From Paracoccaceae bacterium (GTDB taxonomy: Bacteria; Pseudomonadota; Alphaproteobacteria; Rhodobacterales; Rhodobacteraceae), in contig JASMHC010000015.1 in NCBI GenBank assembly GCA_030750975.1, positions 186,001 through 250,000 of the forward strand: a DNA stretch of 64,000 bases, given 5' to 3'. How positions within the stretch are numbered: the stretch's first letter is position 1; every line of letters begins with the position of its first letter. Position numbers and translations under genes: made by a program. Positions 1 to 64,000 of the stretch are shown here, piece by piece. Under the pieces are notes generated by a model. That model saw only the letters and a program-made list of their open reading frames with translations. It was not told the DNA's origin and searched no databases.

Positions 1-447
1 AAAGGCCTTGGACGCATTGTAAAGCGCCATCGACGGGTCCGAGACCATGCCCGAGATCGAACCGATATTGATGATATTGCCGCCATGCTCGGCCATGTCC
101 ACCAGTGCTGCGCGGCACATGTTGAACACGCCCTTGCAGTTGACATTCATCACCAGATCCCAGTCGTCATCATCGCTGTCGGCCACGGTCTTTTCGACCT
201 GCACGCCTGCGTTATTGACCAACAAGCTGACCCGGCCAAAGGCCCTGTTGGCTTGGCTGATCAGCCGCGCCGCATCGCCTGTCAGCGAGACATCGGCCTG
301 CACCCAGACAACTCTCAGATCCAGACCCTTGGGCCGCGCCCCGCGCCCGCAGGTAACGACGTTGTAACCGTCACTCATCAACCTATCGACAATCGCGCGG
401 CCAATCCCCCGGCTGCCGCCGGTAACAATCGCGACGGGCCTATCCAT
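1..447 (-). CDS. SDR-family oxidoreductase, C-terminal part cut off by the window edge
   Basis: This is the N-terminal ~149 residues of a short-chain dehydrogenase/reductase. The reading frame starts at the ATG at 447 and shows the glycine-rich cofactor motif TGGSRGIG near the N-terminus, then LVNNAG, then a segment ending in the YxASK active-site tyrosine/lysine motif just before the edge. An NAD(P)-dependent alcohol/ketone oxidoreductase role is a family expectation; the substrate is unknown. Its start overlaps the end of the aldehyde dehydrogenase gene by 8 bp, so it is the last visible gene of the minus-strand catabolic operon. The missing C-terminus prevents any finer call. Confidence 0.85.
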   Translation of the reverse strand, partial: MDRPVAIVTGGSRGIGRAIVDRLMSDGYNVVTCGRGARPKGLDLRVVWVQADVSLTGDAARLISQANRAFGRVSLLVNNAGVQVEKTVADSDDDDWDLVMNVNCKGVFNMCRAALVDMAEHGGNIINIGSISGMVSDPSMALYNASKAF

Positions 448-1861
448 GGGCAATCATCACGTGACGCACGGCGGTGTAGGCGTCGAGTGCATAGACACTC
501 ATATCGCATCCAGTGCCGGAGGACTTCATCGCCGCCCAGGGCATTTCCGGCGTCGCAACCCCGTGTGTGTTCACCCAGGTGAAACCGTAACGCAGCTTGG
601 ACGACATCCGTATCGCGCGACCGGTGTTGTTGGTCCAGACCGAGGACGCGAGTCCATATCCGCTCGCATTCGCGATCTTTAACGCCTCTTCTTCGTCGCT
701 GAACCGCGAAATCGTGACGACTGGCCCGAAGATTTCGTTACACGCCGCCTCGGCCGCGTTGTCCACGTCCGCCAACACGGTCGGCTCATAGAAAAACCCC
801 GGCCCGTCGATCATGTTGCCGCCAAGCACAACCTCGCACCCTTCGCGGGCACGATCGACGAAACCGGCCACATTGTTGCGCTGTGCTGTGGAAATGATCG
901 GACCCATTTCAGTGCCCTCGGCCTTTTGCGCGCCAACCTTGATCTGGCTGACCTGATCGACAATCGCCGCCACCACCTTGTCATAGACCGCATCCGCCAC
1001 CATGATCCGGCAGGGCTGGGCGCAATCCTGACCGGCGTTGAAGAAAGACCCGTAGCGGACGGTTTCCGCAACCGCGTCAATATCCGCATCATCAAACACG
1101 ATCACCGGGGCCTTACCGCCCAGTTCCAGATGCACATGGCGGATCTTGCGCGAGGCCGCTTTCATCGCCTCGGCCCCTGTGGCGTTCGAACCGGTGATTG
1201 AAATCGCCTCAACCCGGGGGTCGTTGATCATCTGATCCCCCACCTGATGGCCCGAACCGTGCAACACATTGACCACTCCCTTGGGGGCAACGCTGGCAAT
1301 CAACTCTGCCGCTTTCAGCGTTGATAACGGTGTCAGTTGCGACGGCTTCAACGTCACCGGACAACCCGCCGCCAAAGGCGCGGCCAGTTTCCACGCGCCC
1401 ATCATCAACGGATAGTTCCACGGCGCAATTGCTGCGACGGGTCCCACCGGATCTTTGCGGATCATGCTGGTATGGCCCGCCACATATTCGCCCGCTGCAA
1501 CGGCTGACTGGGTTCGCGCCGCGCCCGCGAAAAAGCGGAATGTGTCCAGCGTCAGCGGTGTTTCGTCCTCAAGCGCCGAGGGCCACGGTTTGCCCGCGTC
1601 AAGGCTTTCCAACTCGGCCAGTTCCTCGATATTCTCTTCCAGCAGATTGGCGATGTTGGTCAGCAGTTCCGACCGCTCGGCAGGGCTGGTCTGGCCATAT
1701 TTCGCAAACGCCTCATGTGCCGATGCCATCGCCGCATCAACCTGCTCGGACGTCGCCGCATTGATCGCGCAAATCTCATCGCCGGTGGCAGGGTTCAGAA
1801 CCGAAATGGGATCGCCCAAGCCCTTAACCATCTCGCCGTTGATCAGCATGTTCGTTTGCAT
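440..1861 (-). CDS. NAD(P)-dependent aldehyde dehydrogenase (gamma-aminobutyraldehyde/betaine-aldehyde type)
   Basis: A 473-residue aldehyde dehydrogenase of normal length, expected to oxidise an aldehyde to the acid in the cytosol. The expected catalytic residues are visible: Asn149 in APWNY, Glu246 in LELGGK and the nucleophile Cys280 in NAGQDC. The GQDC context resembles PatD-type aminobutyraldehyde dehydrogenases, which act on amino- or trimethylamino-aldehydes. The gene lies 10 bp downstream of the BKACE gene and overlaps the next SDR by 8 bp, so it is co-transcribed. With the Rieske oxygenase and a CdhR-like regulator nearby, an aldehyde from a quaternary amine (for example trimethylaminobutyraldehyde or malic semialdehyde) is a reasonable guess, but the sequence does not prove it. 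Confidence 0.9.
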   Translation of the reverse strand: MQTNMLINGEMVKGLGDPISVLNPATGDEICAINAATSEQVDAAMASAHEAFAKYGQTSPAERSELLTNIANLLEENIEELAELESLDAGKPWPSALEDETPLTLDTFRFFAGAARTQSAVAAGEYVAGHTSMIRKDPVGPVAAIAPWNYPLMMGAWKLAAPLAAGCPVTLKPSQLTPLSTLKAAELIASVAPKGVVNVLHGSGHQVGDQMINDPRVEAISITGSNATGAEAMKAASRKIRHVHLELGGKAPVIVFDDADIDAVAETVRYGSFFNAGQDCAQPCRIMVADAVYDKVVAAIVDQVSQIKVGAQKAEGTEMGPIISTAQRNNVAGFVDRAREGCEVVLGGNMIDGPGFFYEPTVLADVDNAAEAACNEIFGPVVTISRFSDEEEALKIANASGYGLASSVWTNNTGRAIRMSSKLRYGFTWVNTHGVATPEMPWAAMKSSGTGCDMSVYALDAYTAVRHVMIAHG

Positions 1862-1871
1862 CCCAGCCCCC

Positions 1872-2801
1872 CTAGAAAGCCACCTTATCGCCGCCCTTCA
1901 GGCCCAACCGCTCACGCGCCTCGTCCGGTGTGGCGACCCGGCGGCCCAACTCCTCGACAATCCGACGGGCCTTTTCGACCTGCTGGGCGTTCGACACCGC
2001 CAACTCACCCCGCTCGATATACAGGCTGTCCTCAAGCCCGACCCGCAGGTTGCCTCCCAAGAGCGCGGATTGCGTGGCCAGCGGCATCTGGTGACGGCCC
2101 GCCCCCAGCACGGACCATTCGTAATTCTCAGCCCCGAACAGGCGGTCGGCTGTTTTGTGCAGGAATTGCAGGTTCTCCAACTCCGCTCCGGCCCCGCCCA
2201 GAATGCCCAGCACGAATTGCACAAAGAACGGCGGCTTGATCAGCCCTTTGTCGATGAACCACTTGATGTTGTAGAGATGGCCCAAATCGTAGCACTCAAA
2301 CTCAAACTTGGTGCCGTGTTTTTCGCCCAATTCGGTCAGAGCGTATTCGATGGTGGCAAAGGTGTTCGGGAAAATGAAATCCCGTGTCATGCCAAGGAAT
2401 TCGGGTTCCCAGTCGTGCTGCCATTCGTCGTATTTTTCCAAAAGCGGGAAAATGCCGAAATTCATCGACCCCATGTTCAGGCTGGCCATCTCGGGGCTGG
2501 CCGTGGTCGCCGCCCGCAGGCGTTCGTCCATGGTCATCCCCAATCCGCCCCCGGTTGACACGTTCATCACCGCGCCGGTCGCCTGTTTGATCCTCGGCAG
2601 GAACTCCATGAACAATTCGGGGCTGGGATCCGGCTTGCCGGTCTCGGGGTCGCGGGCATGCAGGTGGATGATCGACGCCCCCGCCTCGGCGGCCTCGATG
2701 CTGGCTTGCGCGATCTGGTTCGGGGTGATCGGCAGATGCGGCGACATGGTGGGGGTGTGAATACCGCCCGTCGGGGCGCAGGTGATTATAACTGGTTTCA
2801 T
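1872..2801 (-). CDS. BKACE-family beta-keto acid cleavage enzyme (DUF849)
   Basis: A 309-residue member of the BKACE family (3-keto-5-aminohexanoate cleavage enzyme-like). These Zn-dependent TIM-barrel enzymes condense a beta-keto acid with acetyl-CoA and split it into acetoacetate and a new acyl-CoA. The first Zn ligands, His46 and His48, are visible in IIHLHARD, and the C-terminal VGLEDS motif is typical. The start chosen (MKPVIITCAPTGG) matches the family N-terminus; its ATG overlaps the stop of the upstream SDR in an ATGA. In characterised carnitine pathways a BKACE cleaves 3-dehydrocarnitine, which would fit an SDR producing a 3-keto intermediate just upstream. The substrate remains an inference. 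Confidence 0.9.
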   Translation of the reverse strand: MKPVIITCAPTGGIHTPTMSPHLPITPNQIAQASIEAAEAGASIIHLHARDPETGKPDPSPELFMEFLPRIKQATGAVMNVSTGGGLGMTMDERLRAATTASPEMASLNMGSMNFGIFPLLEKYDEWQHDWEPEFLGMTRDFIFPNTFATIEYALTELGEKHGTKFEFECYDLGHLYNIKWFIDKGLIKPPFFVQFVLGILGGAGAELENLQFLHKTADRLFGAENYEWSVLGAGRHQMPLATQSALLGGNLRVGLEDSLYIERGELAVSNAQQVEKARRIVEELGRRVATPDEARERLGLKGGDKVAF

Positions 2802-3595
2802 AGCTTCATTTGCTGAACTTGTGCGCTCAGCCCTCCATCCAGGACCCAAAGCTGGCCCGACGCATAGCGTGCCTCGTCCGAGGCCAGCCAGTTGACCAGA
2901 TTGGCAATGTCTTCAGCTGTACCATAGCTGCGCATCGGATGAACGTCGCGCACCGCCTGCTGCAACTGGTCAATCGTTTTGCCGCCCCCGCCCGAGCCTT
3001 CACCGGTGAAGAAACTTTGCAGCATCGGGGTGTCCACATAGCCCGGACAGATCGCATTGACGCGAATCCCTTCCGGACCGTGATCGCAAGCCATGGCCCG
3101 TGTCAGCGCGTGAACCGCGCCTTTGGTGGCGCAATAGGCCGCCAGACCGGGATCGGCGATAAAACCATCATAGCTGCCGAAATTGATCAGGCTGGCCGTA
3201 TTGCCGCCCCCCGCCGCCCTGCGCATCAGGGCCAGAGCATATTTCGACGTCAGGAAAGTGCCGGTCACGTTAACAGCAAAGGACCGGTTCCATTCTTCAA
3301 GCGAGGTATCCTCAATCGTTTTCTCGATCTCGATCCCCGCTGCATTCACCAGTATGTCCAGCTTGCCCTCGTCCGCCGCCACCTGTTCCATCGCGGCCTT
3401 GGCGCCTGCTTCCTGTGTCACATCAAGTTTCACGAAACGGCTGCCGTCGTCATCATGCGTGTCCAAACTTCCCCGCTGCGTCAGATCGGCGGCATAAACC
3501 ACCGCCCCCTCGCGCAGGAAACGTGAAACAATCGCCCGGCCGATCCCTCCGCGGCCACCAGTGACCAGGGCCACCTTTCCTTCAAGCATCCCCAT
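2798..3595 (-). CDS. SDR-family dehydrogenase (3-hydroxy acid type)
   Basis: A complete classical short-chain dehydrogenase of 265 residues. The cofactor loop is TGGRGGIG near residues 12-19. Asp37 after the second strand favours NAD(H). NAAG is near residue 85, and the catalytic residues are Ser141, Tyr154 and Lys158 (YCATK). It ends four bases into the BKACE gene. A likely job is oxidation of a 3-hydroxy acid to the 3-keto acid that the BKACE enzyme then cleaves; SDR-type carnitine or 3-hydroxybutyrate dehydrogenases are the nearest functional models. The start at 3595 has a GAGGA ribosome-binding site about 9 bases upstream. Confidence 0.9.
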   Translation of the reverse strand: MGMLEGKVALVTGGRGGIGRAIVSRFLREGAVVYAADLTQRGSLDTHDDDGSRFVKLDVTQEAGAKAAMEQVAADEGKLDILVNAAGIEIEKTIEDTSLEEWNRSFAVNVTGTFLTSKYALALMRRAAGGGNTASLINFGSYDGFIADPGLAAYCATKGAVHALTRAMACDHGPEGIRVNAICPGYVDTPMLQSFFTGEGSGGGGKTIDQLQQAVRDVHPMRSYGTAEDIANLVNWLASDEARYASGQLWVLDGGLSAQVQQMKL

Positions 3596-3764
3596 TCATG
3601 TCCTCGTTCACCGGTGGAATACGGAAATTAACGGCCCCAACGGCCCCGGCCCATGTGGCAACGGATATATTGCCAGCCGGCATCTGACGGCGGCTTTTGT
3701 TCCCGATGCGCCGCACGGGCGGCCTCACTTGCATTGGCGTTGGATAATCCCCGCGATCTGTCAT
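3582..3764 (-). CDS. Candidate small ORF filling the gap between the Rieske and SDR genes
   Basis: A 60-codon reading frame whose ATG overlaps the stop codon of the Rieske gene (ATGA) and whose end overlaps the SDR start by 14 bp, so it fits the 165-bp gap in the same style as the other operon junctions. The predicted product is basic in its first half (QVRPPVRRIGNKSRRQ) and has no motif I recognise. It may be real and translationally coupled, or simply an open frame in GC-rich DNA. Nothing in the sequence supports a function. Confidence 0.25.
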   Translation of the reverse strand: MTDRGDYPTPMQVRPPVRRIGNKSRRQMPAGNISVATWAGAVGAVNFRIPPVNEDMNGDA

Positions 3765-4900
3765 CCGGCTGCCTTGGCATAGGCATCCAGAACCAACCCG
3801 TGGAAATGATGCACCGCATGTTCCGACAGGCCCGACCCGTCGGGATCGCTGACGATGCGGCCCTGATCAAACGCCGGAGTGCTCATGCCCTTCTGGACGC
3901 TTTCAACAATATCAATGTCTTCACGCTGAAGCACCTCGTCAAGATACCTGATCGCCTCTAACTCGGCTTCGTTGGGTTCGGGAGTTTCAAGAAAGAAATC
4001 ATAGGTCTCGAACGTCCGATCGGGACTGATCGGCACGATATTCAGGATAATCACCGACGACCGCCCCGGGTAACGCATGATGCAGGTATTCGGCCAAAGC
4101 CACCATACCGCATGTGTTTTCACCGTCGCATTCGACACATCATAAGCCGAGTTGGCGTTGTTACCGGCCTCGGCCATATGAGACGACCAGATACCATGGG
4201 TCGTCACCTTGTAGGTGTCCATCTCGATCAGCGAGCAAAAGTCCTTATGCGCCGTCGGACAGTGGTAGCATTCCAGAAAGTTGTCGACGACATTCTTCCA
4301 GTTTGACTTGATATCATAGGTCAGCCGATGCCCGAATGTCAGCTTCTCGACATCCGGTGCCCAATGGCGGATTTCCGTTTCCAGACTGCCGGTCAACTCG
4401 GTCAGCGAAGGCGCAGTCGGATCAAGGTTCACATAGACAAACCCGCAGAACTCGGCGACCTGTACCTGATCAAGGCAGATATCCTCGGTTTTGAAATCCT
4501 CCAGATGCTCGGTATGCGGTGCGCGGACCAATTGGCCATCAAGCTTATAAACCCACGCATGATAGGGGCACATGATGCGGCTGGTCTGCCCCTCGCCTTC
4601 AAACAGGTGATGCGCCCGGTGCTTGCAGACATTGTAGAACGCCCGCAAAACCCCTTCCCGGTCGCGCACCACGGCGATCGGGCAGCCTGCGATGTCGATG
4701 GTCGTGTACTGCCCCGGTTCGCGCAGCTTTTCCACGTGGCACACCCATTGCCATGTCCTGGCGATGATTTCGTCCCGATCAACCTTGAACCATTCGGCCT
4801 TCACATAGGCATCGGACCGAAGCGAACTGGTGTTGTGAGGATCGCTGCTATAACCGTCCGAAATAGCTTCGAATTGGGCTTTGCTTGGTTGTTCGGTCAT
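3761..4900 (-). CDS. Rieske-type aromatic-ring-hydroxylating/quaternary-amine oxygenase, alpha subunit
   Basis: A 379-residue Rieske non-heme iron oxygenase. The [2Fe-2S] ligands are Cys92/His94 (VCKHRAHH) and Cys111/His114 (CPYHAW). The mononuclear iron histidines are His213 and His218 in ECYHCPTAH. The residue three before His213, which bridges the two metal centres, is Glu210 and not the usual Asp. That is a known trait of carnitine monooxygenase CntA and glycine-betaine/stachydrine demethylases, so an oxygenase for a trimethylated amine is more likely than one for an aromatic. No reductase subunit is visible in the window. The start at 4900 has a GGAG site; an upstream TTG at 4930 is less likely. 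It is the first structural gene downstream of the AraC-type regulator. Confidence 0.88.
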   Translation of the reverse strand: MTEQPSKAQFEAISDGYSSDPHNTSSLRSDAYVKAEWFKVDRDEIIARTWQWVCHVEKLREPGQYTTIDIAGCPIAVVRDREGVLRAFYNVCKHRAHHLFEGEGQTSRIMCPYHAWVYKLDGQLVRAPHTEHLEDFKTEDICLDQVQVAEFCGFVYVNLDPTAPSLTELTGSLETEIRHWAPDVEKLTFGHRLTYDIKSNWKNVVDNFLECYHCPTAHKDFCSLIEMDTYKVTTHGIWSSHMAEAGNNANSAYDVSNATVKTHAVWWLWPNTCIMRYPGRSSVIILNIVPISPDRTFETYDFFLETPEPNEAELEAIRYLDEVLQREDIDIVESVQKGMSTPAFDQGRIVSDPDGSGLSEHAVHHFHGLVLDAYAKAAG

Positions 4901-4987
4901 GGAAACCGCTCCGTATAGAGGACCTTCCAAGGTCAGATGAATCGCGTATCACTGACGTTCCAATGGGTTTGAGGTTTTTACTTGTCT

Positions 4988-5021
4988 ATTTTGGCCGCAT
5001 ACTTACCTAAATTGGCCAAAT
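4988..5021. promoter_or_regulatory. Candidate AraC-type operator upstream of the Rieske operon
   Basis: The gap between the regulator gene and the Rieske gene has two copies of TTGGCC (4991-4996 and 5012-5017), 21 bp apart start to start, each flanked by A/T-rich bases. Direct repeats two helical turns apart are the usual binding pattern of AraC-family activators, and a GlxA/CdhR-type regulator is encoded immediately next door. This is pattern-based; no promoter elements were assigned. Confidence 0.3.
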
Positions 5022-5035
5022 TTCGCCTCGAAGGA

Positions 5036-6055
5036 TCAGTCTTCCAGCATTCGGCGATGCATGGGCCATGCCCTGAACTCAAACGGTACGCGGCCTTCAA
5101 TTCTGTCCCGAACCGGCGGAAGCCCAAAGCGGCCGCTATAGGCCTTGCTGAAATGCACCGGACCCGAAAACCCGGAAGCAACGGCGATTTCCGCGATAGG
5201 CATCTCGGTCTGCGTTACCAATCCACGTGCCCGATCCAATCTGATATCCCGATAATAGGCCGAGGGCGTCTTCTTGATGTGACGCACAAACAGGCGATCC
5301 AACTGCCTCTGAGATATCCCCACCTGTCTGCAAAGATCCGGGATCGAAACCGGCTCTTCCAGATTTTTCTCCATCAGCCGGATTGCCGCACGAACCGTCC
5401 GGGGAACGTTATTGCCAAGAGGCTCTTCTCCGTCAGGCAGTTGCATGGCCGTTGGGTCGCGCAAGCGATCATGGAATACATATCGTGCAGCGGCATTGGC
5501 CAGCCTTGCGCCCCGAAGTTCCTGCAAAATCTGAATGCCCACATCGGCAGAGGCGGCCCCCCCGCAACAGGTCATCCGGTTGCCGTCCAGAACGAATAGA
5601 TTCTCAACCACGTCCACATTCGGGTAAAGCTCGGTGAAGGCATCAATATGTTCGTAATGCACGGTTGCCCTGCGCCCCTTAAGCAGCCCCGCCTCGGCAA
5701 GAACAAACGCGCCTGTATCAAGCGCCCCGATGGTCGCGCCGCTACGCGCCCAGTTTCGAAGGGCGCTGAAGGTTTCCGGCGTCGCATGTTTCTCGGGTGT
5801 CCAGCTTGTTGAAACCACAACGAAATCATAGCTCTTGGCGACAACCTGATGCAGTGGGTACGTTTCAATCGAAACGCCGTTGCTGGCCAGACAAGGCCCC
5901 CCCAACCGGGAAACGAACTCCCACTGAAAATGGGTTTGTCCGTCCAGATAATTCGCCGCCCGAAAGGGATCGATAAAGCTCATGGTTGCCGAGATGTTAA
6001 AGTTGGGGGCAACAAGCATAAGGATACGAACGGATCTTCCGCGAAGCTGGGTCAT
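5036..6055 (-). CDS. GlxA/CdhR-type transcriptional regulator (DJ-1/PfpI domain plus AraC HTH)
   Basis: A 339-residue regulator with an N-terminal class I glutamine-amidotransferase-like (DJ-1/PfpI) ligand domain over roughly the first 190 residues, containing the tandem cysteines of the CCGGAASAD segment. A C-terminal AraC double helix-turn-helix follows (IPDLCRQVGISQRQLDRLF and IAEIAVASGFSGPVHFSKAY). The architecture is shared by GbdR and CdhR, activators of glycine-betaine and carnitine catabolism. It lies directly upstream of the Rieske operon on the same strand, which suggests it controls it. The start is uncertain: ATG 6055 (MTQLRGRS) is favoured, while ATG 6070 and GTG 6085 are in frame and none has a strong Shine-Dalgarno. 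Confidence 0.88.
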   Translation of the reverse strand: MTQLRGRSVRILMLVAPNFNISATMSFIDPFRAANYLDGQTHFQWEFVSRLGGPCLASNGVSIETYPLHQVVAKSYDFVVVSTSWTPEKHATPETFSALRNWARSGATIGALDTGAFVLAEAGLLKGRRATVHYEHIDAFTELYPNVDVVENLFVLDGNRMTCCGGAASADVGIQILQELRGARLANAAARYVFHDRLRDPTAMQLPDGEEPLGNNVPRTVRAAIRLMEKNLEEPVSIPDLCRQVGISQRQLDRLFVRHIKKTPSAYYRDIRLDRARGLVTQTEMPIAEIAVASGFSGPVHFSKAYSGRFGLPPVRDRIEGRVPFEFRAWPMHRRMLED

Positions 6056-6258
6056 ATGGCCGTTTTCCATACCAAGGGGCGACACGCGCGAAATCTGGTG
6101 ATGAAGGCAAGGCTATCCGAAATCTTCGTCGCACCACAAGAAAAGCGTTCAACTGGTGACAGCCTGACAGAATTCACCAAAAATCCAAATCGCGAATGCC
6201 ACCTTGCGGTTTTGCCGAAAAAGATGGCGCCAGAGCTAATTTTTCTGTGCGGGAAAAA

Positions 6259-6334
6259 TGGTGCCTCAAGAGGGACTCGAACCCCCGACCTTGTCCTTAC
6301 GAAGGACCTGCTCTACCAGCTGAGCTATTGAGGC
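6259..6334 (-). tRNA. tRNA-Thr, anticodon CGU
   Basis: The minus strand folds into a standard 76-nt tRNA including an encoded CCA (6259-6261). The acceptor strands are GCCTCAA (6334-6328) and TTGAGGC. The D-arm contains AGCTCAGCTGGTAGAGC, the T-arm contains GGTTCGAGTCC, and the anticodon loop TTCGTAA gives anticodon CGT, which reads the Thr codon ACG. The bases between the regulator start (6055) and this tRNA hold no other feature I can support. Confidence 0.95.
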
Positions 6335-6385
6335 GCTCAATGGTGCAGGGGCACTAGCATTGTCCCCGCACCATGGCAAGACGGT

Positions 6386-7852
6386 TCATGGGCTGGGCCG
6401 TGGTTCTTCCGCCGGGGCTTCATCGACGATGTCGCCGGTTTCCGGTTCCGGCGCGGTGTCCGGCCCGTTTGGCTGGTCCGCGCCGACGATCAGCGGCAGC
6501 ATTTCAACGCCGGTCGGGCTGGTCGCCGCCTGTGTGGGCGGGCGGGTCCAGCTTAGCGTGTCGAAACTGGAACAATTGCCGCAAACCGGGGTCCAGTCCG
6601 ACTGGACATTGTGGCAGCTGTCGCACACCCAGCTTGGTGCCCGCGGGGCCGTCACAGCCCGGGCCATCCAGCCGCGAACAACGGCATCATCCGCCCCTTC
6701 GCCCCGCGCAATGGCCGCCATGATGGTCAGCACGCGGGCATCCGGTTCGGTTTCCGCCAAATCGCCCATGGCGCGGCGGGCCTCGGGGAAATCTTCGGCG
6801 GCGATCAGAAGCTCTGCCTTCAGCATCCGGCTTTCGGCATGGTCGGGCTGTTTGTCGATCAGCTTCTGGAAACGCTTGAGCCGTTCCTGCGGGGTTTCAT
6901 CCGGGGCGATCCGCGCGAAAACCGCTGCCAGATCGGGATGTGGTTGGGCGGACCAGGCTTTCAGGATAAGGCGGCTTGCCTTGCGTGGCGAACCGGCCTC
7001 GATCTGAGCATCCGCGGCCATCACCGCGGCGGGGACCAGATCGGGCGATTTGCGATTCGCCTCGATCGCCGCTTCGCGCGATTCCATCGATGCGCCTTCA
7101 TCCAGCACGGCCTGCGCTTCCGACACGGCCAGAACCGCTTCGCGCCGTTTATGGACATCGCGCGGCAACGACCCGAATTTCAACTTGGCGTTCAGCGTTT
7201 TACGTGCACCGGTCCAATCGGCGTTTTCGGCCTGAAGACGCAGCAACACATCCTGAGTATCCTCATGCCTGGGCTTCAGCTCGAACGCTTTCTCGGCCAG
7301 TTTCAACGCGGTGTCACGGTCGCCATCATCAAGCTTTTGCTTCATGATCCCGCGCACCCCGACAAAGCGGGTTTTTTCGTCTTTCAGCAACCGCTTATAG
7401 ACCTCTTCCGCCTTCCTGCGGTCGCCCGACATCTCGGCCCCCTGCGCCAGCACAAGATTGGTCAGTTCCGGCTTGCCAAGAAACCGTTCCGCCCGCTGCG
7501 CCTTGGCCATCGCCTCGCGCCCGTCGCCACTGGCCAGGGCCATCATGCTTTCCGACAGGGCCTGAAAACCACGGCGTTCGCGGTTGCGGTCGAAATAGCG
7601 CGAAATCGCGGTGTCATCGCCGTTGATAAAACGCAGAACGGCGACCAGCAGACCCAACAGCCGGAACATAACCCAGATCAGCGCGATCAGCACAATGGCC
7701 ACGATCACCGATTGCAGCGCCCCCAGATTGAACTCTAACCCGCCGATGGTCAGCTGGATGCCGCCCTCGACCTCCATCAGGTTGATCGCCCCAAGGGTCG
7801 CTGCCGCCACCAGCGTGACAAAAAGAATGATTTTGATCATCGACCAAAGCAT
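6386..7852 (-). CDS. hemY: HemY-family membrane protein with C-terminal zinc-ribbon
   Basis: A 488-residue protein with two N-terminal transmembrane helices (about residues 5-25 and 45-75), then a long TPR-like helical region as in HemY, the membrane protein historically linked to haem synthesis. After residue ~400 it carries WVCDSC and a second CGNC pair, a Cys4 zinc-ribbon/rubredoxin-like knuckle like that at the end of LapB, followed by an acidic, proline-rich tail. It follows mic60 by 10 bp and completes the alphaproteobacterial hemD-mic60-hemY order. The start at 7852 has AAGGGG six bases upstream. The exact biochemical role of HemY proteins is unsettled. Confidence 0.85.
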   Translation of the reverse strand: MLWSMIKIILFVTLVAAATLGAINLMEVEGGIQLTIGGLEFNLGALQSVIVAIVLIALIWVMFRLLGLLVAVLRFINGDDTAISRYFDRNRERRGFQALSESMMALASGDGREAMAKAQRAERFLGKPELTNLVLAQGAEMSGDRRKAEEVYKRLLKDEKTRFVGVRGIMKQKLDDGDRDTALKLAEKAFELKPRHEDTQDVLLRLQAENADWTGARKTLNAKLKFGSLPRDVHKRREAVLAVSEAQAVLDEGASMESREAAIEANRKSPDLVPAAVMAADAQIEAGSPRKASRLILKAWSAQPHPDLAAVFARIAPDETPQERLKRFQKLIDKQPDHAESRMLKAELLIAAEDFPEARRAMGDLAETEPDARVLTIMAAIARGEGADDAVVRGWMARAVTAPRAPSWVCDSCHNVQSDWTPVCGNCSSFDTLSWTRPPTQAATSPTGVEMLPLIVGADQPNGPDTAPEPETGDIVDEAPAEEPRPSP

Positions 7853-7862
7853 GAATAACCCC

Positions 7863-9161
<1,299 letters not shown>

Positions 9162-9217
9162 GGCCCCCTGCCCTGCGCTGAAACTGGTTATTTACCTATG
9201 TACCCGTCACCAATGGC

Positions 9218-9934
9218 TCAAGCCTTTGCGGATGCGGCGAATAGCGCTTCGACCGCGTCCAGCATGCCTGCGGCATCAGGGGTCTTTGCGATCATCATCC
9301 TGCGCTGCAGCATGGCGTCAACCCGCCGGGCTGCATTTGGGCTGATAACCGCCACCCAAGGTTGGGATTTTTCGGGCAGAGACTCAAGCAACAACGTCAC
9401 ACTGCGCGGAGAAAACAGCGGTGCAATCACCGGTGTGCTGCCTTGCAGGGCATTTCTGGCGTCGTCAGACAGGGGCAAGGCTATCTGGCGATAGGCGATC
9501 CGCTCGAATGTGCGGATCCCCGCTTGGGTCAGGGTTTGCGCCACATTCCCTCGGGCATGTTCGCCACGGATATGCAGAAGCGGGGCTTGCGGCTTCTGGC
9601 TTTGGATCAGATCAATCAGCGCCTCGGCATCGCCACTGGCCTGTATCACCTCATGCCCGGCGGCCCAGGCCGCATTCGCGGTTTGCGGACCAACGCAATA
9701 GGCGGGCAATTTTGCTGCGGATGTGTCTCTGTTCCAGCCCAAAACCCCGTTTTGCGAAGTAAAAATCAGCGCCTTCGTCTTCGGGTCAGGGGGGGTGAAA
9801 TCCACCCACTCGATCCGCTGCAAGGGCGCGATCACGATCGGTAAATCCGCCCCGAACCGCGCCCGCAGCATTTCGGCAAAACGGTCTGACCCCTCGGCGG
9901 GTCGGGTCAGCAGAAGGATCGGGCGGTCGGACAT
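9218..9934 (-). CDS. hemD: Uroporphyrinogen-III synthase
   Basis: A 238-residue protein starting MSDRPILLLTRPAEGSDRF, matching the HemD N-terminal LxTRP motif, with the usual two-lobe pattern (IFTSQNGV, LLHIRGEHARG, YRQIALPL, VISPNAARR). HemD closes the linear hydroxymethylbilane tetrapyrrole to uroporphyrinogen III, the branch point to haem, sirohaem, cobalamin and bacteriochlorophyll. The ATG at 9934 has a GAGG site upstream. It heads the hemD-mic60-hemY unit and is divergent from tsaD with a ~70-bp shared promoter space. hemC is not in the window. Confidence 0.88.
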   Translation of the reverse strand: MSDRPILLLTRPAEGSDRFAEMLRARFGADLPIVIAPLQRIEWVDFTPPDPKTKALIFTSQNGVLGWNRDTSAAKLPAYCVGPQTANAAWAAGHEVIQASGDAEALIDLIQSQKPQAPLLHIRGEHARGNVAQTLTQAGIRTFERIAYRQIALPLSDDARNALQGSTPVIAPLFSPRSVTLLLESLPEKSQPWVAVISPNAARRVDAMLQRRMMIAKTPDAAGMLDAVEALFAASAKA

Positions 9935-10004
9935 TTGGCCTCGGGATTGTGAAAGCGTGTCTCTAGTGCTACCTGCGAAGGACTGATCTGACAATGCGGC
10001 ACCC

Positions 10005-11099
10005 ATGACCACGTCTCTGACAATCCTTGGAATCGAAAGCAGTTGCGACGATACCGCCGCCGCCGTCGTGCGCGGCGCACCGGGCGCGGCGCAGGTTCTG
10101 TCTTCGGTTGTCGCAGGCCAGACAGATCTTCACGCCCCGTTCGGCGGGGTTGTTCCCGAAATTGCCGCGCGTGCCCATGCGGAAAAGCTGGATTTATGCG
10201 TGATTCAGGCTCTGGATCAGGCCGGTCTTGCGCTTGCGGATGTTGATGCCATCGCCGTGACCTCAGGCCCCGGTTTGATCGGAGGTGTCCTAAGTGGCGT
10301 GATGTGCGCCAAGGGCCTGTCCGCCGGTTCGGGCAAGCCCCTGATCGGGGTGAACCACCTTGCTGGCCACGCCCTGACGCCCCGGCTGACGGACGGGATG
10401 GCCTATCCCTATCTGATGCTGCTGGTTTCGGGTGGTCATTGCCAGTTCCTGCTGGTGCGGGGGCATGGCGATTTCACCCGTCTGGGCGGCACCATCGACG
10501 ACGCCCCCGGCGAGGCGTTTGACAAGGTGGCCCGCCTGCTGGCCCTTCCCCAGCCGGGCGGCCCTTCGGTTGAAACTGAGGCGCAGAACGGCGATCCCGA
10601 ACGCTTCCTTTTTCCCCGCCCGCTACTGGACAGGCCGGGCTGTGACCTCAGCTTTTCTGGCCTGAAAACCGCCGTGCTGCGCACCCGCGATCAGATCATC
10701 GCCGAACATGGCGGTATACCGCGTCAGGACAGGTCGGATATCTGCGCCGGATTCCAAGCCGCAGTCGGCGACGTTCTGGCCGAAAAAACCCGGCGTGCTT
10801 TGGCGGTGCTGCGCGACGAAACCGACGGTCCGCTGACCCTTGCCGTCGCGGGGGGCGTGGCGGCAAACCAGTCTCTAAGACAGGCGCTTTTGGCGGTTTG
10901 CAACGAAAACGACGCGCGTTTCACGGCACCGCCTTTGGCGCTTTGCACCGATAATGGCGCCATGATCGCCTATGCCGGGCTGGAAAAATTCGCAGCGGGC
11001 GAAAGGGATGACACCAGCCTGATCGCCCGCCCCCGATGGCCGCTGGATCAGACCAGCCCGTCGCTGATAGGCTCGGGCAAGAAAGGGGCAAAGGCATGA
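10005..11099 (+). CDS. tsaD: tRNA N6-adenosine threonylcarbamoyltransferase TsaD
   Basis: A 364-residue TsaD (YgjD/Gcp) that, with TsaB and TsaE, transfers the threonylcarbamoyl group to A37 of tRNAs reading ANN codons. The metal-binding HLAGH motif and the ASKHA-fold phosphate motifs ([23 protein letters not shown]) are present. The start is the ATG at 10005. The stop overlaps the gpsA start (ATGA). The partner gene tsaE occurs later in the window at 21599. Confidence 0.95.
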
Positions 11100-12061
11100 G
11101 CATCGCAGTCGCAGGCGCAGGCGCATTCGGAACCGCTCTGGCCATTTCCCTGGCCCGCGCCGGGCAAAGTGTTGTCTTGTGGGGCCGCGATGCCGACCGG
11201 ATCGAGGCGATGAAATCATCGGGCCGGAATGCCGCTTACCTGCCCGACGTGCCGCTGCCGGAGGAAATCAAGCCCAGCTCGGATTTTGCGGATTTGGCTG
11301 GAACAGAGACTGTTTTACTGTCGGTTCCAATGCAAAAACTGGGCCAGCTGGCCAGGGATCAGCGGAAAGTTCTGAATGGCAAAACCCTTGTGGCCTGCTG
11401 CAAGGGGATCGATCTGGTGCAGCTGACCGGCCCGACGGACATTCTGCAAGACACCTGCCCCGACAGCTGTGCCGCCATTCTGACAGGTCCCAGCTTTGCT
11501 GCCGATATTGCCCGCGGGCTGCCGACCGCGTTGACCCTTGCCTGCAAGAACGATGCAACGGGCGAGGCGCTGCAACAGGCTCTGACAACGCCCAACTTGC
11601 GCATTTACCGCACCACCGACACGCTGGGCGCCGAGTTGGGGGGCGCGTTGAAAAACGTCATGGCCATCGCCTGCGGCGCGGTCATGGGGGCAGATCTTGG
11701 CGAAAGCGCCCGCGCGGCACTGATGACCCGTGGCTATGCGGAAATGAAACGGCTGGCGCAGACTTTGGGGGCAAAGCCGCAAACCCTGTCTGGCCTGTCG
11801 GGATTTGGTGATCTGGCGCTGACCTGCACGTCGGATCAGTCACGAAACTATCGTTTTGGGCAAAGTTTGGGTCGATCCGAGCCGTTTGACCCCAATATCA
11901 CCGTCGAAGGGGCCGCCACCGCCAAAGCCGCCAGCGCCCTTGCGAAAAAGCACAATATCGATATGCCCATCACCAACGCCGTCGCCGCCCTTTCATCTGG
12001 CGACGTCTCGGTGCAGGATGTGCTTAAAGCCCTGCTCTCACGCCCATTGAAAGAGGAATGA
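11096..12061 (+). CDS. gpsA: Glycerol-3-phosphate dehydrogenase [NAD(P)+]
   Basis: A 321-residue cytosolic enzyme that reduces dihydroxyacetone phosphate to sn-glycerol-3-phosphate, the backbone for phospholipids. The Rossmann motif GAGAFGTA is at the N-terminus. [15 protein letters not shown], the catalytic-lysine context [13 protein letters not shown], and [10 protein letters not shown] all match GpsA. The start at 11096 overlaps the tsaD stop (ATGA), and the end overlaps the YciI gene in the same way, forming a tightly coupled operon. Confidence 0.95.
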
Positions 12062-12336
12062 CCATGCTCTACGCCCTTGTTTGCCGCGATAAACCGAACG
12101 CGCTGGATCTGCGGATGGCCAATCGGGAAAACCACCTTGCCTATGCCGCTGGAACCGGCGTCGTGGTGCTTGGCGGGCCGTTGCTGGATGAAGACGGTGC
12201 CATGTGCGGATCGCTGCTGGCCATCGAGGTTGATGACATGGCAGCGGCCAAAGCATGGTCGGACAACGACCCCTACGCCAAGGCGGGTCTGTTCGAAAGC
12301 GTTGAAATCACCGCCTGGAAAAAGACCCTCGGCTGA
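12058..12336 (+). CDS. YciI-family protein
   Basis: A 92-residue small protein of the YciI fold, a dimeric ferredoxin-like alpha+beta barrel. Visible family features are the N-terminal LYALVCRDKPNALDLR strand-helix, the His in RENHLAY, GGPLLDEDG, and the C-terminal DPYAKAGLFESVEI. YciI-like proteins are cytosolic and of mostly unknown role. It starts inside the gpsA stop (ATGA) and ends one base into the next gene (TGATG). The second Met, at 12064, is an alternative start. Confidence 0.85.
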   Translation: MTMLYALVCRDKPNALDLRMANRENHLAYAAGTGVVVLGGPLLDEDGAMCGSLLAIEVDDMAAAKAWSDNDPYAKAGLFESVEITAWKKTLG

Positions 12337-12755
12337 TGCGATACTGGCTGTTCAAATCCGAACCCTCAACCTGGAGCTGGGATGACCAGAAAGCCAAGGG
12401 CGATGCGGGCGAAGAATGGGACGGGGTGCGCAATTATCAGGCCCGCAACTTCATGCGCGAAATGGCATTGGGCGACCGCGGATTTTTCTATCACTCGCAA
12501 AAAGATAAATCCGTGGTCGGCATAGTCGAGGTGATCGCCGAGGCCCACCCCGACAGCACAACCGATGACGACCGCTGGGACTGCGTCGATATCAAAGCCG
12601 TCGCCGACGTACCGACCCATGTAACATTGGACATGATCAAGCAGGATCAGAGACTGTCCGAGATGGTTTTGGTGAAAAACTCGCGCCTGTCCGTCCAGCC
12701 CGTGACCGAGGCCGAGTGGCGCGTGGTCTGCGCCATGGGGGGCGTTTCCCTCTAG
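12336..12755 (+). CDS. EVE-domain protein
   Basis: A 139-residue single-domain EVE protein (PUA-like fold; thymocyte nuclear protein 1/YwhB type). It begins MRYWLFKSEPSTWSW and contains WDGVRNYQARNFMR and the GDRGFFYHS strand, all hallmarks of the family, which binds modified bases in nucleic acids. It overlaps the YciI stop and is the last gene of the tsaD-gpsA run. No specific target can be read from the sequence. Confidence 0.9.
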   Translation: MRYWLFKSEPSTWSWDDQKAKGDAGEEWDGVRNYQARNFMREMALGDRGFFYHSQKDKSVVGIVEVIAEAHPDSTTDDDRWDCVDIKAVADVPTHVTLDMIKQDQRLSEMVLVKNSRLSVQPVTEAEWRVVCAMGGVSL

Positions 12756-12819
12756 CCAATACATGCGATTGTGATGCATGATTTCCCCATCCTACAGCGT
12801 TTCGCCCTTTAAGCGTGTC

Positions 12820-12846
12820 TTTTCGGGGCGTTGAAACGCCAGAAAA
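12820..12846 (+). other. 5' leader hairpin ahead of the DUF1761 gene
   Basis: TTTTC and GAAAA arms enclose GGCGTT-GA-AACGCC, giving an 11-bp stem with a small internal loop, directly before the ribosome-binding site (AGGGGAGGGG) of the DUF1761 gene. It could be a leader structure or the terminator of the preceding operon, although there is no good T-run after it. Confidence 0.35.
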
Positions 12847-12861
12847 AGGGGAGGGGAAATA

Positions 12862-13254
12862 ATGGGATTTGTTGCAGTTATCGCCGCAGCGGCGGCAAGC
12901 TGGGTTTTTGGGGCCATCTGGTACATGGTGCTGGCCAAGCCCTGGGTGGCCGCGTCCGGCGTTGAGGTAGACGAAGACGGCCGCCCGAAGGACAAGTCGC
13001 CTGTGCCATTCATTCTGTCCGCCATCGCCATGGTCGTTGTTGCCGGAATGATGCGCCACATATTTTCAGTGTCCGAGATTACCGAGCTGGGCAAAGGCCT
13101 TCTGGCCGGTCTTGGCATCGGGGCGTTCTTAATTTCGCCCTGGACGATGATCAACAACGCCTATGGCGGGCGGCCGTTTACGCTGACGCTGATTGATGGT
13201 GGTTATGCGGTTTTCGGATGCGGCATCATCGGTGCGGTGCTGACGCTTCTGTAA
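12862..13254 (+). CDS. DUF1761-family membrane protein
   Basis: A 130-residue inner-membrane protein with four hydrophobic segments: residues ~2-20 with the family motif FGAIWYMVLAKPW, ~50-68, ~83-102 and ~110-130. This matches the length and pattern of DUF1761 proteins, whose function is not known. It has its own leader and a strong purine-rich ribosome-binding site, and a terminator hairpin follows the stop, so it looks like a single-gene unit. Confidence 0.8.
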   Translation: MGFVAVIAAAAASWVFGAIWYMVLAKPWVAASGVEVDEDGRPKDKSPVPFILSAIAMVVVAGMMRHIFSVSEITELGKGLLAGLGIGAFLISPWTMINNAYGGRPFTLTLIDGGYAVFGCGIIGAVLTLL

Positions 13255-13258
13255 TACA

Positions 13259-13293
13259 AAAGGGGGTTCGCCAATTCCGGCCGAACCCCCTTT
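13259..13293. terminator. Intrinsic terminator between convergent genes
   Basis: AAAGGGGGTTCG (13259-13270) and its exact complement CGAACCCCCTTT (13282-13293) form a 12-bp stem, with T-rich sequence on both sides (TTT on plus, TTTTGTATT on minus). It sits between the DUF1761 gene and the oppositely oriented DUF2853 gene and probably serves both. Confidence 0.8.
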
Positions 13294-13437
13294 CCCCGGC
13301 GCTCCCATCGCACCACACGGGACTGGATCTGGTTCGGCCATTCTGGCCGCGTTGCCAAGGACCGTAGCGCAGACCCCGCTGGCGGGCAAACCCCAAGTAT
13401 TTCAAATTTCACGTAAATTCGCACTTCTCAGGGGTGC

Positions 13438-13779
13438 TCAGGGGTACTGAACCTCGCGCCTGAAATGTTTGACCAGCATATAGTACACCACCGCGCGGTA
13501 TTTCCTTGGCTCCGAACGGCCATAGGTGTCGATCGCGCTGTTGATCGCGGCGACCAGATGTGGCCCGTCCTCAAGCGCTAGTTTGCGGATCAGAAAGTTA
13601 CGCTTGATCGCCGCCATCTCGGCCGGATCACCAGCGGCCACCAAGGATTCATCGCGATGATATAGTGCCGGTCCGCAGCCAATGGCCACTTTTTCAAGCA
13701 GTCGCATATCCGGTTCGATCCCGCATTTTTCCCGCAGATCGCGCGCGTAGCGGTCAATCAGTTCTTGCCGTCTGCCCAT
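13438..13779 (-). CDS. DUF2853-family protein
   Basis: A 113-residue soluble helical protein. The pattern MGRRQELIDRYARDL, KCGIEPDM, VAIGCGPALY, NFLIRKLAL and KYRAVVYYMLVKHF agrees with the small DUF2853 family common in alphaproteobacteria; the function is unknown. The ATG at 13779 is preferred over 13794 because a GGGGGG ribosome-binding site lies just upstream of it. It is a stand-alone gene facing a shared terminator. Confidence 0.75.
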   Translation of the reverse strand: MGRRQELIDRYARDLREKCGIEPDMRLLEKVAIGCGPALYHRDESLVAAGDPAEMAAIKRNFLIRKLALEDGPHLVAAINSAIDTYGRSEPRKYRAVVYYMLVKHFRREVQYP

Positions 13780-14042
13780 ATTGCCCCCCAGCATTTTCGA
13801 TTTGGGCCTGTGTAGGGTCTAGTTTTGCGCGGATTTGGATGATTTTCAATCCTAAGCGTCGGATATGATGTCCAGCAAAGCAGGGAATGCATACAGGCCA
13901 GGCGCCCGCCCGGCCGGAGGAACAACAATGCGCAACAGGCCTGCGTCAACCAATCTTGGCGTAAAGTTTCTAAGCGTAGACCTGGGGGCGTCGGCTGTCT
14001 CGACGAAGTGATTGTTCCAAAAATATGGATGCTCAAACGAAA
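13780..14042. other. Intergenic region with no recognised gene
   Basis: About 260 bases between the DUF2853 start and the ahcY terminator. It must hold the DUF2853 promoter. I see no convincing ORF, RNA gene or repeat. The base composition is more AT-rich than the genes around it. Confidence 0.5.
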
Positions 14043-14076
14043 AATACTCGCAACAATGGGGTTTGTTGCGAGTATT
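14040..14076 (-). terminator. Intrinsic terminator of ahcY
   Basis: A perfect 14-bp inverted repeat, AATACTCGCAACAA (14043-14056) and TTGTTGCGAGTATT (14063-14076), with a 6-base loop. On the minus strand it is followed by a run of T, as expected for factor-independent termination about 50 bases past the ahcY stop. Confidence 0.88.
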
Positions 14077-14123
14077 ATTGAATCAAACCGAGTTGTATCA
14101 CGCGGTCGGCAGTTACGTTTGCA

Positions 14124-15512
14124 TCAATACCGGTAATGCTCAGGCTTGAACGGCCCTTCGGGCGTCACACCGATATAGCTCGCCTGATCCGGCGACAGGG
14201 TCGATAGTTTCACGCCGATACGTTCCAGATGCAGACGGGCGACCTTTTCGTCCAGATGCTTGGGCAGGATGTAGACGTCGTTGTTGTACTCGTCCCCTTT
14301 GGTCCACAGCTCGATCTGGGCCAGCACCTGGTTGGTGAAGCTGGCGGACATCACGAAGGACGGGTGGCCCGTCGCATTGCCGAGGTTCAGCAAGCGGCCT
14401 TCGGACAGCAGGATCAACCGGTTGCCATTCGGCATCTCGATCATGTCCACCTGATCCTTGATGTTGGTCCATTTGTGGTTGCGCAAATTGGCGACCTGAA
14501 TTTCGTTGTCGAAATGGCCGATATTACCAACGATCGCCATATCCTTCATCTCGCGCATATGCTCGATGCGGATCACGTCTTTGTTGCCGGTGGTGGTGAT
14601 GAAGATATCGGCGTCGCCGACAACATCTTCCAGCGTCGTCACTTCAAACCCATCCATCGCGGCTTGCAGCGCGCAAATCGGATCGATCTCGGTCACTTTC
14701 ACACGGGCACCCGCACCGCGCAAGCTGGCGGCCGAGCCTTTGCCCACATCGCCATAGCCACAAACGACCGCAACCTTACCGGCCATCATCGTATCAGTGG
14801 CGCGGCGGATGCCGTCAACAAGGCTCTCTTTACAGCCATACTTATTGTCGAATTTCGACTTGGTGACGCTGTCATTCACGTTGATCGCCGGAAACGGCAG
14901 ATGGCCCTCTTTCACCAGCTGATAGAGACGGTTCACACCGGTGGTGGTCTCTTCCGAGACGCCTTTGATCTGGTCGCGCATCTTGGTGAACCAGCCGGGG
15001 CTGGCCGCCATGCGCTTGGCGATCTGTTCCTTGATCACGGCCTCTTCTTCCGAGCCGGGCACCGGGATGATGTCCTCACCCGCCTCGGCGCGTGCGCCCA
15101 GCAGGATATAGAGCGTCGCATCGCCGCCATCGTCCAGGATCATGTTCGGGCCTTCATCGAACAGGAACGACTTGTCCAGATAATCCCAGTGCTCTTCCAG
15201 CGACTGGCCCTTGATCGCAAATACCGGCACACCGGCCTCGGCAATCGCCGCCGCCGCGTGGTCCTGGGTTGAGAAAATGTTGCACGACGCCCAGCGCACA
15301 TCCGCACCCAACGCCACCAGCGTTTCAATCAGAACACCGGTCTGGATCGTCATATGCAGCGAACCGACGATACGCGCACCGGCCAAAGGCTTGCTGTCGC
15401 CATACTCCGCCCGCAGCGCCATCAGGCCCGGCATCTCGGTTTCAGCGATATCCAGTTCCTTGCGGCCAAATCCGGCCAGCGAAATGTCTTTTACGATGTA
15501 GTCCGTTGCCAT
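14124..15512 (-). CDS. ahcY: Adenosylhomocysteinase (SAH hydrolase)
   Basis: A 462-residue cytosolic NAD-dependent enzyme that splits S-adenosylhomocysteine to adenosine and homocysteine, keeping methylation reactions going. The NAD motif [10 protein letters not shown], the substrate region [27 protein letters not shown] and the C-terminal KPEHYRY end are all intact. It carries the ~40-residue insertion (around the [19 protein letters not shown] segment) usual in bacterial and plant forms. The ATG at 15512 (MATDYIVKD) has a GGAG site; upstream in-frame starts are ignored. It is divergent from the HD-hydrolase gene. Confidence 0.96.
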
Positions 15513-15654
15513 ACTCCGGCTCCTAGAAATGATCTCGTGTCCATGGCCACATAACATCGCCTATCCGCCTCGGCAACTCGGGCAAAATCAGTCAGGTGAT
15601 TTACAGAGGCCCGCGAATCTCATAGACCGAAACAAAACAGGAACAGGTGCCCGA

Positions 15655-16251
15655 ATGCCCCCATCCCCCCGCGCTTGGCAAAAAATGCTGTCCGGCCGCA
15701 GACTGGACCTTCTTGACCCGACCCCGATGGATATCGAGATCGAGGATATTGCCCATGGTCTCAGCTTCGTCGCCCGCTGGAACGGCCAGACACTGGGCGA
15801 CTATCCCTATTCGGTGGCCGAACACTCGTTGCTGGTTGAAAATATCTACACGCGGATGAACCCGAAAACGCCGGTCAAATGGCAGTTGGCCGCGCTTTTG
15901 CATGATGCGCCGGAATATGTGATCGGCGATATGATTTCACCGGTGAAGGCGGCTGTCGGCCCAGACTATGACGCACTCGACAAGCGGCTTGCCGCCGCCA
16001 TCCACATCCGCTTTGGCCTGCCCCACGCGGTGCCACAAACAATAAAAAAGCAAATCAAGAAAGCCGATCGTATCTCGGCCTGGATGGAAGCCACCCAGAT
16101 CGCCGGTTTTGACAAAAAGGAAGCCGACAGGTTCTTCGGCAAACCCGATCCGAAGCTGATTGAGGGATTGACCATCCACCTGCGCCCGCCGGTTCAGGTG
16201 CGTGAAGCCTATACAAAGCGGCATGCTGAATTGCTCAAGATACTGCCCTAA
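15655..16251 (+). CDS. HD-domain phosphohydrolase (YfbR-like)
   Basis: A 198-residue HD-superfamily protein. The metal ligands are seen as the His in SVAEHSLLV, the HD pair in ALLHDAPEYVIGD and a later Asp in KKADRISAW, which resembles YfbR-type 5'-deoxynucleotidases. The conserved N-terminus (MLSGRRLDLLDPTPMDIEIEDIA) supports the ATG at 15655 with AGGTG upstream. It probably hydrolyses a (deoxy)nucleoside monophosphate in the cytosol; the substrate is not certain. It shares the intergenic space with ahcY, transcribed the other way. Confidence 0.85.
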   Translation: MPPSPRAWQKMLSGRRLDLLDPTPMDIEIEDIAHGLSFVARWNGQTLGDYPYSVAEHSLLVENIYTRMNPKTPVKWQLAALLHDAPEYVIGDMISPVKAAVGPDYDALDKRLAAAIHIRFGLPHAVPQTIKKQIKKADRISAWMEATQIAGFDKKEADRFFGKPDPKLIEGLTIHLRPPVQVREAYTKRHAELLKILP

Positions 16252-16310
16252 GTGTTTTGCCCTATCACGAAATCGCGGTAACTTGTGTTGACTTGTATCG
16301 GGAGTGCTCA

Positions 16311-17093
16311 ATGTTCGACTTCCAAAGTACGGGCGCTGGCCCTGCCTTGCTGTTCCTGCCCGGCTCATACGGGCACTACTCAGCATGGCGTGACATCCAA
16401 TCCAGCTTGAGCGGACAGTATAGACTGATCTCGACCAGCCTACCGGGATATGGCGGCAGTTTGGAAACACGCTCCAAACATACCAACGACACAACCGAAA
16501 TGATTGCCTTTGTGGAGTGGCTGATAAAAAAGATAGGCGAACCGGTTCACTTGATCGGCCACTCTTTCGGCGGGTTGGTTTCACTTGCATCGGTTTTGGA
16601 TGGTCGGTCAAAGCCTCTCAGTATGATTACATTTGAGGCCAATCCACTATATGCGTTGCCAGATTCCGGCCCTCGTCCCTTTGACGTTGATCTGAACGAT
16701 CTGACCAGACGCTTCCGTGCAGCACTCGATGCCAAAGATCCAAAGGCCGCGTCCATAATCATCGACTTTTACAGTCAACCCGGAATGTTCCAATCTATGC
16801 CAGAGACATTCCAAAAGTATTGCGAGGATTCTGCGCCGACAAACCGTTTCGACTGGCAGGTTGCCGAGGGGTTTACGCCTCGTTATTCAGAGTTTTCTGC
16901 CATCCAAATCCCCTATACCATCGTGCGCGGCGAACACGCTGTGCCTTCAGTCAAAAACATCACCGAGCAGCTGATCCGCCACGCCCCCCAATCCAGATCA
17001 GAGGTGGTCCTTGGCGCCAACCATTTTCTTATCACAACCCATGCCAAGGATTGTGCCAAGATCATCGACACACATATGCAACTTTTCGGCTAA
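16311..17093 (+). CDS. Alpha/beta-fold hydrolase
   Basis: A 260-residue alpha/beta hydrolase with the nucleophile elbow GHSFGG (Ser near residue 86), an oxyanion region LPGSYGHYSAW, and the catalytic His near the C-terminus in GANHFLIT. The substrate cannot be inferred. The ATG at 16311 follows GGGAG. The gene is slightly less GC-rich than its neighbours and has no operon partners, so it may be a later acquisition, but that is only an impression. Confidence 0.85.
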   Translation: MFDFQSTGAGPALLFLPGSYGHYSAWRDIQSSLSGQYRLISTSLPGYGGSLETRSKHTNDTTEMIAFVEWLIKKIGEPVHLIGHSFGGLVSLASVLDGRSKPLSMITFEANPLYALPDSGPRPFDVDLNDLTRRFRAALDAKDPKAASIIIDFYSQPGMFQSMPETFQKYCEDSAPTNRFDWQVAEGFTPRYSEFSAIQIPYTIVRGEHAVPSVKNITEQLIRHAPQSRSEVVLGANHFLITTHAKDCAKIIDTHMQLFG

Positions 17094-17177
17094 CCGAACT
17101 TCTGCATTCTTTTGTCCAAAAATATCCCCGCCGGAGGCATGCCTGAGCCAAGGGCCAAAGGCCCGCAGGCGAGGATT

Positions 17178-17197
17178 AAAGCGCGCCGAAGGCGCTC
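17178..17197 (-). terminator. Possible weak terminator of regA
   Basis: Just past the regA stop, GCGCC and GGCGC arms around a TTC loop (17183-17195) are followed on the minus strand by TTTAAT. A second short hairpin (GGGCC-AAA-GGCCC, 17152-17164) lies further downstream. Both are modest. Confidence 0.4.
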
Positions 17198-17200
17198 AAT

Positions 17201-17752
17201 TCAACGCGGGCTGCGTTTCGCCAGGATGCGTTGCAGGGTGCGGCGGTGCATGTTCAACCGACGCGCGGTTTCCGAGACGTTGCGGTCACACAGTTCGTAA
17301 ACCCGCTGGATATGCTCCCAGCGCACACGGTCCGCGCTCATCGGGTTTTCGGGCGGCGGCGGCAGCTCGTCATCCCCGGCCAGCAGGGCGTTGGTCACAT
17401 CGGACGCATCGGCGGGTTTCGACAGATAATCGGTCGCGCCGATTTTCACCGCGGCCACAGCCGTCGCAATCGCGCCATAGCCGGTCAGAACGACAATTCG
17501 CGCATCAGGGCGCTTTTCGCGCAGCACTTCGACCACATCCAGACCATTGCCATCCTCAAGCCGCAAATCCACGACCGCATAGGCCGGCGGGCGGGCTGTG
17601 GCGATGGCTTGTCCGGCAGCAACCGACCCGGCGGTTTCCACCTCGAATCCGCGTTTTTCCATGGCTTTGGCAAGGCGTCTCAGAAAGGGTTCGTCATCAT
17701 CGACCAGCAAAAGAGATTTATCTTCACCGATCTCAAGCGATAAATCCGCCAT
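17201..17752 (-). CDS. regA: Redox response regulator RegA/PrrA/ActR
   Basis: A 183-residue two-component response regulator. The receiver domain has the acidic pair in LLLVDDDEP, the phospho-acceptor Asp62 in VDLRLEDGNG and the conserved Lys in LSKPA. It is joined by a proline-rich linker (PPPPENP) to a Fis-type helix-turn-helix (NVSETARRLNMHRRTLQRIL). The linker and HTH are diagnostic of RegA/PrrA, the global regulator of respiration, photosynthesis, and nitrogen and carbon fixation genes in response to redox state. It lies downstream of senC and is divergent from regB, the classical arrangement. The start follows GGAGGAA. Confidence 0.93.
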   Translation of the reverse strand: MADLSLEIGEDKSLLLVDDDEPFLRRLAKAMEKRGFEVETAGSVAAGQAIATARPPAYAVVDLRLEDGNGLDVVEVLREKRPDARIVVLTGYGAIATAVAAVKIGATDYLSKPADASDVTNALLAGDDELPPPPENPMSADRVRWEHIQRVYELCDRNVSETARRLNMHRRTLQRILAKRSPR

Positions 17753-17827
17753 TCCTGTTCCTCCAGCGCAATACCCTGCCTAAAACTCATAGCCCTCAGC
17801 GCAAGGGTCGTCAAACAATTGGCCCGA

Positions 17828-18460
17828 TCACATCGCGTCCAGAAAACACGCCATCCGGTCGGCCATTTGCTCGGCAGGAAGATCGCGGCGGAAGAACTCG
17901 ACAAACCCGCGTTCGGGCAGGGTCAGATACGAAAAGGTCGAATGATCCATCAGATAATACTCGGGATCGCCCTCTTGCTTGCGGTAATAGGTGCGAAAGG
18001 CCTTTGACGCCGCGTCGGTTTGTTCCGGGGTGCCGGTCAGGCCCAGCATGCGCGGATGCAGGTAATCGGTGAATTCCTTCAACACTTCCGGCGTGTCCCT
18101 TTCGGGGTCGATCGAGATGAACACCGGCAGTACGTCATAGCCGCGCTCATCCAGAAGCGCGACCGCTTCGGCATTGCGGGCCGCGTCCAGCGGGCAGACA
18201 TCCGGGCAATAGGTATAGCCGAAATACAAAAGCGCCGGGGTGCTGCCAAGAACGTCCTGATCGGTCACGGTTGCCCCGTTTTCATCAACCAGCGTGAAGG
18301 GTCCGCCGATTGTGGCCGATCCCCCGGCCACCGCCGATGCGCGACACTGCGCGAACGCATCGTCACTTTGCGGCGCAATCCGGGTATAGGCCCAAAAACC
18401 CGCCAGACCGACAGCCACCAGCGCCACGGCCAACAAGGTGACGTTCCGATTCAGTACCAT
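17828..18460 (-). CDS. senC: SCO1/SenC copper chaperone
   Basis: A 210-residue thioredoxin-fold protein tethered by one N-terminal membrane helix (residues 7-25). The copper ligands are Cys85 and Cys89 in CPDVCP and His173 in DHSTFSYL. SenC/PrrC delivers copper to the CuA or CuB centre of cytochrome oxidases and influences Reg signalling. It is 75 bp upstream of regA on the same strand and divergent from regB across a ~93-bp promoter region, the standard Rhodobacter-type locus. Confidence 0.93.
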   Translation of the reverse strand: MVLNRNVTLLAVALVAVGLAGFWAYTRIAPQSDDAFAQCRASAVAGGSATIGGPFTLVDENGATVTDQDVLGSTPALLYFGYTYCPDVCPLDAARNAEAVALLDERGYDVLPVFISIDPERDTPEVLKEFTDYLHPRMLGLTGTPEQTDAASKAFRTYYRKQEGDPEYYLMDHSTFSYLTLPERGFVEFFRRDLPAEQMADRMACFLDAM

Positions 18461-18553
18461 TCCCGAAAACCCCTTTCACGGCCAACGGCTGTTGATCGCC
18501 TTATCCGCCGCATTTAACAATGGATCAGCTTGTCGCAACGGTCAGGAAACAAC

Positions 18554-19948
18554 ATGTCCGATACCAGCCTATTGCCATCCCGCGTGGGGCTTCGGGGAAA
18601 CTGGGTGCGGCTGCGCACCGTCACCGCCATCCGCTGGGCCGCCATTTTCGGACAGATCACCGCGCTGACCGTGGCGCAGAGGCTTTATCAGCTCGATCTG
18701 GAACTGGGGCTTTGTTACCTGATCGTCGGGCTTTCCGTGGTCGGCAATCTGGTGGCGGTTTTTGTCGTCCCTGAAAACAAACGCCTGACCGATGGCGAAA
18801 ACATGTTCGCCATCATGTTCGACCTGCTTCAGCTTTCTGCCCTGCTTTACCTGACCGGCGGGCTGAACAACCCGTTCTCATTGCTGCTTTTAGGGCCGGT
18901 AACGGTTTCCGCCGCCACGCTTTCGCTACGGTCCACGGTGATTATCGGCGCCACCGCCATCGCCGCGTCGTCGTTCCTGATGGAATTTCACTTTCCGCTG
19001 AAAACCCTGTCGGGTCTGATCCTGCGGGTGCCGGATGTGTTCATGCTGGGCACATGGGTGGCCATCGTGATCGGCGTTGTGTTCATCTCGGTCTATACCC
19101 GCCGGGTCATGGGCGAGATGAGCGCGATGTCCGAAGCGCTGCAAGCCACACAAATGGCCCTTGCGCGGGAACAGAAACTGACCGATCTGGGCGGCGTGGT
19201 TGCCGCCGCCGCGCACGAGCTGGGAACGCCTTTGGCGACGATCAAGCTGACCAGCGCCGAGCTGATCGAGGATCTCGAAGACCATCCGTCGATGCGCGAA
19301 GACGCCGAGCTGATCCGAGATCAGGCCGACCGCTGCCGCGATATTCTTCGCTCGATGGGCCGCGCCGGCAAGGATGACCTGCATCTGCGGCAGGCCCCGC
19401 TGACAACGCTGGTGCGCGATGCCGCCGAGCCGCATGGGGATCGTGGTATTGCGATCAATTTCGAGGAAGGCCCGATGAGCGGCGGCAACCCGCGCACCCC
19501 AAGCGTGCTGCGCCAGCCCGAGATCATTCACGGCTTGCGCAACCTTGTTCAGAACGCGGTGGATTTCGCGAACGAACAGATCTGGATCGAGGTCAACTGG
19601 TCCGAAGATCAGATTCTGATCCGCATCATTGATGACGGCAGGGGCTTTCCGGTCGATATTATCGGCCGGATCGGGGATCCGTTCGTCAGGCGGCGCAGCT
19701 CGGCCCGCAGCGTCAAGCAGCGGCCGGGATATGAAGGCATGGGGCTGGGCCTGTTCATCGCAAAAACCCTGCTGGAACGCTCGGGCGCAGAGCTGTTGTT
19801 TGCCAATGGCAGCGACGAAATGGCAGCGCCCAATCGGGACGCAAAAAGCGGGGCCATCGTTCAGGTCACTTGGCCACGCGAAAAGATCGACGCCCGCGCC
19901 GGACCGAACGCTTTGAAAACGGGCCTGAACCAGCCGATCGAATATTAA
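18554..19948 (+). CDS. regB: Redox sensor histidine kinase RegB/PrrB
   Basis: A 464-residue membrane histidine kinase with about six transmembrane helices. It has the quinone-site motif GGLNNPFSLLLLGPV, the phospho-acceptor His221 in AAAHELGTPLATIK, the redox box with Cys261 in QADRCRDIL, and HATPase N, G1 and G2 boxes (NLVQNAVDFA, DDGRGF, GMGLGLFIAKTLL). The 40-residue spacing between the His and the Cys equals that of R. capsulatus RegB (His225/Cys265), whose Cys senses redox state. The ATG at 18554 follows AGGAAA. It is divergent from senC-regA. Confidence 0.94.
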   Translation: MSDTSLLPSRVGLRGNWVRLRTVTAIRWAAIFGQITALTVAQRLYQLDLELGLCYLIVGLSVVGNLVAVFVVPENKRLTDGENMFAIMFDLLQLSALLYLTGGLNNPFSLLLLGPVTVSAATLSLRSTVIIGATAIAASSFLMEFHFPLKTLSGLILRVPDVFMLGTWVAIVIGVVFISVYTRRVMGEMSAMSEALQATQMALAREQKLTDLGGVVAAAAHELGTPLATIKLTSAELIEDLEDHPSMREDAELIRDQADRCRDILRSMGRAGKDDLHLRQAPLTTLVRDAAEPHGDRGIAINFEEGPMSGGNPRTPSVLRQPEIIHGLRNLVQNAVDFANEQIWIEVNWSEDQILIRIIDDGRGFPVDIIGRIGDPFVRRRSSARSVKQRPGYEGMGLGLFIAKTLLERSGAELLFANGSDEMAAPNRDAKSGAIVQVTWPREKIDARAGPNALKTGLNQPIEY

Positions 19949-20009
19949 GTGATTTACGGATTATTAACCACCCGGACACCAAACTCGTGCCCGACAAGAC
20001 GGCAGGGCA

Positions 20010-21566
20010 ATGGTATTTTCCGGTTTCTACATGTTTATTGCGCTTATGTCCGGCCTCGGGGCCGGGCTGGCCTTGTACCCAGTGCTTCTCCGGCTTGTCG
20101 CCAAACCCGCGCCGCAGCTGCACCCGCCGGATACCGGCGAAGTTGCGGCCCTTCTGAAAGACGGCGCCGTCTATGACATATCGCCGCCGCTGGCAGATGC
20201 GATCACACCTGCGGACGGGCATGTGATTGCCTGGCCCGACCTGCACAAACTGCTTTCGGCCCGCTTTCCTGCCCTGCCCGAAACCTACGCCGCCGCGCTG
20301 GACATGGCCGATCACATCTGCGACGCCGCAGATACGGACGACCCCGCGCGGCTTGAGCTTTTCAAACGCGGCAACCGTCTTCGACTGTCGCTGATCCAGC
20401 CACCCGATCCGGCCCATCTGCTGCGCCACCACCTGTTGCTTCAGCAAAACGGCGCCCTGTCGGCCCAGGCAGCGTCGTTCGCCCAGTCGCCGATGATCGT
20501 CTGGACACTTGACGAGGACGGGCGCGAGGTTTGGCATAACGCGGCCTACAAAACCTTTCGTGCGGATGTCCTTGGCATTTCAGGCTCTGAACCCGGCAAC
20601 ATCCTGTTCGAAGTTGACGAAGACCGGCTTTCCGAAGACGTGCCGAAACGGATTTCCGTCCGCGACAATTCTGAATTCGGCGAAGCGTGGTATGAAATCC
20701 ACATGCGCCGTTCCGGGCGCTATCGCAGCTTTTTCGCTGTCGACATCACCCCCGTTGTCAGCGCTGAACGCGCCCAGCGCGGCTATGTGCAGACGCTGAC
20801 GAAAACCTTCGCCCAGCTTGGCACGGGGCTGGCGATCTTCAACCGCGACCGGCAGCTTATTCTGTTCAATCCCGCCCTGATCGACCTGACGCGCATGTCG
20901 GCCGAATTTCTAAGCTCGCGCCCCTCACTGACCGCGTTTTTCGACTGGTTGCGGGACGCGCGCTTTATGCCCGAGCCGCGCGATATCAATGAATGGCGCG
21001 ACAAGCTGACGGCGCTGACGCAGGAAGCGACCGATGGCACATTCTCGGAATTATGGGGGTTGCCGAACGGGTTAAGCTATCGCGTATTCGGGCGTCCGCA
21101 GGCCGATGGCGCGATCTCGTTCCTGTTTGAGGATGTAACGGCCGAACTTTCCCTGACCCGCAATTTCGTCAAAGAGCTTGAGATCAACCATTCGCTGCTG
21201 AACACGCTGGATCAAGCCCTGGCCGTATTCACCCATGACGGCGATCTGCTGTTTGTCAACGATGCGTTCCGGACCATGTGGCAGGTGGATTACGACGATA
21301 ACGTCTCGCCCACCTCCGTGCGCAAGGCAGTGTCCGCGTGGTCCGCGCAATGCATGCCTTCGGACGGGTGGGCCACGATCCGCGCGGTGCTGGATGATCC
21401 GCAATATCCGCAAGCCCGCCACGGGACGATCCGCCGCAAATCGGGCGAGGTTTTGGCCTTCACCACCGGACGCCTGTCCAATGGCGCGGGCTTTGTCGGC
21501 TTCACAGCCGCAGCCGCAGCCGCCGCAGGTCAGGAAAACCCGCAACCCGTCGCCGAAACCCTCTAA
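20010..21566 (+). CDS. divL: DivL-like PAS-domain protein lacking a kinase domain
   Basis: A 518-residue protein with one N-terminal membrane segment (residues 3-30), a linker, and three PAS-type domains (about residues 160-250, 265-385 and 395-500). PAS motifs such as GLAIFNRDRQLILFNPAL and QALAVFTHDGDLLFVNDAF are clear. It then ends in an Ala-rich tail with no HisKA or HATPase domain. In alphaproteobacteria the gene before tsaE is usually divL. The Rhodobacter capsulatus DivL, which affects CtrA and gene-transfer-agent control, is likewise a PAS protein without the kinase end. The DivL name is therefore based on context and architecture. Confidence 0.68.
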   Translation: MVFSGFYMFIALMSGLGAGLALYPVLLRLVAKPAPQLHPPDTGEVAALLKDGAVYDISPPLADAITPADGHVIAWPDLHKLLSARFPALPETYAAALDMADHICDAADTDDPARLELFKRGNRLRLSLIQPPDPAHLLRHHLLLQQNGALSAQAASFAQSPMIVWTLDEDGREVWHNAAYKTFRADVLGISGSEPGNILFEVDEDRLSEDVPKRISVRDNSEFGEAWYEIHMRRSGRYRSFFAVDITPVVSAERAQRGYVQTLTKTFAQLGTGLAIFNRDRQLILFNPALIDLTRMSAEFLSSRPSLTAFFDWLRDARFMPEPRDINEWRDKLTALTQEATDGTFSELWGLPNGLSYRVFGRPQADGAISFLFEDVTAELSLTRNFVKELEINHSLLNTLDQALAVFTHDGDLLFVNDAFRTMWQVDYDDNVSPTSVRKAVSAWSAQCMPSDGWATIRAVLDDPQYPQARHGTIRRKSGEVLAFTTGRLSNGAGFVGFTAAAAAAAGQENPQPVAETL

Positions 21567-21598
21567 GCCGCTTGCGGCCCGGCCATGGGCAGGCCAAC

Positions 21599-22075
21599 AT
21601 GGGCCGCATGACGACCCTTCACCTGACCTCGTCCAGCCCCGAGGACACCGCCGATCTGGCCCGCACCATCGCCCCCCGTCTGAACCGGGGCGATTGCATC
21701 CTGCTGTCAGGCCATATCGGCGGCGGCAAAACACATTTCGCCCGTTCGCTGATCCAGTCACAGCTTGAACAGCCCGAGGATGTGCCTTCGCCCACCTTCA
21801 CGCTGGTCCAGACCTACCCCACCCCCCGGTTCGAGATCTGGCATTGTGATCTTTATCGCCTTTCCCACCCAGACGAGCTGTTCGAACTGGGGCTGACCGA
21901 CGCCTTCGAGAACGCGCTTTGCCTGATCGAATGGCCCGACCGCCTGGGCGATCTGGCCCCACCCACGGCGCTTTCGCTTGAATTTCAGGCCTCTGACACC
22001 GAGGGGCAGCGGCAGATCACCGCCCGTTACAGCGATCCGCGCTGGGATTTCCTGCGGGGGATCGCGCATGTTTGA
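21599..22075 (+). CDS. tsaE: tRNA threonylcarbamoyladenosine biosynthesis ATPase TsaE
   Basis: A small P-loop ATPase (158 residues) needed with TsaB and TsaD for t6A37 formation in tRNA. The Walker A motif is GHIGGGKTHFAR, SPTFTLVQTY is the switch I-like region, and IWHCDLYRL contains the conserved Asp. The Trp of the IEWPDRL motif is present. The start may be ATG 21599 (AGG upstream) or 21608 (MTTLHLTSS). Its end overlaps the addB start by 8 bp. Confidence 0.93.
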   Translation: MGRMTTLHLTSSSPEDTADLARTIAPRLNRGDCILLSGHIGGGKTHFARSLIQSQLEQPEDVPSPTFTLVQTYPTPRFEIWHCDLYRLSHPDELFELGLTDAFENALCLIEWPDRLGDLAPPTALSLEFQASDTEGQRQITARYSDPRWDFLRGIAHV

Positions 22076-24998
22076 CCCCTCAGACAGCCCGCGCTATTTC
22101 GGCGTTCCGGTTGGCGTCGATTTCCCCCGCGCCGTGGTCGATGGCCTGCGCGAAAGGCTGAAGGGCACCGCCCCCCACGCCATGGGCCGCGTCACGCTTT
22201 ACGTCAACACGCGGCGGATGCAGCGGCGTATTCGGTCGATCTATGATGCCGGTCCGGCGGGATTCGTGCCGAAAATCCGGTTGATCACCGATCTCTCCGA
22301 CACTCTTGACCTGTCGCATATCCCCAAACCCGTGCCCCCCCTGCGCCGGCGGCTTGAACTGGTGCGGTTGATCTCGGCCCTGCTGGATGCCGATCCCGAT
22401 CTTGCGCCGCGCTCTAGCCTGTTTGATCTGGCCGACAGCCTGATGAAACTGACCGAGGAAATGCAGGGCGAAGGCGTGCCGCCCGAGGCGATCCGAAATC
22501 TTGATGTCTCGGATCAGTCCGGCCATTGGGAGCGGGCGCTGAAATTCATCCATATCGTGCAGGGCTTTTTTCACGACCAGCACCAGGCACCGGACCGCGA
22601 AGCACGGCAGCGGCGGGTGATCGAAGAGATGGCCCGCCTCTGGTCGGCCAGCCCGCCTGACGATCCGGTGATCGTCGCCGGTTCAACCGGATCGCGCGGC
22701 GCAACGGCGCTGTTCATGAAAACGGTTGCCGCCTTACCGCAGGGGGGCGTGATCCTGCCCGGCTTTGATTTTGCCATGCCGGCAAACAGCTGGGACGATC
22801 TGACCGACGCCCTGACAGCCGAGGATCACCCGCAGTTTCGGTTTCGCAAGCTGATGGATGACGCCGGATTGCCAATGTCGGCGGTTCAGCCGTGGTCGGA
22901 CGCGCAACCGGCCTGCGATGCGCGGAACCGGCTGGTTTCGCTGGCTTTGCGGCCCGCGCCGGTGACGGATCAATGGCTGCGTGAAGGGCCGGATTTGGCG
23001 GGAATAGAGACGGCTTGCGCCCACCTGTCGCTTGTCGAAGCCCCCACCCCCCGCGCCGAGGCGCTGGCCATTGCCTTGCGGTTGCGCAAGGCGGCCCAGG
23101 ACGGCCAGACCGCCGCCCTGGTTACCCCCGACCGGCTTTTGACCCGGCGGGTCGAGGCGGCGTTGCAGCGTTGGAACATCCTGCCCGACGACAGCGCCGG
23201 CACCCCCTTGCAGCTGACCCCTCCGGGGCGGTTATTGCGGCATGTGCTGGGCCTGATCGGCGCTGAATTGACGGCCGAAGGGCTGTTGACGGTCCTGAAA
23301 CACCCGCTCACCCATGGTCACGCGCGGGGCCAGCACCAGCTTTGGACGCAAGAGCTTGAACTTGAGCTGCGCAAGAACGGCCCGCCCTTCCCGACGCGAA
23401 GCGCCTTACGCGCTTGGGCCGAAAAACAGCGGGTTGATGCAACGGATTGGCTGAACTGGATCTTCAACGCGATCGAGCCTCTGGCGGGCCTTGACCGCGC
23501 GGATTTCGGGGCGTTTCTTGAAACACATATCGCCGCGGCGGAAACGCTGGCGACCGGGCCGGATGCCGAAAAACAGTGTCTGTTATGGCAGAAAGACGCA
23601 GGTATCGAGGCGTTAAAGCATGTCACCGCCATGCGGAACGAAAGCGAATGCGGACTGACCCTGGACGTGGCCGATTATCGCAATCTCTTCGCGTCGATCC
23701 TGTCGCAGGGTCAGGTGCGCAACCCGGACACGCCGCATCCGAATATTCTGATCTGGGGCACGCTGGAAGCCCGTGTTCAGGGGGCTGATCTGCTGATCCT
23801 TGGCGGGCTGAACGAAGGCACATGGCCCGAGCGCCCCGACCCCGATCCTTGGATGAACCGCGCCATGCGGCTGAAAGCGGGTCTTTTGCTGCCCGAGCGG
23901 CGCATCGGTCTGTCGGCCCACGACTTCCAGCAAGCCATCGCCGCGCCCGAGGTCTGGCTGACCCGCGCCAAAAAGTCGGACGAGGCTGAAACCGTGCCGT
24001 CGCGCTGGGTGAACCGGCTGACCAACCTTCTGGGTGGGCTGGAGACGGGTAAACCAGCGTTGCAGGCCATGCGCGACCGAGGTGATTACTGGCTGGGGCT
24101 GGTCGAAGCGCTGGAGCAGCCCGTTGAGATTGCCAAAGCCAAACGTCCTTCGCCCCGCCCGCCGGTTGCCGCGCGTCCCAAGAGGCTGTCGATCACCGCG
24201 ATCAAACGGCTGATCCGCGATCCCTATGCCATCTATGCCCGCGACATTCTTGGATTACGCCCGCTGGATGCGCTGGTTCGATCGCCGGACGCGCCGCTGC
24301 GCGGCACTTTGGTGCATGAAATCATGGAGCAGTTCATCAAGGGCCGCAGCGACGAAACCCCTGAACAGGCGCGGGCGCGGCTTTTGGCAATAACCGAGAC
24401 TGTTCTTGCCCAAAACGCCCCATGGCCGACGGCGCGAAGCATCTGGAAATCCAAGGTCGAGCGGGTTGCCGATTGGTTTTTGGAACGCGAAATGGCGCGG
24501 TTGGGCAATATCCAGCGATCCTATGTTGAGGAAAAAGGTGCCCTGCATCTTACCAGCCCCGAATTCTGCCTGACCGCCAAAGCCGACCGGATTGACCGCG
24601 ATCAGGACGGGTTGCTGCGGATTTACGACTATAAAACCGGCAAGCCGCCATCGGAAAAACAGCAGCTTTTTTTCGACAAGCAATTATTGCTCGAAGCGGT
24701 CATGGCCCAGCGCGGCGCGTTCAAGAAAATCGCCGCCGCCGACGTGGCCGAGGCCACCTATATCGGGCTTGGCGCAACCCCGTCCGAGGTGTCTGCCCCA
24801 CTGAACCACAATGACGAAGGGCTTGAGGTGATGTGGACCAGATTTCTGGATCTGATCACCCGATACGAAGACCCTGAACAAGGCTATACCGCACGGCGCG
24901 CCATGTTCTCGGAAAAGGATTTCAGCGATTACGATCAACTGGCGCGGTTTGGCGAATGGGATATTTCGGACGATGCAAAGGCCGAGGATCTGACATGA
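22068..24998 (+). CDS. addB: Double-strand break repair protein AddB
   Basis: A 976-residue AddB subunit of the AddAB helicase-nuclease that processes DNA ends for RecA-dependent repair. The alphaproteobacterial form has an inactivated helicase fold over most of its length (NTRRMQRR, VAGSTGSRGAT, GTLEARVQGADLLILGGLNEGTWP) and a C-terminal PD-(D/E)xK nuclease whose core reads RIYDYKTGKPP, preceded by LRGTLVHEIMEQF. The ATG at 22068 (MFDPSDSPRYF) overlaps tsaE by 8 bp, and its stop overlaps addA in an ATGA, so expression of the pair is coupled. Confidence 0.94.
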   Translation: MFDPSDSPRYFGVPVGVDFPRAVVDGLRERLKGTAPHAMGRVTLYVNTRRMQRRIRSIYDAGPAGFVPKIRLITDLSDTLDLSHIPKPVPPLRRRLELVRLISALLDADPDLAPRSSLFDLADSLMKLTEEMQGEGVPPEAIRNLDVSDQSGHWERALKFIHIVQGFFHDQHQAPDREARQRRVIEEMARLWSASPPDDPVIVAGSTGSRGATALFMKTVAALPQGGVILPGFDFAMPANSWDDLTDALTAEDHPQFRFRKLMDDAGLPMSAVQPWSDAQPACDARNRLVSLALRPAPVTDQWLREGPDLAGIETACAHLSLVEAPTPRAEALAIALRLRKAAQDGQTAALVTPDRLLTRRVEAALQRWNILPDDSAGTPLQLTPPGRLLRHVLGLIGAELTAEGLLTVLKHPLTHGHARGQHQLWTQELELELRKNGPPFPTRSALRAWAEKQRVDATDWLNWIFNAIEPLAGLDRADFGAFLETHIAAAETLATGPDAEKQCLLWQKDAGIEALKHVTAMRNESECGLTLDVADYRNLFASILSQGQVRNPDTPHPNILIWGTLEARVQGADLLILGGLNEGTWPERPDPDPWMNRAMRLKAGLLLPERRIGLSAHDFQQAIAAPEVWLTRAKKSDEAETVPSRWVNRLTNLLGGLETGKPALQAMRDRGDYWLGLVEALEQPVEIAKAKRPSPRPPVAARPKRLSITAIKRLIRDPYAIYARDILGLRPLDALVRSPDAPLRGTLVHEIMEQFIKGRSDETPEQARARLLAITETVLAQNAPWPTARSIWKSKVERVADWFLEREMARLGNIQRSYVEEKGALHLTSPEFCLTAKADRIDRDQDGLLRIYDYKTGKPPSEKQQLFFDKQLLLEAVMAQRGAFKKIAAADVAEATYIGLGATPSEVSAPLNHNDEGLEVMWTRFLDLITRYEDPEQGYTARRAMFSEKDFSDYDQLARFGEWDISDDAKAEDLT

Positions 24999-27900
24999 AG
25001 CGCAACGACGCCACCGAAACCCAGATCCGCGCCGCGATCCCCGACCGTTCGACCTGGGTTGAGGCGAATGCAGGATCGGGCAAGACCCGCGTTTTGACCG
25101 ACCGGGTGGCGCGGTTGCTGCTGGAAGGTGTTCAGCCGCAGCATATTCTGTGCCTGACCTATACCAAGGCCGCCGCTTCTGAGATGCAGAACCGGCTGTT
25201 CCAGCGGCTTGGTGAATGGGCGATGATGAACAGCCGCGATCTTACGGATTCGCTGCAAGACCTTGGGGTCGAGCGGGTGATTGACGATCCGTTCCTTCGC
25301 CAGTCCCGCCGCCTGTTCGCGCAAGCGATCGAGGCGCCGGGCGGGCTGAAAATCCAGACGATCCACTCGTTCTGTTCGTCTTTGTTACGGCGGTTTCCCC
25401 GCGAAGCGCAGGTCAGCCCGCAATTCACCGAGATCGAAGGCCGCACCTCGGCCCTGCTTCGGCAAGAGGTGGTGGATCACATGGCCATGTCCGAGCACAA
25501 GCCTTTGGTAGACGGGCTGGCGCAACATTACACGGGCGAGGATTTTGAGGCGCTGACGGCGGAAATCCTGAAACACGCGGATCGGGTTGGCGAAAAAGAC
25601 AAGTCCGGGATTTGGGATGCCTTTGGGCTGAGGGCCGGGGAAACGCGCAAAACAGTCTCTGATAAGGTGTTTATGGGGGATGAAGGCGATATTCTGAACG
25701 CTTTGATCCCGTTGCTTTTGGCCTCGGGCACCAACGATCAAAAGGCGGGGCATGCGTTAAAGCGCGTGGCGACAGGCGATTTCGGGTCGCTTCCCATTTT
25801 GGAAAACGTCTTGTTATTTGGCGCCAAGGCCAAGGAACCGTTCTCGGCCAAGGTCGGCAAATTCCCCACCAAGGCCCTGTGCGCCGCAAACCCCGAACTG
25901 ATCGAGCGGCTTAACGGGCTGATGTTGCGGGTCGAGGATGCGCGCAACACCCGTCTGTCTTTGCTTGCCGCCGAAAAAACCTGTGCCCTGCATCGCTTTG
26001 CGAAGGTCTTTATCAGTCTCTATTCCAGCCGAAAACAGGCTTTGGGCTATCTTGATTTTGACGATCTGATCTTGCGGGCACGTGACCTGCTGACCGATCC
26101 GGCAGTGGCGCAATGGGTACTGTTCCGGCTGGATGGCGGCATTGATCATATCCTTGTGGACGAGGCGCAGGATACCAGCCCTGTCCAGTGGGCGGTGATT
26201 GAAAGGCTGGCGCAGGAATTCACCAGCGGCGAAGGGGCGCGGGCCGGTGTGACGCGCACGCTTTTCGTGGTGGGGGACAAAAAGCAGTCGATCTATTCCT
26301 TTCAGGGCGCTGATCCGGGGGCGTTTGACCGGATGCGGGACGAATTTGGCAAGCGGTTGCGGGCGGTAAACTCTGATCTTTATGACGTGCCGATGTCCTT
26401 TTCCTTCAGGTCGTCGCCTGCGGTTCTGAACATGGTTGATTACAGTTTTCAGGCAGGGCTTGAGGATGCCATTGGCCAAAGCTCAAACCATCGCGCGTTC
26501 AACAGCGATTTGCCCGGTCGCGTCGATCTTTGGCCGCGTGTGGCCTATGTCTCGGACGAGGACGACAAGAACTGGTCCGAACCGGTCGATCTGCCCGGTC
26601 AGAAAAACCACAAGGTGGTGCTGGCCCATCATGTGGCCGATGAAATCAAGCGCCTGACGCAAGAGGAAACACTTCCCGTAAAGGATAAGGACACCGGTGA
26701 AATCTATCGCCGCCAGGTAAGGCCGGGGGATATCATGGTGCTGGTGCGCGGCCGGACCGGCGGGCTTTTCCACCAGATCATTCAGGCCTGCAAATCCCGC
26801 GATTTGCCGATTGCCGGGGCGGACCGGCTGAAAGTCGGGGCCGAACTGGCGGTGCGCGATCTGGCGGCGCTTTTGTCGTTCCTCGCCCTGCAAGAGGATG
26901 ACCTTAGCCTTGCGACGGCGCTGAAATCTCCGCTGTTCGGATGGTCCGAGCAAGCGTTGTACACCCTGGCCCATGGCCGCAATGATCGCAGGCTTTGGCA
27001 GGTCTTGCGCGAGCGCGGTGATCAGCACCCAAAAACCATGGCTGTGCTGAATGATCTGCGCGACAAGGCCGATTTCCTGCGCCCTTACGAGCTGATCGAG
27101 CGGATTCTGACCCGCCATGACGGGCGGCTTAATCTGTTGGGTCGGCTGGGACAAGAGGCTGAGGATGGAATCAATGCCCTGCTGGCCCAGGCCCTGGCCT
27201 ATGAACAGGCCAGCACCCCCAGCCTGACCGGATTCCTTGTCTGGATGCAGGAAGATGCGCTTGAAATCAAACGCCAGATGGAAAGCGGAGGAGATCTGAT
27301 CAGGGTGATGACGGTGCATGGCTCAAAAGGGCTGGAAGCGCCGATTGTGATCCTGCCGCAAACCACACCGCCGCAAAACGATGTGAAGGACGAGATTTTC
27401 CCAACCGGCGATGGGTTGTTTTGGAAAACCAGATCCGAAGACATGCCCGAAATCATGCGGGCGGCGAAAGACGCCCTGCTTGAGAAGCGCGAGAACGAGC
27501 ATATGCGGCTTTTGTATGTGGCGATGACGCGGGCCGAGAAATGGCTGATCGTGGCGGGGGTCGAGCAGAAAAAAGGATCGGGCCGCGGATGGTATGATGT
27601 GGTCAGCACCGGTATGGAACATGCAGGCGGCGTGGCGCAGGACTTTCCGACCGGACAGGGGCTGCGCTATGCCGTCGGCGACTGGGCGGGCGGTGAGCTG
27701 CGTAGCGACGCGCAGGCAAAGCCCGCGTTACCTGAACTGCCGCCCTGGGCGGGGTATGATGCGCCCGAAATCAAGGCGGCGACAGAAACGCTCAGCCCAT
27801 CTGATCTGGGCGGCGCCAAGGCGCTGGCATCCGATCTGGGCATGGATGACGAGACGGCAAAGGCCTATGGCAGTGCGGTTCACGCCTTGCTTGAACATTT

Positions 27901-28336
27901 GCCGGCGCATCCCCGGACCCAATGGCCAGAGATCGCCGGGCGGCTGGTGGACGAAAGCTTCGCTAAGGCAGCCTTGCAAGAGGCAACGGCGGTGCTGCAC
28001 GCCCATCCCGATCTGTTCACGCCCGACACCCTGGCCGAAATCTCGCTTACGGCAGACCTGCCCTTCGGGCGCATTCACGGCACGATTGACCGTCTGATCG
28101 TCGCGGGCGACCGTGTCACCGCGATTGATTTCAAATCCAACCGCGCGGTGCCAATCCGTGCCGAGGACACGCCGCAGGGTCTTTTGCGGCAGATGGGGGC
28201 CTATGCCGCAGCCCTTGCGAAAATCTATCCAAGTTACGAAATTCACACGGAAATTTTGTGGACCGCAACCGGGGTCCGCATGCCCGTTCCCGATATGTTG
28301 ATTGACGAAGCGTTGCAAAGCCTTGATCCGCCTTGA
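24995..28336 (+). CDS. addA: Double-strand break repair helicase-nuclease AddA
   Basis: A 1113-residue UvrD-like helicase with a C-terminal nuclease, the motor subunit of AddAB. Helicase motif I is ANAGSGKTRVLTDR near residue 22; motif II is ILVDEAQDTSPVQW, motif III GDKKQSIYSFQGADP, and motif VI LLYVAMTRAEKWL. The nuclease core is VTAIDFKSNRAVP near the end. The length is normal. It starts inside the addB stop, and trxA follows after 63 bp, the gene order common in alphaproteobacteria. Confidence 0.95.
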   Translation: MKRNDATETQIRAAIPDRSTWVEANAGSGKTRVLTDRVARLLLEGVQPQHILCLTYTKAAASEMQNRLFQRLGEWAMMNSRDLTDSLQDLGVERVIDDPFLRQSRRLFAQAIEAPGGLKIQTIHSFCSSLLRRFPREAQVSPQFTEIEGRTSALLRQEVVDHMAMSEHKPLVDGLAQHYTGEDFEALTAEILKHADRVGEKDKSGIWDAFGLRAGETRKTVSDKVFMGDEGDILNALIPLLLASGTNDQKAGHALKRVATGDFGSLPILENVLLFGAKAKEPFSAKVGKFPTKALCAANPELIERLNGLMLRVEDARNTRLSLLAAEKTCALHRFAKVFISLYSSRKQALGYLDFDDLILRARDLLTDPAVAQWVLFRLDGGIDHILVDEAQDTSPVQWAVIERLAQEFTSGEGARAGVTRTLFVVGDKKQSIYSFQGADPGAFDRMRDEFGKRLRAVNSDLYDVPMSFSFRSSPAVLNMVDYSFQAGLEDAIGQSSNHRAFNSDLPGRVDLWPRVAYVSDEDDKNWSEPVDLPGQKNHKVVLAHHVADEIKRLTQEETLPVKDKDTGEIYRRQVRPGDIMVLVRGRTGGLFHQIIQACKSRDLPIAGADRLKVGAELAVRDLAALLSFLALQEDDLSLATALKSPLFGWSEQALYTLAHGRNDRRLWQVLRERGDQHPKTMAVLNDLRDKADFLRPYELIERILTRHDGRLNLLGRLGQEAEDGINALLAQALAYEQASTPSLTGFLVWMQEDALEIKRQMESGGDLIRVMTVHGSKGLEAPIVILPQTTPPQNDVKDEIFPTGDGLFWKTRSEDMPEIMRAAKDALLEKRENEHMRLLYVAMTRAEKWLIVAGVEQKKGSGRGWYDVVSTGMEHAGGVAQDFPTGQGLRYAVGDWAGGELRSDAQAKPALPELPPWAGYDAPEIKAATETLSPSDLGGAKALASDLGMDDETAKAYGSAVHALLEHLPAHPRTQWPEIAGRLVDESFAKAALQEATAVLHAHPDLFTPDTLAEISLTADLPFGRIHGTIDRLIVAGDRVTAIDFKSNRAVPIRAEDTPQGLLRQMGAYAAALAKIYPSYEIHTEILWTATGVRMPVPDMLIDEALQSLDPP

Positions 28337-28399
28337 CGCTGGCACCCGCCGTCCATAGGTTCCTTGCGAAATATTTGACCCACTCGCAGGAGATACCCT

Positions 28400-28720
28400 A
28401 TGGCAACCGTCGCTGTCACCGACGCCACCTTTGACGAAGAAGTCCGCAATTCAGATATCCCCGTCGTGGTGGATTTCTGGGCCGAATGGTGCGGACCCTG
28501 CAAAATGATCGGTCCCGCTTTGGAAGAACTGTCATCCGAGATGGCGGGCAAGGTGAAAATCGCCAAAGTGAATGTCGACAACGATCAGCAAGCCGCGGCC
28601 CAGCTTGGCGTGCGCGGCATTCCGGCGCTGTTTATCTTCAAGGACGGCCAGCCGGTTTCAAACCGCGCGGGCGCAGCCCCGAAAGCCGCGCTGCAAAGCT
28701 GGATCGAAGAATCGATCTAA
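28400..28720 (+). CDS. trxA: Thioredoxin
   Basis: A 106-residue single-domain thioredoxin with the redox pair Cys31/Cys34 in AEWCGPCK, the buried Asp in VVDFWAEW and the cis-proline in RGIPALFIF. It reduces cytosolic disulfides with electrons from thioredoxin reductase. An AGGAGAT ribosome-binding site precedes the ATG. An intrinsic terminator follows, marking the end of the tsaE-addBA-trxA group. Confidence 0.96.
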
Positions 28721-28744
28721 GCCGCATGTTCAAGTTAAGCGATC

Positions 28745-28769
28745 AAGGCGTCCTTGCGGGCGCCTTTTT
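28745..28769 (+). terminator. Intrinsic terminator after trxA
   Basis: AAGGCGTCC and GGGCGCCTT arms (one G-U pair) enclose a TTGC loop and run into TTTTT. It separates trxA from hslV. Confidence 0.85.
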
Positions 28770-28840
28770 CGTTTGACCTTCCGCCTTGTACCGGCCTTTA
28801 CCGCGCTCCATATTGGGGTGGAACAGAATACGAGGCAGAT

Positions 28841-29392
28841 ATGAGCCAGCAAGAATTCCCGGGGTGGCACGGAACTACGATCATCGGCGTGCGCAAGGGC
28901 GGAAAGGTGGTGATTGCGGGGGACGGTCAGGTTTCGCTGGGTCAGACCGTGATCAAGGGCACCGCCCGCAAGGTGCGCCGCCTGTCGCCAGGCGGTTATG
29001 ACGTGATTTGCGGCTTTGCCGGATCTACGGCGGATGCCTTCACCTTGCTTGAGCGGCTAGAGGCCAAGCTGACCGCCACGCCGGGCCAGCTTCAGCGGGC
29101 CGCGGTGGAATTGGCCAAGGACTGGCGCACCGACAAGTATCTGCAAAAGCTTGAGGCGATGCTGATTGTGTCCGACGGGGCAGAGCTTTACGTGATCACA
29201 GGCGCGGGCGACGTGCTGGAGCCTGAACATGACGTCACCGCCATCGGATCGGGCGGCAATTACGCGCTGGCCGCCGCGCGGGCATTGATGGACAGCGACA
29301 AGGACGCCGAAACCATAGCCCGCGAAGCCATGGCGATTGCGGCCGATATTTGCGTGTACACCAACGGCAATCTGACGGTTGAAACGCTTTAG
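28841..29392 (+). CDS. hslV: ATP-dependent protease peptidase subunit HslV
   Basis: A 183-residue proteasome-like peptidase that forms two hexamers capped by HslU. The active-site Thr is expected after the short propeptide, in [12 protein letters not shown], so cleavage would leave an N-terminal Thr-Thr-Ile as in E. coli. [20 protein letters not shown] and the [14 protein letters not shown] segment are family signatures. The ATG at 28841 follows GAGG. Its partner hslU is 645 bp downstream, separated by a brnTA module on the other strand. Confidence 0.95.
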
Positions 29393-29402
29393 GAAAAAGG
29401 CC

Positions 29403-29690
29403 TTACCGCTTCAACTGCGCTTCCATATAGGCCCGCAAAACCGCGTTGATGCGGGTCTGATAGCCTTTGCCCTGTGCTTTGAAAAACTCGAGGATGTCAC
29501 TGTCAACGCGCATCGTCATTGGCTTTTTCTCGGACAGATTTACCCAGACGGCTTTTGACCAGTCGACTTCAAAATCGTCCTCGTCCTCGCCCTCAAAATC
29601 ACCTTCGCGATCAAGACGCTCCCAATCGGTTTCTCCTTTAATGGATCGCGCCTCTTCCAGGGTTACGCGCGTGATATTCTTTTCTTTCAT
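29403..29690 (-). CDS. brnA: BrnA-type antitoxin
   Basis: A 95-residue protein with an acidic, Trp-containing N-terminal half (TDWERLDREGDFEGEDEDDFEVDW) and a C-terminal ribbon-helix-helix DNA-binding segment (PMTMRVDSDILEFFKAQGKGYQTRINAVLRAYM). This is the BrnA layout: the N-terminal part neutralises BrnT and the RHH part represses the operon. Its start lies 53 bp inside the brnT gene. Its stop is 10 bp from the end of hslV on the opposite strand. Confidence 0.85.
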   Translation of the reverse strand: MKEKNITRVTLEEARSIKGETDWERLDREGDFEGEDEDDFEVDWSKAVWVNLSEKKPMTMRVDSDILEFFKAQGKGYQTRINAVLRAYMEAQLKR

Positions 29691-29955
29691 TTGTTCGCGC
29701 CCTCCGTGCGGAAATTAATCGGGTGAAACGCCCTCGTATAGTGAAGATCAGGGCAATCTCTTTCGTTTCAAGCATTCCGACGGCTTTGAATCGCGGTTCA
29801 TTCATAAAGTCCGATGATGAAAGAACGCAGAAGCTATCGAAAATCGCAATGGCATCATAAAAGTCGATCCCATGCTTTTCCAAATTTGAAAGCCGCTTGG
29901 TCTCATCCCATTCAAACTGGACTGGGATGTCGATATTGTCAATACTTTTGTACAT
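29638..29955 (-). CDS. brnT: BrnT-type ribonuclease toxin
   Basis: A 105-residue BrnT toxin (RelE-fold-like ribonuclease). The diagnostic N-terminus FEWDETKRLSNLEKHGIDFYDA and the catalytic-site region RLISARRARTNERKEYH are both intact, so the toxin appears active. The toxin-first gene order is typical of brnTA. A TTTGTA-CA-TACAAA inverted repeat lies across its start codon and could be the operator for autorepression. The ATG is at 29955. Confidence 0.88.
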   Translation of the reverse strand: MYKSIDNIDIPVQFEWDETKRLSNLEKHGIDFYDAIAIFDSFCVLSSSDFMNEPRFKAVGMLETKEIALIFTIRGRFTRLISARRARTNERKEYHARNPGRGAIH

Positions 29956-29960
29956 ACAAA
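29947..29960. promoter_or_regulatory. Candidate brnTA operator
   Basis: A 14-bp inverted repeat, TTTGTA and TACAAA half-sites around CA, spans the brnT start codon. BrnTA modules are autorepressed by the RHH antitoxin, so a palindrome at this place is a sensible operator, but binding is not shown. Confidence 0.4.
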
Positions 29961-30037
29961 TCTATTTCTTACCCCTGTCCGGTTGCGTCTTCTGCCATCG
30001 CACCCTAACTCTGGCTAACCGAAGAAAGAGTTAACCA

Positions 30038-31348
30038 ATGACCGACCTGACCCCCCGCGAGATTGTCTCGGAGCTTGACCGTTTCATCATCGGCCAAAAG
30101 GATGCCAAACGCGCCGTCGCCGTGGCGCTGCGCAACCGCTGGCGGCGCAAACAGCTTAGCGATGATCTGCGCGACGAGGTGTATCCCAAGAACATCCTGA
30201 TGATCGGTCCCACGGGCGTCGGCAAAACCGAAATCAGCCGCCGCCTGGCGCGGCTGGCAAAGGCGCCTTTCATCAAGGTTGAGGCGACGAAATTCACCGA
30301 GGTCGGCTATGTCGGCCGCGATGTCGAACAGATCATCCGTGATCTGGTTGATGCGGCCATCAACCAGACCCGTGAATATATGCGCGACGAGGTCAAAGCC
30401 AACGCCCGGCAGGCGGCTGAAGAGCGCGTGATCGAAGCGATTGCCGGAAAGGACGCCCGGTCTGGCACCCGTGACATGTTCCGCAAGAAACTGAGGGACG
30501 GTTTGCTGGATGATACGGTGATCGAGCTTGAGCTGGCCGACACCTCTAACCCGATGGGCGGGATGTTTGACATTCCCGGCCAACCCGGCAGCCAGATGGG
30601 TATGATGAACCTTGGCGACATGTTCGGCAAAGCCTTTGGCGGGCGGATGGTGAAGAAGCGTCTGACCGTGGCGGAAAGTTATGACGTGCTGATCGGGGAA
30701 GAGGCTGACAAGCTTTTGGACGACGAAACCGTCAACAAGGCGGCCCTGGAAGCGGTTGAACAAAACGGCATCGTTTTTCTGGACGAGATCGACAAGGTCT
30801 GCGCCCGGCAAGAAGCCCGGGGAGGCGATGTTTCGCGCGAAGGTGTGCAGCGCGACCTGTTGCCCCTGATCGAAGGCACCACGGTATCCACCAAACACGG
30901 GCCGGTGAAAACCGACCACATTCTGTTCATCGCCAGCGGTGCGTTCCACATCGCCAAACCCTCGGACCTGTTGCCCGAATTGCAGGGCCGCTTGCCGATC
31001 CGAGTTGAGCTGCGCGCGCTGACCGAAGAGGATTTCGTGCGCATTCTGACCGAAACCGACAATGCGCTGACCCGCCAATACACCGCCCTGATGGGAACCG
31101 AAGAAGTGGTCGTCGCGTTCACCGGTGACGGTATCGCCGCCCTCGCCCGTATCGCGGCTGACGTGAACCAGACGGTCGAAAATATCGGGGCACGTCGCCT
31201 TTATACGGTGATGGAGCGGGTGTTCGAAGAGCTGTCATTCTCGGCCCCCGATCGCGGCGGTGAAACGGTGACGGTGGATGCGGGGTTTGTTGAACAGCAT
31301 CTGGGCGATCTGGCAAAATCAGCGGATATGAGCCGGTACGTGCTTTAA
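30038..31348 (+). CDS. hslU: ATP-dependent protease ATPase subunit HslU
   Basis: A 436-residue AAA+ unfoldase that caps and feeds HslV. Walker A is GPTGVGKTE near residue 58, Walker B is [10 protein letters not shown], and the sensor region follows. The variable I-domain lies between about residues 110 and 240 (with the Met/Gly-rich [20 protein letters not shown]). The N-terminus [20 protein letters not shown] and the C-terminal end (DMSRYVL) needed for HslV docking are complete. An AAAGAG site precedes the ATG. Confidence 0.96.
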
Positions 31349-31420
31349 CAGCGCTTTGCCCGACCTCGGGAGGGGGCGAAAGCGCCCCCCATGGGGGGTC
31401 GGGTGCCGCGAGGCTGGGGT

Positions 31421-31735
31421 CTACGCCGCCTCGTGATCCCATTCCAACCGCTCAACATCGACGGTGATCGTGTTTTCGGCATGCCACGCATCATGCTGCA
31501 TCTGTAGCGCCAGCCAGAACCGCGCCTTGTTACCGAAAGCCAACCCAAGGCGCTGCGCCATTTCCATCGACACGGATTTACGTTCGTTGATCAGGCCCGA
31601 CAGGGCCTGACGCGAAACGCCGAGGTGATTGGCGAGTTCGGTCACGTTCATCCCAAGCGCGGGCATGATATCCTCGCGCAGGATTTCACCCGGATGCGAT
31701 GGCTGGAATGCGGGAAGATTGGTTTTACCTGCCAT
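31421..31735 (-). CDS. higA: HigA-type antitoxin
   Basis: A 104-residue HigA antitoxin. It opens with the family phrase PSHPGEILREDIMPALGM and carries an XRE/Cro helix-turn-helix (VTELANHLGVSRQALSGLINERKSVSMEMAQRLGLAF). It binds HigB and its own promoter. The ATG at 31735 follows GAGGAT and overlaps the end of higB by 11 bp. Confidence 0.9.
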   Translation of the reverse strand: MAGKTNLPAFQPSHPGEILREDIMPALGMNVTELANHLGVSRQALSGLINERKSVSMEMAQRLGLAFGNKARFWLALQMQHDAWHAENTITVDVERLEWDHEAA

Positions 31736-32015
31736 GGTAATCCTCGAGATCAATATCAAATGGCCCGACGTCATCCCATCTGTAGGTGACACGCCAGTTT
31801 TTGTTTACCTTTACCGAGTATGTGCCCAACCGGTTGCCTTCCAATTGGTGCCAGCTATAGCTCGGTATATCCAAGTCCTCGGGCTTTTCAGCAGTATTCA
31901 ATGCTGAAAGTATCCGCCGAATCTTCGGAACCCAGTCGGGCCGTAATTTGCTTACGTCCCCTTTGGCCACATATCGCTTCAGCCCCTTATGCCGAATTTT
32001 GCCCGGGTTCATCAT
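31725..32015 (-). CDS. higB: HigB-type mRNA interferase toxin
   Basis: A 96-residue RelE/HigB toxin that would cleave ribosome-bound mRNA. The features IRHKGLKRYVAKGD, LPSYSW-like IPSYSWHQLEGNRLGTYSVKV and NWRVTYRW match the family. The gene precedes and overlaps higA, the normal higBA order, and the pair is read opposite to hslU and to the MFS gene. Two adjacent ATGs (32015 and 32012) are possible starts. Confidence 0.9.
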   Translation of the reverse strand: MMNPGKIRHKGLKRYVAKGDVSKLRPDWVPKIRRILSALNTAEKPEDLDIPSYSWHQLEGNRLGTYSVKVNKNWRVTYRWDDVGPFDIDLEDYHGR

Positions 32016-32054
32016 GGACCAACCCTAATCTAGCAAAGGTTAAGAAATCGTCAA

Positions 32055-32075
32055 GCGTCACGTGACACGTGACGC
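32055..32075. promoter_or_regulatory. 21-bp perfect palindrome between higB and the MFS gene
   Basis: GCGTCACGTG and CACGTGACGC are exact inverted repeats around one central A. The element lies in the ~117-bp divergent space, 40 bp upstream of higB and 58 bp upstream of the MFS start, so it may be the operator of either gene. Confidence 0.55.
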
Positions 32076-32132
32076 ATGACGCCGGTGCAGATTTGCCTTG
32101 CCAAGACCGCCCTTCCGCCGCCAACTGCGCCC

Positions 32133-33356
32133 ATGAACGCGCTGTCTTTTCTTCGCATCAACGCCCGCTGGCTGGGGGCCGGGTTTTTGCTGACCATGCT
32201 GTCGGGCTTTGGGCAGACCTATTTCATTTCGATCTTCGCGGGCGAGATTCGGGCTGAATTCGGCCTCTCGCATGGGGAATGGGGTGGCATCTACACGCTT
32301 GGCACCGGTGCCTCGGCTGTTGTGATGGTCTGGGCGGGGGCGCTGACCGACAGGTTCCGCATCCGCAGCCTTGGTCTGGTGATCCTGCCAATGGTCATGC
32401 TGGCCAGTTTCCTTATGGCCGGCGTCAGGGCTGCCTGGCTTTTGCCTTTCGTGATATTCGCACTGCGCTTTTCAGGTCAGGGCATGATGAGCCATCTGGC
32501 CGTTGTCGCCATGGCCCGCTGGTTTGTTGCGGCCCGCGGGCGGGCGCTGGCAATCGCCGGGCTGGGGTTTTCCGTGGGCGAGGCCTTCCTGCCGCTTCTT
32601 TTCGTGTCGCTTTTGGCGGTGTTTGACTGGCGGCTGCTTTGGATCGCATCCGGGCTGGTGGCGATTTGCGGGGTTCCGGTGCTGCTGCTGCTGCTTCGGC
32701 AAGGGCGCACACCGCAATCCTTCGCCGAGGACGACCAAAGCCTTGGCATGCACGGGCGCCATTGGAGCCGGTCTGAGACGCTGCGGCACCCGTTATTCTG
32801 GTGCATGGTCCCTGCCCTTTTGGGTCCACCGGCCTTTGGCACCGCGTTTTTCTTCCAGCAGGTCTACTATGCCGAACTCAAGGGGCTTGCCCATATCGAG
32901 CTGGTGTCGCTGTTTCCGATCTATACCGGCCTGTCGATCCTGTCGATGATGCTGGCCGGATGGGTGCTGGACATGATCGGCACCGCGCGATTGATCCCAT
33001 GGATCCAACTGCCAATGATCATCGCCTTCACCCTGTTCGGTCAGGCCGCCGGGCTGGGCGGGATCGTACTGGGCATCGTGTTCTTTGCCGCCACAACCGG
33101 GGCACAGGCCACCGTGCCGAATGCGTTCTGGGCCGAGTTTTACGGCACCCGGCATCTGGGGGCGATCAAGGCGCTGGCTTCGGCCATCATGGTGCTTGGC
33201 TCTGCTCTTGGGCCGGGGATTACCGGTGGGCTGATTGATCTGGGGGTTGGGCTGGAAACCCAATACCTGTTCATCGCGGCGTTCTTTGTGCTGACCACCG
33301 CCCTGATGTGGATCGGGATCAGCCGCGCCCGCATTGCCTTACCGGCGGCGTCTTAG
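32133..33356 (+). CDS. MFS transporter
   Basis: A 407-residue major facilitator with about 12 membrane helices. It shows the loop 2-3 motif GALTDRFRIR and a transport-family N-terminus ARWLGAGFLLTMLSGFGQTYFISIFAG. MCT/oxalate-formate-like exporters or organic-anion transporters look similar, but no substrate can be assigned. The ATG at 32133 (MNALSFLRIN) lacks a clear ribosome-binding site, so the start is tentative. The stop overlaps the end of the convergent Smr gene by 18 bp. Confidence 0.85.
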   Translation: MNALSFLRINARWLGAGFLLTMLSGFGQTYFISIFAGEIRAEFGLSHGEWGGIYTLGTGASAVVMVWAGALTDRFRIRSLGLVILPMVMLASFLMAGVRAAWLLPFVIFALRFSGQGMMSHLAVVAMARWFVAARGRALAIAGLGFSVGEAFLPLLFVSLLAVFDWRLLWIASGLVAICGVPVLLLLLRQGRTPQSFAEDDQSLGMHGRHWSRSETLRHPLFWCMVPALLGPPAFGTAFFFQQVYYAELKGLAHIELVSLFPIYTGLSILSMMLAGWVLDMIGTARLIPWIQLPMIIAFTLFGQAAGLGGIVLGIVFFAATTGAQATVPNAFWAEFYGTRHLGAIKALASAIMVLGSALGPGITGGLIDLGVGLETQYLFIAAFFVLTTALMWIGISRARIALPAAS

Positions 33357-33935
33357 ATAGACATAATAGGCCCCACCGCCGCCATGCCTTATATGCGCTT
33401 CCGAGATTTGCATCACAATAGCCCCCAAGGGGGCCATGCGTAGCCATTGCGGCACCTGATGGCGCAGCGCCCCTTTGCGTTCGGGGATCGGGCCGCCCCT
33501 GTCCTTGTCCTTGCCCTTTCCGGTGATCACCAGAACCAGCCGCAGCCCGCGCGCATATGCGGTGGAGACAAAACCGTTCAACGCTGGATGGGCCTGCGCC
33601 AAAGTCATGCCATGCAGATCGATCCGCGCTTCGGGCACCAGCTTGCCCCGCTGCATTTTCCGGAACGCCTTGCGATCCATCTGAAGCGGGGCCGCCTTGA
33701 TCCGATCGGCAATCGCGGGCAGCAGATCGTCCGAGGGCTTGCCTTTTGCCGCCTGTCCGACGCGGAAGGGCGTGATCGGCGCGGGGGTTTTCACCTCGGG
33801 CTTTTTCTTTTTGGCCCGCTTGGTTTCGGTCTCTGGCAGAAAGGCCGGTTTTGCGGGATGCATCCGCTCGGTCGTGTCGGCAACCTTTTCCCAAAGCGCC
33901 TCTTCTTCGGGGCGAAGTTTGCGGCGGCGGGTCAT
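33339..33935 (-). CDS. Smr-domain protein
   Basis: A 198-residue protein with a basic, poorly ordered N-terminal half and a C-terminal Smr (MutS-related) domain. The domain core is RIDLHGMTLAQAHPALNGFV followed by LVLVITGKGKDK and the HGGGGAYYVYLRR end, which match Smr domains with nicking or RNA-cleaving activity. The start overlaps the stop of mltA (ATGA), so it is translationally coupled to the cell-wall gene upstream. The specific role is unknown. Confidence 0.9.
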   Translation of the reverse strand: MTRRRKLRPEEEALWEKVADTTERMHPAKPAFLPETETKRAKKKKPEVKTPAPITPFRVGQAAKGKPSDDLLPAIADRIKAAPLQMDRKAFRKMQRGKLVPEARIDLHGMTLAQAHPALNGFVSTAYARGLRLVLVITGKGKDKDRGGPIPERKGALRHQVPQWLRMAPLGAIVMQISEAHIRHGGGGAYYVYLRRRR

Positions 33936-34963
33936 TGGGCCAGCTCCTCGGCCATGGCATAGGCCCGCTGGATCGGTGCCAGCAGGATCATCCGCCCGCC
34001 ATCTTTCAACTGTCCGGCAACCCGCCCTGCCGTATCGCCGGTGCCCATGAAGATATCCGCCCGCTGCGCCCCTTTGATCGCCGAACCCACATCCTGAGCG
34101 ATCATCAGCCGTCGCAGGCGCGACGTGCCGTTTTTCTCGACCCAGACCGGTGCCCCCAATGGTACGTAATCCGTATCAACAGCGATCGAGCGTAACGGCG
34201 TCAAAGGCCAGTTCATCGCGCCGACCGGACCGTCAGTGCCTTCGATGCGGGTGATTTCCTCAAAGAACACGTAAGACGGATTTTCCCGCAAAAGCTCTGG
34301 CCCGTCTTTTGGGTTGCGGCGCACCCAATTGCCAATTGTTTCGGCCGAAACCTGATGCGGCTGGTAAATCCCGCGATCCACCAATGCCTGACCGACGGAT
34401 TTGTAATTATACCCGTTGGCTGCGGCAAAGCCCAAACGCATGGTGGACCCGTTGGTCAGGTTGATGCGGAACGATCCCTGAATCTGCGCGAAAAACAGCG
34501 CCGTCAGGTCATCGACCCAGGCAATTTCCAGCCCTCGATTTTTCAGAATATCGGTCGTTTCAATCATCCGCCGCGTCGGCCAGGGGCGCGGCAGGTCCTG
34601 TGGGGGCGCATAGACCGGAATGCGGAACCGCTCGGTCCGGGTCAGCGATCCGTCAAGCTCTGGCTCGAAATATCCGGTAAAAAGCGGCGCGTTGCCGTCC
34701 ATCACCTGAACCGGCCGGAAGAACAGCTCGAAAAACAGTTTCGGGTTGGTAGGGTTCAGCGCCATTGCGCAAATGGTGGTCCAGTCACGCCCGGGCATGT
34801 CCGGGCAGGTGGACAGGAAGGTCTCAAGCGCTGCGGCGTGGTCATCCTCTTCCCAGCCGTTCAGGTCTTTGAAAGACAGAATGCGGATATCGGTGATTTC
34901 GGCCACGGCCGGCCCGGTCGCTGCGAACAGGGCCAGAAGCGCCGTTCGCAGAGCACGCATCAT
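33932..34963 (-). CDS. mltA: Membrane-bound lytic murein transglycosylase A
   Basis: A 343-residue MltA with an N-terminal signal peptide (about residues 1-21, ending AVA-E). It has the MltA domain (FTGYFEPELDGS, VYAPPQDLPRPWPTRR, VGQALVDRGIYQPHQVS) and the C-terminal 3D domain with DTDYVPLGAPVWVE, AQDVGSAIKGAQRADIFMG and its conserved aspartates. It cleaves peptidoglycan glycan strands to anhydromuramyl products in the periplasm. No lipobox Cys is evident, so it may be soluble. It overlaps the Tim44-like gene upstream and the Smr gene downstream by ATGA-type junctions. Confidence 0.92.
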   Translation of the reverse strand: MMRALRTALLALFAATGPAVAEITDIRILSFKDLNGWEEDDHAAALETFLSTCPDMPGRDWTTICAMALNPTNPKLFFELFFRPVQVMDGNAPLFTGYFEPELDGSLTRTERFRIPVYAPPQDLPRPWPTRRMIETTDILKNRGLEIAWVDDLTALFFAQIQGSFRINLTNGSTMRLGFAAANGYNYKSVGQALVDRGIYQPHQVSAETIGNWVRRNPKDGPELLRENPSYVFFEEITRIEGTDGPVGAMNWPLTPLRSIAVDTDYVPLGAPVWVEKNGTSRLRRLMIAQDVGSAIKGAQRADIFMGTGDTAGRVAGQLKDGGRMILLAPIQRAYAMAEELAQ

Positions 34964-35619
34964 TCGCCGGTTGCGACCAGCTGCCAGTTCGGATCGCCAC
35001 TGTTCATCACGCGCGAGAAGGTCCAGACATCGCGCTGTCGTTTGACGGTTTTCTCGTCACCCTCGACGATATTGCCCTCGGCGTCTTTCACGACCGATGT
35101 CATTTCGCCTACAAAGCGCACACTGACCTCGGCGTCGGCGCTGGCCTCGTCATAGGTTGCATCCGTAAGTGACAATTCGCGAATACCGATGAACTTGGCG
35201 TCGATTTTCAAACCTTGCTCTTCGCGCATCTTCACCACGTCGTTGAAGCTTTCGAAAATCTCTTCCGAGATATATGGGCGGATGCCCTCCATATCGCCCG
35301 CTTCGAATCCCATCAGGATCATTTCATAGGCACCACGGGCGCCTTGCAGGAATTCGCCCACAACAAAGCTTGGGTCGGCCTTTTTCATCTGTGTCAAGGC
35401 GTCGGCGGCGGCGCTGCCTTCGGGCACGTGGTCAATGATATCGCGATCCGGCCCGCCTTCGATCACCTCGAAATCCCGATTGGCCGGGCGCGACGCAGGT
35501 TCGGCCCGCGAAACCGGCTTCTCAAACCCTTCGCGGGTGCCAAGGACGTTGCGCAGGCGCAGGATCAGAAAAACCGCGATTGCCGCAAGAACTAGAAGCT
35601 GGATTATGGAACTGTTCAT
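34960..35619 (-). CDS. Tim44-domain membrane protein (TimA-like)
   Basis: A 219-residue protein with one N-terminal membrane helix (residues 5-22) and a C-terminal Tim44-like domain (ADPSFVVGEFLQGARGAYEMILMGFEAGD through WTFSRVMNSGDPNWQLVATGE). Alphaproteobacterial TimA proteins are distant relatives of the mitochondrial import factor Tim44, and their bacterial role is not settled. It is the first gene of the tim44-mltA-smr unit and is divergent from fxsA, close to secB. Confidence 0.88.
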   Translation of the reverse strand: MNSSIIQLLVLAAIAVFLILRLRNVLGTREGFEKPVSRAEPASRPANRDFEVIEGGPDRDIIDHVPEGSAAADALTQMKKADPSFVVGEFLQGARGAYEMILMGFEAGDMEGIRPYISEEIFESFNDVVKMREEQGLKIDAKFIGIRELSLTDATYDEASADAEVSVRFVGEMTSVVKDAEGNIVEGDEKTVKRQRDVWTFSRVMNSGDPNWQLVATGE

Positions 35620-35725
35620 CTCGACCTCAATCTATGCGGGGTTACATCCCCGCCAACAGCACCTATGTAAGTCAGACGGGGGGTCAAGTCCATTGTGGCA
35701 CAGAGACCCTGAAAAGAGGCGCACA

Positions 35726-36226
35726 ATGTGGTTATTTTTCATCTTTATTGCCGTTCCGATCATCGAGATCGCGCTTTTCATCCAATTGGGTGGCGCGATT
35801 GGTGTTTGGGCGACCCTTGGTATCGTGGTTCTGACGGCGCTGATCGGCACTTATCTGGTGCGCGAACAGGGGCGGCAGGCGCTGGGCAATCTGCGGACGT
35901 CGTTTTCCGAACTGAATGACCCGTCCGAACCTTTGGCCCATGGCGCGATGATTCTGTTTGCCGGTGCGCTTTTGCTGACGCCGGGGTTCTTTACCGATGC
36001 GGTGGGCTTTGCCCTGCTGGTTCCCGCGTTTCGCGCTGCGGCCTTCCGCTTTGTGCGCGCCCGTGTTCAGGTTCAAAGCTTTCAGATGGGGGCGCAGCAA
36101 ACCCGTTACCGGCGCGGACCCGATGACATCATCGAAACCGAGTATCACGAGGTCAAGCCGGGCGAAGACGCGCCGCCGCATCCGAAAACCCCCACCCACC
36201 AGCCATCCGGCTGGACCAAGCATTGA
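35726..36226 (+). CDS. fxsA: FxsA-family membrane protein
   Basis: A 166-residue membrane protein with the FxsA core MWLFFIFIAVPIIEIALFIQLG, the helix WATLGIVVLTALIGTYLVREQG and the GALLLTPGFFTDAVGFALLVP segment. The cytosolic tail is charged and proline-rich. In E. coli FxsA counteracts F-plasmid exclusion of phage T7; the general role is unknown. The ATG at 35726 follows AGAGG. It is divergent from the Tim44-like gene. Confidence 0.88.
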   Translation: MWLFFIFIAVPIIEIALFIQLGGAIGVWATLGIVVLTALIGTYLVREQGRQALGNLRTSFSELNDPSEPLAHGAMILFAGALLLTPGFFTDAVGFALLVPAFRAAAFRFVRARVQVQSFQMGAQQTRYRRGPDDIIETEYHEVKPGEDAPPHPKTPTHQPSGWTKH

Positions 36227-36282
36227 GGCCTTCGGCACAACCTGATATGGCCTTGGCCGACCCATTCTTTAAGGAGATTCCA

Positions 36283-36810
36283 ATGGCCGAAAACGGTGCC
36301 GAACCAACCGACGCAGCCACCGCTCAGCCCGAGCAACCCGTTACCCCCAGACTGAACGTGCTGACCCAGTTCATCCGCGACCTTTCGTTTGAAAACATCC
36401 TTGCCCAAAAGGGCACCTCGAACGAGGTTCAGCCCGACATCAGCGTTCAGGTCAATCTTGAACCGCGCAACCGCAGCGCCGAAAACCAGTTCGAAGTGGT
36501 GATGAAGCTGAAAATCACCAGCAAGAACAAGGGAACCGACGAAACCCTGTTCCTGCTCGAGATGGATTACTCGGGCGTTTTCAACATCGAAAACGTGCCG
36601 CAGGATCAAATGCATCCGTTCCTTCTGATCGAATGCCCACGGATGATCTTCCCCTTCGTGCGCCGCATCGTGCATGATGTGACCCGCGACGGAGGCTTCC
36701 CGCCACTGAATCTGGAAACAATTGATTTCGTTGCGCTTTATCGTCAGGAACTGATGCGCCGCGCGGCCGAACTGCAAGAGAAGCAAGGCGAGGCAAAGGC
36801 CGACGCCTGA
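36283..36810 (+). CDS. secB: Protein-export chaperone SecB
   Basis: A 175-residue SecB that keeps preproteins unfolded for SecA. Core segments VLTQFIRDLSFENI, ISVQVNLEPRN, FLLEMDYSGVF and HPFLLIECPRMIFPFVRRIV agree with the family. The N- and C-terminal tails are alphaproteobacterial in length. A textbook AAGGAG site precedes the ATG at 36283. It ends 6 bp from the convergent dnaQ stop. Confidence 0.95.
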   Translation: MAENGAEPTDAATAQPEQPVTPRLNVLTQFIRDLSFENILAQKGTSNEVQPDISVQVNLEPRNRSAENQFEVVMKLKITSKNKGTDETLFLLEMDYSGVFNIENVPQDQMHPFLLIECPRMIFPFVRRIVHDVTRDGGFPPLNLETIDFVALYRQELMRRAAELQEKQGEAKADA

Positions 36811-36816
36811 CAGGTA

Positions 36817-37542
36817 TCAGGATTTGTTCCACAACGCGCCGTCGCCCATTGCCTGAACAAAGGCATCATGGGCGGCGGCTTCTTCTTTTGTGATCCGGGG
36901 CGGCAACGGCTTGGCGCGTGGTTTCGGCCGCCATTGGCTGGCCACGCCGCCCGCGCCGCCCGCCGCATCCTGACCCAGCGCAAAATCGGGTTGCCGGCCA
37001 CCGATCAGCTCAAGATACACTTCGGCCAGAATTTCCGAATCCAACAGCGCCCCGTGTAGAATGCGGTCGGTGTTATCCACCCCGAACCGGCGGCAGAGCG
37101 CATCCAGCGACGCGGGCGATCCGGGAAAGCGTTTGCGGGCGATGGCCAGCGTATCAACCGCACGCTCCCAGGCAATCGCGGGCAGGCCGACCCAGCCCAG
37201 CTCGGCATTCAGGAATTTCATGTCAAAGGCCGCGTTGTGGATCACCAGCTTCGCGTCGCCGACGAAATCAAGAAATTCCTGCGCCACCAGCCGGAAAACC
37301 GGCTTGTCTTTCAAAGTGATCTCGCCGGGCCTAGCCGCGCGTGGCGGTGTCAGAATATCCGGTCCGATCCCATGCACGCCAAATGCCTCGTCCGGCATGA
37401 AGCGTTCGGGATTGATATACTGGTGATAGGTTCGGCCCGTCGGCATGTGGTTCAGCAGCTCCAGGGCGCCGATTTCAACAATCCGGTCCCCGTCATTCGG
37501 TTCAAACCCCGTGGTTTCCGTATCCAGAACGATTTCACGCAT
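36817..37542 (-). CDS. dnaQ: DNA polymerase III epsilon subunit (proofreading exonuclease)
   Basis: A 241-residue DnaQ with the three exonuclease motifs: Exo I LDTETTGFEP, Exo II VIHNAAFDMKFLN and Exo III GALLDSEILAEVYLEL. The C-terminal tail carries the segment for the polymerase alpha subunit. Compared with E. coli, there are about 12 extra residues after GVHGI (around residues 61-76, PDILTPPRAARPGE) before the DKPVF motif. It is in the origin-proximal operon maf-aroE-coaE-dnaQ and overlaps coaE by 8 bp. Confidence 0.94.
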   Translation of the reverse strand: MREIVLDTETTGFEPNDGDRIVEIGALELLNHMPTGRTYHQYINPERFMPDEAFGVHGIGPDILTPPRAARPGEITLKDKPVFRLVAQEFLDFVGDAKLVIHNAAFDMKFLNAELGWVGLPAIAWERAVDTLAIARKRFPGSPASLDALCRRFGVDNTDRILHGALLDSEILAEVYLELIGGRQPDFALGQDAAGGAGGVASQWRPKPRAKPLPPRITKEEAAAHDAFVQAMGDGALWNKS

Positions 37543-38125
37543 GTTTCCGGCCCCTGATATCCGCCAGAATTTCGCGCACCTGCCGCCACGCCTCTGCCGG
37601 TGATGTCGTCAGAACAATATAATCCGCTTTTTCGCGTTTTTCAGCATCTGGCGTCTGTTTGGCAAGAATAGTCTCGAATTGTGCCGCGCTCATCGTGCCG
37701 CGCCCCAGCACGCGGCGGCGCTGTTCCGCTGCATCGACAGACACGACAACCACCGCATCCATCCGGTCTGCCGCGCCGGTTTCAAACAGCAAGGGGATGT
37801 CCAGGATCACGATCTCGTCGGGATGACGGGCCAGAAACCCTGCCCGATCCTGCGCGACCAGCGGATGAACCACCGCCTCGATCCGTTTCAGGGCGCTTGC
37901 ATCGCCGGCAATAATCGCTTTCAGCTTCTCACGGCTGACCGCGCCATCTTCTATCGCCTCGGGAAAAATCGCTTGCATCGGCGCAACCGCCAAACCGCCT
38001 TGCGCATAAAGCCGGTGAACCGCCGCATCCGCATCCCAAACCGGACACCCTTCATCCGCGAAAAGTTGCGCGGTCGTGGATTTGCCCATCCCGATGGATC
38101 CGGTCAACCCGACGACAAAGCTCAT
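37535..38125 (-). CDS. coaE: Dephospho-CoA kinase
   Basis: A 196-residue kinase for the last step of coenzyme A synthesis, phosphorylating the 3'-OH of dephospho-CoA. The P-loop is GLTGSIGMGKST. VWDADAAVHRLY, VVHPLV and DIPLLFETG follow in the order expected. It starts within the aroE stop (ATGA) and ends 8 bp into dnaQ. Confidence 0.95.
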   Translation of the reverse strand: MSFVVGLTGSIGMGKSTTAQLFADEGCPVWDADAAVHRLYAQGGLAVAPMQAIFPEAIEDGAVSREKLKAIIAGDASALKRIEAVVHPLVAQDRAGFLARHPDEIVILDIPLLFETGAADRMDAVVVVSVDAAEQRRRVLGRGTMSAAQFETILAKQTPDAEKREKADYIVLTTSPAEAWRQVREILADIRGRKHA

Positions 38126-38955
38126 CGCAATACGGCGGCCCGGGCTTTTTCGTCAACTTCGGGACGCATGCCAAACCAGCGCTCAAACCCCGGCACCGCC
38201 TGATGCAACAACATGCCCAGCCCGTCCACCGTGCGGCAGCCGATTTCGGCCGCTTCATCCAGCAGCTTGGTTTGCAGCGGTGTATAAACGATATCCGAAA
38301 CCACGGCCTTCGGGCTAAGCCCTTTCAATGGCACACGAAATTCGCCCTTACCAACCATGCCAAGGCTGGTGGTATTGACCACGGTCGCGGCCTCTTCCAG
38401 CATTTCGCCGGATTTCACCCAATCCACGACCGAGATTTTCGCACCGAAATCCGATTTCATATTCTCCGCCCGAATCCGCGTGCGGTTTGACAGCAGAATT
38501 TCCGGCACCCCTTCTTCCAGCAAGGCCGAGATGATCGCCCGCGCCGCGCCGCCCGCGCCAAGAACCGCACAAGGACCGGCGGTTGGGTCCCAATCGGGTG
38601 CGCCGCTTTTCATGTTCTGGATAAATCCGTGACCATCCGTGTTATCGGCATAAATGCTGCCATCTTCACTGAAACTCAGCGTATTCGCCGCACCAATCAA
38701 CGTGGCCCGATCCGAGACCTTGTCGGCAATGGCCAGCGCCTTTTCCTTATGCGGAATGGTGATGTTGCAACCGACAAAGCCCATTTTGGGCAGGGTGCGC
38801 AACACAGTCTCAAGATCGGATTCAACCACATCCATCGGGATGTAATGTCCGGTTATACCCAGCTCGCGAAACCAATGGCGAAACAGAGCAGGGGATTTAC
38901 TATGGGCAATCGGATGTCCGATGACGCCGGCAATGGGGATTTTCTGGTCACTCAT
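38122..38955 (-). CDS. aroE: Shikimate dehydrogenase (NADP+)
   Basis: A 277-residue enzyme of the shikimate pathway, reducing 3-dehydroshikimate to shikimate. The substrate-site motif SKSPALFRHWF, the catalytic Lys in ITIPHKEKAL, the Asp in NTDGHGFI and the NADP loop GAGGAARAI are all present. The start overlaps the maf stop (ATGA). Confidence 0.95.
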   Translation of the reverse strand: MSDQKIPIAGVIGHPIAHSKSPALFRHWFRELGITGHYIPMDVVESDLETVLRTLPKMGFVGCNITIPHKEKALAIADKVSDRATLIGAANTLSFSEDGSIYADNTDGHGFIQNMKSGAPDWDPTAGPCAVLGAGGAARAIISALLEEGVPEILLSNRTRIRAENMKSDFGAKISVVDWVKSGEMLEEAATVVNTTSLGMVGKGEFRVPLKGLSPKAVVSDIVYTPLQTKLLDEAAEIGCRTVDGLGMLLHQAVPGFERWFGMRPEVDEKARAAVLR

Positions 38956-39551
38956 CCGTTCAAAATTCCTCGGACCGTAAGATAGGATAACAACTCAAGC
39001 AAAGGCACTCCTAGGATTGTAAAGTAATCTCCGTCAATGCGCGAGAACAGTCTGACACCTTCTTCCTCAAGCTTGTACCCCCCGACGGAATGACGGATCG
39101 ACCCCCAGTTACGGGTTACATAATCCTCAAGATAACTGTCCGAGAAATCCCGCATGGTCAGACGCGCCACACCGACATGGCGCCATTTTGGAATGCCGCC
39201 TTCATAGACCACTGCCGCCGACAGCAATGCATGCTGGCCGTTGCGCAATGCCCTTAGCTGGTGTCGCGCCTCGTCGGGATCGCGCGGCTTTGACAAGATC
39301 CGACCACCGAATTCCAACACCTGATCGCATCCGATCACCAAGGCATCGGGGTTCTTCAGCGAAACCTTGCGGGCTTTTCCGTCGGCCAATGCATCCGCCA
39401 CATCCCGGGGCAGGGCGCCCTCGGCCATCATGGCGGCCTTAATGGTTTCTTCATCAATTCGGGCAAGGCTGGTTGTCACCGCCACACCGGCATTTTGCAG
39501 CAATGTCTTTCGGATTTCCGATGCTGAGGCAAGAATGATGGAACCACTCAT
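38952..39551 (-). CDS. maf: Maf-family nucleotide pyrophosphatase (YceF type)
   Basis: A 199-residue Maf protein, hydrolysing non-canonical or methylated nucleoside triphosphates to monophosphates. The N-terminus ILASASEIRKTLLQNAGV, the general-base Asp in VIGCDQVLEFGG, and the C-terminal SVGGYKLEEEGVRLF and GVPLLELL segments match. The ATG at 39551 lies at the edge of the origin region; its last base is shared with a perfect DnaA box. It heads the leftward operon maf-aroE-coaE-dnaQ. Confidence 0.92.
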   Translation of the reverse strand: MSGSIILASASEIRKTLLQNAGVAVTTSLARIDEETIKAAMMAEGALPRDVADALADGKARKVSLKNPDALVIGCDQVLEFGGRILSKPRDPDEARHQLRALRNGQHALLSAAVVYEGGIPKWRHVGVARLTMRDFSDSYLEDYVTRNWGSIRHSVGGYKLEEEGVRLFSRIDGDYFTILGVPLLELLSYLTVRGILNG

Positions 39552-39559
39552 GTGGATAA
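39551..39559 (-). promoter_or_regulatory. Perfect DnaA box
   Basis: TTATCCACA on the minus strand, identical to the strongest E. coli DnaA box, at the maf side of the origin region. It starts on the last base of the maf start codon complement, so DnaA bound here could also affect maf expression. Confidence 0.85.
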
Positions 39560-39706
39560 CTCCGTGGGCAAGCCCGTGGGAAACTGGGTGACAATCCCGT
39601 GGCACTTCGGGCTGATCGGGGATAATCCGGCCCATCTGGGCAAAACCCGCTGATTTATACTTGGTCTGTTCAAATTCATCCCTTGTGGGTTTGAACAAGT
39701 TTTTCC

Positions 39707-39715
39707 TGTGGGTAA
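39707..39715 (-). promoter_or_regulatory. DnaA box, one mismatch
   Basis: TTACCCACA on the minus strand, differing from the consensus at one position, inside the origin region. Confidence 0.7.
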
Positions 39716-39865
39716 AGGGCAAATCCCCGAAATTCTCAAGATTATCCCCGAACAGTGGTAATTCTTAAGCTATTGTAATTATTTATATACTTTCGGTAAT
39801 CCCATGCTTACCCCCAATTTTACCCCCGACATGCACCTTGGTGGACAAGTCTTGGGACCATTCAA

Positions 39866-39874
39866 TAATCCACA
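39866..39874 (+). promoter_or_regulatory. DnaA box, one mismatch
   Basis: TAATCCACA on the plus strand, differing from TTATCCACA at position two, between the two AT-rich stretches of the origin region. Confidence 0.7.
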
Positions 39875-39987
39875 GAAATCCTTGCCCCTACAAAATCATC
39901 AACTTTCTTTTCTTTCTTTATTATTTATTTAGAAAGAAAGGCCACGCGGGATCCCCTTTTCGCGATTTGCTTTGAAAGGCTGAAAAG

Positions 39988-40443
39988 ATGATCGGCGATA
40001 TCCTGATCCTAATCTATCCATGGGTGAAAGCCGTTCATATCATGGCCGTGATCAGCTGGATGGCGGGGCTGTTCTATCTGCCCAGATTGTTTGTCTATCA
40101 TGCGGAGCGGGTTGAACCGGGCAGTGACACCGATGCGCTGTTCCAAACGATGGAGGTTAAGCTGCTGCGCTTCATCATGAATAATGCGATGGTTACTGCC
40201 TGGATTGCCGGCATTCTTATGGCCTTCACTCCGGGGATCATCGATTGGAGCGCTGTGTGGCCCTATACCAAGCTGATTGGCATTCTGGGTATGACATGGT
40301 TCCATATGTGGCTGGCTGGCCGCCGCAAGGATTTTGAACGGGGTGCGAACCTGCTGACCGGCCGCCGATACCGGATGATGAACGAAGTGCCGACTGTGCT
40401 GATGATCGTGATCGTGGTCTCGGTCGTGGTGCGCCCGTTCTGA
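39988..40443 (+). CDS. hemJ: Protoporphyrinogen IX oxidase HemJ
   Basis: A 151-residue membrane protein with four helices, the usual HemJ size. The first helix carries the family His/Tyr pattern in VKAVHIMAVISWMAGLFYLPRLFVYH, and the loop MTWFHMWLAGRRKDF contains the conserved His/Lys region. HemJ oxidises protoporphyrinogen IX to protoporphyrin IX in bacteria lacking HemG/HemY-type oxidases. It is the first gene on the right of oriC. The ATG at 39988 follows GAAAGGC. Confidence 0.88.
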   Translation: MIGDILILIYPWVKAVHIMAVISWMAGLFYLPRLFVYHAERVEPGSDTDALFQTMEVKLLRFIMNNAMVTAWIAGILMAFTPGIIDWSAVWPYTKLIGILGMTWFHMWLAGRRKDFERGANLLTGRRYRMMNEVPTVLMIVIVVSVVVRPF

Positions 40444-40538
40444 GCGGTTTGTTGACTCGGACACACCAAGGCGATACACCCCCGCCAAACCACACCCGTC
40501 CGGGCTGTGGGTCTCCGAATTGAAAATCCAAATCTTTG

Positions 40539-40563
40539 TCTGCCTTCGGGCGGATTTCAGGAG
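40539..40563 (+). promoter_or_regulatory. UUCG hairpin and Shine-Dalgarno in the rho leader
   Basis: TCTGCC and GGCGGA arms around a TTCG tetraloop (40539-40554) end five bases before the AGGAG ribosome-binding site of rho. Such a stable hairpin may shape translation or attenuation of rho, which is commonly autoregulated, but no specific mechanism can be read here. The remaining leader from the hemJ stop (40444) shows nothing else clear. Confidence 0.4.
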
Positions 40564-40572
40564 TCTTTGTAA

Positions 40573-41841
40573 ATGACCGACCGTTTGAACCTTGCCGATC
40601 TCAAGGCCAAAAGCCCCAAAGACCTTCTGGCCATGGCCGAAGAGCTTGAGATCGAAAATGCCTCGACCATGCGCAAGGGCGAAATGATGTTCCAGATCCT
40701 GCGCGAACGTGCGGATGAAGGCTGGGAAGTATCAGGCGACGGTGTGCTGGAAGTGCTGCAAGATGGCTTTGGCTTCCTGCGCTCGCCCGAGGCGAATTAT
40801 CTGCCCGGTCCTGACGACATTTACGTCTCGCCCGACATGATCAAGAAGTTTTCGTTGCGCACCGGTGACACAATTGACGGGGTGATCAAGGCCCCGGACG
40901 GGGAAGAGCGTTACTTTGCCCTGACCAATGTTTCGAAGATCAATTTCGAAGATCCCGAAAAAGCCAAGCACAAGATCAACTTTGACAACCTGACGCCGCT
41001 TTACCCCGACGAGCGTCTGAAAATGGAAACCAACGATCCGGCGACCAAAGACCGGTCGGCGCGGATCATTGATCTGGTGGCGCCTATCGGTAAAGGCCAG
41101 CGGTCGCTGATCGTGGCCCCTCCGCGGACCGGTAAGACGGTGATCCTGCAAAACATCGCCAACTCGATCGAGAAGAACCACCCTGAATGCTATCTGATCG
41201 TGTTGCTGATCGATGAACGCCCCGAAGAGGTGACGGATATGCAGCGCTCGGTGAAGGGCGAAGTTGTCTCGTCAACCTTTGACGAACCGGCCACCCGTCA
41301 CGTGGCCGTGGCCGAAATGGTGATCGAGAAAGCCAAGCGTCTGGTTGAACATAAGCGTGATGTCGTGATCCTTCTTGATTCGATCACCCGCCTGGGCCGC
41401 GCGTTCAACACCGTTGTGCCATCCTCGGGCAAGGTTCTGACCGGCGGCGTGGACGCCAATGCCCTACAACGCCCCAAGCGGTTCTTTGGTGCCGCGCGGA
41501 ATATCGAAGAGGGCGGGTCGCTGACCATCATCTCAACCGCTCTGATCGACACGGGCAGCCGGATGGACGAGGTGATTTTCGAAGAATTCAAAGGCACCGG
41601 TAACTCGGAAATCGTTCTTGATCGCAAGATCGCCGACAAGCGTGTCTTCCCGGCCATCGACATTCTTAAATCTGGCACGCGGAAAGAGGATCTGCTGGTC
41701 GACAAAGTCGATCTTCAGAAAACATTCGTTCTGCGCCGTATCCTGAACCCGATGGGCACCACCGACGCCATCGAGTTCCTGATTTCGAAACTGAAGCAGA
41801 CCAAGACCAACGAAGAATTCTTCGATTCAATGAACGCCTGA
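40573..41841 (+). CDS. rho: Transcription termination factor Rho
   Basis: A 422-residue hexameric RNA helicase. The N-terminal Rho domain begins [21 protein letters not shown], followed by the RNA-binding cold-shock-like domain ([34 protein letters not shown]) and the ATPase domain with Walker [15 protein letters not shown], the [12 protein letters not shown] segment, and the Q/R-loop region [14 protein letters not shown]. The length and motifs are complete. An AGGAG site precedes the ATG. Confidence 0.97.
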
Positions 41842-41866
41842 TCCTCGGGTCAGGGGGCCTGACGGC

Positions 41867-43150
41867 ATGGACACGATCTTTGCACTCGCCACCGCTCAGG
41901 GCAAAGCGGGCGTCGCCGTGGTCCGGGTATCCGGGCCATCGGCCTTTGCGGCCTGCGAAACGCTTTGCGGATCATTGCCCGAACCGCGCATGGCGTCTCT
42001 GCGCCGTTTGACAGGGGCCAAGGGCACTCTTCTGGACGAGGCGCTGGTGCTGGTGTTTCAAGCCGGTCACAGTTTCACTGGTGAAAATGTTGTCGAATTA
42101 CAGCTTCACGGGTCTGTGGCGATCATCCGCGCCGTCCTGGCGACGCTTGGCGATATGGACGGTTTGCGGCTGGCCGAGCCAGGCGAATTTACCCGCCGCG
42201 CGCTGGAAAACGAACGCCTGGACCTTGCCCAGATCGAAGGCCTGTCAGACCTGATCGAAGCTGAAAGCGAAGCACAGCGCCGTCAGGCGATGCGCGTTTT
42301 CGAAGGGGCGCTGGGCGACAAGGCCGAAACCTGGCGGCGCGATCTGATCCGCGCGGCGGCGCTGATAGAAGCGACCATAGATTTCGCCGATGAAGACGTG
42401 CCCGAGGATGTGATGCCCGAGGTTTCGGATTTGCTGACCAGGGTTGAAGAGTCTTTGCGCGATGAGGCGACAGGCGCAAAAATTGCCGAACGTATCCGGG
42501 AAGGGTTTGAGATTGCAATCATTGGCGCGCCAAACGCCGGAAAATCTACTCTTCTCAATATGTTAGCCGGTCGTGACGCGGCGATAACCTCGGAATATGC
42601 CGGTACGACGCGGGACATTATCGAGGTGCGGATGGATCTTGGCGGCTTGCCGGTCACATTGCTTGACACGGCTGGTTTGCGTAACACGGATGACCCCGTT
42701 GAAGGTATCGGAATTGATCGCGCCATCGCGCGTGCGGAACGTGCGGATTTGCGGGTTTTCCTGATGTCCGATCACCCTTTGTCGATGACACCGGGACCCG
42801 AGGATATCGTCTTGCGCGGCAAGGCCGATATCGTGCCCGGCGATGAACCCGGAATTTCGGGCAAGACGGGGGAAGGGGTTTCCGATCTCGTCGACCGTAT
42901 CTCAGATACTTTGACGGCCCGCGCAACGGGCGTGAAAACCGCGATTCGCGAACGTCACAGGATCGCCATCGAGCAGGGAATCTCGGGCATTCTGGCGGCG
43001 AAGCGCCTGCTGGCTCAGGGGGCCGAATTTTCCGACCTTGCCGCGGAAGAACTGCGCAGCGTTGTCCGGTCGCTCGATTCTCTGGTGGGTCGCGTGGATG
43101 TCGAGAATCTGTTAGACGAGATTTTCGCCAGCTTTTGCCTCGGCAAGTAA
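41867..43150 (+). CDS. mnmE: tRNA uridine-5-carboxymethylaminomethyl modification GTPase MnmE
   Basis: A 427-residue GTPase that with MnmG modifies the wobble uridine of tRNAs. The N-terminal tetrahydrofolate-binding domain ([21 protein letters not shown]) is followed by helices and an inserted G domain with [12 protein letters not shown] (G1) and [13 protein letters not shown] (G3). The C-terminus FCLGK has the catalytic Cys needed for modification. The mnmG ribosome-binding site directly abuts the stop codon. Confidence 0.96.
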
Positions 43151-43154
43151 GGAG

Positions 43155-43170
43155 TGTTTCACGTGAAACA
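43155..43170. promoter_or_regulatory. parS centromere site 1
   Basis: TGTTTCACGTGAAACA, a perfect 16-bp palindrome identical to the bacterial parS consensus bound by ParB. It lies between the mnmG ribosome-binding site and the first codons of mnmG, and contains the preferred GTG start codon (43163-43165). Confidence 0.96.
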
Positions 43171-45028
43171 TTTTGACGTCATCGTAATCGGAGGCGGTCA
43201 CGCCGGTGCCGACGCCGCCCATGCAGCGGCCCGTATGGGGGCGCAGACGGCGCTGGTGACGCTAAGCCGGAATGATCTAGGTGTGATGTCCTGCAACCCG
43301 GCCATCGGTGGATTGGGTAAAGGCCATCTCGTGCGCGAGATTGATGCCATGGACGGTGTAATGGGCCGCGTTGCCGACAAGGCCGGTATCCAGTTTCGCC
43401 TGCTGAACCGTCGAAAAGGGCCAGCGGTGCAAGGCCCGCGAGCGCAAGCGGATCGCAAGATATACCGGCGCGAGATGCTGGCCGAGATCGAAGCGCAGCC
43501 CAATCTTGCGATTATCGAAGGCGAGGCGGCTGATTTCATCATGTCCGACAATCGCGTCACCGGCATAGTGCTGGCAGACGGAAACAGGCTGCATGCGAAA
43601 GCGGTTATCCTGACGACGGGCACGTTTTTGCGTGGGGTCATCCACATCGGGCCCGAACAGCGGCAGGGTGGTCGCATGGGCGACAAACCGTCGATCAAGC
43701 TGGCCGAGCGGATTGACGGGTTCAATCTGCCGCTGGGCCGGCTGAAAACCGGAACGCCCCCGCGTCTGGATGGTCGGACGATCAAATGGGACTTGCTTGA
43801 AAGCCAACCGGGTGATGAAGACCCCGTGCTGTTTTCCTTTATGTCCAAAGCGGTCACGGCCCCTCAGGTATCTTGCGGAATCACCCATACGAACGAGAAA
43901 ACTCATAAGATCATCCGCGACAACCTTACGCTTTCGGCGATGTATGGCGGACATATCGAAGGTGTTGGCCCGCGCTATTGCCCCTCGATCGAGGATAAGA
44001 TTGTCCGGTTTGCGGACAAGCCCTCGCACCAGATATTTCTTGAACCTGAAGGCGCGGATGATCACACCGTTTATCCAAACGGCATTTCCACGTCGCTACC
44101 GGTGGACGTGCAAGAGGCCTATGTTCACTCGATTTATGGCCTTGAAGACGCGGTGATCCTGCAACCGGGCTATGCGATCGAGTATGATTACGTCGATCCA
44201 CGCGCCCTGCGCCGCACGCTCGAGGTGAAATCCGTGCCAGGGCTGTATCTGGCGGGGCAGATCAACGGAACCACGGGCTATGAAGAGGCGGCCGCTCAGG
44301 GATTGGTGGCAGGTCTGAATGCGGCCCTGGCGGCGCAAGATCGTGATCCGGTGACGTTCAGCCGTGCCGACAGCTATATCGGCGTGATGATTGACGATCT
44401 CGTAACCCGCGGCGTGTCCGAGCCTTACCGCATGTTCACCTCGCGTGCGGAATTTCGGCTTGCCCTTCGCGCCGATAATGCCGACCAGCGCCTTACGCCT
44501 ATTGGCCTAAGGCTTGGCTGTGTTGGCAATGCTCGAAAATCCGCATTTTCGTTGAAATTGAAGCGATTGACCGATGCAAAAGCCCGCATCACTTCGGTCA
44601 CATATACCCCTAAAATGCTGAACGAGGCGGGAATCGCGGTTAATCAGGACGGCAACCGCCGGACCGGCTTTGATATTCTGGCCTTCCCAGATGTGACTTT
44701 TGACGATCTTCTAAAGCTCGATCCGTCGCTGGATGACGTTGACCTTGAAATTCGACAGCAGGTTTCGCGCGATGCGCTGTATCACAACTATATAGAGCGC
44801 CAGAAAAAGGATGTTGAGGCGCTGCAACGGGATGAAGCGCAGCGAATCCCCGAAAGTTTTGATTTCATGGTGTTGGACGGTCTGTCCAACGAGCTGAAGG
44901 GCAAATTGGATCGTGCGCGTCCGGAAACGCTGGCTCAGGCGGGGCGCATTGACGGCATGACTCCGGCTGCGATGACGCTATTGCTGGCAAAGCTTCGCCA
45001 GGCCGAAAAGCAGCGGGCGTCACGATGA
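43163..45028 (+). CDS. mnmG: tRNA uridine-5-carboxymethylaminomethyl modification enzyme MnmG
   Basis: A 621-residue FAD enzyme, partner of MnmE. FAD-binding motif [32 protein letters not shown], and the C-terminal MnmE-interacting helices are present. I place the start at the GTG at 43163 ([12 protein letters not shown]) because GGAG at 43151-43154 is then eight bases upstream; the earlier in-frame GTG at 43154 overlaps that site. The chosen GTG lies in the middle of a perfect parS site. The stop overlaps rsmG (ATGA). Confidence 0.95.
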
Positions 45029-45627
45029 GCGATTTGAATGTTTCACGTGAAACAATGCAAAGGCTGGAGCATTACCTTTCGCTGCTGAAAAAGTGGAATC
45101 CATCGATAAATCTGGTCGCTAAATCCACGATTGACGAAGCCTGGACACGCCATTTCACCGATTCCATCCAAATTTATCGTCATGCGCCCGAAAACTGGAG
45201 AATCTGGGCCGATTTGGGCAGCGGAGGCGGCTTCCCCGGCGCGGTCATTGCGATCATGGCGCAGGAACTCAATCCGGCAGGCACGGTGAGTTTGGTCGAA
45301 AGCGACCAGCGCAAATCCACCTTTCTGCGAACGGTTTTTCGCGAAACCGGCGTCAACGCCAAGGTCATCACGCAACGGATTGAAGCGACCGAACCCCTGA
45401 GCGCCGATATCATTTCCGCCCGCGCTCTTGCGGAGTTAACCACTCTTTTAGAATTTGCGCATATTCACGGTAAACCAAGCGTAACCTGCCTGTTTCCAAA
45501 AGGCGAAAGTTGGGAAAAAGAGCTTTTGGTGGCGCAAGAATCGTGGTCATTCGGGTGCGAGGTGATTAAAAGTGAAACCAACCCGCAAGCGACTGTTCTG
45601 AAAGTTAAGGATCTGACACGTGCCTGA
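45025..45627 (+). CDS. rsmG: 16S rRNA (guanine-527-N7)-methyltransferase RsmG
   Basis: A 200-residue SAM-dependent methyltransferase (GidB) that methylates G527 in 16S rRNA. SAM motif I is [29 protein letters not shown] and SARALAEL are typical. The N-terminus NVSRET is encoded by a parS site. It starts in the mnmG stop (ATGA) and overlaps parA by 8 bp. Confidence 0.95.
45039..45054. promoter_or_regulatory. parS centromere site 2
   Basis: A second perfect copy of the 16-bp palindrome (see site 1), inside codons 5-10 of rsmG. The reading frame through it gives NVSRET, the common beginning of RsmG proteins in bacteria that keep parS here. Confidence 0.96.
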
Positions 45628-46423
45628 TCTCAGCTCCAACCATCCGCGCATTATTTCTGTTGCGAACCAGAAGGGCGGGGTGGGCAAAACGACGACCACG
45701 ATCAATCTGGCCGCCGCGATGGCCGAGCTTGGTTTTAAGGTGCTGGTGGTTGATCTGGACCCGCAGGGCAATGCTTCGACCGGTCTGGGAATTGCCGCAA
45801 ATGAACGCGCTGTAACGACCTATGACCTGTTGTTGGAAGAAACCGATCTGAAATCGGCGATCCGCAACACAAGCACGAAGGGTATTTCGATCATTCCGGC
45901 GACAACCGACCTTAGTTCGGCTGATATGGAGCTGTTTTCAAACGATCACCGCAGCACTTTGCTGCGTAAGGCTTTGCGCAGCAATGCGATGGAGAATTTC
46001 GGGTTTCACTTTATCTTTATCGACTGCCCACCGTCGCTTTCGCTGCTGACGGTGAATGCGATGGTGGCTTCGGATTCGGTGCTGGTGCCGCTGCAAAGCG
46101 AATTTTTTGCGCTTGAGGGCTTGTCTCAGCTGATGCTGACCATTCGCGAGGTGCGCCAAACCGCCAATAAGGGTTTGCGGATCGAAGGCATTGTCTTAAC
46201 GATGTATGACCAGCGCAACAATCTTTCGCAGATGGTGGACGAAGACGCGCGGGAAAACCTTGGGGATCTGGTGTTCAAGACACAAATCCCCCGCAACGTT
46301 CGCGTGTCCGAGGCGCCTTCTTTTGCGGTTCCGGTGTTGGAATATGACGGAAACTCGAAGGGTGCTTTGGCCTATCGGGCGCTGGCCAAAGAGGTTTTGC
46401 AGCGATACCGTAAAGCGGCCTGA
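45620..46423 (+). CDS. parA: Chromosome partitioning ATPase ParA
   Basis: A 267-residue ParA/Soj ATPase that moves ParB-parS complexes during segregation. The deviant Walker A motif VANQKGGVGKTTTTINLA, Walker A' VLVVDLDPQGNASTGLG and Walker B FIFIDCPPSLSLLTVNAM are complete. It starts with GTG at 45620 behind AAGGA, overlapping rsmG by 8 bp. ParB follows after 24 bp, forming the mnmE-mnmG-rsmG-parA-parB cluster. Confidence 0.96.
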   Translation: MPDLSSNHPRIISVANQKGGVGKTTTTINLAAAMAELGFKVLVVDLDPQGNASTGLGIAANERAVTTYDLLLEETDLKSAIRNTSTKGISIIPATTDLSSADMELFSNDHRSTLLRKALRSNAMENFGFHFIFIDCPPSLSLLTVNAMVASDSVLVPLQSEFFALEGLSQLMLTIREVRQTANKGLRIEGIVLTMYDQRNNLSQMVDEDARENLGDLVFKTQIPRNVRVSEAPSFAVPVLEYDGNSKGALAYRALAKEVLQRYRKAA

Positions 46424-46447
46424 CGGCAGCAGAATAGAAAGAAAAGC

Positions 46448-47338
46448 ATGGTTAAGAAAAAGGGTTTGGGGCGCGGTCTGTCCGCATTGATGGCGGATGT
46501 CACCGAGGCAGAAACGGTTTCTGAAAACACCGCCAATCCGGGCGAGCGTCGGGCCGATAGCATTGTTCCGATTGAGAAAATTCACCCCAACCCCGACCAG
46601 CCGCGCCAGAGCTTTGTTGAAAGCGATTTGCGCGATCTGGCGAATTCGATTCGCGAAAAGGGCGTGATCCAACCGCTGATCGTTCGGCAGATTGACGGCG
46701 GAGATTACCAGATTGTCGCCGGTGAACGCCGCTGGCGGGCGGCGCAGCTGGCGCAGCTGCATGACCTACCGGTACTGGTGCGCGATTTTGACGACACCGA
46801 AGTTCTGGAAATTGCGATCATTGAAAACATCCAGCGGGCCGACCTGAATCCGGTGGAAGAGGCGTTGGGGTATCGCCAATTGATGGAGCGGTTTGGCCAC
46901 ACTCAAGAAAAGATGGCCGAGGCGCTGGGGAAATCCCGCAGTCACATCGCGAACCTTCTACGTCTGTTGAACCTGCCCGAGACGGTGCAAGAGTTTTTGC
47001 GCCGTGGCGATCTGTCCGCGGGCCATGCACGCGCTTTGGTTACGGCGGATGATCCCGAAGGATTGGCGCGTAAGGTTATCGCGGGCGGGCTGTCGGTGCG
47101 GCAGACCGAGGGTTTGGCCAGGAAGGGCACTGATGATAAGCCCGCGAAAGCCAGGAAAACCTCAGCCGGGGCGGCGAAAGATGCCGACACAATCGCGCTT
47201 GAGGGCGATTTGTCGGCCGCACTTGGTTTGAAGGTGGTGCTAAATCACCCCTCCGGGGCGGAATCAGGGTCGATCACCATCAAGTATGACACTCTGGATC
47301 AACTGGACGATCTGTGTAGCCTTCTGACCAAAGGGTGA
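46448..47338 (+). CDS. parB: Chromosome partitioning protein ParB
   Basis: A 296-residue ParB. It begins KKGLGRGLSALMADV, has the CTP-binding box GERRWRAAQLA, the helix-turn-helix for parS (TQEKMAEALGKSRSHIANLLRLLNLP) and a C-terminal dimerisation domain (GSITIKYDTLDQLDDLCSLL). It loads on the two parS sites 1.4 and 3.3 kb upstream and spreads as a CTP-dependent clamp. It is convergent with hemW, ending one base before it. Confidence 0.96.
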   Translation: MVKKKGLGRGLSALMADVTEAETVSENTANPGERRADSIVPIEKIHPNPDQPRQSFVESDLRDLANSIREKGVIQPLIVRQIDGGDYQIVAGERRWRAAQLAQLHDLPVLVRDFDDTEVLEIAIIENIQRADLNPVEEALGYRQLMERFGHTQEKMAEALGKSRSHIANLLRLLNLPETVQEFLRRGDLSAGHARALVTADDPEGLARKVIAGGLSVRQTEGLARKGTDDKPAKARKTSAGAAKDADTIALEGDLSAALGLKVVLNHPSGAESGSITIKYDTLDQLDDLCSLLTKG

Positions 47339-48493
47339 TCAGGTCAGCAATTCCCTGAGGATGCCGTTCAGAACCGGACGGCCTTTTGCCGTGCAGCGCA
47401 GCCGGTTGCCATCTGCCTTGACCAATCCAAGCTTATCCAGATCCCGGATTTTCTGTTCGGGCAGGTCTTGCCCGGAAAGGCTCTGATACCGCCCAATTTC
47501 GCTGCCTTCCGACAGGCGCAGGCTCATCATCAGGTACTCGACAGCCTGATCTTCGCGGCTGAGCGTGGATCGCCTAGTCTCGCCCGTCCCGCGTTCAGCC
47601 GCAGCCAGCCAAAGGGCGGGGCTAAGATGCGTCTCTGTCGCAAATCGCGCCTTGCCAAGCGTCACGCGGCCATGGGCACCGGGACCGATTCCAAGATAGT
47701 CGCCATAGCGCCAGTAAATCAGGTTGTGGCGGCTTTGCTGACCATTTTGGGCGTGATTAGACACTTCATAAGCGGGTAATCCGGCGTTTTCGCAGATGTC
47801 CTGCGTTGCGAAATACATCTCGGCCGAAGCATCCTCTTCGGGCAGGCCTTTCAGCTTGCCCGCATTGTAGCGATCACCAAAAGCTGTGCCATCCTCGATC
47901 GTCAGTTGATACAGCGACAGGTGATCTGGATCAAAGCTAAGTGCTTGTTTTAATTCTCTTTTCCAATCTTCAACACTTTGATCCTGACGGGCGTAAATCA
48001 AATCAAAGCTGACCCGATCAAACGCCCCTCTGGCGATTTCGAGCGCCTTCAGGCTTTCCGAAACCGTGTGAAGACGCCCCAAACGCTTTAGGTCGGGATC
48101 ATTCAGCGCCTGAAAGCCCATGGATATTCTGTTCACCCCGGCTTTGGCGTAACCGGCAAAGCGTTGCGCCTCGACCGAGCCTGGGTTGGCTTCAAGCGTG
48201 ATTTCGATGTCATTGGCAAAGGTCCAACAGTCTCTGACCTCGCTTAAAATGGCCGAAACCGTGTCTACCGCCATAAGGCTGGGGGTGCCTCCACCAAAAA
48301 AGATCGAATTCAGAACCCGGCCCGGTGTTTCGGCGGCAGAGCGGCGAATTTCGCTGCAATAGGCTCTGATCCACCGGGTTTGATCGATGTCGGCGGCGAC
48401 GTGGCTGTTAAAGTCGCAATACGGGCATTTGGACTGGCAAAAGGGCCAGTGGATATAAAGGCCGAAGCCGCCGTTTTTCCAATCCTCAGGCAA
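47339..48493 (-). CDS. hemW: HemW-type radical SAM haem chaperone
   Basis: A 384-residue radical SAM protein. The cluster motif is [18 protein letters not shown] (CX3CX2C), followed by [18 protein letters not shown] and [12 protein letters not shown]. HemW proteins bind haem and were long annotated as oxygen-independent coproporphyrinogen oxidase; they lack the extra features of HemN. No ATG is available: the likely start is TTG at 48493, five bases after an AGG and overlapping rdgB by 8 bp. An in-frame TTG at 48505 is the alternative. Confidence 0.88.
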
Positions 48494-49094
48494 AACAACC
48501 TGCAATAAGCTTGCGGAAGGCGTCAGCGCGGTGGCTGATTGATTTTTTCCGTGCGGGATCCATTTCGCCGAAGGTTTCGGTTTCGCCGTCGGGCAAAAAG
48601 ACCGGATCAAAGCCAAAGCCTTCGTCGCCGCGCATGGGCCAGACCACCTGACCGTCAACGCGGCCTTCAAAAATCTCGTCATGCCCGTCGGGCCATGCCA
48701 GACAAAGTGTGCAGTTGAACGCAGCCTTGCGGGGCGCGGGGGCGTTCTTTTCCTCCAGCAAGGTCCAGACCCTGGTCATCGCCATCGGAAAATCGCGGCC
48801 CTTCGGGGTTTCTGCCCAATCGGCGGTGTAAACACCCGGGGCGCCATCCAGCGCGTCCACGGTGATGCCGCTATCGTCGGACAAGGCGGGCAGGCCGGTG
48901 GCTTTGGCGGCGTAATGCGCCTTGATGCGGGCATTGCCAACAAATGTGGTTTCGGTTTCGTCCGGTTCGTCCAGATCGTGATCGGCGGCAGAGGAAACCG
49001 AGACACCAAACGGGGCAAGCAATTCGGCAATTTCGCGCAGCTTGCCCGCGTTGTGGCTGGCAATCACCAGCCTGTCGCCACCGAAGCTACGCAC
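48486..49094 (-). CDS. rdgB: Non-canonical purine NTP pyrophosphatase (RdgB/HAM1)
   Basis: A 202-residue enzyme that hydrolyses dITP, ITP and XTP to keep them out of DNA and [49 protein letters not shown] and the C-terminal GFGFDPVF and [11 protein letters not shown] are family hallmarks. The GTG at 49094 (read [13 protein letters not shown]) fits the family N-terminus and overlaps rph by 8 bp; an in-frame ATG at 49118 would add eight residues. Confidence 0.93.
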
Positions 49095-49803
49095 CGGTGG
49101 CCGCCTTTTGCGCAGCAACCAGAGCAGCCACGCCTTTGTCGGCCAGATCCATCAGCTGGCCCATTTGATCGCGGCTGAAAGTGGCGCCTTCGGCGGACAT
49201 CTGAACCTCGATCAACCGGCCATTGCCAAGCATGACGAAATTGCCGTCCGTGCCTGCCTCGGAATCCTCGGGATAGTCGAGATCAAGAACCGGCTGACCG
49301 GCATAGATGCCGCAGGAGACCGCCGCTACCGGATCAAGCAGCGGGTCGGTGACAATATCGCCCGCCTTCAACAGCTTGTTCACGGCAAGGCGCAGCGCCA
49401 CCCAACCGCCGGTGATCGCGGCGCAGCGGGTGCCGCCATCGGCCTGAATGACATCGCAATCAACGGTGATCTGGCGTTCGCCCAGAGCGACGCGGTCAAC
49501 GCCGGCCCGAAGGGACCGGCCGATCAGTCTTTGAATTTCAACCGTGCGGCCGCCCTGTTTACCCGCCGACGCCTCGCGCCGCATCCGCGAGGTGGTCGAG
49601 CGGGGCAACATACCGTATTCGGCAGTGACCCAGCCAAGACCCGACCCTTTGATGAAGGGCGGAACACGCGCTTCCAGCGAAGCCGTGCACAGAACATGGG
49701 TGTCGCCCATTTTGATCATGCACGACCCTTCGGCATGTTTGGTCACATCGGTTTCAATGGAAACGGGGCGCAATTCGTCAAGCTGTCGTCCAGAGGGGCG
49801 CAT
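49087..49803 (-). CDS. rph: Ribonuclease PH
   Basis: A 238-residue phosphorolytic 3'-exoribonuclease that trims tRNA 3' ends. [29 protein letters not shown], the RREAS and RSLRAGVD segments and the active-site [18 protein letters not shown] are intact. The ATG at 49803 has AAGGA eight bases upstream; the ATG at 49809 sits too close to it. The gene is divergent from hrcA. Confidence 0.95.
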
Positions 49804-49892
49804 TTTCATAATCCTTTTCGTGTTTGCGGTGAGATACAGGGGCCGGACCCCGATGCGCAACCCCGATTGACCTTTCCGGCGAAGGCTCTTTA

Positions 49893-50969
49893 ATGGATCG
49901 CAAGATGAGTGACGGAAATACGATCCTTTCAGAGATGAACGACCGCTCGCGCGAGGTGTTTCGCCGCGTGGTCGAAGGCTATCTGGAAACCGGCGATCCG
50001 GTGGGGTCGCGGACACTGAGCCGGGTTTTGTCAGAATCGGTCAGCGCGGCGACGATCCGCAACGTGATGCAGGACCTTGAGTTTCTCGGCTTGCTTGACA
50101 GCCCGCATATCTCGGCCGGGCGGGTGCCGACACAGTTGGGGCTGCGGATGTTCGTCGACGGGCTGTTAGAGGTCGGCGATCTGAACGAAACCGACCGCAC
50201 CAAGATCGAGGCGACCGCCACCAGCAATTCCGACGATGTGACACAAGCCCTGGATCGGGTCGGCTCGGCCCTGTCAGGGCTGACCCATGGGGCAAGCCTT
50301 GTGCTGGCGCCCAAGCATGAGGCACCGATCAAGCATATCGAATTTGTGTCGCTGGCGCCGGATCGGGCGCTGGTGGTACTGGTTTTTGCCGACGGTCAGG
50401 TGGAAAATCGGGTGTTCCAGCCGCCCACGGGTCAGACGGCAAGCGCCATGCGCGAGGCGGCGAATTTCCTGAATGCGATCCTTGAAGGCAAAACGCTGTC
50501 AGACCTGCAACACCTGCTGACAACCGAGATTGCGGCGCGGCGGCGGGAAATTGACACGCTGGCGCATTCGCTGGTCAAAGCCGGTCTGGCGGTTTGGGAA
50601 AACGAGGGCGCGAACAGCGAACGCCTGATCGTGCGCGGGCGGGCGAATCTGTTGGACGAGGACGTTCCGGCAGAACAGCTTGAGCGGATCAGAACGCTGT
50701 TTGACGATCTTGAACGCAAACGCGATATCGCCGAATTTCTGGAACTGGCCGAAGGCGGCGAGGGTGTGCGCATTTTTATCGGTTCCGAGAACAAACTTTT
50801 CTCACTTTCGGGTTCCTCTTTGGTGGTTTCTCCTTATATGAACGCTGATCGAAAAATTATTGGCGCGGTCGGGGTAATCGGTCCGACGCGCCTGAATTAT
50901 GGACGTATCGTGCCGATCGTGGATTACACGGCACAGCTGGTCGGGCGGATGGTGTCGGACCGGAGTTAG
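49893..50969 (+). CDS. hrcA: Heat-inducible transcription repressor HrcA
   Basis: A 358-residue repressor of the chaperone regulon. The N-terminal winged helix ([57 protein letters not shown]) binds CIRCE operators, and the C-terminal domain senses free GroEL. No CIRCE inverted repeat is visible just upstream, so the hrcA-grpE pair itself may not be under CIRCE control. ATG 49893 is used; 49905 is an in-frame alternative. grpE follows after 9 bp. Confidence 0.93.
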
Positions 50970-50978
50970 AGGTGAAAG

Positions 50979-51539
50979 ATGGCAGAGCGTAAAGAAGAAG
51001 AGTTTCTCGACAATCTGGAAGCGCTGGAGAACGAGGTTTTCGGCGAGGATGAACCGACCGAGGACGAGCTTGAAGCCGATGAGCTTGCGGTTCTGAAGGC
51101 CGAGCGGGACGAATATAAAGACCGATTCATGCGGGCTTTGGCGGATGCGGAAAATTCACGCAAACGGGCGGATCGCGACCGGCGCGAGGCCGAGAATTAC
51201 GGCGGATCAAAGCTGGCTCGGGATATGCTGCCGGTTTACGACAATTTGGTCCGCGCGGTCGAAGCGGCTGGCGAGGATGACGAAAAAGCCTCGGACGCTT
51301 TGATCGAAGGGGTGCAGCTGACGCTGAAAGAGCTTTTGAACGTGTTCAAGAAACACGGGATCGAAGCGATCCTGCCCGAGCTTGGCGACAAGTTTGATCC
51401 GCAGGTGCATCAGGCAATGTTCGAAGCACCGGTTCCGGGAACCAAGGCGGGCGAAATTATTCAGGTCGCGGCGACAGGCTTTATGCTGCATGACCGTTTG
51501 CTGCGTCCCGCGCAGGTTGGTGTCAGCTCGTTCAAATGA
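50979..51539 (+). CDS. grpE: Nucleotide exchange factor GrpE
   Basis: A 186-residue co-chaperone that releases ADP from DnaK. It has the acidic N-terminus, the long coiled coil (ELEADELAVLKAERDEYKDRFMRALADAENSRKRADR), the four-helix bundle and the beta-domain signature HQAMFEAPVPGTKAGEIIQVAATGFMLHDRLLRPAQVGVS. It follows hrcA in the same operon. AGAGGTG precedes the ATG. Two hairpins after the stop end transcription. Confidence 0.95.
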   Translation: MAERKEEEFLDNLEALENEVFGEDEPTEDELEADELAVLKAERDEYKDRFMRALADAENSRKRADRDRREAENYGGSKLARDMLPVYDNLVRAVEAAGEDDEKASDALIEGVQLTLKELLNVFKKHGIEAILPELGDKFDPQVHQAMFEAPVPGTKAGEIIQVAATGFMLHDRLLRPAQVGVSSFK

Positions 51540-51607
51540 GTGTGTCCGTGCCGGACACACACAGGTTTATTGAAAGGGGTCTGCTGGCGCAGACCCCTTT
51601 GTTTTTG
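51540..51607 (+). terminator. Tandem hairpins ending the hrcA-grpE operon
   Basis: The first hairpin (GTGTGTCCG and CGGACACAC arms, 51540-51560) begins at the stop codon. The second (AAAGGGGTCTGC and GCAGACCCCTTT, 51573-51600, TGGC loop) is followed by GTTTTTG and is a classic intrinsic terminator; it would also act on mutS from the other side. Confidence 0.85.
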
Positions 51608-51628
51608 AGTATTTTGACAAAGAAAAAG

Positions 51629-54274
51629 TCAGGTTGTTTTGGCTTTTTCCTTGAGGTCGTAAAGCGCCTGAAGGGCTTCGCGGGGGGTCATCTCGTCGGG
51701 GTGGATGTCACTCAGCGCATCCTCAATGGGCGATGATTTTGGGGTTGGCGCGGGTGGTGGCGTGGCCGCGAACAAAGGCAGGTCGTCGATCAGGGCTTTC
51801 TGGGTCGCGCCGCCTTCGCGTTCGCCTTTTTCCAGCGCTTCGAGCACGACGCGGGCGCGGGCGACGACACTGGCTGGGAGACCGGCAAGCTGGGCGACCT
51901 GCACGCCATAGCTGCGGTCGGCGGCACCTTTGCGGACTTCGTGCAGAAAGATCACCTCGCCTTCCCATTCCTTGACGGCGACGGTGGCATTGTCGACCCC
52001 GTCAAGCTTGCCCGCAAGCGATGTCATTTCGTGATAATGGGTGGCGAACAAGGCGCGGGAGCGATTGACATCGTGCAGGTGTTCCAGCGTGGCCCAGGCG
52101 ATAGAGAGGCCGTCATAAGTGGCGGTGCCGCGGCCGATTTCGTCAAGGATGACCAATGCGCGATTATCGGCCTGGTTAAGGATGGCGGCGGTTTCGACCA
52201 TTTCGACCATGAAGGTCGAGCGCCCCCGGGCAAGGTCGTCGGATGCGCCAACGCGGCTGAAAAGCTGGCTGACAAGGCCGATTTTGGCGGATCGGGCGGG
52301 GACATAGCTGCCCATTTGCGCCAGCACCGCGATCAGGGCGTTTTGGCGCAGGAAGGTGGATTTACCCGCCATGTTCGGGCCGGTCAGCAGCCAGATGGCC
52401 GCAGCCTCGGGGCCTGCGGACAGATCGCAATCATTGGCGATAAAAGGGTCTCCGGCGGCTTTCAGAGACTGTTCCACAACCGGGTGGCGGCCGCCTTCGA
52501 TGTGCAGGGCGCGTGAGCCGTCAACCTGCGGGCGGCACCAGTTTTCGGACCGGGCAAGCTCGGCCAGGGCGGTGGCGAGATCAAATTCGGCCAGGGCGCG
52601 GGCGGCGTCACCAAGGGGTGCGTGGTGGTCAAGAACGGCTTGTCTTAGGCTGGAATAGAGACGTTTTTCGATCTCAACTGCGCGCCCGCCGGCGTTGAGG
52701 ATTTTGGTTTCCATCTCAGACAGCGGCACCGTGGTGAAGCGCACCTGATTGGCGGTGGTCTGGCGGTGTTTGAAGGTGTCGGACAGCGGTTCGGACAGCA
52801 TTCTGTCGGCATGGGTCGCGGTGACTTCGACGAAATAGCCCAGCACGTTGTTGTGTTTGATCTTGAGGCTTTGAATGCCGGTCAGCGCGGCATATTCGGC
52901 CTGCATTCCGGCGATCACGCTACGGCCTTCGTCGCGCAACCGGCGGCATTCATCAAGGTCTTCGTCATAGCCGGGGGCGATAAAGCCGCCGTCGCGGACC
53001 AGAAGCGGGGGTTCGGCGACAAGGGCCTGATCGAGCAGGTTCAGCAGAGCGTCATGGCCGGTGAGGGAATTCGCGGCTTCGGCCAGAAGGGTGGGCAGAT
53101 CGTCAGGCAGGGTTTCGGCAATGGTTGCGGCCTGTTCCAGCGTGTTGCGGATGGCCGCCAGATCGCGAGGACCGCCGCGATCCAGCGACAGGCGCGACAG
53201 GGCGCGGTCAAGATCGGGGGTTTTGCGTAAGGAGTCGCGCAGCTGGTCTGAAATTCGACCCTGTTCCAGCCCAAAAGCCACGGCATCGTGCCGGTCTCGG
53301 ATCACGTCCAGCACGCGCGAGGGGCTGGACAGGCGGCGTTCGAGCAGCCGCGCGCCTCCGGCGGTGACAGTGCGATCCACGACTGAGATCAGCGATCCGG
53401 CGCGACCGCCGGACATGGCGCGGGTCAGTTCGAGGTTGCGCCGCGTGGCGGCGTCGATCTGCATGGTGCGGGCCTCGGCCTCGCGCACGGGCGGGCGGAG
53501 AAGGGGGAGCTTGCCCTTTTGGGTGAGTTCCAGATATTCAACAATCGCGCCCATTGCTGACAATTCGGCGCGGGTGAAACTGCCATAGGCGTCTAAAGTG
53601 CCGACATTGTAAAGCGCGGAAAGGCGGCGTTCGGCTGCGGTGCTGTCAAAGGCGGCGCGGCCCAGCGATGTCAGCGACGCCCCGGAATCAGAGACTGTTT
53701 CCGCCAAATCCGCCTCTTTTGCTTCGGATACGATCACCTCTCGCGGGGACAGGCGCGCCAGTTCCGGCCCAAGCCGGACAGGCGCAAGGGGCATCACGTG
53801 AAACGCGCCGGTGGAAATATCGGCCCAGGCAAGGGCGCAGTCATCCCGCACCTCGGCAAAGGCCGCAAGGTAGTTGTGGCGGCGGGCTTCGAGCAGAGAT
53901 TCCTCGGTCAAGGTGCCCGGCGTCACCAGCCGCACCACATCGCGGCGGACAACCGCCTTGTAGCCGCGCTTTTTGGCCTCTTCGGGGGATTCCATCTGCT
54001 CGCAGACCGCAACGCGGAACCCCTTGCGGATCAGGGTCAGCAAATAGCCTTCGGCGGCATGCACCGGAACGCCGCACATGGGGATGTCTTCGCCGTCATG
54101 TTTGCCGCGTTTTGTCAGAGCAATATCAAGGGCTTCGGCCGCCGCAACAGCATCGTCAAAGAACATCTCGTAGAAATCGCCCATCCGGTAGAACAGCAAA
54201 GCGTCAGCATGGGCTTGCTTGATCTCAAGATATTGCGCCATCATTGGCGTCACTTTGTTGCTGTTTGCGCTCAC
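51629..54274 (-). CDS. mutS: DNA mismatch repair protein MutS
   Basis: An 881-residue MutS. The mismatch-reading Phe-x-Glu is in MGDFYEMFFDDA near residue 35. Connector, lever and clamp domains follow, then the ABC-type ATPase with Walker A GPNMAGKST and signature DDLARGRSTFMVEM, DEIGRGTATYDGLSIAWA, and the helix-turn-helix end. The GTG at 54274 follows GGGGGG at good spacing. It is divergent from maeB and convergent with grpE. No mutL is present in the window. Confidence 0.96.
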   Translation of the reverse strand: MSANSNKVTPMMAQYLEIKQAHADALLFYRMGDFYEMFFDDAVAAAEALDIALTKRGKHDGEDIPMCGVPVHAAEGYLLTLIRKGFRVAVCEQMESPEEAKKRGYKAVVRRDVVRLVTPGTLTEESLLEARRHNYLAAFAEVRDDCALAWADISTGAFHVMPLAPVRLGPELARLSPREVIVSEAKEADLAETVSDSGASLTSLGRAAFDSTAAERRLSALYNVGTLDAYGSFTRAELSAMGAIVEYLELTQKGKLPLLRPPVREAEARTMQIDAATRRNLELTRAMSGGRAGSLISVVDRTVTAGGARLLERRLSSPSRVLDVIRDRHDAVAFGLEQGRISDQLRDSLRKTPDLDRALSRLSLDRGGPRDLAAIRNTLEQAATIAETLPDDLPTLLAEAANSLTGHDALLNLLDQALVAEPPLLVRDGGFIAPGYDEDLDECRRLRDEGRSVIAGMQAEYAALTGIQSLKIKHNNVLGYFVEVTATHADRMLSEPLSDTFKHRQTTANQVRFTTVPLSEMETKILNAGGRAVEIEKRLYSSLRQAVLDHHAPLGDAARALAEFDLATALAELARSENWCRPQVDGSRALHIEGGRHPVVEQSLKAAGDPFIANDCDLSAGPEAAAIWLLTGPNMAGKSTFLRQNALIAVLAQMGSYVPARSAKIGLVSQLFSRVGASDDLARGRSTFMVEMVETAAILNQADNRALVILDEIGRGTATYDGLSIAWATLEHLHDVNRSRALFATHYHEMTSLAGKLDGVDNATVAVKEWEGEVIFLHEVRKGAADRSYGVQVAQLAGLPASVVARARVVLEALEKGEREGGATQKALIDDLPLFAATPPPAPTPKSSPIEDALSDIHPDEMTPREALQALYDLKEKAKTT

Positions 54275-54364
54275 AGACTACCCCCCGGTATTCAGACGTG
54301 ACATTAGAGCGGCGAATCCGCAGGTTAAACCAAAAAACGGCACGACGCGCCACGAGGGACGAAT

Positions 54365-56620
54365 ATGGCCAAGACCAAAATCACCAAGGAAGACGCACTT
54401 GCCTTCCATCTGGAACCCACCCCCGGCAAGTGGGAGGTGCAGGCCACCGTTCCGATGACCACCCAGCGCGATCTGTCGCTGGCTTATTCCCCCGGCGTGG
54501 CGGTGCCGTGTGAAGCCATCGCTGAGACGCCCGAGACGGTCTATGACTATACAAACAAGGGCAACCTTGTGGCGGTGATCTCGAACGGGACGGCGGTTTT
54601 GGGGCTGGGCAATCTGGGGGCTGCGGGATCAAAGCCGGTGATGGAGGGCAAGGCGGTTCTGTTCAAACGCTTTGCCGACGTGAACTCGATCGATATCGAG
54701 CTGGACACCGAAGACCCGGACGAGTTTTGCCGCGCGGTCAGGCTGATGGGGCCGACCTTTGGCGGGATCAATCTTGAGGATATCAAGGCGCCGGAATGTT
54801 TTATCATCGAGCAGCGCCTGAAGGAAGAAATGGATATTCCGGTCTTCCACGATGATCAGCATGGCACGGCGGTGATCTGCGCGGCGGGTCTGATCAACGC
54901 GCTGCATATCAGCGGCAAGAAGATCGAGGATTGCAGGATCGTTCTGAACGGTGCGGGGGCGGCGGGGATTGCCTGTATCGAGTTGTTGAAGTCGATGGGC
55001 GCTCGCCACGAGAACTGCATCGTTTGTGACACCAAGGGCGTGATTTATCAGGGCCGGACCGAGGGCATGAACCAGTGGAAATCGGCCCATGCGGTTGTCA
55101 CGGAATTGCGGACGCTGGAAGAGGCGATGATGGGGGCGGATGTGTTCCTTGGTGTGTCGGCGAAGGGCGCCGTGACGCAGGACATGGTTCAGAACATGGG
55201 CGACAACCCCGTGATTTTCGCCATGGCGAACCCCGATCCCGAGATTACGCCGGAAGAGGCGCATGAGGTGCGGGCCGATGCGATTGTTGCAACGGGCCGG
55301 TCGGATTACCCGAACCAGGTGAACAACGTGCTGGGCTTTCCCTATCTGTTCCGGGGGGCGCTGGACATTCACGCCCGCGCGATCAACGACGAAATGAAAA
55401 TCGCCTGTGCCGAGGCGTTGGCCGAACTGGCCCGCGAAGATGTGCCCGACGAAGTGGCGATGGCTTATGGTAAGAAGCTGACTTTTGGCCGTGATTATAT
55501 CATTCCCACGCCGTTTGATCCGCGTCTGATTCACCGCATTCCGCCGGCCGTGGCCAGGGCCGGTATGGATACAGGTGCGGCGCGGCGTCCGATTGTCGAT
55601 ATGGACGCTTACGAGCTGAGCCTGAAATCGCGGATGGATCCGACCGCGAACATCCTGCGCAGCCTGAACGCCCGCGCCCGCGCGGCGCAAGCGACGATGA
55701 TCTTTGCCGAGGGCGACGATCCGCGCGTGTTGCGGGCGGCTGTGATGTATCAGCGCTCGGGCATGGGCAAGGCTTTGGTTGTCGGCCGTCAGGACGATGT
55801 GAAAACCAAACTCGAGGCTGCCGGCCTGGCCGATGCGGTGCGCGAGCTTGAGGTGGTGAATGCCGGAAACTCGCGCTATCTCGATCAGTACAAGGAATTT
55901 CTGTACCAGCGCCTGCAACGCAAAGGCTATGACCGTCAGGATATTCACCGGATGGCCGCGCGTGACCGGCATGTGTTTTCGTCTCTGATGCTGGCGCATG
56001 GTCACGGTGATGGGCTTGTGACAGGCGCGACACGGAAATCGGCGCATGTTCTGGGCCTGATCAATCATGTGTTTGATGCCGATGCGGCGGCAGGGGCGGT
56101 GGGCATTACCGCAATGCTGCACAAGGGCAAGGTTGTGCTGATCGGGGACACACTGGTCCATGAATGGCCGGACGAAGAGGATCTGGCCAATATCGCCGAA
56201 CGCGGGGCCGAGGTGGCCCGCGATCTGGGCCTCGAGCCGCGCGTGGCGTTTGTTTCGTTCTCGACCTTCGGCTATCCGGTGTCCGAGCGGGCCGAGAAGA
56301 TGCATATCGCCCCGACTGTTCTGGCCAGCCGTGGCGTGGATTTCGAATACGAAGGCGAAATGGCCGTGGATGTGGCCCTGAACGAACAGGCGATGGCGGC
56401 TTATCCGTTCTCGCGCCTGTCGGGTCCGGCGAATGTGCTGGTGGTTCCGGCGCGGCATTCGGCCAGTATCTCGACCAAGCTGATGCAGGAAATGGCCGGA
56501 GCAACCGTGATCGGCCCGATCCTGACCGGCGTGGGCAAGCCGATTCAGATCTGCTCGACCGTGGCGACGGCGAATGACATTCTGAACATGGCAATCCTTG
56601 CAGCGCATAAGGTGCGGTAA
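54365..56620 (+). CDS. maeB: NADP-dependent malic enzyme with C-terminal phosphotransacetylase-like domain
   Basis: A 751-residue MaeB. Residues ~1-430 are the malic enzyme domain (VYDYTNKGNLVAVISNGTAVLGLGNLG, VFHDDQHGTAVICAAG, the NADP loop VLNGAGAAGIACIEL), converting malate to pyruvate and CO2 with NADPH. The rest is a phosphate-acetyltransferase-like domain (MIFAEGDDPRVLRAA through GVGKPIQICSTVATANDILNM) that is regulatory in characterised MaeB enzymes. This two-domain form is usual in proteobacteria. The stop TAA shares a base with the next ATG. Confidence 0.95.
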   Translation: MAKTKITKEDALAFHLEPTPGKWEVQATVPMTTQRDLSLAYSPGVAVPCEAIAETPETVYDYTNKGNLVAVISNGTAVLGLGNLGAAGSKPVMEGKAVLFKRFADVNSIDIELDTEDPDEFCRAVRLMGPTFGGINLEDIKAPECFIIEQRLKEEMDIPVFHDDQHGTAVICAAGLINALHISGKKIEDCRIVLNGAGAAGIACIELLKSMGARHENCIVCDTKGVIYQGRTEGMNQWKSAHAVVTELRTLEEAMMGADVFLGVSAKGAVTQDMVQNMGDNPVIFAMANPDPEITPEEAHEVRADAIVATGRSDYPNQVNNVLGFPYLFRGALDIHARAINDEMKIACAEALAELAREDVPDEVAMAYGKKLTFGRDYIIPTPFDPRLIHRIPPAVARAGMDTGAARRPIVDMDAYELSLKSRMDPTANILRSLNARARAAQATMIFAEGDDPRVLRAAVMYQRSGMGKALVVGRQDDVKTKLEAAGLADAVRELEVVNAGNSRYLDQYKEFLYQRLQRKGYDRQDIHRMAARDRHVFSSLMLAHGHGDGLVTGATRKSAHVLGLINHVFDADAAAGAVGITAMLHKGKVVLIGDTLVHEWPDEEDLANIAERGAEVARDLGLEPRVAFVSFSTFGYPVSERAEKMHIAPTVLASRGVDFEYEGEMAVDVALNEQAMAAYPFSRLSGPANVLVVPARHSASISTKLMQEMAGATVIGPILTGVGKPIQICSTVATANDILNMAILAAHKVR

Positions 56621-57495
56621 TGACGATATTCAACCTCGGGTCGGTCAATGCGGATGTCTTTTACCGGCTGCCGCATCTGGTGGCGCCGGGGGAAACTCTG
56701 GCGGCATCCAGCGTGTACGAAGGGTTGGGCGGCAAGGGGGCCAACATGTCGGTGGCCGTGGCGCGGGCCGGGGCAAAGGTGCATCATATCGGGGCCGTCG
56801 GGCCGGATGGGCGCTGGGCGGTGGACCGGCTTTCGGGCTATGGCGTGGACACCGCGCATCTGGTTCAGGTGGACGAGAAAACCGGCCATGCGATCATCAT
56901 GGTCGATGATGCGGGCGAAAACGCAATTCTGCTTTATCCCGGCGCAAATCAGGCGATTCCGGCGGAAACAGTGTCGAATGCGCTGGCCGGTGCCGGTGCG
57001 GGCGATCTGGCGTTGATGCAGAACGAGACCTGCCATCAGGTGGCTTTTGCGCAGGCCGCAAAACGGGCGGGGCTGCGGGTGGCTTATGCCGCTGCCCCGT
57101 TTGAGGCGGCTGCGGTGCAGGCGGTTTTGGGTGATCTCGACATTCTTGTTCTCAATCAGGTTGAGGCGGATCAACTGAAGAAGGCAACAGGGCTTGGGCC
57201 GGACCGGCTGTCGGTCAAAGACGTGGTTGTGACCCTTGGGGCAGTGGGGTGCGATTGGTATGATAACGCGCGCGGTCAGCGCGATCATTTTGATGCTCCC
57301 AAGGTGACGCCGGTGGATACGACCGGTGCGGGCGATACCTTCACCGGCTATCTTCTGGCGGGATTGGATCAGGGCACGGATATGGCTTCAGCGATTGCGC
57401 AGGCCCAAAAGGCAGGGGCGATCATGGTCACGCGCCAGGGCACGGCGGATGTGATTCCGACCCTTGCCGATGTGCAGGCATGGAGCGGCACATGA
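56620..57495 (+). CDS. PfkB-family carbohydrate kinase (ribokinase-like)
   Basis: A 291-residue ribokinase-fold sugar kinase. The N-terminal substrate motif GSVNADVFYRLPHL and GGKGANMSVAVARAGA are close to RbsK. The catalytic Asp is in DTTGAGDTFTGYLLAGL. Ribose is the natural first guess, but related sugars or nucleosides are possible and no transporter is nearby. It begins at the last base of the maeB stop (TAATG) and ends in an ATGA with the sulfotransferase-like gene, so the three genes form one transcription unit. Confidence 0.85.
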   Translation: MTIFNLGSVNADVFYRLPHLVAPGETLAASSVYEGLGGKGANMSVAVARAGAKVHHIGAVGPDGRWAVDRLSGYGVDTAHLVQVDEKTGHAIIMVDDAGENAILLYPGANQAIPAETVSNALAGAGAGDLALMQNETCHQVAFAQAAKRAGLRVAYAAAPFEAAAVQAVLGDLDILVLNQVEADQLKKATGLGPDRLSVKDVVVTLGAVGCDWYDNARGQRDHFDAPKVTPVDTTGAGDTFTGYLLAGLDQGTDMASAIAQAQKAGAIMVTRQGTADVIPTLADVQAWSGT

Positions 57496-58214
57496 GGATT
57501 GCCATGTGGAGCGGCCCGCGCAACCTGTCGACCGCGATGATGTATTCCTTTGGCAACCGCGATGATTGCGCCGTGGTGGACGAGCCGTTTTATGCCGCTT
57601 ATTTGGCCGATACCGGCCTGAACCACCCGATGCGCCGCGAAATCATGGAGTCGCAACCACAAGACCCAACCGTGGTGGCGGAACGGCTGGTGACAGATAT
57701 CCCCGAGGGCAAGCCGGTTTTTTACCAAAAGCACATGACCCATCACATGACCACCGCCATGCCGCGCGGATGGATTGAAGAGTGCGTGAACGTGTTCTTG
57801 CTGCGCCATCCGGCGCGGGTGGTGGCCAGCTATGCCGCCAAGCGGGAAAATCCGGTGTTGGACGATCTGGGGTTTGTCCAGCAGGCCGCGCTGTTTGATC
57901 ATGTTTGCGCGGCCGGGCAGGTGCCGGTGGTGATCGACAGCTATGATATCCGCCGCGATCCCGACGGGATGTTGCGCAAGCTTTGTGACGCCATCGGGCT
58001 GCGGTTTGATCCGAAGATGCTGGAATGGCCGGCAGGGGGCCATCGCGCCGACGGGGTTTGGGCCAGCCATTGGTACGGCGCGGTCCATGGCTCGACCGGG
58101 TTTGCCGGAGCGGAAGGCCCGCTTCCCGATCTGGACGGCCCGCTTGCCGCCATCGCCGAAAGCGCGATGCCCGCCTATGACAAAATGGCGGCCCGCAAGT
58201 TGCAGCCAGAGTGA
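57492..58214 (+). CDS. Sulfotransferase-like P-loop protein
   Basis: A 240-residue protein beginning MRIAMWSGPRNLSTAMMYSF, a 5'-phosphosulfate-binding-like P-loop found in a sulfotransferase-related family. VFLLRHPARVVASYAAKRENP resembles the 3'-phosphate-binding (3'-PB) motif of PAPS enzymes. It probably transfers a sulfuryl group or binds a related nucleotide; the substrate is unknown. It overlaps the kinase gene and has no clear functional link to malic enzyme, but it lies next to the polysaccharide locus that contains a second sulfotransferase-like gene. Confidence 0.72.
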   Translation: MRIAMWSGPRNLSTAMMYSFGNRDDCAVVDEPFYAAYLADTGLNHPMRREIMESQPQDPTVVAERLVTDIPEGKPVFYQKHMTHHMTTAMPRGWIEECVNVFLLRHPARVVASYAAKRENPVLDDLGFVQQAALFDHVCAAGQVPVVIDSYDIRRDPDGMLRKLCDAIGLRFDPKMLEWPAGGHRADGVWASHWYGAVHGSTGFAGAEGPLPDLDGPLAAIAESAMPAYDKMAARKLQPE

Positions 58215-58223
58215 TCCCTCCGG

Positions 58224-59363
58224 TCAGTTCTGCCTTTTCAGCCCTGCGGCTGTAAACAGACCGGTTGCCCAGATCAGGATCAGGGCAAACCCCGCCAGAC
58301 CCAGCACCTGCCCTTTGCGCGGCAACGTGGCCGTTTCCGCCGCGACCGGCGCAACATGCACCGCCAGATAGCGGCCGGCTTTCTGTGCCGTCGCCATGGC
58401 TGCATCCAGTGACGCCCGCGCGATCACATAGCGTTCGCTGGCATACTCAACCTCAAGCCGGAGACCCTCATAGGTGGCGGTCAGCCCGGCATAGCCGTCT
58501 TCGCCCAGCCCGAATTTTCGCCGTTCCTGCGTCAGCAGGTCGGAAACGATCGCCACCCGCCGTTCGGCCTGGATCAAGCGAGTATCCGTTTCGGACGCGC
58601 TTTGGCGCAACAGGCCCAGCGCAATCTGCGCTTCGGCCATCTGCCCCTGAAGCGAGGCCATGACCCCAAGCTGCCCCTCGATATCCGCAAGCGGATCAAC
58701 GATCTGAGCCGAAGCGCGAAAGGCGGTCAGTTTTTCCCGCGCGTCGCGCAACCGGTCCTCGGCCAGGGTAAGTTCGGTCATCGCAAGGCGGGTCGCATTT
58801 TCCCGCGCATTGTCAGAAAGCCGCGCCAGCATCGCATCGCTTTCCCTGATTGCGGCCAGCGAAAGTGCGCGGGCGTCTTCGGGCGTAAAACCAGAGACGC
58901 GAAGGGTCACAACACCGGACCGGCCATCCAGCGTGACCGTCACCATTTGCCGCCAGCGCTGGTGGAGCCGTTCGAGATTTTCGGGGTTTTGGGCATAAAC
59001 AGGGTCGAATTTCGGCGGGATCAGTCTGGATTTCAGCCCGATTCGTTGATCCAGTCTTTGCACCAGGTCCACGCTTGTCAGGAAGTCGCGCAAGATCGCA
59101 GCATCCGGTTTCGTGCCGCCGGAAAAGGCGGACAGGCCGTCAAGCAAACCACCTTCGGGCAGGGTTTCCTCGGCCCGGACGGACATTCCCGTGACCGATG
59201 TAAATCGGACAGCGCTGATGGTGTAAAGATAGACCGCAAGCACCAGCAAAGGCAGGGCAACCACCGCCAGAAAGGATGCGAGCGGCCATTTGGGCCAGCC
59301 CGTTCGGGCCGTGGCGGGGGCGGTCTGCCGGATATCCGGATCAAGTTGAAGAACGGTCGAAAT
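58224..59363 (-). CDS. Wzz/KpsE-like polysaccharide chain-length or export protein
   Basis: An inner-membrane protein with a helix at each end (WPLASFLAVVALPLLVLAVYLYT and VLGLAGFALILIWATGLFTAAGL) and a long periplasmic coiled coil between, the Wzz/KpsE layout. No ATG start exists. The GTG at 59264 would cut into the first helix. The frame is open to 59376, and an ATT at 59363 sits behind AAGGGGG with ideal spacing, giving a 379-residue protein with a normal cytosolic N-terminus. I use 59363 as the tentative start. It is divergent from the ABC permease. Confidence 0.75.
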   Translation of the reverse strand: MSTVLQLDPDIRQTAPATARTGWPKWPLASFLAVVALPLLVLAVYLYTISAVRFTSVTGMSVRAEETLPEGGLLDGLSAFSGGTKPDAAILRDFLTSVDLVQRLDQRIGLKSRLIPPKFDPVYAQNPENLERLHQRWRQMVTVTLDGRSGVVTLRVSGFTPEDARALSLAAIRESDAMLARLSDNARENATRLAMTELTLAEDRLRDAREKLTAFRASAQIVDPLADIEGQLGVMASLQGQMAEAQIALGLLRQSASETDTRLIQAERRVAIVSDLLTQERRKFGLGEDGYAGLTATYEGLRLEVEYASERYVIARASLDAAMATAQKAGRYLAVHVAPVAAETATLPRKGQVLGLAGFALILIWATGLFTAAGLKRQN

Positions 59364-59440
59364 GGGCGCCCCCTTTTACTGAGTCGCTTTCACGTTAGGC
59401 ATAAACCCTTCCGAAATCCTTTCTGACCATAGTCGGTGTC

Positions 59441-60175
59441 ATGGTTAGCAAACGATTCACCATGCGGCCCGTCAGGGGGCAGACAAACCCGTTTTGGGCG
59501 GTGTCAGAGCCTGTTTTGGGCATTGCGCTGCTCGCAGTTATATTCTCGGCCATTTTCAATGCGCCCCCCTTGGGCAACAGTTTCGTGCTGTTTTACGCCA
59601 GCGGGCTTTTGCCGCTTGCCGTCTTTACAGACCTCACCGCAAAGGCCGCGCCGGTGCTGAAACAAAACCGCGCGGCCCTTCGCGATCCGGCCGGTTCGAT
59701 GACGGGGATTGTTCTGACGCGCATGGTTCAGGGGCTGGTGGTACAGCTTGGGGCCGCCGCACTTGTCATTGCTGTTCTGGTGGCGCTGGCCGGCGACGGG
59801 CCGGTGGATTTTGTGCCGGTGGTTCAGGCCTATGCCGCGCTTTCCGTTTTGGCGGTGGGGGTCGGGGCGATGAACGCCCTGTTGGCCCATCGAATCGGTC
59901 GTTGGCCCCGGATCTGGGCTGTTCTGATGCGGCCGCTTTTTGTGCTGACTGGTGTGTTTTTCGTGATCGACGATGTGCCCGATCCGTATCGCGACTGGTT
60001 GGCGTGGAATCCGCTGGCCCATGTGGTCAGTCTGATGCGTGACGGGCTGTATTCTTATTACGTTCCGGCCTTTGCAGACCCTGTATTTGTCGTGCTGACC
60101 GGTCTTGCGGCGCTGTTTGCAGGCACGCTTGGATTGGCGGTTCTGGATCGGGGGGTGCCGGATGCAGCAGGCTAG
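59441..60175 (+). CDS. ABC-2 type polysaccharide export permease (KpsM-like)
   Basis: A 244-residue membrane protein with about six helices. NPFWAVSEPVLGIALLAVIFSAIF and the late RDGLYSYYVPAFADP segment match permeases of capsule and O-antigen ABC exporters. The N-terminus is short for the family: the part before the first helix is about 20 residues, without the usual RELKTRYG-like stretch, and no ribosome-binding site is evident, so the start may be wrong or the gene slightly truncated. The ATP-binding partner is not in the window. It overlaps the glycan gene by 14 bp. Confidence 0.8.
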   Translation: MVSKRFTMRPVRGQTNPFWAVSEPVLGIALLAVIFSAIFNAPPLGNSFVLFYASGLLPLAVFTDLTAKAAPVLKQNRAALRDPAGSMTGIVLTRMVQGLVVQLGAAALVIAVLVALAGDGPVDFVPVVQAYAALSVLAVGVGAMNALLAHRIGRWPRIWAVLMRPLFVLTGVFFVIDDVPDPYRDWLAWNPLAHVVSLMRDGLYSYYVPAFADPVFVVLTGLAALFAGTLGLAVLDRGVPDAAG

Positions 60176-62363
60176 GGCGTTTCTTCTGCCGCGCTTGGGC
60201 GGGTTCTGGTTGGGGCTGCGCATGCTGCTGGGCGGGGTGATACCCGACCGGCGGCAACGCCAGACGGTTCGCGCGGTGCTGCGGCATGGCGGGTTTGACC
60301 GTCGGTTTTACCGGACAACCTATTGTCACCTGCCCGCGCTTCACCGGCTGTTCTGTCTGCTTCACTATGCATCCGTGGGCGAAAGGGCGGGCCTGCAACC
60401 CAGCGCCGAATTTGCGCCACGGGATTACCTGCGGTTAAACCCCGATGTTGCCCGCGCGGGGGTGCCGGCCCTTTGGCACTGGCTAACCCTTGGACGGGGC
60501 GAATGCCGCCTGATCCGCCTGCCCGACCCACCCGGGGACGAGGCACGTTTGCCCGGTCCGGTGATGCTTCGCAAGCGCCCCGTCAAAGCCTGTTTCGCGG
60601 TCTGTCTTCACCTTTATTACCCCGAGCTTTGGCCGGAATTTTCACGCTATTTGGGCGGGATTCGGCTCGATTTCGACCTATTTGTCACCCTCGGGGTGTC
60701 TGGCCCCGCGCTGGGTCCGCTGCGCCATCTGATCCTGTCCGATTTTCCCAAAGCCGAGATTTTCGATCTGCCCAATCGCGGGCGCGATATTCTGCCCTTT
60801 GTCACCTTGCTGAATGCGGGGGCGTTCGACGGGTATGATGCTGTGTGCAAACTGCACGGCAAGCGATCGCCCCATCGGCCTGACGGGGATCAGTGGAGGC
60901 AAACGCTGGTCAGCGGAGTTTTGCCACAGGACCTGCCGGGGAAACTGGCGCATTTTCTGGCGGATCGGAATGCCGCCGTGTGGGTGGCGGATGGTCAGCT
61001 GCTGGACACCCGGCATTGGTGGGGTGAGAACCGCGCGCGCTGTCGTGATCTTTTGTCGCGGATTGAGCTTGAGCACGTTTTGGACGATTGCGCCTTTCCC
61101 GCAGGGTCGGTCTATTGGATCAAGCCTTTTGCCCTGGGCTTGCTAAAGTCGCTCAGGCTTGGCTTTGACGATTTTGAACCCGAGCTTGGCAAGCTGGACG
61201 GCACCACGGCCCACGCGGTTGAGCGGTGTTTGGGCCAGCTGGTTGCGGCCTCGGGGATGCGGGTGGTTGAAGGCTCGGCGCTAAGGCCGCCCGGCGAAGG
61301 AAGCGATCGGCCTTTGTTCATTTCGGCGTTTTATCTGCCGCAATTTCACCGGACCGCCGAAAACGACCGCTGGTGGGGCGACGGTTATACCGAGTGGCGG
61401 GCCGCCCGTCAGGCAAGGCCGGCCTTCCGGCACCATCTTCAGCCCGCAAGGCCGGTGCGGGAATATGATCTGGGCGACCCGACCGAATTGGCCCGGCAGG
61501 CCGCGCTGGCCAAGAAGGCGGGAATAGATGCGTTTTGTGTCTATTTCTACTGGTTTGACGGGCGCCGGATGCTCGAGACTCCGATAGACAGGCTGTTGAC
61601 CAGGCCGGGGCTGGATTTTCCGTTCTACCTGTGTTGGGCCAATGAATCCTGGCGGCGCAACTGGGACGGTCAAAGCGGGGAACTGCTGGTCGAGCAACGC
61701 TATGCGACAGGGTTCGAGATTGAACTGGCGCGTGATCTCATGCCCTATCTGCGCGACCCGCGCTATCAGCGGCCCGACAGGCAGCGGCCGCGATTTGTGA
61801 TCTATCGGCCGTCCGACCTGCCCGATCCGGCGGCGAATGTTCAACGCCTGCGAAACGAGTGGCGCCGCCTTGGCATCGGCGAGGTTGAGATTGGCGCGGT
61901 GCTGACCGACGGCTGGCGCGATGATGGCAGTTTTGACTTTCGCGTTGAAATGCCTCCGCACGGGTTGTGCAAACGGGCCGAAGATGTCGGCGGCGCGGTG
62001 CGCCCGGACGGGCTGGTCGACGGGTTTGACGGGTTCATCTACCCGTATCAGGGATTGGCCGACCGGGCGTTTCATCCCGACTATCTGGCGGGGCTGCCGA
62101 AAAACACCATCCGCGGGATCATGCCGGGCTGGGATAACACCGCGCGCCGCGGCCCAAACGCCCATATCGCGCGGGGCGGCAATCCGGCCAGCTTTCGGGC
62201 GTGGCTGCACCGGCTGCGCGATGACGGGATAAGCGGAAGCTACCGGAAAGAGCTGTTCATAAACGCCTGGAACGAATGGGGCGAAAAGGCGGTGTTAGAG
62301 CCGTGCCAACGGTTTGGCGATCTGAACCTGCAAGCCATCGCCGCGATACGGGGAACCGAATGA
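60162..62363 (+). CDS. Glycan biosynthesis protein with RgpF-like and WbsX-like domains
   Basis: A 733-residue protein. Residues ~140-345 resemble rhamnan synthesis protein F (VCLHLYYPELW, FDLPNRGRDILPFV, CKLHGKRSPH). From ~385 on is a WbsX-type glycosyltransferase-associated domain (AFYLPQFHRTAENDRWWGDGYTEW, CWANESWRRNWDG, FINAWNEWGEKAVLEP). Such fusions assemble surface polysaccharides. It overlaps the permease upstream and the sulfotransferase-like gene downstream (ATGA), which points to an exported, possibly sulfated, glycan. The ATG at 60162 follows GGGGGTG. Confidence 0.85.
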   Translation: MQQARAFLLPRLGGFWLGLRMLLGGVIPDRRQRQTVRAVLRHGGFDRRFYRTTYCHLPALHRLFCLLHYASVGERAGLQPSAEFAPRDYLRLNPDVARAGVPALWHWLTLGRGECRLIRLPDPPGDEARLPGPVMLRKRPVKACFAVCLHLYYPELWPEFSRYLGGIRLDFDLFVTLGVSGPALGPLRHLILSDFPKAEIFDLPNRGRDILPFVTLLNAGAFDGYDAVCKLHGKRSPHRPDGDQWRQTLVSGVLPQDLPGKLAHFLADRNAAVWVADGQLLDTRHWWGENRARCRDLLSRIELEHVLDDCAFPAGSVYWIKPFALGLLKSLRLGFDDFEPELGKLDGTTAHAVERCLGQLVAASGMRVVEGSALRPPGEGSDRPLFISAFYLPQFHRTAENDRWWGDGYTEWRAARQARPAFRHHLQPARPVREYDLGDPTELARQAALAKKAGIDAFCVYFYWFDGRRMLETPIDRLLTRPGLDFPFYLCWANESWRRNWDGQSGELLVEQRYATGFEIELARDLMPYLRDPRYQRPDRQRPRFVIYRPSDLPDPAANVQRLRNEWRRLGIGEVEIGAVLTDGWRDDGSFDFRVEMPPHGLCKRAEDVGGAVRPDGLVDGFDGFIYPYQGLADRAFHPDYLAGLPKNTIRGIMPGWDNTARRGPNAHIARGGNPASFRAWLHRLRDDGISGSYRKELFINAWNEWGEKAVLEPCQRFGDLNLQAIAAIRGTE

Positions 62364-63337
62364 GCCACCTGATCCTGCATATCGGCACACATAAAACCGG
62401 TACGACGGCCATCCAGCACGCCTTTCGCCAAAACGCCGCCAGGCTCGAGACGCGGGGCATTATTTACCCCCGTCTGCATCCGCGCCATGCCGGGCATCAT
62501 GGGCTGATTGCCGAAGAAACCCGCCTGCCTGCGCCGTTTCACTTGAAAGGCGGCGGGTGGGCGGCGCTTCAACGTTTGGCAAAGCGTTACCAATCCGGCG
62601 GCCAGACCTTGTTCCTAAGCTCGGAAGAATTTTCACGCGGCGACGAGACCAAGGCGGTTGATCTGCCACGGCTTGCCGGTCTGTTTTCCGGGTTTGACCG
62701 GATCACGGTGCTCTGCGCCTTGCGGCCGCAATGGCGGTTTTTGCAGGCGATCTATCTTGAGATTTCGCGAAACCGGTCGCCTCGGCGCCCGCCCGATCTG
62801 GTGGCCGAGGCGCTTGAGACTGGGCGGTGTATGGGCCTTTATCTGGACTACACATCGCTTTTTGACCGGGTCGAGCGGGCTTTTGGCGAAGGGTCGGTGG
62901 TGTTGTGCGATTTTGAAGCGGCGCGGCAAAGGCCCGGCGGGGTGGTGGATTGGGCGCTGAACTTGGCCGGGGCCGCCGGGGCGATCCCGGCTGCGCAGCG
63001 CAAAAACGTATCCCCTCCGCCTTTGCCGCAATGGGCCGCCAACCTGCTGGCCGAGCCTTATGCCGCCCCGCCCGGCCTGACCCAGCGCACGGCTGATGCG
63101 TTGCAGCGGTATCGCAAGGCGCCCGCGTCATCCGTATTGACGCGGGACGAGATTGACCGGTTGAAACGGGCTTTTGCCGCATCCAATCAGGCATTGGCCA
63201 GCCGTTATCCGGGGTTCACCCTGACCGATCCGCCATTGCCGAAAACCTGCCTACACCGCGAGGATCTGACGCTTGAATTCTGGCTTGAGACGGGCCGCGC
63301 CCTGATCCGGCCGGCGTTAACCGGAGTTGCGGAATGA
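62360..63337 (+). CDS. Sulfotransferase-like protein of the polysaccharide locus
   Basis: A 325-residue protein beginning SHLILHIGTHKTGTTAIQHAF, a clear 5'-phosphosulfate loop of PAPS-dependent sulfotransferases. ILCALRPQWRFLQAIYLEISRN is in the position of the 3'-phosphate motif, though less typical. It starts in the stop of the RgpF-WbsX gene. The likely role is sulfation of the glycan or a glycolipid; the acceptor cannot be told. The following 100 bases hold no gene and no strong terminator. Confidence 0.8.
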   Translation: MSHLILHIGTHKTGTTAIQHAFRQNAARLETRGIIYPRLHPRHAGHHGLIAEETRLPAPFHLKGGGWAALQRLAKRYQSGGQTLFLSSEEFSRGDETKAVDLPRLAGLFSGFDRITVLCALRPQWRFLQAIYLEISRNRSPRRPPDLVAEALETGRCMGLYLDYTSLFDRVERAFGEGSVVLCDFEAARQRPGGVVDWALNLAGAAGAIPAAQRKNVSPPPLPQWAANLLAEPYAAPPGLTQRTADALQRYRKAPASSVLTRDEIDRLKRAFAASNQALASRYPGFTLTDPPLPKTCLHREDLTLEFWLETGRALIRPALTGVAE

Positions 63338-63439
63338 TTAAAATCCAAGGAAAGGGTCTTTTTGATGCCATGAAATCCTAAGCAACCGTAAACGCCTGCG
63401 CGGCAACCTGACCCCTCGGCCACAAAAGCGGGGGGCGGG

Positions 63440-64000
63440 ATGCACAGGATCGTGTTCAACGGATTTTGGGCGGGAACCGAGAGCAACGAGTTCATCGGCG
63501 CCGCCTTTCTTAAGCCGTTTCCCGGCCTGGGCGGCGATGCCTTTGCCGTCGGCTCAAAGGTCTCGGGCCGCGTGTCGGTCATTCAGCTTCGGGATGACGA
63601 TCTACCCCGATTGCTTGAGGTCATGGACCAACTGACCACAATCGACGGATATGTTCCGGGCGGCGTGATCTTTCCCGATGATGACGGGCAGACGGTTTGG
63701 GCCAGAGACAACCTGACCGGGCGGATGATCGCCTTTGACGGCCCGGGCGACCGCTTGGGCGAAGCCTTGCAGCTTCAGGACGGCCAGACGCTGACAGTTT
63801 CGATCATCACGCCGGTTGACGGCGGCTGGGCGGCGGCGGCGCAGGACCGTGACACGCTGCTATTTTTAGCGGATGATCCCGGCGGTTTGCGGATAACCGA
63901 GCGTGTGACAGATGATGCGAATGACGCGAAATCGAATGTGACAGGCCTGTCCGATCTGCTGCCGATCACGGTGGGCGGTCGGGATTTCCTGATTTCCGCG
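63440..64000 (+). CDS. Start of an unrecognised large protein, possibly a secreted repeat protein
   Basis: An uninterrupted frame of 187 codons from the ATG at 63440, behind a GGGGGCGG ribosome-binding site, that runs off the window. The product is rich in Asp, Gly, Thr and Val and lacks a signal peptide. Its short phrases (VGGRDFLIS, DRDTLLFLADD) recall blade-like beta-propeller repeats of RTX proteins exported by type I secretion, which need no N-terminal signal. The rest of the protein is needed to name it. Confidence 0.55.
   Translation, partial: MHRIVFNGFWAGTESNEFIGAAFLKPFPGLGGDAFAVGSKVSGRVSVIQLRDDDLPRLLEVMDQLTTIDGYVPGGVIFPDDDGQTVWARDNLTGRMIAFDGPGDRLGEALQLQDGQTLTVSIITPVDGGWAAAAQDRDTLLFLADDPGGLRITERVTDDANDAKSNVTGLSDLLPITVGGRDFLISA

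What the first reader, a model, noticed from the sequence alone, without database searches (positions are those of the whole stretch)
39541..39990. Chromosomal oriC between maf and hemJ
A 436-bp gene-free, AT-rich stretch with at least three good DnaA boxes, two candidate unwinding regions, flanking leading-strand genes pointing outwards on both sides, and parS-parAB 3-7 kb away. The maf-aroE-coaE-dnaQ side matches the Caulobacter origin neighbourhood, but here hemJ, not hemE, faces it.
Basis: partly seen in the sequence, partly recalled or inferred. Interest (0 to 1): 0.75.

Follow-up and report, generated by a model that had tools for sequence, protein, structure and literature searches.

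The report
Chromosome replication origin, gene-stripped flanks
This is very probably the spot where the bacterium starts copying its chromosome; it is the ordinary origin of its family, unusual only in that genes which sit beside it in related groups have been lost from both sides.

Summary
The 436-bp gap between maf and hemJ (39552-39987) is almost certainly the chromosomal origin. On the 633-kb contig that holds the window (1 of 22 contigs; the others were not scanned), the GC-skew minimum falls at 39961, the only cluster of three near-perfect DnaA boxes within 450 bp starts at 39551, and the least stable 50 bp is 39889-39939. The only two parS sites found lie 3-5 kb away. maf|gap|hemJ-rho holds in 79 of 80 relatives, and a complete relative's sampled skew minimum lies near the same gap.

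The 'hemJ, not hemE' puzzle has a likely answer. In 18 of 20 class genomes examined the order is maf-PPRP | gap | hemE, with hemH before hemJ in 16. In this family these genes have left the origin's edges, and intermediates survive: PPRP|hemE-hemJ in one genome, PPRP|hemJ in two.

The best-conserved part of the gap is the right-hand DnaA box plus a G-free tract whose Cs recur every 3 bases, running into the unwinding region. It sits where DnaA-trios should be but fails their published central-adenine rule. Similar tracts lie beside hemE where hemE flanks the origin, so it belongs to the origin rather than hemJ.

Ordinary origin; mild novelty.

The parts
39552..39987 (.). oriC: gene-free gap between maf and hemJ
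   Evidence: contig GC-skew minimum at 39961; gap lower in GC than its surroundings in 80 of 80 sequences, 79 relatives plus window
39551..39559 (-). DnaA box, exact TTATCCACA; overlaps the first base of maf's start codon
   Evidence: conserved at the maf start in the 81-sequence alignment and in the same-genus genome G058
39617..39625 (-). weak DnaA-like site TTATCCCCG
   Evidence: matrix scan
39707..39715 (-). DnaA box TTACCCACA
39742..39750 (+). weak DnaA-like site TTATCCCCG where the family consensus is TTATCCACA
39808..39816 (+). weak DnaA-like site TTACCCCCA
39840..39848 (-). weak DnaA-like site TTGTCCACC
39866..39874 (+). right-hand DnaA box TAATCCACA, the box next to the unwinding tract
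39885..39931 (+). G-free tract CCCCTACAAAATCATCAACTTTC..., C spaced by 3 in relatives; predicted deviant DnaA-trio array, first CTA at 39888, 13 nt after the box
   Evidence: box plus first part of the tract (39866-39907) found once in the genome at up to 3 mismatches
39889..39939 (.). predicted DNA unwinding element; least stable 50 bp of the 633-kb contig
   Evidence: nearest-neighbour stability scan
38952..39551 (-). maf, left flanking gene; aroE, coaE and dnaQ follow to 36817 (these three named from their ORFs by reading)
39988..40443 (+). hemJ (UPF0093, PF03653; the name hemJ is recalled), right flanking gene; rho 40573, mnmE 41867, mnmG 43154, rsmG 45025 follow (named by reading, conserved by tblastn)
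43155..43170 (.). parS, exact TGTTTCACGTGAAACA (motif recalled)
45039..45054 (.). parS, exact
45620..47338 (+). parA and parB (named by reading)

Best explanation
The gap 39552-39987 is the chromosomal oriC. DnaA is inferred to bind the box at maf's start, the central boxes and the right-hand box TAATCCACA at 39866. From the right-hand box it is inferred to extend over one strand of the G-free tract at 39885-39931 and open the weakest duplex of the region (39889-39939), where helicase is loaded and two forks leave. ParB on the two parS sites 3-5 kb to the right then segregates the new origins. Shown here: location by skew on one contig, box cluster, stability minimum, conservation, synteny. 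Inferred from known biology: DnaA binding, unwinding, helicase loading, ParB action. The origin stayed in place while the family lost hemH, hemE and PPRP from its flanks, probably in that order, which is why hemJ and maf now face it.
For: Skew minimum of the 633,200-bp contig at window 39961; purine minimum at 40602. Only cluster of three or more boxes in 450 bp, and the least stable 50 bp, on that contig. Boxes with at most one mismatch average 2.91 per gap in 80 sequences (79 relatives plus window) against 0.11 in shuffles. maf|gap|hemJ-rho in 79 of 80 relatives; 72 of them show the whole order to parB and the other 7 contigs end earlier. Complete 3.56-Mb relative G061: sampled skew minimum around 3.43 Mb and maximum around 1.54 Mb, with the maf/hemJ gap at 3.4775 Mb. 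Only two parS sites found in the genome, both near. maf-PPRP | gap | hemE in 18 of 20 class genomes examined. Intermediates PPRP|hemE-hemJ and PPRP|hemJ.
Against: The skew minimum is shallow; the next lowest point more than 5 kb away is at window 22347, the keto minimum is at 25046, and the AT-skew curve does not turn here. The left arm within 50 kb shows no leading-strand gene bias. Only one contig of 22 was scanned for skew and box clusters. Several central boxes have drifted (TTATCCCCG, TTACCCCCA). dnaA is on another contig, which from the contig lengths puts it at least about 280 kb away, whereas PMC8116508 describes dnaA as conserved close to ori in Rhodobacterales. The loss order is not certain: outside the family 4 of 20 regions lack hemH between hemE and hemJ, and one (L247) has hemE and hemH but no PPRP match. 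No DnaA binding or read-depth data.
Confidence: 0.95

Rival explanations
1. The G-free CCCTAC..CATCATC tract and the AT-rich run are the promoter or leader of hemJ, conserved for expression of hemJ rather than for unwinding.
For: In the family the longest G-free run ends a median of 37 nt from the right end of the sequence used, which includes about 10 nt of hemJ, so it is close enough to be a leader; in the window it ends 57 nt before the hemJ start. No transcription data.
Against: A forward box followed by trinucleotide pairs such as CTACTAC or CATCATC also occurs upstream of hemE in 9 of 18 gaps where hemE flanks the origin, against 1 on the reverse strand and 0.1 in shuffles (the list of pairs was drawn up after seeing the sequences). 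By eye a similar box-plus-tract is present in the three intermediates. No Rfam match up to E = 1 in 39300-40200.
Confidence: 0.1
2. The origin lies elsewhere in the neighbourhood, such as near window 22-25 kb, or on another contig, and this gap is only a DnaA-titrating or regulatory cluster.
For: GC-skew value at 22347 is only slightly higher (-3000 against -3067) and the keto minimum is at 25046. 21 contigs were not scanned.
Against: The box cluster and the stability minimum are unique to the gap on the contig; synteny puts a gap with boxes at this place across the family and in many class genomes; complete relative agrees.
Confidence: 0.03
3. The tract is a canonical DnaA-trio array (central adenine conserved) and I have the register wrong.
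For: The loose published pattern, a box with up to 2 mismatches then at least three NAN triplets starting within 16 nt, is met in 54 of 81 family gaps against 12.7 in shuffles. The family form ..ATCATCATC.. gives central A in one register.
Against: The opposite strand also reaches 31 of 81; in hemE-type gaps it is 4 of 18 forward, 5 of 18 reverse, 1.6 in shuffles. The strict [G/A]A[T/A] form is met in 2 of 81 and 0 of 18. In the window the loose pattern is met at another box (39742), not at the conserved tract. In the register set by the 13-nt spacer the triplets read CTA CAA AAT CAT CAA CTT, mostly without the central T on the plus strand.
Confidence: 0.2

Closest known systems
Caulobacter crescentus oriC (Cori) and the hemE/COG1806-flanked alphaproteobacterial origins (PMC1914354, passages read)
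   Same: About 400 bp, AT-rich, DnaA boxes. In 20 unnamed class regions: maf-aroE-coaE-dnaQ on the left in 18, hemJ in 20 (by selection) and rho in 19 on the right; mnmE follows on the same strand in 12 and parA in 7, the 20-kb stretches often ending first
   Different: hemE, hemH and PPRP (PF03618, Kinase-PPPase; PMC1914354 calls the gene COG1806, and equating the two is mine) are gone from the flanks; no CtrA site TTAA-N7-TTAA, no IHF consensus and no GANTC in the window gap
Origins of 101 Rhodobacteraceae chromosomes predicted with Ori-Finder (PMC6699656, passages read)
   Same: Same criteria: near the GC-disparity minimum, local GC minimum, near parAB. That the window belongs to this family is inferred from the names of its nearest relatives
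   Different: The passages seen do not describe flanking genes or the box-plus-tract module; 'maf', 'hemJ' and 'hemE' occur 0 times in the main text
Bacterial basal unwinding system, DnaA boxes plus DnaA-trios (PMC8287927, passages read)
   Same: Forward box, 13-nt spacer (published peak 10-13), then a one-strand tract running into the AT-rich region
   Different: Central adenine not conserved; the most constant letter is the first base (C on the plus strand, G on the strand DnaA would bind)

Membership tests
Bacterial DnaA-dependent chromosomal oriC | Lies at the GC-skew minimum | tested here: met
   Contig minimum at 39961; shallow, and only one of 22 contigs scanned
Bacterial DnaA-dependent chromosomal oriC | Cluster of DnaA boxes | tested here: met
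   Only cluster of three or more in 450 bp on 633 kb
Bacterial DnaA-dependent chromosomal oriC | AT-rich, easily melted element beside a box | tested here: met
   39889-39939 least stable 50 bp of 633 kb
Bacterial DnaA-dependent chromosomal oriC | Autonomous replication or read-depth peak | not testable with these tools
   Needs bench or read data
Caulobacter-type hemE/COG1806 origin | hemE on one side, COG1806 (PPRP) on the other | tested here: not met
   hemE is on contig C14 beside hemC; no PPRP match in the genome
Caulobacter-type hemE/COG1806 origin | Wider gene order maf-aroE-coaE-dnaQ | origin | hemJ-rho-mnmE-mnmG-rsmG-parAB | tested here: met
   Window against 20 unnamed class regions: left block in 18, hemJ-rho in 19, the rest only in part of them (mnmE in 12, parA in 7), one with that block inverted. 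Caulobacter itself was not read
Caulobacter-type hemE/COG1806 origin | CtrA sites TTAA-N7-TTAA | tested here: not met
   0 in the window gap. In the family 10 of 81 gaps have one (mean 0.12, shuffled 0.02), so some relatives may keep them
Basal unwinding system with DnaA-trios | DnaA box with a following tract whose first triplet starts within 16 nt | tested here: met
   Box 39866-39874, first CTA at 39888, spacer 13 nt
Basal unwinding system with DnaA-trios | At least three consecutive triplets with central adenine | tested here: not met
   Not met at the conserved site in the window (met at 39742 instead); strict form in 2 of 81 family gaps

The most novel reading that the evidence does not exclude
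Alphaproteobacterial origins share an unwinding tract in which the constant letter of each DnaA-trio is the first base (3'-GNN-5') rather than the central adenine. The deviant trios that the trio authors suspected would then be the rule in this class, and the window carries one form of it.
Probability: 0.4. Interest if true: 0.5.

Novelty: new member of a known kind. Interest (0 to 1): 0.35.

Why it matters
It places the origin of this genome on several independent lines and, by synteny, points to the origin of its relatives. The intermediates suggest that the genes beside a chromosome origin can be lost one at a time on both sides while the origin itself does not move. The conserved box-plus-tract module gives a short, testable target for the question of what sequence DnaA reads when it opens alphaproteobacterial origins.

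Tried and rejected
Skew alone was not accepted as proof: the minimum is shallow, and the keto and AT skews do not agree with it. The count of DnaA boxes over the whole 64-kb window is no more than chance; only their clustering counts. The published DnaA-trio pattern was tested and not met at the conserved site. CtrA and IHF sites: none in the window gap; in the family both are a little above mononucleotide shuffles (CtrA in 10, IHF in 8 of 81 gaps), which I did not follow. An RNA in the gap: no Rfam match up to E = 1. A gapped pattern of an exact box followed by CCCTAC found nothing in the genome, because the window's box there is TAATCCACA. One of the ten proteins sent to Pfam, an ORF in L164, gave no family; it lies out of frame with the HemJ match there. 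A longer maf from an upstream TTG (39722) was rejected: the Maf domain starts at residue 5 of the ATG form, and the maf frame is open for 57 codons upstream in only 12 of 79 relatives. Paper searches listed no paper whose title or abstract start describes this flank loss or the tract; oriC+Maf+hemJ gave 0 papers and DnaA-trio+Alphaproteobacteria one, on epsilonproteobacteria. Four papers were seen in passages (PMC6699656, PMC8287927, PMC1914354, PMC8116508), the rest as listings, and supplements could not be opened.

Full report
WHAT IS THERE. The gap between maf (minus strand, start codon at 39549-39551) and hemJ (plus strand, start at 39988) is 436 bp; no gene was recognised in it. Its AT content is 55.5% against a mean of 40.9% for 436-bp windows of the contig. 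DnaA boxes with at most one mismatch are at 39551-39559 (exact), 39707-39715 and 39866-39874. A matrix built from the gaps of relatives and the window adds weaker sites at 39617, 39742, 39808 and 39840.

IS IT MORE THAN CHANCE. Over the whole 64-kb window the number of boxes is unremarkable: 10, expected 5.9, and 7 of 100 shuffles reach it. Their clustering is not: on the 633,200-bp contig there are 86 such boxes and one single place with three or more within 450 bp, which starts at 39551. The least stable 50 bp of that contig is 39889-39939, inside the gap. With 75- and 100-bp windows, 2 and 4 other regions of the contig are at least as unstable, but none within the 64-kb window.

The genome is a draft of 22 contigs, so the test was run on contig C15 only. 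Its cumulative GC skew has its minimum at contig position 225961, window 39961, inside the gap. The purine skew minimum is at 40602. Against this, the minimum is shallow (-3067, with -3000 at 22347), the keto minimum is at 25046, the AT skew does not follow, and the left 50 kb shows no leading-strand gene bias (0.48), though the right 50 kb does (0.75). Skew by itself therefore places the origin to within about 20 kb; the box cluster, stability minimum and synteny place it in the gap.

SEGREGATION SITES. The genome has two parS sites at up to two mismatches, both exact, at window 43155 and 45039; the reversed control pattern found one palindromic site at the same tolerance. parA and parB follow at 45620-47338. 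dnaA is on contig C9, so at least about 280 kb from the gap by the contig lengths. This sits ill with a published statement that dnaA is conserved close to ori in Rhodobacterales (PMC8116508, passages).

RELATIVES. A scan with HemJ gave 510 relatives, of which the best 80 were kept. In 79 of 80, maf(-) | gap | hemJ(+)-rho(+) holds; 72 of these show the whole order to parB, and the other 7 contigs end earlier. The exception, L021 (Paracoccus lutimaris), has the right side but no match to the left genes within 8 kb. The gap, as measured from the protein matches, is 356-436 nt and lower in GC than its surroundings in 80 of 80 sequences, 79 relatives plus the window. Boxes with at most one mismatch average 2.91 per gap against 0.11 in shuffles. 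In G061, an unnamed single-contig genome of the family (3,558,757 bp), 39 evenly spaced 20-kb samples give a cumulative skew minimum around 3.43 Mb and a maximum around 1.54 Mb; the maf/hemJ gap lies at 3.4775 Mb. In a further 20 kb taken around the gap the local minimum is at 3,475,899, 1.6 kb from it. The samples from 0 to about 0.5 Mb are mixed in sign, and those at 0.99 and 3.33 Mb go against the trend.

WHY hemJ AND NOT hemE. Of 58 class genomes searched, 40 have both HemJ and HemE. By my reading of those tables, 33 have hemE within 2 kb of hemJ and 7 do not, among them G000 and G022 of this family; for 6 of the 7 the two lie on different contigs of drafts. I fetched regions from 20 of the 33. 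In 18 of 20 the order is maf-PPRP(-) | gap | hemE(+), with hemH between hemE and hemJ in 16 of 20; two (L247, L248) gave no PPRP match, and L248 none of the left genes. Pfam confirmed PPRP (PF03618) in four class loci and ferrochelatase in two. In G000 hemE is on contig C14 beside hemC, hemH is on C15 about 42 kb to the right of the gap, and PPRP gave no match. PPRP gave no match in 38 of 41 family genomes. The three that keep it look like intermediates: G062 has PPRP | gap | hemE-hemJ without hemH between, and G059 and G073 have PPRP | gap | hemJ. The simplest history within the family is loss of hemH, then hemE, then PPRP from the flanks of an origin that stayed in place. No tree was built, and outside the family hemH or PPRP can be missing on its own (L244, L248, L254, L258; L247), so the order is a guess.

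THE CONSERVED MODULE. In an alignment of 81 gaps (79 loci, the window and G061) the strongest blocks are the box at maf's start and the right-hand module TAATCCACA ... CCCTACAA.ATCATCATCTTTT.TTTT. The same two blocks stand out against the same-genus genome G058, while the rest of the gap is much less alike; G058 and L001 share a 39-nt piece of this module letter for letter and are probably not independent. The longest G-free run of the plus strand averages 41.9 nt in the 81 gaps (shuffled 19.2) and 31.8 nt in 18 hemE-type gaps (shuffled 17.9). The longest C-free run, the control for the other strand, averages 23.9 and 21.8. In the first 26 nt of the run, C residues recur at lag 3 (0.44 against 0.32 shuffled in the family, 0.50 against 0.39 in hemE-type gaps) and lag 6 (0.37, 0.51), and at the other lags up to 7 are below shuffled. 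The run was taken as the longest in each gap, and in some gaps it is not the module. In the window it runs 39885-39931 and leads into the stability minimum. A 42-nt piece of box and tract occurs once in the genome at up to 3 mismatches.

WHAT THE TRACT MAY BE. By position it matches the DnaA-trio element of the basal unwinding system: a forward box, a 13-nt spacer (published peak 10-13), then triplets (PMC8287927, passages read). By sequence it does not meet the published rule of at least three triplets with central adenine at this site. The strict form occurs in 2 of 81 family gaps and 0 of 18 hemE-type gaps. The loose form is met in 54 of 81 against 12.7 in shuffles, but the opposite strand gives 31 of 81; in hemE-type gaps it is 4 of 18 forward, 5 reverse and 1.6 in shuffles; and in the window it is met at another box, 39742. 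A list of trinucleotide pairs (CTACTAC, CATCATC and the like, drawn up after seeing the sequences) follows a forward box in 59 of 81 family gaps (reverse 0, shuffles 0.7) and 9 of 18 hemE-type gaps (reverse 1, shuffles 0.1). The trio authors themselves suspected deviant trios without the central adenine. I read the tract as such a deviant array with the first base constant; this is inference. It belongs to the origin rather than to hemJ, because similar tracts lie beside hemE where hemE flanks the origin and, by eye, in the intermediates.

COMPARISON WITH WHAT IS KNOWN. The Caulobacter and Rickettsia origins lie between hemE and COG1806 (PMC1914354, passages). Taking COG1806 to be PPRP rests on my own knowledge. 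Rhodobacteraceae origins were assigned for 101 chromosomes by skew, DnaA boxes and nearness to parAB (PMC6699656, passages). parAB was found near the origin in almost all alphaproteobacterial genomes of another study, with some exceptions, Rhodobacterales among them (PMC8116508, passages). The window is thus a new instance of a known kind.

VERDICT. Chromosomal origin, 0.95. Unwinding from the right-hand box through the G-free tract, likely but untested. Deviant trio reading, about 0.4. Interest is modest: the origin is ordinary; the flank erosion with living intermediates and the tract are the parts worth a specialist's look.

Noticed in passing
39552-39987 and related gaps: GANTC sites are above mononucleotide-shuffled level in 18 hemE-type origins (3.28 per gap against 1.71) but not in 81 gaps of this family (1.16 against 1.60), and the window gap has none.
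   Followed up: partly
31421-32015, minus strand: Two small overlapping genes that read like a HigB/HigA-type toxin-antitoxin pair (name from reading the ORFs, not from a search).
   Followed up: no
39612-39627 and 39740-39755: A 16-nt inverted repeat, 94% complementary, around TTATCCCCG sites inside the origin.
   Followed up: no
40573-41867: rho and mnmE are neighbours here, while in the 12 class regions where both were found in order 1.3-8.1 kb separate them, so the right arm of the origin region is compacted too.
   Followed up: partly
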